Positions 1 through 21,273 of a stretch of 21,273 bases of DNA are shown here, in pieces. Under the pieces are notes generated by a model. It searched no databases and had not been told where the DNA came from. It was given only the letters and a program-made list of their open reading frames with translations. The position numbers and the translations under genes are program-made. Where the stretch lies: positions 1 to 21,273 of IMG/VR virus record IMGVR_UViG_3300046660_000798. One strand, 5' to 3'. Within the stretch, counting starts at the first letter, position 1. Every line of letters begins with the position of its first letter. This DNA comes from a virus.

Positions 1-252
1 TTAAGATTTCTTTCCTTCTTTTAATCCCTGAACTTCCTGCTGTAGTACATTGACTTGCCCTTCGAGGACTTTTAATCTGATCTCGTTGATTCTGCTTTGT
101 GTATCCTGGGAAGAGCGGATATCTTTAATATCTCCCTTCAATTGGAAGTAACCGGTCATTACAGAAACAACGATGCTTACGGTGCTGGCTATAGTCACTA
201 TCATATTCTTTATGGTGATGCCTCTGATCTCTCTATGTTCGAATGTTGTCAT
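1..252 (-). CDS. Small membrane protein with coiled coil, holin/lysis-associated candidate
   Basis: This 83-residue protein has a hydrophobic segment at about residues 15-36 and then a charged, heptad-like helical stretch (about 40-78) ending in a lysine-rich tail (EGKKS). One membrane span plus a coiled coil is the layout of several small phage membrane proteins, including holin or spanin partners and XhlA-like proteins, although XhlA proteins have the two parts in the opposite order. It follows the tail fibre gene after a 236-nt gap, a place where lysis genes often start. The stop codon is complete at the window edge. No Shine-Dalgarno motif precedes the ATG. I do not recognise the family, and a role in lysis is inference from position and topology only. 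Confidence 0.55.
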   Translation of the reverse strand: MTTFEHREIRGITIKNMIVTIASTVSIVVSVMTGYFQLKGDIKDIRSSQDTQSRINEIRLKVLEGQVNVLQQEVQGLKEGKKS

Positions 253-488
253 GGTGTAGATGTTGATTCATTAGGAAAATTGCGTGTGTGTTATGAAATA
301 TCATTATATCATAACAATGTACTCTCCTTGGCGTCGTGTGGTTTCTTAAAAAATGACCTATAAGTACATATTTGAATTTCTTTTTAGATGTGGAATTGCT
401 TCCATTGTACGGATTACGATAGGTAAGTACTATTTACAGAATAAGATCTTGATATAAGCACAATTGTATGTCTCTAAATAATTTTATT

Positions 489-3368
489 TCACGAAACTGT
501 GACTTGTTTCCAATTCTGCCATGAGCCACCACTTTGAAGTAGGCCCCCTCGTATATACATTACAGCTTCCGCGCCCGGCGTCGAAGTTAGTTCCTGTCTT
601 GCAACCTGAGAATGCTTGGTGGTTACCAAGAGACCGTTTATCGGAAATCCTTGACTTGATGTAGCATATTCAATAGTTATTCCATTTGTATAGCTATTTG
701 GCAGAGCTGTACTCGGTGTTTCACCTACTCCTCGTTCAAAATAATATTGGACTGGAATTGTGGTATTAACAAGTTTAAAATCTGTCCAACCGTGATTACC
801 AGCTGTATCGAAAGAACCTACCCTAATGTACTCTATCGCTGAACCTTGATAACTTGTAAGTCTTTGAATGGTTGATAATGCAGCCCCATAACTCCCTTTT
901 GTTGTCACCAACATACCATTAATAGGCCAGCCGTTTCCTGCAAATACAAAATCAACGGACACGCCAAAAATGTAATTTGAAACTGGCGTATCTGGTGTTT
1001 TTCCAGAATCAGCACTATCAACATAGCTTGGAGAAACAACCTTTTGCACTTTAACCCAATCAGTAAAGGCGTTTCCCTGACTAACAAAGCCCGTCCTAAA
1101 ATATTCAACTGCTTCAGAACTTCCGTAATTATTTAATCTTTGAACTAATTGATCGTTCCCATTCTGCCCTCCCCTTGTTGTAAACATCAGGCCATTTACA
1201 GGAAAACCATCGGATATTAAAGCGAAATCTAATGATATGCCTAACGGGTAAGTAGATGGAACCGCAGCATTTGCGATTCCTGTTTGCCCTCTGTTGTTAA
1301 CTCCACCATTGCGATAAAATATTGGGAATAAAACCTCGAATGTTTTTGCAGCAATCTCTACATAGAAGGCGTTTTTTGGGTGTATATTCCCATTGCTATA
1401 AGCCAATAAGTAATCGCTCGAGCTTTTGCTGTCCTGAAACATGCCGTATATATCCATAAAACAGCACTGGTATTTTCTTGCAAGCGCCCGTAAACCGTTA
1501 TTAAGTTCTTCGTTCCATAACTGACCACGATGGTCGAGGTCGTCATCTTGTGTGGTGTTTTGCGATTGTAAAATAATGGCTAATTTATCCTGTGTGAAAT
1601 TAGAGTTCGCTCGTATGGTCGATAGACCAGTATCAAGACGGTCGATAATATCTTTCGGGGTTCCCGGATGAATCCATCCATCATTTATGCCCCATCGCAA
1701 AATAAGTACATCGGGGTTTGCAGCCAAATCGACGGCCAAATAGGTATCAAGCCAATCTTGTGATGTTTTACCCGATTGCCCGTTATTTATGTATGTAACG
1801 CCTGATTGAACATATTGACGTGCTGTTAAATCCTTTAAAACACTAACCGGGTCATACCCTGTTGTTGATCCAACCCCGTATGTAGTACTATCGCCTGATA
1901 AAACAATCGTTGTAGCGGTTTTTGCTATTAGCTTTTTGTGAAAAGATGACAAATATTCTTCACCAAAAACCATAGGGTATAAATCAGCATAAGCGGTGTT
2001 AATCTGTTGAGCCATATTTGCAGTTTGTTGCAATATTCTTGCACCACCCAGTATTTTACACCCATATTTATTAATCAAATTGGTAACTAAAAAGTCCCCT
2101 GTATCAAATATTACGGCGTTTGCCGCCAAAGCCGCATTCACAGCAACCGTATCATCCGTCACTCCATCGCCAACAGCACCATAATCAACCCGAAAAGATT
2201 TAATTTGTCCCGATGGCTCAGATGATCCACCGCTACCACCTCCTGAAGGTGCATTGATCCAATGCAAATCACCATCGCTATTGCTATTTTTCGCTAAGAT
2301 TTGTCCACTTGTCCCTCCAGTAGGAATCTTAAATAAACCGGTGATTTGTGCCTGCAGCTTTCCTAATGCTTGTAAAATGCTGTCAGTTGCCGATATTGCC
2401 GTGGAACTTCCAAAACCAATACCGGTGAGTATTGTGTTTAACACCCGCGACAAGGTGAAATATTTATTTGTAGTGCCTTCGGGTACGGCATCGGTTGTGC
2501 CGGGAGATGCAACAATTTGAATGTATGCCGATCCGCTCCACCTGTATTCGTTGTTAGTATCGGTAGTTATATAGATCTTTCCGGTTTCGCCGGTTACAGG
2601 TAGTGATGCATAATTTGCAACTTCCAGTACATCATCAACATAGCTGGGGAGCTGTGCCGACGCAATCTTTCCGCTGCCATCTAAGCCTGCGTAGCCGTTG
2701 GGCGTGTTTTTATTGTCGGTTTCTTCAAATTGAACACCCGATACTATCAGGGAGATTCCAGTGCCCCAAACACCTGCATTTTTAGGGCCAAATAAATAGT
2801 ACGACGCTGTATTAATATAGAAATCTCCATCGGTACCGAGACTGTTGGCCGGGTTGGTAGTACCGTTTAATATGGTTTTTCCATTGGTGCCATTGGTGCC
2901 GTTTGTTCCGCTTGTACCTTGTGGGCCCTGCGGCCCGGTTTGCATGGAAAATACCTGGCCCCAAGCCCCTCCGGTCTTTTTGTAAAAGATCCCGCTTACG
3001 GTATTTATAAAAGTGTCTCCATTGTTGCCTGTCGTTGTAGTTGGGGCTGTTGTGCCGTATAATACAGTTGTGTCTGTGCTGCCTCCTGCGGCAATAGTGT
3101 AAACAACAGTCCAAACACCTGATATTTTTTGAACGAAGGAACCTGCACTGGTATTGATAAATACATCACCATTTTTGCCGCTGGTATTTTGCGGAAGCAC
3201 CGGGCCAAAGGTTAGGTTGGCTCCTGCATTTAATCCCGAATTAATAAATTGAAGCAGGGTGGCAAAATCAAACTGGTAATCGGCGTTATTACTGATCAGG
3301 ATCGACCTATCGGAGGTATTTATAGTTTCTGCTATTGGTAGCTCGCTTATTTTTTTATCGTTTGCCAT
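489..3368 (-). CDS. Tail fibre/receptor-binding protein with SGNH esterase domain
   Basis: The 959-residue protein is modular. The N-terminus (1-50) carries KKISELP, typical of Bacteroidota phage fibre attachment ends. Three stalk repeats with a GDxFINT-type core lie at about 54-90, 104-141 and 166-209, with a weaker fourth at 251-285. A short collagen-like run (GPQGPQGTSGTNG) is at 145-163. A Gly/Ser linker (about 375-386) leads to a pectate-lyase-like opening, VDYGAVGDGVTDD (394-406), which is cut short. An SGNH hydrolase follows: GDS with Ser494, NNGQSG (528-533), GIND (560-563) and HP (His663). Three C-terminal repeats of about 70 residues (706-773, 798-866, 891-956) resemble pyocin-knob modules of phage fibres. 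It probably binds and deacylates a surface glycan. Its start overlaps the upstream stop by one base (TGATG), suggesting translational coupling. Confidence 0.85.
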   Translation of the reverse strand: MANDKKISELPIAETINTSDRSILISNNADYQFDFATLLQFINSGLNAGANLTFGPVLPQNTSGKNGDVFINTSAGSFVQKISGVWTVVYTIAAGGSTDTTVLYGTTAPTTTTGNNGDTFINTVSGIFYKKTGGAWGQVFSMQTGPQGPQGTSGTNGTNGTNGKTILNGTTNPANSLGTDGDFYINTASYYLFGPKNAGVWGTGISLIVSGVQFEETDNKNTPNGYAGLDGSGKIASAQLPSYVDDVLEVANYASLPVTGETGKIYITTDTNNEYRWSGSAYIQIVASPGTTDAVPEGTTNKYFTLSRVLNTILTGIGFGSSTAISATDSILQALGKLQAQITGLFKIPTGGTSGQILAKNSNSDGDLHWINAPSGGGSGGSSEPSGQIKSFRVDYGAVGDGVTDDTVAVNAALAANAVIFDTGDFLVTNLINKYGCKILGGARILQQTANMAQQINTAYADLYPMVFGEEYLSSFHKKLIAKTATTIVLSGDSTTYGVGSTTGYDPVSVLKDLTARQYVQSGVTYINNGQSGKTSQDWLDTYLAVDLAANPDVLILRWGINDGWIHPGTPKDIIDRLDTGLSTIRANSNFTQDKLAIILQSQNTTQDDDLDHRGQLWNEELNNGLRALARKYQCCFMDIYGMFQDSKSSSDYLLAYSNGNIHPKNAFYVEIAAKTFEVLFPIFYRNGGVNNRGQTGIANAAVPSTYPLGISLDFALISDGFPVNGLMFTTRGGQNGNDQLVQRLNNYGSSEAVEYFRTGFVSQGNAFTDWVKVQKVVSPSYVDSADSGKTPDTPVSNYIFGVSVDFVFAGNGWPINGMLVTTKGSYGAALSTIQRLTSYQGSAIEYIRVGSFDTAGNHGWTDFKLVNTTIPVQYYFERGVGETPSTALPNSYTNGITIEYATSSQGFPINGLLVTTKHSQVARQELTSTPGAEAVMYIRGGLLQSGGSWQNWKQVTVS

Positions 3369-3982
3369 CAGTTTAAAAAATCGGTTATTGGTAAATTGTA
3401 ATTGTTAATTGTGCCCGGGTAGTTGAAATCTGTTTTGTCGATACCACGGATCCGCGGACCGGATTGGCGGCTGCTTTTATTTTTTTCATTATAGCGCCAA
3501 AGCGGAAAGCTTGCCTGGTTATCTCTTAAAAACTTTTCTATATCATTGGCATAAGCATTGGCAATACTCCGTTGTTGTTGTACCAGTTTTACTATCTCGG
3601 GAGATGATAGTGCGTCCCCATTATCGTGGCGTTTAATTACCGGGCCGGTTGCCGTGTAGTGTACCGCGTCGTTTTCGATAAAGCGGGCAAAAGTGAAATA
3701 AACCAGGGCGGGGGCAAGGCCTTCATACAAAACGATACGACCATATTCGTCAAGGTATTCGCTACCGTTTAAAAGATCTTTATAAGCCTGAGGAGCATCT
3801 TCCTTTATAGTGCCGTCGTCATTGCAATAAGTTATTAATTGGTAATACAAAGCGTAACCTAAAAATGGTTTCAGGTCGAGCTCCTGGGCTTTTTTAATGA
3901 ATACTTTGAGGCGTTCGGGTTTAATATTTACGTTGATATCCTCGTATTGCTGAAATATGGTTTGATTGATTAAATAGATCAT
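3368..3982 (-). CDS. Head-tail adaptor-like protein (DUF6712-like)
   Basis: The 204-residue, mainly helical protein begins MIYLINQTIFQQYEDINVN and contains PFLGYALYYQL and a central helix-rich stretch (YEGLAPALVYFTFARFIEN). This resembles small proteins encoded beside portal in Bacteroidota phages, which I associate with DUF6712. The family name is from memory and unverified. The position between portal and fibre suits an adaptor or head-completion role. AGGAGG lies 7 nt before the ATG, a strong Shine-Dalgarno match that supports this start. A nearer-upstream ATG at 3985-3987 is out of frame. The stop shares one base with the fibre start, so the two are probably coupled. The C-terminus (about 160-204) is low in secondary-structure signal. 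Confidence 0.55.
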   Translation of the reverse strand: MIYLINQTIFQQYEDINVNIKPERLKVFIKKAQELDLKPFLGYALYYQLITYCNDDGTIKEDAPQAYKDLLNGSEYLDEYGRIVLYEGLAPALVYFTFARFIENDAVHYTATGPVIKRHDNGDALSSPEIVKLVQQQRSIANAYANDIEKFLRDNQASFPLWRYNEKNKSSRQSGPRIRGIDKTDFNYPGTINNYNLPITDFLN

Positions 3983-3987
3983 AGCAT

Positions 3988-4016
3988 GGCCTCCTAACCC
4001 CTGTTGTGGGGAGATG
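3988..4016. repeat. GC-rich intergenic element, copy 1
   Basis: On the minus strand this reads CATCTCCCC, then CAGGGG, then AGGAGGCC. The C-run and the following G-run can form a short stem. Related elements lie just before the capsid gene (7673-7698) and the 146-residue gene (18530-18556), in the same orientation, and one lies inside the 82-residue gene (5497-5521). Such C-rich/G-rich pairs are common between genes in Sphingobacteriaceae as far as I recall. Membership of one family is judged by eye. Confidence 0.4.
3990..3995 (-). promoter_or_regulatory. Shine-Dalgarno-like site for the adaptor-like gene
   Basis: On the minus strand AGGAGG lies 7 nt upstream of the ATG at 3982. It forms the edge of a GC-rich intergenic element (3988-4016). 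Most genes in this window lack such a motif, so it stands out and fixes this start. Confidence 0.55.
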
Positions 4017-4080
4017 AAATGTTTGTTTATGATTGTGTTTATTGATATTGAGGAGCCTTAAGTTGGAAGCCCTCAGGCAG

Positions 4081-4101
4081 AAGTCTTAAGTCAAAAGTCA
4101 A
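4081..4101. repeat. Three tandem AAGTCWW heptamers
   Basis: AAGTCTT, AAGTCAA and AAGTCAA follow one another directly in the gap between portal and the adaptor-like gene. An inverted copy, AAGACTT, lies at 4131-4137, just downstream of the portal stop on the minus strand, so transcripts could fold over the gap. No gene is visible in this 163-nt interval. Confidence 0.5.
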
Positions 4102-4145
4102 TTTTTTAATATGCTTAGAACTTAAAACTAAAGACTTATGAATAA

Positions 4146-5429
4146 TCAAGGGCACATAGCTTCGGCTTCGGCTTGTTTGAAGCCATAGGCATATACTAAG
4201 GCAGCTATTTTGCTTTTTTGAGGAATGGCTGATTGCAGGAGCTCATTAATGCTGTTTCCTGCCTTAATGCCTGGGGTATCATCGGCTGCTATTGCTGTTA
4301 CCGGTACAATGTTCCAGTTGTTACGAGGATTGATATCCCTGTAAAAACGACTAAAAATTTCGGCCAGGGTTTCGGACAAATCAATTCTGTCGCAGGAGGT
4401 ATTGTCATTAAATTCCAGGATAGCCTGTTTCTTTTCGCTCCCGTTGCTAAGCCCCGATGATTTTTCGGCATTGATCAGCTCTTTGGGCACCGAAAAGCCT
4501 TTGATGATGCGAGCCTCGACAGATCGCTCAGTAGTTTCAAACAGCTTGTCGTTATTTTGAATAGGATAGGCCTTGAACTCTGGCTTTGAGTTTTCGTCTT
4601 CATATTCAATAACAATGATCTTTTGCGCGCTTTTTGCCCCTTGGAACGCGCCAAGGTCTTTTTCAAGCTGTGATGGGATATTGATACCCGCATATTCATC
4701 AGCATCAGGCCGGGTATTTTCGGCTTCTTCGCGGCGCGACTGCATAAAAAGCATGGTTGATGGCAGAAACCCGGTGGTTACTTCTCGGTTGTTGAAAATT
4801 TTGATTCCAGCTTCGGTTTCAAAATCTTCCCATACCGAATCAGCTTCAATCAGCGGGTAATCATCAACTTCGGGATTAAAATAAAACAACTGGCCTTTGT
4901 AATTTTCCCATCCGCCAGCAATGCGCACCTGCTCACTGATTACTTCCGGGTCGGGATTATACCTGTCTAAAAACGTAATTTTGCTGCGCATGATGTTTTT
5001 CCAGGTTTTGCGGCCCCAATCAGAGTACAGAGCATATTTATCAGCAGTCTCTGGGTTGTCGGAATCGCCCATGCGAATGTCTTCAAACTTTACATAGCTC
5101 ACAGACGTGATCCTGAAGCTGGCATTGTAATTTACATGAATACCGAAACCGGTGAATAGTGCTTTGTCGGTGGCCAAAGCTTTTAACAATTTAGCAATGG
5201 TTAAACCTTTGGAATTGATCACCTGTTTGTCCAAATCTTTTTGTTCAAACCCATTACCGGCAATAAACTTTGTTCGTTTGTTCCAGCAATCTTTTGCTGT
5301 TGGCGACCCGGCTACTAACTCCAGCATGCGCTGCGGATAAGCATTATCCAGATCGTAGTTAAGGATACCATAGGTTTGATTAGGCCTTACCAATATTCGC
5401 CGTTCAATTTGCGGGAGATAGGTTTTCAT
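4146..5429 (-). CDS. Portal protein
   Basis: The 427-residue protein has the run of features expected of a portal. The N-terminus contacts other proteins (PNQTYGILNYDLDNAYPQRM), then comes a KRTKFIAGNGF segment, the helix KLLKALATDKALFTGFGIHV typical of portal cores (about 80-99), a mixed wing/stem region, and RSVEARIIKGFSVPKELI (about 306-323), a segment seen in many portals as AEEIAR-like helix and loop. It would form the dodecameric ring through which DNA is packaged by terminase. It lies well downstream of capsid rather than next to terminase, which is unusual. It overlaps the 82-residue gene by 4 nt (ATGA) and has an exceptionally good Shine-Dalgarno site, AAAGGAGG, 6 nt before its ATG. 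The last residues (EAEAMCP) are not informative. Confidence 0.8.
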   Translation of the reverse strand: MKTYLPQIERRILVRPNQTYGILNYDLDNAYPQRMLELVAGSPTAKDCWNKRTKFIAGNGFEQKDLDKQVINSKGLTIAKLLKALATDKALFTGFGIHVNYNASFRITSVSYVKFEDIRMGDSDNPETADKYALYSDWGRKTWKNIMRSKITFLDRYNPDPEVISEQVRIAGGWENYKGQLFYFNPEVDDYPLIEADSVWEDFETEAGIKIFNNREVTTGFLPSTMLFMQSRREEAENTRPDADEYAGINIPSQLEKDLGAFQGAKSAQKIIVIEYEDENSKPEFKAYPIQNNDKLFETTERSVEARIIKGFSVPKELINAEKSSGLSNGSEKKQAILEFNDNTSCDRIDLSETLAEIFSRFYRDINPRNNWNIVPVTAIAADDTPGIKAGNSINELLQSAIPQKSKIAALVYAYGFKQAEAEAMCP

Positions 5430-5674
5430 ATTGAACCTCCTTTGTTTGAAACTTCGTTAACAATTGATTTGCGTGTAGTTTTAGACTGTATTTTAACTTC
5501 CCCTTCAGGGGGCCGGGGGACAAACAATGCGGCTATATGCGGGTATCGCTGTAAATACCATTCTGCTTCTTCGTCGCTTAAGTTTCCATTACTGTGGATG
5601 GCTGCCGAACCGGGTGCAAATTGATGAAGGCCCGGTTTAAGAATGTACTTTTTTTTCAATGTGTCATTAGTCAT
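5426..5674 (-). CDS. Small conserved-looking phage protein, function unknown
   Basis: This 82-residue protein contains KKYILKPGLHQFAPGS near the start and LSDEEAEWYLQRYPHI (33-48). That pattern of an ordered N-terminal patch and a small helical motif recalls short proteins encoded between capsid and portal in Bacteroidota phages. I cannot assign a function. The stop overlaps the portal start by 4 nt, so it probably drives portal translation by coupling. The C-terminal third is odd: residues 53-60 (PRPPEGEV) are encoded by a GC-rich sequence resembling the intergenic elements elsewhere in the window, followed by a Lys/Ser/Thr-rich tail. The conserved core may therefore end near residue 50, with the tail acquired later. 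Confidence 0.6.
   Translation of the reverse strand: MTNDTLKKKYILKPGLHQFAPGSAAIHSNGNLSDEEAEWYLQRYPHIAALFVPRPPEGEVKIQSKTTRKSIVNEVSNKGGSI
5436..5443 (-). promoter_or_regulatory. Strong Shine-Dalgarno site of portal gene
   Basis: AAAGGAGG on the minus strand, 6 nt before the portal ATG, lies inside the coding end of the upstream 82-residue gene. It is the best match to the canonical ribosome-binding sequence in the window, where most starts are preceded only by A-rich sequence. Confidence 0.65.
5497..5521. repeat. GC-rich element inside coding sequence
   Basis: CTTCCCCTTCAGGGGG followed by CCGGGGGAC on the plus strand resembles the elements at 3988-4016, 7673-7698 and 18530-18556, but it lies within the 82-residue gene. 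CCCCTTCAGGGG can form a short hairpin. Confidence 0.4.
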
Positions 5675-5712
5675 TTGGTCATTAGTTTTAGGTTATAAAA
5701 AAGAATCTTAAT

Positions 5713-5744
5713 GGTCATTAGCCATTATAAAATGACTAATGACC
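5713..5744. repeat. Hairpin-forming inverted repeat after tail-tube-like gene
   Basis: GGTCATTAGCCATT and AATGACTAATGACC pair over 14 positions with one mismatch around an ATAA loop. The hairpin begins 16 nt beyond the stop of the 195-residue gene on the minus strand. There is no U-run, so a classic terminator is not supported; processing or attenuation is possible. Related TCATTAG/TCATTTG units lie nearby at 5664-5685, overlapping the start of the next gene. Confidence 0.55.
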
Positions 5745-5759
5745 TCATGACACAATGAA

Positions 5760-6347
5760 TTATGCCGCAACCAATGCCTCAATAGCTGCTATGGTACTGG
5801 CATATGTGGCGGTACCGGTTCCTGGAGCGATATACACTGCACGCGGCGGATACGGCTCTTTCATTTTATCCGGATTGGTAAGCTTTAATTTGTAACCGCC
5901 ATCAAGCGATTCATCGGCGGCATTGCGTTCTGCATCGGTAAGGATCAGACCGTTTACCGCACCAAAAAGTTCCACTGCCGAATCGCTTGAGTTATAGTTA
6001 TTAACTGCGATGGCTCGTACACGACCGTATCCCATGGCCATAAGCTGGGCCTTAACCTCAACAGATAGGCCGGCGATATTGAAATCGATCTCTTCGGTAT
6101 AACGGGGGCCTACCTGGGTTTTGGTTAGTTTAGATGTTGTATTGAAGCTGTTGTTTGTTCCCTCAAATTTGTAAACCTTCGCGTTGCTTACTGCTGTTAA
6201 GCCTTTAACAATAAGCGGATTAGTGGTATCATAAGTGAGCACGATATCATCTGCATTAAAAATATAGATCACATCCTCAATACCCGAGGTGATCGGCTCA
6301 TCTGTACCCAGGCTGAAACCGGCGTTTATTTTATTATAAATTGACAT
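5760..6347 (-). CDS. Major tail tube-like protein
   Basis: The 195-residue protein is rich in beta-strand character. It has the pattern I associate with tail tube proteins of Bacteroidota siphophages: an early NADDIVLTYD segment, KVYKFEGTNNSFNTTSKLT in the middle, a GRVRAIAVNNY strand, then VELFGAVNGLILTD and a late PYPPRAVYI. It would polymerise into the tail tube around the tape measure. It lies directly after capsid, where tail or head-decoration genes are both plausible, so a capsid-associated protein is the main alternative. The leader (AATAATAAC before ATG) is A-rich without a Shine-Dalgarno site. Long repeat-bearing gaps flank it on both sides. Confidence 0.5.
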   Translation of the reverse strand: MSIYNKINAGFSLGTDEPITSGIEDVIYIFNADDIVLTYDTTNPLIVKGLTAVSNAKVYKFEGTNNSFNTTSKLTKTQVGPRYTEEIDFNIAGLSVEVKAQLMAMGYGRVRAIAVNNYNSSDSAVELFGAVNGLILTDAERNAADESLDGGYKLKLTNPDKMKEPYPPRAVYIAPGTGTATYASTIAAIEALVAA

Positions 6348-6356
6348 GTTATTATT

Positions 6357-6400
6357 GGTTGATTAAGTTAAATGGTTGATTAAGTTGATTGGGTTGATTA
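6357..6400. repeat. Direct repeats GGTTGATTAAGTT
   Basis: GGTTGATTAAGTT occurs at 6357-6369 and again at 6374-6386, with a shorter GGTTGATTA at 6392-6400. These sit in the leader of the tail-tube-like gene and overlap the left arm of a 16-bp inverted repeat. Confidence 0.6.
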
Positions 6401-6449
6401 GTCGTAGTTTAATGAGTCAATAACCACTCACCAAATCAACCCAATCAAC
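6384..6449. repeat. Perfect 16-bp inverted repeat with 34-nt loop
   Basis: GTTGATTGGGTTGATT (6384-6399) is matched exactly by AATCAACCCAATCAAC (6434-6449). The loop holds a further small dyad, TGAGT (6413-6417) and ACTCA (6426-6430). The structure fills most of the gap between capsid and the tail-tube-like gene, starting 7 nt after the capsid stop on the minus strand. It could stabilise the 3' end of capsid message or separate expression of the two genes. A mobile intergenic repeat is the alternative. Confidence 0.65.
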
Positions 6450-6455
6450 AATTCA

Positions 6456-7664
6456 CTAAGCCGACAGGTAAAACAGCTCGTTAGCAAATTTGAAGTTTAC
6501 GGCTGCTTTCATGCGGGCTTTCATGCGCACCACGTTGTCATTGGTGTATGGCTTCAGGTATACGGTTGATAGCTCGGAAGCATCACCCAAAAGGTCGACG
6601 CCAAGGAATAGGTTTGATGATCGTGCACCTAAAATGGTATTGGCCTGCCAGTGGTTCATGATCTGAAGCGGAATACCTAAGTAGTCCATCTTTTTCATAT
6701 CGGTAAAGGCATTGATAACGTTGAGTGCTTTGTTGGCCTGTGCCTGGGCATAAGCATAACCTACATGCAAAGGAATCTGTAAGTTAAAATCCTCCTGGAT
6801 CCTGTCGGCGGGATCAAGTTGGGCGTAAACGCTGCCCAGCACCTGTAAAACATTGCTTACGTTAATGTAGTTTATCGTAGCTGCCGTTGCGGTACCGCTG
6901 AAAGTTGCGGGTTTACGGCTGTTAACTTCGTTGTAATTGCGTACCAGTTTAAATGAAGTTGCGCCGGCAATCTGGATAAAATACGATTGACCCTGAACGG
7001 CTATGCCTGGCGCACCATTAGTTGTATCCTTGCTGGTACCGGTAACACCTGTAATGGTAACAACGTCGCCATCAGCAAGGGTTGAGGTATCGGCTACGGT
7101 TACAATGCCGTTTGCATCAATTGCTGTGGCTGCCAATGAAGTAGCCGGTTTGCTTAAACCTACTTTATAAACTCCGGATGCTGCCGCGATAGAAGGAAGT
7201 AAACCGGGGAAATCGGCGGTGAAGGCTGCCTCCTTAGTGGCGCTTTTGCCAAGCCAGTACAAACGTTCGTTAGCTATCTGGATCTTGGTTAAATAACGCT
7301 GTACCATAAAGTCTGAAAGGTCAACCACGCCTTCGTAATCCATAAAGGCACCGGGTTTTAGGGCCTGGGCTTCCCAGCTTTGGGCAAGCTTATCCCATTG
7401 TTCCTGTTTCATGAATTCATAAACTACCGGATCAAGATAGCTTTCGGTTTGGTGGGCGGTTGTACCCTGATCGGTAAATATGCCCGAAGGGTTTTGCAAA
7501 ATAACGTCGTCGTCAACATCAAGAATTACCTTGCGGGCTTTTACGTCGTTAATTACTGTGAGCAGGCCGCGTTTCACCGAATCGGCTTCGAGTAATGTGC
7601 TTGCCATAAATCCTGCCAGCGCTTCGCCGGCGTAGGTGTTGTTTGTAAATGTGAATTGAGCCAT
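6456..7664 (-). CDS. Major capsid protein with inserted domain
   Basis: The 402-residue protein has the size and position of an HK97-type major capsid protein, directly downstream of the protease-scaffold gene. Residues 1-165 contain a long amphipathic N-terminal part (GFMASTLLEADSVKRGLL) and a spine-like helix region (WDKLAQSWEAQAL, LSDFMVQRYLTKIQIANERLYWLG). Residues about 177-266 look like an inserted beta domain: VTVADTSTLADGDVVTITGV, then SYFIQIAGATSFKLVRNYNE. This resembles the small Ig/FCCH-like modules scattered through phage structural proteins. The fold resumes with LQVLGSVYAQLDPADRI and ends MKAAVNFKFANELFYLSA, a typical capsid C-terminal strand. GGAGG stands 10 nt before the ATG. 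The fold is inferred from pattern and context, not from a search. Confidence 0.75.
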   Translation of the reverse strand: MAQFTFTNNTYAGEALAGFMASTLLEADSVKRGLLTVINDVKARKVILDVDDDVILQNPSGIFTDQGTTAHQTESYLDPVVYEFMKQEQWDKLAQSWEAQALKPGAFMDYEGVVDLSDFMVQRYLTKIQIANERLYWLGKSATKEAAFTADFPGLLPSIAAASGVYKVGLSKPATSLAATAIDANGIVTVADTSTLADGDVVTITGVTGTSKDTTNGAPGIAVQGQSYFIQIAGATSFKLVRNYNEVNSRKPATFSGTATAATINYINVSNVLQVLGSVYAQLDPADRIQEDFNLQIPLHVGYAYAQAQANKALNVINAFTDMKKMDYLGIPLQIMNHWQANTILGARSSNLFLGVDLLGDASELSTVYLKPYTNDNVVRMKARMKAAVNFKFANELFYLSA

Positions 7665-7672
7665 AAAGTTTA

Positions 7673-7698
7673 GCCCTCCGGCCCCCTAAAGGGAGAGC
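7673..7698. repeat. GC-rich intergenic element, copy 2
   Basis: On the minus strand GCTCTCCCTTTAGGG is followed by GGCCGGAGGGC, immediately before the capsid start. It matches the layout of copy 1 (3988-4016): a C-run, a short loop, a G-run, then GGAGG and the gene. CCC and GGG flanking TAAA can pair. Confidence 0.45.
7675..7679 (-). promoter_or_regulatory. Possible Shine-Dalgarno site of capsid gene
   Basis: GGAGG on the minus strand lies 10 nt before the capsid ATG, at the edge of a GC-rich element. The spacing is slightly long, so it is weaker than the portal site. Confidence 0.4.
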
Positions 7699-7778
7699 TT
7701 TTTAAACGGTTTTACTTATAGGGATAGTAAGGATGGGTTAATTAGATGCGAGAAGGTTTAGGTGATATGTTGATTGGT

Positions 7779-8375
7779 TTAGGAAGCGATAGCTTTTTTA
7801 ACCGCGTTCTTAGCGATCTCGCTTTGCGGTGCGAAGAACGGAGCAGGCTCGGTATGCGCTTTATTGCTGCGTTTTGAACCTTCGGGGGTAAAGCTTGATT
7901 TGATCTCGTTTTTTACCTCGGTGCGTGTTTTTTGCAAGTGATTATTTGCTTCTTCAAGTGCGGCGCGGGCCTCGGTTAGTAAGGCATTTTGCGCATGTAA
8001 ACGGGCTTTTAGCTGTTGCATGCGGTTTTGTACATCAGCAGGCTTTTTAGCGGCTTTAAATTTGCTCTCGGGTAAATCCTCGTCGTCATCTTCTGCTTCA
8101 GGTGTTTTTCCAGGATCGGCAGGTGTCACGCTTTGGATCTTTCCTTGTTTAATATCCAGTTGTTTACCATCAGCACAGGTGTAAGTGTCAGAAATGGCTG
8201 GCGAGGTCATGTCTTCGTCCTGGTAAACTTCGGCACCTTCTTCAATTTGCCCGCTGTGATGCAGCGTGCCTTTATCGGTGATGGTTTGCTTGTTTACCAC
8301 TTTTTTAAAAAAGTTCATGATCTTGTCTAATACCGATGTGGTTTTCTCGATAAGTTCTTTGTTTTCGATGTTCAT
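7779..8375 (-). CDS. Possible separately translated scaffold from internal start Met204
   Basis: Met204 of the protease gene (ATG at 8375-8373) begins MNIENKELIEKTT exactly where the protease ends and the scaffold-like region begins. It would give a 198-residue protein. The codons before it (KILNIKNNNS) read like an A-rich leader: TTAAACATAAAAAATAACAA, very close to the TTTAAAACATAAAAAATATG that begins the tape measure gene in this window. Lambda Nu3 is made this way from inside C. The internal start is inference from leader similarity and domain boundary. Confidence 0.4.
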   Translation of the reverse strand: MNIENKELIEKTTSVLDKIMNFFKKVVNKQTITDKGTLHHSGQIEEGAEVYQDEDMTSPAISDTYTCADGKQLDIKQGKIQSVTPADPGKTPEAEDDDEDLPESKFKAAKKPADVQNRMQQLKARLHAQNALLTEARAALEEANNHLQKTRTEVKNEIKSSFTPEGSKRSNKAHTEPAPFFAPQSEIAKNAVKKAIAS

Positions 8376-8984
8376 GCTGTTGTTATTTTTTATGTTTAAG
8401 ATTTTGTTAATGCATCGCTGGTAAACCGCGGGGGCTGTGCTGGTGTAATTTTTAATGAGGGCGCTGTTGGTGATCTCTGTACTGTAATCCTCAACCTGGT
8501 CAATAAAACCCAGGTCAAGGGCCTGATCGGCGGTCATCCAGGTAACGGAGTTGATCAAACTGTTTACCGTAACCCCGTCTAAGCCTGATTTATCTATGTA
8601 GATCTGCGCCAGGCGCTCCTGCACTACATTTAACATCTGCACATCTTTCAAGAGTTCATCGGCATTGCCGCCGGTGCCAACCATAGGTTTGTGGATCATG
8701 AGTAATGCATATTTACTCATTACTACCTGCCGGCCACCCATTGCAACAACTGACGCTGCCGAGGCGGCCAGCGCATCGATATAGGTAGTAACTTTACCGG
8801 GATATTTTTTAAGGAGATCATAAATGGCAATGGCATCAAACGCGCTGCCGCCTACCGAACTGATGTGTACTTCAACATCGCTGCCGGCTGCAGCCGCAAG
8901 CTGGGTTTGTATGTAAGCCGATGATAAGTTGCCTGAACCAATGCAGTCGGTTTCAGTGTCATATAAATAAATTTTGTAGCTCAT
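7779..8984 (-). CDS. ClpP-like head maturation protease fused to scaffold-like C-terminus
   Basis: Residues 1-170 form a ClpP/S14-type protease. The oxyanion strand is HISSVGGSAFDA (40-51), the nucleophile Ser75 sits in ALAASAASVVAMGG, and the catalytic His98 is in LLMIHKP. The third triad acid would align near residue 147 before TWMTADQALDLGFID, where I see Val, so the acid is missing at its usual place. Residues 204-401 are scaffold-like: acidic linker (EAEDDDEDLPES, 296-307), coiled coil (about 318-360), basic C-terminus. Cleaving scaffold and capsid during prohead maturation is the expected role. Fusion of protease with scaffold, and its place just before capsid, parallels lambda C/Nu3. 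The ATG leader is A-rich (AAAATAACAATCCAAT). Confidence 0.8.
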   Translation of the reverse strand: MSYKIYLYDTETDCIGSGNLSSAYIQTQLAAAAGSDVEVHISSVGGSAFDAIAIYDLLKKYPGKVTTYIDALAASAASVVAMGGRQVVMSKYALLMIHKPMVGTGGNADELLKDVQMLNVVQERLAQIYIDKSGLDGVTVNSLINSVTWMTADQALDLGFIDQVEDYSTEITNSALIKNYTSTAPAVYQRCINKILNIKNNNSMNIENKELIEKTTSVLDKIMNFFKKVVNKQTITDKGTLHHSGQIEEGAEVYQDEDMTSPAISDTYTCADGKQLDIKQGKIQSVTPADPGKTPEAEDDDEDLPESKFKAAKKPADVQNRMQQLKARLHAQNALLTEARAALEEANNHLQKTRTEVKNEIKSSFTPEGSKRSNKAHTEPAPFFAPQSEIAKNAVKKAIAS

Positions 8985-9135
8985 ATTGGATTGTTATTTT
9001 GTCCGAAAGTCGGGAAGTCAGATAGTCCGAAAGGGGGACTGGGCTTATTATTTTGCCTGGAATAACAGACTGTTTTTTTGATGTTTGTAATGCCGGTTGG
9101 CATAAGTCAAAGGTCGTGGTTATTGTTTATTTTAA

Positions 9136-9158
9136 TGGTGACAGTGTTTTGTCAGTGG
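9136..9158. repeat. 23-bp direct repeat with TGACA/TGTCA dyad, copy A
   Basis: TGACA (9139-9143) and TGTCA (9150-9154) flank GTGTTT within a 23-bp sequence repeated at 9286-9308 with one difference (A9143 against G9293). The layout of a dyad within a repeat suggests a protein-binding site or a small hairpin. Confidence 0.6.
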
Positions 9159-9249
9159 TTGTTTGAACCGGAATTTGTTGAATTATTTGAATGGGTTGGA
9201 TTTGCTTTGGCTCGTTCTAATCTTCAGTAATTTTTTAGTTCCGGCGAAT

Positions 9250-9266
9250 TGACATAACAAATGTCG
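9250..9266. repeat. Related TGACA/TGTCG dyad
   Basis: TGACA (9250-9254) and TGTCG (9262-9266) flank TAACAAA; GACAT and ATGTC pair perfectly. It lies between the two copies of the 23-bp repeat and shares their half-sites, so it could be a third binding site. Confidence 0.4.
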
Positions 9267-9285
9267 GCACAAATTTCCTTTAATC

Positions 9286-9308
9286 TGGTGACGGTGTTTT
9301 GTCAGTGG
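9286..9308. repeat. 23-bp direct repeat with TGAC/GTCA dyad, copy B
   Basis: This is the second copy of the repeat at 9136-9158, 150 bp away, beginning 8 nt after the stop codon of the HTH gene on the minus strand. The left half-site is TGACG rather than TGACA. Confidence 0.6.
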
Positions 9309-9315
9309 AAGCGTT

Positions 9316-9555
9316 TTAAGCCGCTTTTTCAGAAAAACAATTGAGCGCGCGCCAGATAGTGCGTTCATCCTTGCCGAACTTGATTTCGGCTTCCAGTACC
9401 GCCTGGTTTTTGGTAATACCGCGTGTTTGTTGCTGTGCATTTACCCATAAATAAATTTCGCGGTATATGAATACTTTGGTTGTGATGAAACCTGCCTTAT
9501 ACATAGCCGAGAAAATGCCCTCATCAAACAAGGTGTTGGCGATTTGAATATCCAT
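9316..9555 (-). CDS. Small helix-turn-helix protein
   Basis: The 79-residue protein starts MDIQIANTLFDEGIFSAMY and ends with ITKNQAVLEAEIKFGKDERTIWRALNCF, where the segment from about residue 47 to 74 reads as a helix-turn-helix (KDERTIWRAL as recognition helix). The first half (FITTKVFIYREIYLWVNAQ) is mainly helical with aromatic residues. It could be a small transcription regulator of the head genes or a structural protein using the fold to bind DNA. It lies between tape measure and protease. Its ATG directly abuts a (CCTCTAA)10 tract and no Shine-Dalgarno motif is present. Three dyads just downstream are possible binding sites. I recognise similar proteins in Bacteroidota prophages but know no function. 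Confidence 0.6.
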   Translation of the reverse strand: MDIQIANTLFDEGIFSAMYKAGFITTKVFIYREIYLWVNAQQQTRGITKNQAVLEAEIKFGKDERTIWRALNCFSEKAA

Positions 9556-9630
9556 AGAGGTTAGAGGTTAGAGGTTAGAGGTTAGAGGTTAGAGGTTAGA
9601 GGTTAGAGGTTAGAGGTTAGAGGTTAGAGG
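9556..9630. repeat. Tandem heptamer array TTAGAGG, ten perfect copies
   Basis: Ten identical TTAGAGG units run from 9561 to 9630, preceded by a partial AGAGG at 9556-9560. On the minus strand this is (CCTCTAA)10 and ends immediately at the ATG of the HTH gene. The unit includes TAA, so the upstream frame is closed in all three phases by the repeat and the start cannot lie further upstream. Perfect identity implies recent expansion or slippage. Copy number would alter the leader length in 7-nt steps. Confidence 0.9.
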
Positions 9631-9661
9631 TATGTTTAATGTGATGAATGGCATAATTTTG

Positions 9662-12010
9662 TTAAAGATTTACACGGTTGATGGTTTGAGCTAATATATT
9701 TTGCTGATTGTTAATATCCTTAACATCAACATAAACAGGAGGGAAGTTATTGATCATTTGATAGGCCAGCGTATTGGCCAGATCTTTCACATCATTAACA
9801 GGCTGATTGTAATAGCGGTTAGCATTGCCCCCATCAGTAAAAATACCACCTATGGCATATCCCCGGCCAGGATTTGGTATCGAAAAGTCGCGACCTCCAT
9901 GTGCCACATTGATTGCACTTACCAGGTTACGGGCCCAGGGGTTGCGCATGGCTTCTGATACGACTATGGCTTCGCCCGATCGGAGGTAGGCATTGGTATT
10001 ATCGGTGCGACTATACCCCGATAACAATGCACCCCGGCCATCTGACTGATAGTGTAAACCGCCTTTAGCATATTGTGGTGGTTTTTGCGCCACGATGGTG
10101 GCAACCTGTATGGCCGTAGAAGCAATTATGCCGGGTATTACAAATGGTGCCAATATGCCGGTTTGTGAAGTAGCCTTGGTTACTGCTAATGCCCCGTTTA
10201 TAACAGCCTGCAGTATGGATGCCTTTTGCTCTGCTTTAAACGCTTTAATTTTTTCGGCAGCTTCTTTTTTCTGATATTTATCTTCGATAGCCTGGCGCTG
10301 TGTGTTGGTTAGGTTTTTATTACCTAACTCGGCCGCCTTATCCTTTTCGAGGCCTTTTATTTTGGCATCGCTTTGGGTTTTGATATTGTTTTGGATAATA
10401 GAAAATACCTTATCTGATACCTGTTGCGTGCTTTGCAGTGCAAACTCTGTACGTTGTTGCTCATATTGTTGTGTTAACTGGGTAATATCCTTCTGCTTTT
10501 GATCTTCCAGTGCCTTGATCTTCTCAGCATTACCGGCTACAAGGCTTATCTCGTAAGTGTATTTATCATCGATCAATTTTTTTTCGGCATTTAACTTTTC
10601 GCCAGGCAACAAAGCTTTATCAACATTTTTTTGATCTTTTTCCATTTTATCTTCATGCTGATGGGCGTCTATCATCGCCTGCATTTGCTTTTGAGCTTCG
10701 GCAAAATCATTCTTATTGAAAAACTGGATCTTATCGCCAATACCAAGATGGAATTTCTGTTGAAGTTGCTCGCTTTTTTTGTTGTAATTTTCCTGGCTGA
10801 TCAGCTTTTTATCCAGTTGTTTATTCAGTAACGCGAGCTCGGTATCGTAGTTTTGCTTATCGAGTTCAATTTGTTTGGCAAAGTCAATTGCTTTGGCTTG
10901 AAGAATCTCGGAGGAGCGGGTTTGTTCAATTGTCGATTTTTCTACCTTCTTATGAGGGATAATGGGGCCGCTGTTATTTGTTTTATCCGAACCGCTTTCA
11001 TTTAATTTTTTGTCCGATGAAATTAATTTTTGCCTTGCTTCAATTTCATCATATAATTTTTCATTTTGATCGTTTAATAATTTCGAATCTGTTGATAAAT
11101 CATAGATTATTTTGTCGCTGGCGTCAAGATCTTTAGCAAGAAGTCCTGAACTACGGGCCAATCCCTTGATAGTTTCGCCTTCGTCGTGAACAGGATTTTT
11201 TAAAGTATATTCATAGCGGCTATCTACTGCCGCTTTCTCTTTGATAATGTCAAGATTGTTCTTGCGTTCCTTTGCAATTTTTAAATCATTTTCCAGCGCC
11301 CTGCTTGCATTTGCAGAAATTTTACTTTTTGCCGCTTCAGCGTAGGCTGTTGCAAGAATTTGTTCTTTTAGATCCCCATAAGCGTTTGCGGCATCTCCTG
11401 CTATAATGGCTTCATCTTTCATATTTTTAAATGTTCCGGGCCATTGATCTTGTAACGCAGCTGCAGCTTTCTTTTTTTCGGCTATTGACAGCGTGTGGCT
11501 TTGTGTGGCCCGGTACAGAGCAGTTAAGTTAGTGATTTCACTCTGTGCCGCCTGGTCTCCTTTTAACTTGGTTTGTATGAGCGATTGGGTAATAATTGCA
11601 TTGTCTTTCATTGCCTTGCCTAAGGCTGAAAGCGTAGTTTGTCCCTTGATCATGTCGGCCACCCAGTCGATAATTACATCACTGTAACTGGCAAGCAAAG
11701 TGATTCCAACTGAGATAAGAGAATTCCATGATAAAAATGAGGATGCTAATTCCTTTAAAATATTTTTAGGCTTTTGCCCCGATGCTGCAAGTTCCTTGTT
11801 TTGCTCGTTTAGCTTTTGCATAGCATCTACCACTTCTGGTAGTTTCTCGCCAATAGCTTTAATTCCTTCTTTTAAACCATCCGAAAACTCGGGGAATTTG
11901 CTATTTACGCCGATAACGGCTTTTTTTAATTCATTTAAAGCATCAGTGTATTTTTTTGTCTTCTCGATATCATCATTGCTGATATCAAGCCTGTAGTTAT
12001 AGTTAGTCAT
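9662..12010 (-). CDS. Tail tape measure protein
   Basis: The 782-residue protein has the hallmarks of a tape measure. It is mostly alpha-helical and Lys/Glu/Gln-rich, with long coiled coils (about 360-600), a hydrophobic segment at 91-118 (SFLSWNSLISVGITLLASYS) and a second hydrophobic stretch at about 599-641 (ILQAVINGALAVTKA, then GIIASTAIQVATIVAQ). The Gly-rich C-terminus (KGGLHYQSDGRG, SGEAIVVSEAMRNPWAR) is typical of Bacteroidota phage tape measures. It sets tail length and may help DNA cross the membrane. At about 1.5 angstrom per residue, a general relation for the family, the tail would be near 115 nm. It lies 6.5 kb downstream of its chaperone gene, with tail-tip and accessory genes between. 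The leader is AACATAAAAAAT directly before ATG. Confidence 0.85.
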   Translation of the reverse strand: MTNYNYRLDISNDDIEKTKKYTDALNELKKAVIGVNSKFPEFSDGLKEGIKAIGEKLPEVVDAMQKLNEQNKELAASGQKPKNILKELASSFLSWNSLISVGITLLASYSDVIIDWVADMIKGQTTLSALGKAMKDNAIITQSLIQTKLKGDQAAQSEITNLTALYRATQSHTLSIAEKKKAAAALQDQWPGTFKNMKDEAIIAGDAANAYGDLKEQILATAYAEAAKSKISANASRALENDLKIAKERKNNLDIIKEKAAVDSRYEYTLKNPVHDEGETIKGLARSSGLLAKDLDASDKIIYDLSTDSKLLNDQNEKLYDEIEARQKLISSDKKLNESGSDKTNNSGPIIPHKKVEKSTIEQTRSSEILQAKAIDFAKQIELDKQNYDTELALLNKQLDKKLISQENYNKKSEQLQQKFHLGIGDKIQFFNKNDFAEAQKQMQAMIDAHQHEDKMEKDQKNVDKALLPGEKLNAEKKLIDDKYTYEISLVAGNAEKIKALEDQKQKDITQLTQQYEQQRTEFALQSTQQVSDKVFSIIQNNIKTQSDAKIKGLEKDKAAELGNKNLTNTQRQAIEDKYQKKEAAEKIKAFKAEQKASILQAVINGALAVTKATSQTGILAPFVIPGIIASTAIQVATIVAQKPPQYAKGGLHYQSDGRGALLSGYSRTDNTNAYLRSGEAIVVSEAMRNPWARNLVSAINVAHGGRDFSIPNPGRGYAIGGIFTDGGNANRYYNQPVNDVKDLANTLAYQMINNFPPVYVDVKDINNQQNILAQTINRVNL

Positions 12011-12086
12011 ATTTTTTATGTTTTAAATGCTATTTGGCATAATTAAAATCGTGCAATTAATACGATCAATATTAATTGCGTAAATC

Positions 12087-12593
12087 TTAGTTGAATTTAT
12101 TTAATTCTTTATTAACACAAGAAGCCCAGCTTAGATAGAAATTATTATCTGCAAATATGTAGTTTGGCGGTAAGGGTTCTTGTGTAGACGCATTTTTTTT
12201 AACTACTTTCCAATTAAGTTCTATCGAATAAACGCTTTGCATTACTTCCTTGTTTTTATAAACGGCGGGGAACATTTTGTAACCAATATAGGTGCCTATA
12301 TATGATGATCTGTATTTACTTAAGCTATCATTTACAATCGCATTTCCTGAAGATATGAGCTTAAAATCAGAGGAGATTGTTGATTTGATTAAACGCTTTA
12401 ATGGTAACTCGAGTGATGTTACATCACTCACAAAATATTTATATGCATAAACCTTGTCGCCTTTATTAAAATGATTAACCTTGTAATTGAAATAATGAGC
12501 CATTATTAATTTTCGGTTAGTAAAGCCTAAAAATGCGATGGCTATTAAAATAATTGAAATAGCAAGTATGCTATATTTCTTTTTACCTGACAT
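12087..12593 (-). CDS. Membrane-anchored protein, paralogue 2 of accessory pair
   Basis: The 168-residue protein has a basic N-terminus and one membrane span (about 6-25, YSILAISIILIAIAFLGF), so the rest is probably outside the inner membrane. It is a paralogue of the neighbouring 182-residue protein. Shared blocks are HYFNYKVNHFNKGDKVY, SLSKYRSSYIGTYIGYKM and PLPPNYIFADNNFYLSW. It is AT-rich and Asn/Lys-rich compared with the tail proteins around it. I do not recognise the family. Being an insert between the tail tip and tape measure genes, with no structural-protein features, it looks like a cargo (moron) gene, for instance for superinfection exclusion. That role is speculation. Confidence 0.65.
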   Translation of the reverse strand: MSGKKKYSILAISIILIAIAFLGFTNRKLIMAHYFNYKVNHFNKGDKVYAYKYFVSDVTSLELPLKRLIKSTISSDFKLISSGNAIVNDSLSKYRSSYIGTYIGYKMFPAVYKNKEVMQSVYSIELNWKVVKKNASTQEPLPPNYIFADNNFYLSWASCVNKELNKFN

Positions 12594-12641
12594 GGAAGTT
12601 TGTTTTGAATAAGAAAGATTCGACCTTTGACGATTTATTAT

Positions 12642-13190
12642 TTATTTCCTGAAGATGGGAGATTCTTTGTCCGTAACCTCGATAGCCCATATGTAAAGAG
12701 GGCCATCTTCAAACTCGTATCCCGCCGGTGGATTACCCTTAAAGTCTTCCTTTATTAATACTTTCTTGTTTGTTGTGATTGAAAAGAAAATCATAGGAAT
12801 GTACTCGTTCCCTATATTTTCGGTGCTTTGAATTTCGTATCCGGTATAAGTGCCTATAAAAGATGTTTTGTATTTACGTAAACTATCAGTACTTATTAAC
12901 CAGCCACACCTCGCCATAAATGGTTGCCCGTTCAAATTACCGTTTACAGGTTTCACTTTTCTAAATAAGGTTATAAGAAATGAACCATCAAGTGAATGAT
13001 CTTGAACATATAGTTTGTCATTAATTTTAAAATGGTTGCTCTTAAGATTAAAATAATAGAGATGTAAAAAACTTTTATTACACCAAAATGCGATTACGAG
13101 GATCAAGATAATTGAAAAGCTGCTCACTAACCATATTATTCTTTTCTTGTTTTTTTTATTGCTCTGTTGCTGACTTTCCGGTTTTAACAT
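12642..13190 (-). CDS. Membrane-anchored protein, paralogue 1 of accessory pair
   Basis: The 182-residue protein starts with a Gln/Lys-rich tail (PESQQQSNKKNKKR), one membrane span (about 17-37, IIWLVSSFSIILILVIAFW) and an outer domain. It aligns with the next gene along its length: YYFNLKSNHFKINDKLY, SLRKYKTSFIGTYTGYEI and NPPAGYEFEDGPLYIW match the equivalent blocks of the 168-residue protein. Only 48 nt separate the two, consistent with tandem duplication. The 137-nt gap upstream is very AT-rich and holds a TATATTTA resembling the Bacteroidota -7 element, so the pair may have its own promoter. Function is unknown; the conserved YIGTYxGYE block should be the diagnostic motif. Confidence 0.65.
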   Translation of the reverse strand: MLKPESQQQSNKKNKKRIIWLVSSFSIILILVIAFWCNKSFLHLYYFNLKSNHFKINDKLYVQDHSLDGSFLITLFRKVKPVNGNLNGQPFMARCGWLISTDSLRKYKTSFIGTYTGYEIQSTENIGNEYIPMIFFSITTNKKVLIKEDFKGNPPAGYEFEDGPLYIWAIEVTDKESPIFRK

Positions 13191-13311
13191 GATAATTTAG
13201 GATTTACTAATTTTATTGGTAAATATAAGCGGCGGTTTCTATAAAAAAATATTGGGACTAAATATTTTTAAACAGTTTAATATTACAATAATTTATTGAA
13301 GAATTGTTTTT

Positions 13312-13330
13312 AACCACCTTAAGGTGATTA
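13312..13330. repeat. Small hairpin at the end of the 682-residue gene
   Basis: CACCTTAAGGTG (13315-13326) is a perfect palindrome, extendable to a 7-bp stem (AATCACC/GGTGGTT) starting at the stop codon of the 682-residue gene. No U-run follows on the minus strand, so a factor-independent terminator is not shown, but it marks the boundary between the tail-tip gene and the accessory pair. Confidence 0.35.
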
Positions 13331-15376
13331 TCCCAATTTCACCAATTCTACTTTTGTGGGCTGCCCCTTACGCCAGCTGTCAATTTTGTTAATATAGTAA
13401 TAGCAACTATCCTGCTCAAGATAAACAGGAATGAGTAAATCAAGCTCAAGGATATCGCGTGGGGTTAGTAAAAAGTAACGCACTACTTTTTTGGTTTGCG
13501 TTAGTATTTTTTCCAGTTGGGGATAATAGTTTGTTTTTAAGCCGGCCTGTATACCAGTTTTACCCGGCATATCTTTGAAGCAAAGATTATAGTTGCCATC
13601 GGGTTTATAAAAATAGGGTACTGATATGATATCGTTAACAGTAATGTCATTAGCCACATCGCCGTCAGTAAACTTTATGCTGGTATTATCGCCGTAATTG
13701 CGAAGGTCGATTTTTTGATCAACCAGAATCCGTGGCGATGTGCTAATGCTGAAACTCTCATCATCGCTGGTGGTGTCGGCTTTTTTTATTTGGGCAATAG
13801 TGCCGCCAATGTATGGGCGGTTAAATGTTGGCGCAAACTGGCTTTCAAACAGATCGGCGATGGTTGGTAAGGTTTTATCTGGCACGGTGATCTGTGCATT
13901 GGCGAAGTCTTTTGGTATAATATTATCATCCTCTTTGTATTTCATGTAATTTGTTTGCGCATACCCCCCTAATTGAAATGAGATCGTTTTGCCCTGGTCA
14001 ATGCATCTGCCCGTCCAATTTTTGGCGACAGGAATATTGGCGACAATATCTGCAAAAGAGTTAAATGATATTGTTCTGGTACTGTTATCTGTTTGGCAAA
14101 CAATGCCAAAGCGTTGCAGGGTATCTTTAAGCAGATCTTTTTGGCTGATATCCGGGAAAATACGTTCGCACTGGATTTCCTGGCCGTAAAGTACCGGTTT
14201 TTGATCAGCAACGAACTGAAATTTTGCACCTTTTTTAATGATCACCCGGGTATTGTAACGGTGCAGGTGAAAGGATACAAACAACGATTCTCCTTTTACC
14301 AAGTCAAAATCATGTGTTATTTTGATGTTCTTAAATTCCTCAAAACGATCGCGTGCGCCAGGCGGAGTTGATTTCTGGTCAAAATTTAATCTGACCGTTT
14401 CCCGCGGGTTTGACACGCCATTAACATCACGATAATAGATAAAAAGCTCAAAATAGCCATCGTTGCCGGTACCTACTATGCCCGCCATGGTCATGTCAAA
14501 TATTACACTGGCGGTACCATGAATGGTTTGAGTTGCATGATATTCCTGAAAGCCAATTGGCATAGTGATATCGGGTTTACCTGCATTCAGACCTAAGGGA
14601 TCGCCATCTAACACTATATCTGACGTTGATGTATATGATAACGAGGCCGACTGGCCCAAGCCGTCAACTGCGTTTTGCAGATCGGTGCCGTGCTCAAAAC
14701 TATCGTTAGCAAACTGGCAAATAAGCAATGGATACAATGGATTGTTAAGCAGGGACCCTTTAGCTTTATATCCTGCCGATTTTATCATCAGATCGATAGC
14801 TGTTTTAATAAAAAAACCAGGGCGCTGGTTACGTACATTTATGGGTTCGGTGAAATCAACCTCACCAATAAAACCATAATCAACCACCGGCCAGATCCAG
14901 CCAACTGTATTGGTTTGCGATGTAGCCACGTTTTCGACATCCCATTTATGATCATATGGTTGCCAAAGCAAGGTTTTGCCAAAATTACTCCATTGACTCG
15001 TGCTATCACCCATGTCGTATATCTTACCATCAATGGCATCAAAAAAATCAACATTACCGCTTAATATGGTTACGTTGGCCATATCCTGCTCAATGCTATT
15101 GAGTACTGCCAGTCCGTATGGGATGATCTCGAGCCCGTCCTGTATAATTTTTGCCTGGTAGTTATCATAAGGAAGGGCCGAGGTAAAAGCTATGTCATCC
15201 GGGAAACCCAGTATTTGCCGGTTACGCTGTGTTAGCGGCAGCTTAAACTGGTTGCTGGTATTTCCCTGTTGATTTTTAACCTCGGCCAGGTTATTGATCT
15301 GGAAAGTAAGCGCAATAGGACTATCGTCGGTCAGGTCAACCAGTTGGTCATTAATATAAAGTTGTATTTGATTCAT
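13328..15376 (-). CDS. Tail tip/baseplate-like structural protein
   Basis: The 682-residue protein begins with a domain suggestive of tail-tip proteins: MNQIQLYINDQLVDL, then IALTFQINNLAEVKNQQGNT and SNQFKLPLTQRN, a motif seen in Bacteroidota phage tail proteins upstream of tape measure. The middle is mixed alpha/beta (TAIDLMIKSAGYKAKGSLL; a beta-rich stretch near 290-370) and the C-terminus, KKVVRYFLLTPRDILELDLL then VYLEQDSCYYYINKIDSWRK, resembles the last domain of baseplate hub proteins. It probably helps form the tail tip. I cannot say whether it is the hub or the distal tail protein. The ATG is preceded by AACATTTACTAATCTC without a Shine-Dalgarno site. The lipoprotein gene starts 117 nt away in the other direction. 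Confidence 0.55.
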   Translation of the reverse strand: MNQIQLYINDQLVDLTDDSPIALTFQINNLAEVKNQQGNTSNQFKLPLTQRNRQILGFPDDIAFTSALPYDNYQAKIIQDGLEIIPYGLAVLNSIEQDMANVTILSGNVDFFDAIDGKIYDMGDSTSQWSNFGKTLLWQPYDHKWDVENVATSQTNTVGWIWPVVDYGFIGEVDFTEPINVRNQRPGFFIKTAIDLMIKSAGYKAKGSLLNNPLYPLLICQFANDSFEHGTDLQNAVDGLGQSASLSYTSTSDIVLDGDPLGLNAGKPDITMPIGFQEYHATQTIHGTASVIFDMTMAGIVGTGNDGYFELFIYYRDVNGVSNPRETVRLNFDQKSTPPGARDRFEEFKNIKITHDFDLVKGESLFVSFHLHRYNTRVIIKKGAKFQFVADQKPVLYGQEIQCERIFPDISQKDLLKDTLQRFGIVCQTDNSTRTISFNSFADIVANIPVAKNWTGRCIDQGKTISFQLGGYAQTNYMKYKEDDNIIPKDFANAQITVPDKTLPTIADLFESQFAPTFNRPYIGGTIAQIKKADTTSDDESFSISTSPRILVDQKIDLRNYGDNTSIKFTDGDVANDITVNDIISVPYFYKPDGNYNLCFKDMPGKTGIQAGLKTNYYPQLEKILTQTKKVVRYFLLTPRDILELDLLIPVYLEQDSCYYYINKIDSWRKGQPTKVELVKLG

Positions 15377-15417
15377 GAGATTAGTAAATGTTATTTCCTG
15401 GGCACTACTTAAAATAA

Positions 15418-15449
15418 TTGGGTTATTATCAGTAATTTAATTAAGTTTA
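15418..15449 (+). promoter_or_regulatory. Candidate Bacteroidota-type promoter for the lipoprotein gene
   Basis: TTG at 15418-15420 and TAAGTTTA at 15442-15449, 21 nt apart, approximate the Bacteroidota -33 (TTTG) and -7 (TAnnTTTG) elements, 44 nt before the lipoprotein ATG. The final G of the -7 box is replaced by A. The match is weak, but an independent promoter is expected because the gene faces the opposite way to the operon. Confidence 0.3.
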
Positions 15450-15493
15450 TCTATCGCTTCTGATCCTGACCAGTTAATCTAAAACAGCCTTCA

Positions 15494-15943
15494 ATGCATG
15501 TAAAGTATTTTTTGATAATTGCCATATTGGCATGTGTGCTGGTATCATGCAAAAAAGATGATAAGGCAGCAAGCCCTGCAGTTACTATTGTGGGTAAATG
15601 GTACCTGAAAAAATACCATACCCGCAGCTATAAAAACAATGTACTGTTGAGGGATACCGCCCGTACAGATTACTCTGTTACTGATTTTGAAGTTTTTAGT
15701 AACGACGGTTCAGGCTATACTTCAAATCTGACCCCATCGGGCGAAACAGCACTTATTATATATCAATATACTTTGAATGGTAAAGTATTAACAATTAGCA
15801 AAACGACACCGGCATTTTACGAGGGCACTTACACTATTAATACACTTACCGAAAACGCACTTGAGGTAAGTTATGAAAGTAGGGTAACTATTAATGGCGA
15901 TCATTACTACGGTATTGATAACATTAGTTTTGCGAAAGAATAG
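15494..15943 (+). CDS. Surface lipoprotein, lipocalin-like (phage cargo gene)
   Basis: The 149-residue protein has a signal peptide and lipobox, LVSC with Cys19, followed by KKDD. In Bacteroidota a K-(D/E)2 motif after the Cys is a known lipoprotein export signal for the cell surface. The mature part, IVGKWYLKKYHTR at its start and a series of beta strands (TDFEVFSNDGSGYTS, YQYTLNGKVLTISK, YEGTYTINTLT), resembles the lipocalin-like domain common in Bacteroidota lipoproteins. It is the only rightward gene in the window, wedged between two tail-tip genes: convergent with the 701-residue gene (4 nt between stops) and divergent from the 682-residue gene. That layout suits a moron expressed from the prophage, perhaps altering the host surface. 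It has no obvious role in virion assembly. Confidence 0.75.
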   Translation: MHVKYFLIIAILACVLVSCKKDDKAASPAVTIVGKWYLKKYHTRSYKNNVLLRDTARTDYSVTDFEVFSNDGSGYTSNLTPSGETALIIYQYTLNGKVLTISKTTPAFYEGTYTINTLTENALEVSYESRVTINGDHYYGIDNISFAKE

Positions 15944-15947
15944 TTAA

Positions 15948-18053
15948 CTACTGGGTTTGAATATTTACTGAAGGCATATTGAATGTCAGACTGAATGGAG
16001 CCTGCCCGTTGCGGGTTTCATATTCGCTATAGGTAGCAGTGTTTATAACTATGGTTTGCCACCTGATAGGGTTTTTATTGATCAGCATCTGTACTTTGGG
16101 CGAATACTTTATTGACTGTAGTCCGCGGATGTCATTTACTGACAGGTCTTCGGCCATAACCTTCATTTTTTGCCCTGCACTTTTGCTGATCACTTCTTCA
16201 ATTCCTTCCTGGGTTTGCCAGTTTTGTACAAAGTTTTTGATGATAACCGCATTCTGAACGTCAAGACTTATTTCCTGATTGAAAACAAAACGATAGTAGT
16301 TCCAGGAACCGCTAAGTCCGACCCATCTAAGGTATATGGAGTTATCGTCAACAGCATCATCAATCCTTACGGTTTGTGCCCTGGTTAATGAATGTGTGCC
16401 ATTTTCGTCGTCATACCTGATCTGGATATTAAAATAATAAGCTTCGGGCGGGAAATTGGCATTAACCACAAACCGGTGCAGGCCAACCGGACCCGCTAAT
16501 GGCATTGTAAAAGATGTTTGGTTGCCAATGCTAAATTTACTGCCATCTTCATTCAGGATCCAGGAATTGTCTTCGTTTTGCAGATAATCAGGTTCAGAAC
16601 CGCCCGGCAGTATGTTCCGGTTAATATCCAGCAGGGTAAGCATACAATAGGGCTGGAGGTTTGTCATCTCATCGGTATAAATAAACCCAATGTCAAACGG
16701 ATATCCGGCGGAGTATGCAGGCTCTTTGAAATCTGTTATCCACAGTGCGGGTGTATTAACGTTGGGTACATAAGCCGCTAAATTACCGCCATATTTATCC
16801 CCAAGCTGTTTGGCTGCATAAACTACATAATATGGATGTTGAATTTGACTGAAACTGGTTGTAAATCCCTCGGCCGATCCATCGTCGTAATGCTGCGCGT
16901 ACTCAATTGTGTAACCGGTACAAAGATTGGTATCATAATAATTGGCCTGGTTATAGTCGCTGCTGTCGGCAGGGCGTAACAAACTCTGTAAAAAATTTGA
17001 CAGGTCTGCCTTTATTAACCCTGTATTATCAGGCCGGTTTACTGATTTTATGGTTGATTGTATACCGGTGAGCGGATCTGTATAAGTAATTCGTGTATGC
17101 AGCTCATAATAGGGATACATGCTGTTTATATTAATAAAACCGGTATTGTCATTACTTGTAAAAGGTGTGTTTATTACTATGCTATTGGTGCCAATTACCT
17201 TTTCAATGGTATAAACACCTTTATATGCAGTAGTATTTATATAAACCTTATCGCCGACTTTCACCTTTGGTAAACCTGTATTGGGATCATTGAAATTGGT
17301 ATTAACGCTGATGTTAGCGTGTCCTTGTCCGCTATCGGCTGCTATGCTTTTAATTGTAAAATCTTTTCTTTGATAGGTAAACACAATGGGATTAAACGCC
17401 GCATTCCAACGTGAAATATGACCATCGGGAAGCATTACCGAAGGATCGCCGGTTAACAGGTTGGTGGATGTTGAAATGCTGATCTCAGCCGTATCTGTAC
17501 AGCTCAATGGGTTGCTGTCTTTTACCAACACATGTTTTAGTCCACCGCTCAGGTTAGTAAAAACGGGCGAGGTTTGCCAGTTTGCCCCCATATCTATACT
17601 ATATTGTATGGCTGCAAAACTTGAACTTGCATTGACGGTAATCTGAGCGTCGGCAGCTCCCGGTGCCGACTCGATCTTGTTGATATCTATGTAATTTATC
17701 TTCAAATCACATACAGAAGGATTAGTGGATGGATTATCTCCGGGTTTCACGGAAATTATGCTGAACGATACATAATTGCTCCGGATCATATCGCCCTGGG
17801 GGCTGTATTCGTAATCTCTGATAACCCCTGAATACAGTGGGAATGATTGCCCGGCTACAATAACGGTGAAGTTGCCCGTATATCCGTTTTCGTTACGCTG
17901 ATACGTTACTTCGCAATTATTACCATTGGTGGGTTGCCAGGTATTGGTATCAATAATGCTGATGAAAACATCCCCCTGGTCAATCTGCCCTCCGTTTTGA
18001 TCGGGATAGGTTGTTGAGCTGATTGTTTCATTAATTGTGGCTGTTATACTCAT
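15948..18053 (-). CDS. Large tail-tip/adhesin-like structural protein with SprB-like segment
   Basis: The 701-residue protein is almost all beta-strand in character. Residues about 115-195 (CDLKINYIDIN to AEISIS, with GGLKHVLVKDSNPLSCTD) resemble the SprB repeat found in Bacteroidota surface adhesins, although only one copy is visible. Residues about 241-300 (GHANISVNTNF, KVKVGDKVYINTT, GVYTIEKVIGTNSIVINT) resemble an FCCH-like or Ig-like module of phage structural proteins. The C-terminal half (from about residue 310) alternates Tyr-rich strands (YPYYELHTRITYTD; SIYLRWVGLSGSWNYYRF) and ends with QAPFSLTFNMPSVNIQTQ. It sits upstream of the tail-tip gene and is probably a virion component contacting the host. 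The exact role is unknown. The leader is AACAAAAA before ATG. Confidence 0.55.
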   Translation of the reverse strand: MSITATINETISSTTYPDQNGGQIDQGDVFISIIDTNTWQPTNGNNCEVTYQRNENGYTGNFTVIVAGQSFPLYSGVIRDYEYSPQGDMIRSNYVSFSIISVKPGDNPSTNPSVCDLKINYIDINKIESAPGAADAQITVNASSSFAAIQYSIDMGANWQTSPVFTNLSGGLKHVLVKDSNPLSCTDTAEISISTSTNLLTGDPSVMLPDGHISRWNAAFNPIVFTYQRKDFTIKSIAADSGQGHANISVNTNFNDPNTGLPKVKVGDKVYINTTAYKGVYTIEKVIGTNSIVINTPFTSNDNTGFININSMYPYYELHTRITYTDPLTGIQSTIKSVNRPDNTGLIKADLSNFLQSLLRPADSSDYNQANYYDTNLCTGYTIEYAQHYDDGSAEGFTTSFSQIQHPYYVVYAAKQLGDKYGGNLAAYVPNVNTPALWITDFKEPAYSAGYPFDIGFIYTDEMTNLQPYCMLTLLDINRNILPGGSEPDYLQNEDNSWILNEDGSKFSIGNQTSFTMPLAGPVGLHRFVVNANFPPEAYYFNIQIRYDDENGTHSLTRAQTVRIDDAVDDNSIYLRWVGLSGSWNYYRFVFNQEISLDVQNAVIIKNFVQNWQTQEGIEEVISKSAGQKMKVMAEDLSVNDIRGLQSIKYSPKVQMLINKNPIRWQTIVINTATYSEYETRNGQAPFSLTFNMPSVNIQTQ

Positions 18054-18077
18054 TTTTTGTTAGTTAGAATGTGGGAT

Positions 18078-18518
18078 TTAAAAAACGTCAAAATACATGG
18101 TCGGTAGTGTAATGGTTAAGCCAACACCGGTAGTGTTAACATCAAACTTGTTATAAACCGGTACGCATTTGGCTTTTTGCCCCGCTTTGACCCTGAAGTA
18201 CCGGCCTTCGCCTTCGCGGTATTTTGAAGCGTTTACTACAAATTGGTTAGCGAGGTGCAGTGCTTGCGAGATGTAGGTTTCGTTTTCCGCAGTAAACTGT
18301 CCAAAATCTGTTTTGAATAAAAATTCTATGTAGATGGTAAAGGTGTTATCAACAGAGCCGTTAACCTGAGGACTTACTTCAATAGGTTGAAGCGGGTAAA
18401 GAAATACGCAGGGAAAAGTGACATCATCTGCAAGGGTATTCAGTTCGGATTGGGTGCCATAGGCAAATGCCGGACTGCCGGTGAGTGTTTGTACAATAGC
18501 TTCTATTTGGTTACGCAT
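18078..18518 (-). CDS. Tail terminator/completion-like protein
   Basis: The 146-residue protein starts MRNQIEAIVQTLTGSPAFAYG and contains DDVTFPCVFLYPLQPIEVSP and a strand-rich middle (NTFTIYIEFLFKTDFGQ) followed by a helix (YISQALHLANQFVVNASKY) and ends LTITLPTMYFDVF. The helix-strand-strand-helix-strand order and size fit tail terminator (gpU-like) proteins, which cap the tail and join it to the head, but the match is by shape rather than sequence. It lies between the chaperone and the first large tail-tip gene. A GC-rich element stands just upstream of its ATG. Confidence 0.45.
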   Translation of the reverse strand: MRNQIEAIVQTLTGSPAFAYGTQSELNTLADDVTFPCVFLYPLQPIEVSPQVNGSVDNTFTIYIEFLFKTDFGQFTAENETYISQALHLANQFVVNASKYREGEGRYFRVKAGQKAKCVPVYNKFDVNTTGVGLTITLPTMYFDVF

Positions 18519-18529
18519 AATAATTAAAG

Positions 18530-18556
18530 CCCCGATCCCTGGTTTGGGGTGAGATT
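18530..18556. repeat. GC-rich intergenic element, copy 3
   Basis: On the minus strand ATCTCACCCCAAACCAGGG is followed by ATCGGGGC, 11 nt before the ATG of the 146-residue gene. It shares the C-run/G-run layout and ATCTC edge of copy 1 (3988-4016). CCCC and GGGG could pair. Confidence 0.35.
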
Positions 18557-18589
18557 TGGTGTTTAATAGCCTTGCAGGGATAAGGCGCT

Positions 18590-18850
18590 TCAGATTGTAG
18601 TTTGAGATAGCTCGCTATATCGTTTTTGATATTCGGCTTCGGTTTTGTTGAGCAGTAGTTTGGTAAGTACCCGCTCATATGGCATACTCATGATCAGGTG
18701 CCATTTGGTAATATCGCCGCCTGTTAGTGAATTTACAGTGTTGATGTATTTGAATTTTTCGAACGATTGGATGCCCGCTCTTTTTTCAAGCGCGGTAGGA
18801 GCCGATGCCAAAAGCTTGTTTTCGGTATCGATAAGCTGGGATAACAAGTA
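18590..18850 (-). CDS. -1 frame extension of tail assembly chaperone (gpT-like part of GT fusion)
   Basis: This 86-codon frame overlaps the end of the chaperone gene in the -1 phase. Entry at 18850 by slippage on T TTT TTT would give a product of about 287 residues: chaperone residues 1-201, then YLLSQLIDTENKLL and a mainly helical domain ending AEYQKRYSELSQTTI. The only start available in this frame near the overlap is a TTG at 18847, with no ribosome-binding sequence, so independent translation is unlikely. In lambda the T part binds the tape measure; the same role is inferred. The translation reads as a well-formed protein (ALEKRAGIQSFEKFKYINTV; TKWHLIMSMPYERVLTKLLL), which supports real coding. 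Confidence 0.65.
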   Translation of the reverse strand, partial: YLLSQLIDTENKLLASAPTALEKRAGIQSFEKFKYINTVNSLTGGDITKWHLIMSMPYERVLTKLLLNKTEAEYQKRYSELSQTTI

Positions 18851-19452
18851 AAAAAATGCTTTGAGATGGGCAGCGCCTCCGTTACCCGTAGTTTTTTAAC
18901 TTCGTCTATAAAGCTTTCCACTTTGTATTCATTGTATTTTTTGCCTGTCGCCCGGCAATAGAAGTATTGAGCCAATACCTGGCAGCAGGCGTTTAATGAA
19001 GGATTAAAATGTTCCTGCCAATCATCTTCACCATATGTTTTTATATGGGTGTTTATTTCTTCGGCTATGATATCGCGTGCAGCCATAAACGCGCCGGCCG
19101 GTTCAACCGAAAGGTTTTGCATTACTTTTACTTTTGTTGTTTGGGGTGAGGTTCCATCAGTTCCAGGTACTGTAAAAACTACTTCTTTAGGGATCTCATT
19201 ACTGTTGTACAGATATTTGATCTGGTAGGATAATGAAAGCACTACATCACCAAACTGGTGCAGATCATCATAGTTTTTAATGTTCTGAAGCTCAGTAACC
19301 GGTATGCCCGAAAGGATGCTGATAGCCTCGATATCTGTTATATCCGGCTTAGCCTGTAAGTCCATCATTTGGCCAAGGGTTACTTCATTTAACTGTGTTG
19401 GCATCTGGATCTGCAGTTTGCCTTCGGTGGTTTTTAATATTCGTTCTGTCAT
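18733..19452 (-). CDS. Tail assembly chaperone (gpG-like)
   Basis: The 239-residue protein fits the chaperone family that prevents premature tape measure polymerisation. It has a helical N-terminal part (LNEVTLGQMMDLQ; AISILSGIPVTELQNI at 43-58), a mid region (VVLSLSYQIKYLY) and a C-terminal helix before KLRVTEALPISKHFF (187-201). After residue 201 the frame runs into a tail (about 38 residues) rich in basic residues and Ser/Thr/Asn, unlike the first 200. A T TTT TTT slippery heptamer sits exactly at codons 199-201 and the -1 frame stays open for another 86 residues. This matches the G/GT arrangement of lambda and many siphophages. It follows terminase by 41 nt and is 6.5 kb from the tape measure gene, further than usual. 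Confidence 0.7.
   Translation of the reverse strand: MTERILKTTEGKLQIQMPTQLNEVTLGQMMDLQAKPDITDIEAISILSGIPVTELQNIKNYDDLHQFGDVVLSLSYQIKYLYNSNEIPKEVVFTVPGTDGTSPQTTKVKVMQNLSVEPAGAFMAARDIIAEEINTHIKTYGEDDWQEHFNPSLNACCQVLAQYFYCRATGKKYNEYKVESFIDEVKKLRVTEALPISKHFFTCYPSLSIPKTSFWHRLLPRLKKERASNRSKNSNTSTL
18850..18856 (-). other. Programmed -1 frameshift site T_TTT_TTT
   Basis: On the minus strand the zero-frame codons CAT TTT TTT ACT (His199-Phe-Phe-Thr202) contain a perfect X_XXY_YYZ slippery heptamer of seven T. The zero frame continues 38 codons to a stop at 18733; the -1 frame continues to 18590. GGAGG lies about 19 nt upstream of the heptamer, rather far for an internal Shine-Dalgarno stimulator. 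No strong downstream hairpin is obvious by eye. Confidence 0.7.
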
Positions 19453-19493
19453 AGCTATAAAGCCTGTATAGGTTTTGTGAATAATTATCGATG

Positions 19494-20753
19494 TTAGATA
19501 AGCCCGTGTAATGCGCTTATTTGCTGATTGCCTGGCTGGTGCGGAAGGCGTGACTGAAGTTTTCCGGCATTATGTATTTTTAATTTATTGAGGGCGATAT
19601 ACCTTAACGGATCTATTAAGTGGTTCCATGAATCAACTGGTTCATTAACCGTTTTGCCTGTTGCATCTGCACGCCATTTGTAACGGTTAAGCTCGTTGCG
19701 CAGGTTTACGCTGTTGCGGGTTACATTTATTTTGTAGCGTTTAAGAATATCGATAGAATTTTTAACACTATCTGCGCCTTTTTTTGCAGGGGTAATGCGC
19801 CATCCGAGGCGCTTTAACTCTTCTATTGATTTGGGCTCGGCGCTATCAGCAATAATTTCGTTGTTAATATTTACACCCGCCTCTTTTAGCTTTGTCGATA
19901 TATCCGTGTTGGTTAAACCCGTTTCATAAAACAACTCATTAGCCCACAGTTCGCCATTTTGCTGGTATAGTTCAAGGCACCCGGTTTCGTCGTTGGTAAA
20001 ACCAAAATCCAAACCGAGGGCTATCAAACGCGCATCTGCAGGAACAGATTCACAGATATACCAGTTATTAAATATGAGGCCTGTTATTTTGCCGGTTAAG
20101 CCCCGGGCATATACCTTCCATAATTCAATGTCAACAGCTTTTAGCGCTTCAATTTTATCTCGCACTTCAGGAGCTAAAAACGGGTTGTGCCTGTGATCGG
20201 ATACGATGAGCTGTACCCCTGGTTTGCCAATTAAGTGCTCGTGTACCCAGAAACCTGTATTGGGGTTGTAATCAATAAAAATACGTTTTTTAGTGCGTAA
20301 CGCCAGTTCTGTATATACATCCCATGTCAAACCATTGGCTTCATTTATAAACAGATAATCGCGCTTGCCGGATTTCGCGTCCTGGCTGTTGTCGTAGCTT
20401 TTAAACTCGATTATACTGCCGTTCAGAAATTCGAAAATGCGGTCGCTTTTATTGTAGTTTTTAATTTTTGCCTGTAATACCGGCGATGAGTTAAATATAT
20501 TCAATGCATCGCGCATTGCACCTGCTTTAAGGTTGGGAATATCCTGCCCAACTATAGTTATTACCTGCTTTGGACTTTCGCCTGCAATACAAAACAGCGC
20601 CTGCTCAATGGCAAATGTTTTACCGCTGCTGGTGCCTCCCTGGTTAATTACTATATGCGCGGTTGACTGATAATTTTGTTTGAACAGGATAGAACACTGA
20701 AAGCCTTCAGGCTCCTTTGATGTAATATCGGGGCTTGTTTCTTCATTGGTCAT
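19494..20753 (-). CDS. terL: Terminase large subunit
   Basis: The 419-residue protein has both terminase domains. The ATPase half has Walker A, GGTSSGKT (39-46, Lys45), a Walker B-type segment, DYLFINEAN (132-140, Glu138 as catalytic acid), and a coupling-type motif DYNP (161-164). The nuclease half has LDFGFTNDETG (248-258, Asp249), IADSAEP (301-307, Asp303) and DSWNHLIDPLRY (374-385, Asp381), the three acidic clusters of the RNase H-like fold. The arrangement is that of the Terminase_3/6 type. It pumps DNA through the portal and cuts it. It follows small terminase by 49 nt. No Shine-Dalgarno site precedes the ATG, only AATTAATAACA. The length is on the short side but both domains are complete. 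Confidence 0.93.
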   Translation of the reverse strand: MTNEETSPDITSKEPEGFQCSILFKQNYQSTAHIVINQGGTSSGKTFAIEQALFCIAGESPKQVITIVGQDIPNLKAGAMRDALNIFNSSPVLQAKIKNYNKSDRIFEFLNGSIIEFKSYDNSQDAKSGKRDYLFINEANGLTWDVYTELALRTKKRIFIDYNPNTGFWVHEHLIGKPGVQLIVSDHRHNPFLAPEVRDKIEALKAVDIELWKVYARGLTGKITGLIFNNWYICESVPADARLIALGLDFGFTNDETGCLELYQQNGELWANELFYETGLTNTDISTKLKEAGVNINNEIIADSAEPKSIEELKRLGWRITPAKKGADSVKNSIDILKRYKINVTRNSVNLRNELNRYKWRADATGKTVNEPVDSWNHLIDPLRYIALNKLKIHNAGKLQSRLPHQPGNQQISALHGLI

Positions 20754-20802
20754 TGTTATTAATTGTTAATCCGGTAGCCCAAGTGTACATGGGGCTCCTG
20801 TG

Positions 20803-21273
20803 TTATAGTTGTACATCTTTTTCGCTGTCGGCAGGGGGAGGGCCCGAGTTGAAGACCTTTACATTTAATATGTTTCCGGCTTCTGTGTTGGTTGGTGACG
20901 GTTCGCATTTCTCGTTCCATCCCATATTTTTTAACGCGAACATTGCCCCTGTTGTATTTTGATGCAAATGAGCTTCATAACAGGCTTCTACACGTAAAAT
21001 CCCTTGTTTAAGAGCTGGTGCAAACCTGCCGTTCTGTATATAATTGTTAAACTCCTGCCTGCTGTTAAAGCCAAGGGCAAGGGCCAGCCCTGATAGGGTC
21101 GCCGGTTCAGGTTCACGGTCCCAAACTTTGTGTTCAATAGTTTCTGCATTGTCTTTACTGTTTTTAATCGGTTTTTGTTCAAGGTGATATTTGCCCTGTA
21201 TGCGGACGAAATACTTGTCAATGAGCCGCTCAACCTGGGCAGCGTCATTAAAGGAAGATATATCGGGTTTCAT
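20803..21273 (-). CDS. terS: Terminase small subunit (DNA-packaging protein)
   Basis: The 156-residue protein contains the pattern of gp3-type small terminases of Bacteroidota phages: PATLSGLALALGFNSRQEF (57-75) as a helix-turn-helix, then RVEACYEAHLHQNTTGAMFA (94-113) and LKNMGWNEK (114-122). The helix-turn-helix would bind the packaging site and present DNA to the large subunit. It is first in the leftward gene series and directly before terL. The ATG coincides with the window edge, so an upstream start cannot be excluded; the sequence MKPDISSFNDAAQVERL looks like a natural N-terminus. The C-terminal 30 residues (SPTNTEAGNILNVKVFN on) are low-complexity, usual for this family. Confidence 0.82.
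   Translation of the reverse strand: MKPDISSFNDAAQVERLIDKYFVRIQGKYHLEQKPIKNSKDNAETIEHKVWDREPEPATLSGLALALGFNSRQEFNNYIQNGRFAPALKQGILRVEACYEAHLHQNTTGAMFALKNMGWNEKCEPSPTNTEAGNILNVKVFNSGPPPADSEKDVQL

Follow-up and report, generated by a model that had tools for sequence, protein, structure and literature searches.

In a phage-derived structural gene cluster of the soil bacterium Mucilaginibacter, the gene that directly follows the terminase large-subunit gene (terL) very likely gives rise to a fusion protein by −1 slippage on the heptanucleotide T TTT TTT (probability about 0.95). The cluster was analysed in a window of 21,273 nucleotides, positions 1 to 21,273 of the IMG/VR record IMGVR_UViG_3300046660_000798. 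This assessment draws on the retention of the T run in phase, on selection that acts on the −1 frame extension and not on the zero-frame tail, on distant homologues with T9 or T10 in the same phase and on homologues that encode both parts in a single frame. Ordinary reading to the zero-frame stop would yield a G-like protein of 239 residues, and a fraction of decoding events would slip back by one base on T TTT TTT and continue for 86 codons, giving a GT-like fusion (201 + 86 residues). The slip is very probably made by the ribosome. The gene probably encodes a tail-assembly chaperone, the long form of which would link the tail tube and the tape measure.

Slip site and reading frames

The features of the frameshifted gene are as follows.

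18733..19452, minus strand: zero-frame open reading frame (predicted G-like product), 239 codons/amino acids; ATG at 19452, stop at 18733-18735, stop included in the range
18850..19452, minus strand: N domain, residues 1-201, common to both predicted products; conserved; AlphaFold pLDDT 89
18850..18856, minus strand: slippery heptamer T TTT TTT, in X XXY YYZ phase at H199-F200-F201
18736..18849, minus strand: zero-frame tail past the slip site, 38 amino acids, overlapping the −1 frame; dN/dS about 1.0
18590..18850, minus strand: −1 frame extension (putative T-like domain), 86 amino acids plus stop at 18590-18592; dN/dS about 0.1

Direct reading of the minus strand gives ...PISK-CAT-TTT-TTT-ACT in the zero frame around the run. 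From the last T of the run the −1 frame reads YLLSQLIDTENK... and remains open for 86 codons; upstream of the run it is open for about 15 codons only. The initial annotation had placed an in-phase T7 run where the chaperone-like part ends (Phe201) and had described an 86-residue −1 extension without a proper start. These points are borne out: the heptamer lies at H199-F200-F201, at the end of the 201-residue domain, the extension is open from the last T to its stop, and the TTG at its third codon in the window is not conserved. As had also been anticipated, automated annotation splits the gene in two and misses the fusion. Runs of at least seven A or T are common in this AT-rich window (18 observed versus about 16 expected), so that the T7 run says little by itself and the claim depends on the relatives.

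Scans of viral contigs and bacterial genomes provided 108 distinct sequences with both parts, which were thinned at 95% DNA identity to 99 representatives. A T7 run, or a longer run containing it, is found at the same codons in all 108. All 107 uninterrupted genes have their C part in the −1 phase of the N part; the remaining gene (L041) has an upstream indel. The conservation in phase that the initial annotation had proposed to look for among relatives is therefore present, and no homologue combines a missing or out-of-phase run with separate starts for the two proteins; the homologues without a run are single-frame fusions.

Among the first 11 relatives, mean column identity is 88% in the extension versus 81% in the N part. 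Pairwise NG86 estimates of dN/dS, which are rough, are 0.10 for the extension past the overlap and 0.13 for the −1 frame within the overlap; the zero-frame tail encoded by the same DNA comes out at 1.03, which gives no sign of selection on it. An own start for the C domain is rejected, as no start codon is conserved among the 99 representatives, 83 of which lack ATG, GTG and TTG among the extension's first 12 codons. By these comparisons, selection maintains the fusion and not the zero-frame tail.

Homologues outside this set follow the same arrangement. T9 or T10 runs at this place and in this phase occur in distant copies within the genus, whose N parts are 28-53% identical. They also occur, again in −1 phase, in six homologues of other genomes, of which five come from the family sample and one comes from the genus sample. 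A further homologue (L269) and gene 3 of Elizabethkingia phage TCUEAP1 have no run and encode the N part and the C domain in a single continuous frame, which shows that the fused protein has meaning; because homologues without the slip site already have the frames joined, they serve as natural controls.

A constrained element upstream of the slip site and recurrent deletion

The initial annotation was correct about the slip site and missed a conserved element upstream of it, together with its tie to the length of the T run.

18868..18887, minus strand: upstream element GGGTAACGGAGGCGCTGCCC, 12-31 nt upstream of T7; possible hairpin, probable frameshift stimulator
18876..18880, minus strand: GGAGG core in the loop of the possible hairpin, complementary to CCUCC at the 3′ end of 16S rRNA

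Codons 189-195 (GGGTAACGGAGGCRCTGCCC, −31 to −12 from T7) form the strongest block of synonymous constraint in the gene, with synonymous conservation mostly 1.4-4.4 times the codon-usage expectation. Residue 189 is variable (Arg, Gly, Trp, Lys), yet GG at codon positions 2 and 3 is nearly always kept; in rows with Lys189 the potentially pairing Pro codon is CCT, CCA or CCG and never CCC. Residue 191 varies in some rows, and the first G of GGAGG is still kept. Judged from the alignment, the element is constrained beyond its amino acids. A 5-bp stem that places GGAGG in its loop has 94.4% of its cells paired, compared with 91.8% for shuffled and 36-60% for slid controls. Structure prediction on a 41-row alignment gives this stem. 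Only one pair of the stem covaries, RNAalifold returned no structure for the 99-row alignment and the folding of the window sequence alone is not unusual (z −0.75). A hairpin around GGAGG is thus modestly supported.

In the four genomes checked, the 16S 3′ end carries CCTCC, the complement of the GGAGG core. Nearly all sequences with GGAGG (97 of 98) have a short run, T7 in 85 and T8 in 12, the other having T9. The sequences without it have T9 or T10 in 16 of 17 cases, the remaining one having T7 and keeping GAGG, and six further homologues have T9 or T10 and no GGAGG. On the tree, few independent changes relate the element to run length, and many independent co-changes of the two are unsupported, since only two concordant pairs fall on supported branches. 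The simplest reading, which is suggestive only, is that the element compensates for a shorter slip run.

On balance we lean towards the element being a frameshift stimulator, in which case GGGTAACGGAGGCRCTGCCC would raise slipping at the short T7/T8 sites. In dnaX, the internal Shine-Dalgarno (SD) sequence lies about 10 nt upstream of the slip site. Frameshifting by −1 in Escherichia coli dnaX and in IS elements (PMC5009743) is similar to the present case in its homopolymer-type slip site and its SD-like sequence upstream; unlike in dnaX, the SD core here is 19 nt from T7, lies in a possible hairpin loop and belongs to a host phylum in which the anti-SD is hidden. Both the longer spacing and the hiding of the anti-SD by Bacteroidia ribosomes (PMC8710568) count against SD action by GGAGG. 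However, prfB of Bacteroidia, including all Sphingobacteriales analysed, has kept its recoding together with a strong SD-like sequence (PMC8710568), which leaves room for an internal SD despite the hidden anti-SD. Both cases retain an SD-like sequence close to a recoding site although the bacteria otherwise make no use of SD, and they differ in that prfB shifts by +1 at a stop codon with the SD adjoining the site, whereas the window gene would shift by −1 with a distant SD.

The element also adjoins a recurrent deletion. The window itself is intact, and the equivalent positions in it are as follows.

18862..18863, minus strand: equivalent of breakpoint A, between −7 and −6 of T7
174..175, minus strand: equivalent of breakpoint B, inside the holin-like gene
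1..252, minus strand: holin-like gene, 83 amino acids, named from its size, one predicted membrane stretch and its position

In seven genomes (L191, L194, L195, L196, L199, L201 and L202) the gene breaks off at ...CCCATNNC and is joined to the holin-like gene from its codon 27 onwards. The two points lie 18-22 kb apart in intact relatives, and the ends are base-identical in all seven; an eighth genome (L200) has the left breakpoint only. The probable capsid gene was found in none of these eight genomes, nor was the extension in the four tested. A quick tree requires eight changes for the eight deletion copies and excludes a single clade, so a single inherited event is rejected. Where close relatives of a copy are at hand, the sequences to the left and right of its junction each resemble those of its own clade. 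Old decay is unsupported as well: where it could be estimated, dN/dS of the N genes of deleted copies is like that of intact ones (DEL_L202 excepted), with no relaxed selection, and one such N gene shares 94% DNA identity with an intact copy. No second copy of the element that might act as a recombination partner was found in the window, and neither DNA constraint nor a visible motif at breakpoint B. Such repeated and recent deletion between identical bases suggests site-specific cutting or recombination. In another genome (L161:6243-8249) the tail genes past the chaperone gene are gone and an acyltransferase-like gene precedes tRNA-Leu, with breakpoints unlike those of the recurrent deletion.

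Other explanations bear on the split gene, on the agent of slippage and on the element. Homopolymer runs are the usual site of sequencing errors, and the split might accordingly be an error or the mark of a decayed gene; however, 107 relatives, found in isolates as well as metagenomes, are split in the same way and have both parts under strong selection, which refutes this reading, and we attach practically no weight to it. It is also conceivable, if rather improbable, that RNA polymerase slips on the T run, so that messages with an extra U are read normally into the −1 frame and the same products result. Runs of nine A or nine T induce slippage of bacterial RNA polymerase (PMC5009743), and the distant relatives have T9 or T10, but the window and most relatives have T7 only, placed without exception in the phase that tandem tRNA slippage requires, and a constrained SD-like element upstream better fits a ribosomal stimulator. 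The element could instead be a DNA site for a recombinase, a nuclease or the packaging machinery, with the frameshift needing the T run only. The main reason to keep this reading is the base-precise deletion that starts at the element: eight genomes have lost DNA from the same base just 3′ of it, seven with the same far end, and apparently independently. Against it, the element is present with a short T run and absent with a long one, no such motif occurs at breakpoint B and the breakpoints differ in at least one truncated copy; we hold a DNA role to be doubtful as a replacement for the stimulator.

Identity of the protein and its neighbourhood

The neighbouring genes in the window are as follows.

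20803..21273, minus strand: terminase small subunit
19494..20753, minus strand: terminase large subunit, directly upstream of the frameshifted gene
18078..18518, minus strand: next gene, 146 amino acids; sub-threshold match to Tail_completion_gp17 only
9662..12010, minus strand: probable tape-measure gene, from its length, coiled-coil/membrane make-up and a virion structural match

The cluster also contains genes for a portal, a head maturation protease and, by position, a probable capsid protein. A lipocalin-like lipoprotein gene, possibly a moron, lies on the opposite strand within the structural cluster (15494-15943, plus strand), and 489-3368 (minus strand) encodes a 959-residue tail-fibre-like protein with a GDSL lipase/acylhydrolase domain.

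The N domain is modelled confidently by AlphaFold (pLDDT 89) and the C domain, modelled alone, poorly (pLDDT 51). Comparison of the gene with known families gave no convincing PHROGs or Pfam match and no known G/GT family, and no convincing match to a known PDB fold was found for the N domain. A Foldseek search of the N domain against viral models returned uncharacterised phage proteins with TM scores of about 0.4-0.6, one of them (I6R9M9) from Nonlabens phage P12024S, and a weak match (E 3.4e-3) to a single protein whose annotation is tail assembly chaperone. In P12024S the gene after terL has the same length as I6R9M9, and we infer that the two are the same gene.

Conserved frameshifts in the tail genes of dsDNA phages, including lambda gpG/gpGT, were reportedly described by Xu, Hendrix and Duda in 2004, a study cited in PMC5009743. 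The lambda-type G/GT gene normally has the tail tube gene on one side and the tape-measure gene on the other. The window gene is like gpG/gpGT in its N product and C-terminally extended product, predicted to arise by a −1 slip at an in-phase heptamer within a tailed-phage structural cluster, and in a long form expected to be rare or minor. It is unlike gpG/gpGT in its T TTT TTT site, in its place after terL and several genes before the probable tape-measure gene, in the lack of detected sequence similarity, in its constrained upstream element and in having single-frame relatives. The description 'lambda-style G/GT' in the initial annotation accordingly stands for the mechanism and fails for a position beside the tape-measure gene and for a sequence match to a G/GT family.

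On the strength of architecture, context and the one weak structural match, a G/GT-like tail chaperone is the best reading of the gene and a likely one. The gene might alternatively encode another assembly or packaging factor that works beside the terminase. Its place directly after terL in the window, in TCUEAP1 (gene 3) and in Nonlabens phage P12024S would suit such a role, as would the missing chaperone-family match, but a C-terminal −1 extension in a tailed-phage structural cluster is a hallmark of G/GT and the structural match, although weak, is to an annotated tail assembly chaperone; we judge the alternative unlikely. We conclude that the gene likely acts like G/GT in mechanism, and we do not file it as a proven member of that family.

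Inheritance of the locus in Mucilaginibacter

The cluster is catalogued as a virus in IMG/VR, and the initial annotation had assigned it to a Bacteroidota phage. The gene is present in 109 of 150 genomes of the genus (genome completeness not given), and in 107 of these 109 it is in single copy. Host rpoB distances correlate with the distances of the N domain (r = 0.83, n = 28) and of TerL (r = 0.74, n = 26), and both of these also correlate with the distances of neighbouring host genes. On the upstream side, about 42 of 46 loci share one lipoprotein gene, and tRNA-Leu(gag), tRNA-Leu(cag) and tRNA-Lys are near the far end in many of the loci checked, L206, L207 and L210 excepted. No integrase was found within 100 kb in five of six genomes; the sixth, G001, has one outside the cluster at a distance of about 2 kb. 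The rest of the family yields few matches, and weaker ones. Co-divergence with the host and the single copy point to a locus that has long been passed on vertically, like gene transfer agents. A better description than 'Bacteroidota phage' is hence a vertically inherited, phage-derived Mucilaginibacter locus, which may be a domesticated prophage or a gene transfer agent and perhaps no ordinary virus.

Between the cluster and the lipoprotein gene (L126:2373-3402; L163:1182-1883 and relatives), a RES/Xre-type toxin-antitoxin pair is present in some genomes and an S24-peptidase repressor-like gene in others. A second, larger viral contig of 43 kb (L225, IMGVR_UViG_2651870109_000001) has a related holin-like gene and the same source genome number as L003; it is possibly a full-length prophage relative.

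Gene transfer agents such as RcGTA (PMC9662315) offer a parallel in their single-copy head-tail cluster, which co-diverges with the host and which automated tools label as viral, and partly in the lack of a nearby integrase, which applies to five of the six genomes here; the window locus differs in belonging to another phylum and is described here from genome sequences. No report of a gene transfer agent in Mucilaginibacter was found in a literature search. That the locus is itself a gene transfer agent is a tentative proposal, and one we rate as rather doubtful. A broader scheme appears improbable: an undescribed, genus-wide, vertically inherited particle (a gene transfer agent or similar), in which the slip site would have moved from T9 to T7 with a GGAGG hairpin that stimulates ribosomes with a hidden anti-SD, and in which the DNA would be cut site-specifically at the element.

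For G/GT-type recoding in Bacteroidota the locus is a natural example with deep sampling, and slippage appears to be secured in two ways, by a long T run or by a short one combined with an SD-like hairpin upstream. It allows a direct test of whether elongating Bacteroidota ribosomes use an internal SD for −1 shifting despite their hidden anti-SD. It also points to a phage-derived locus that co-diverges with a bacterial genus and to a base-precise, recurrent deletion that calls for a mechanism.
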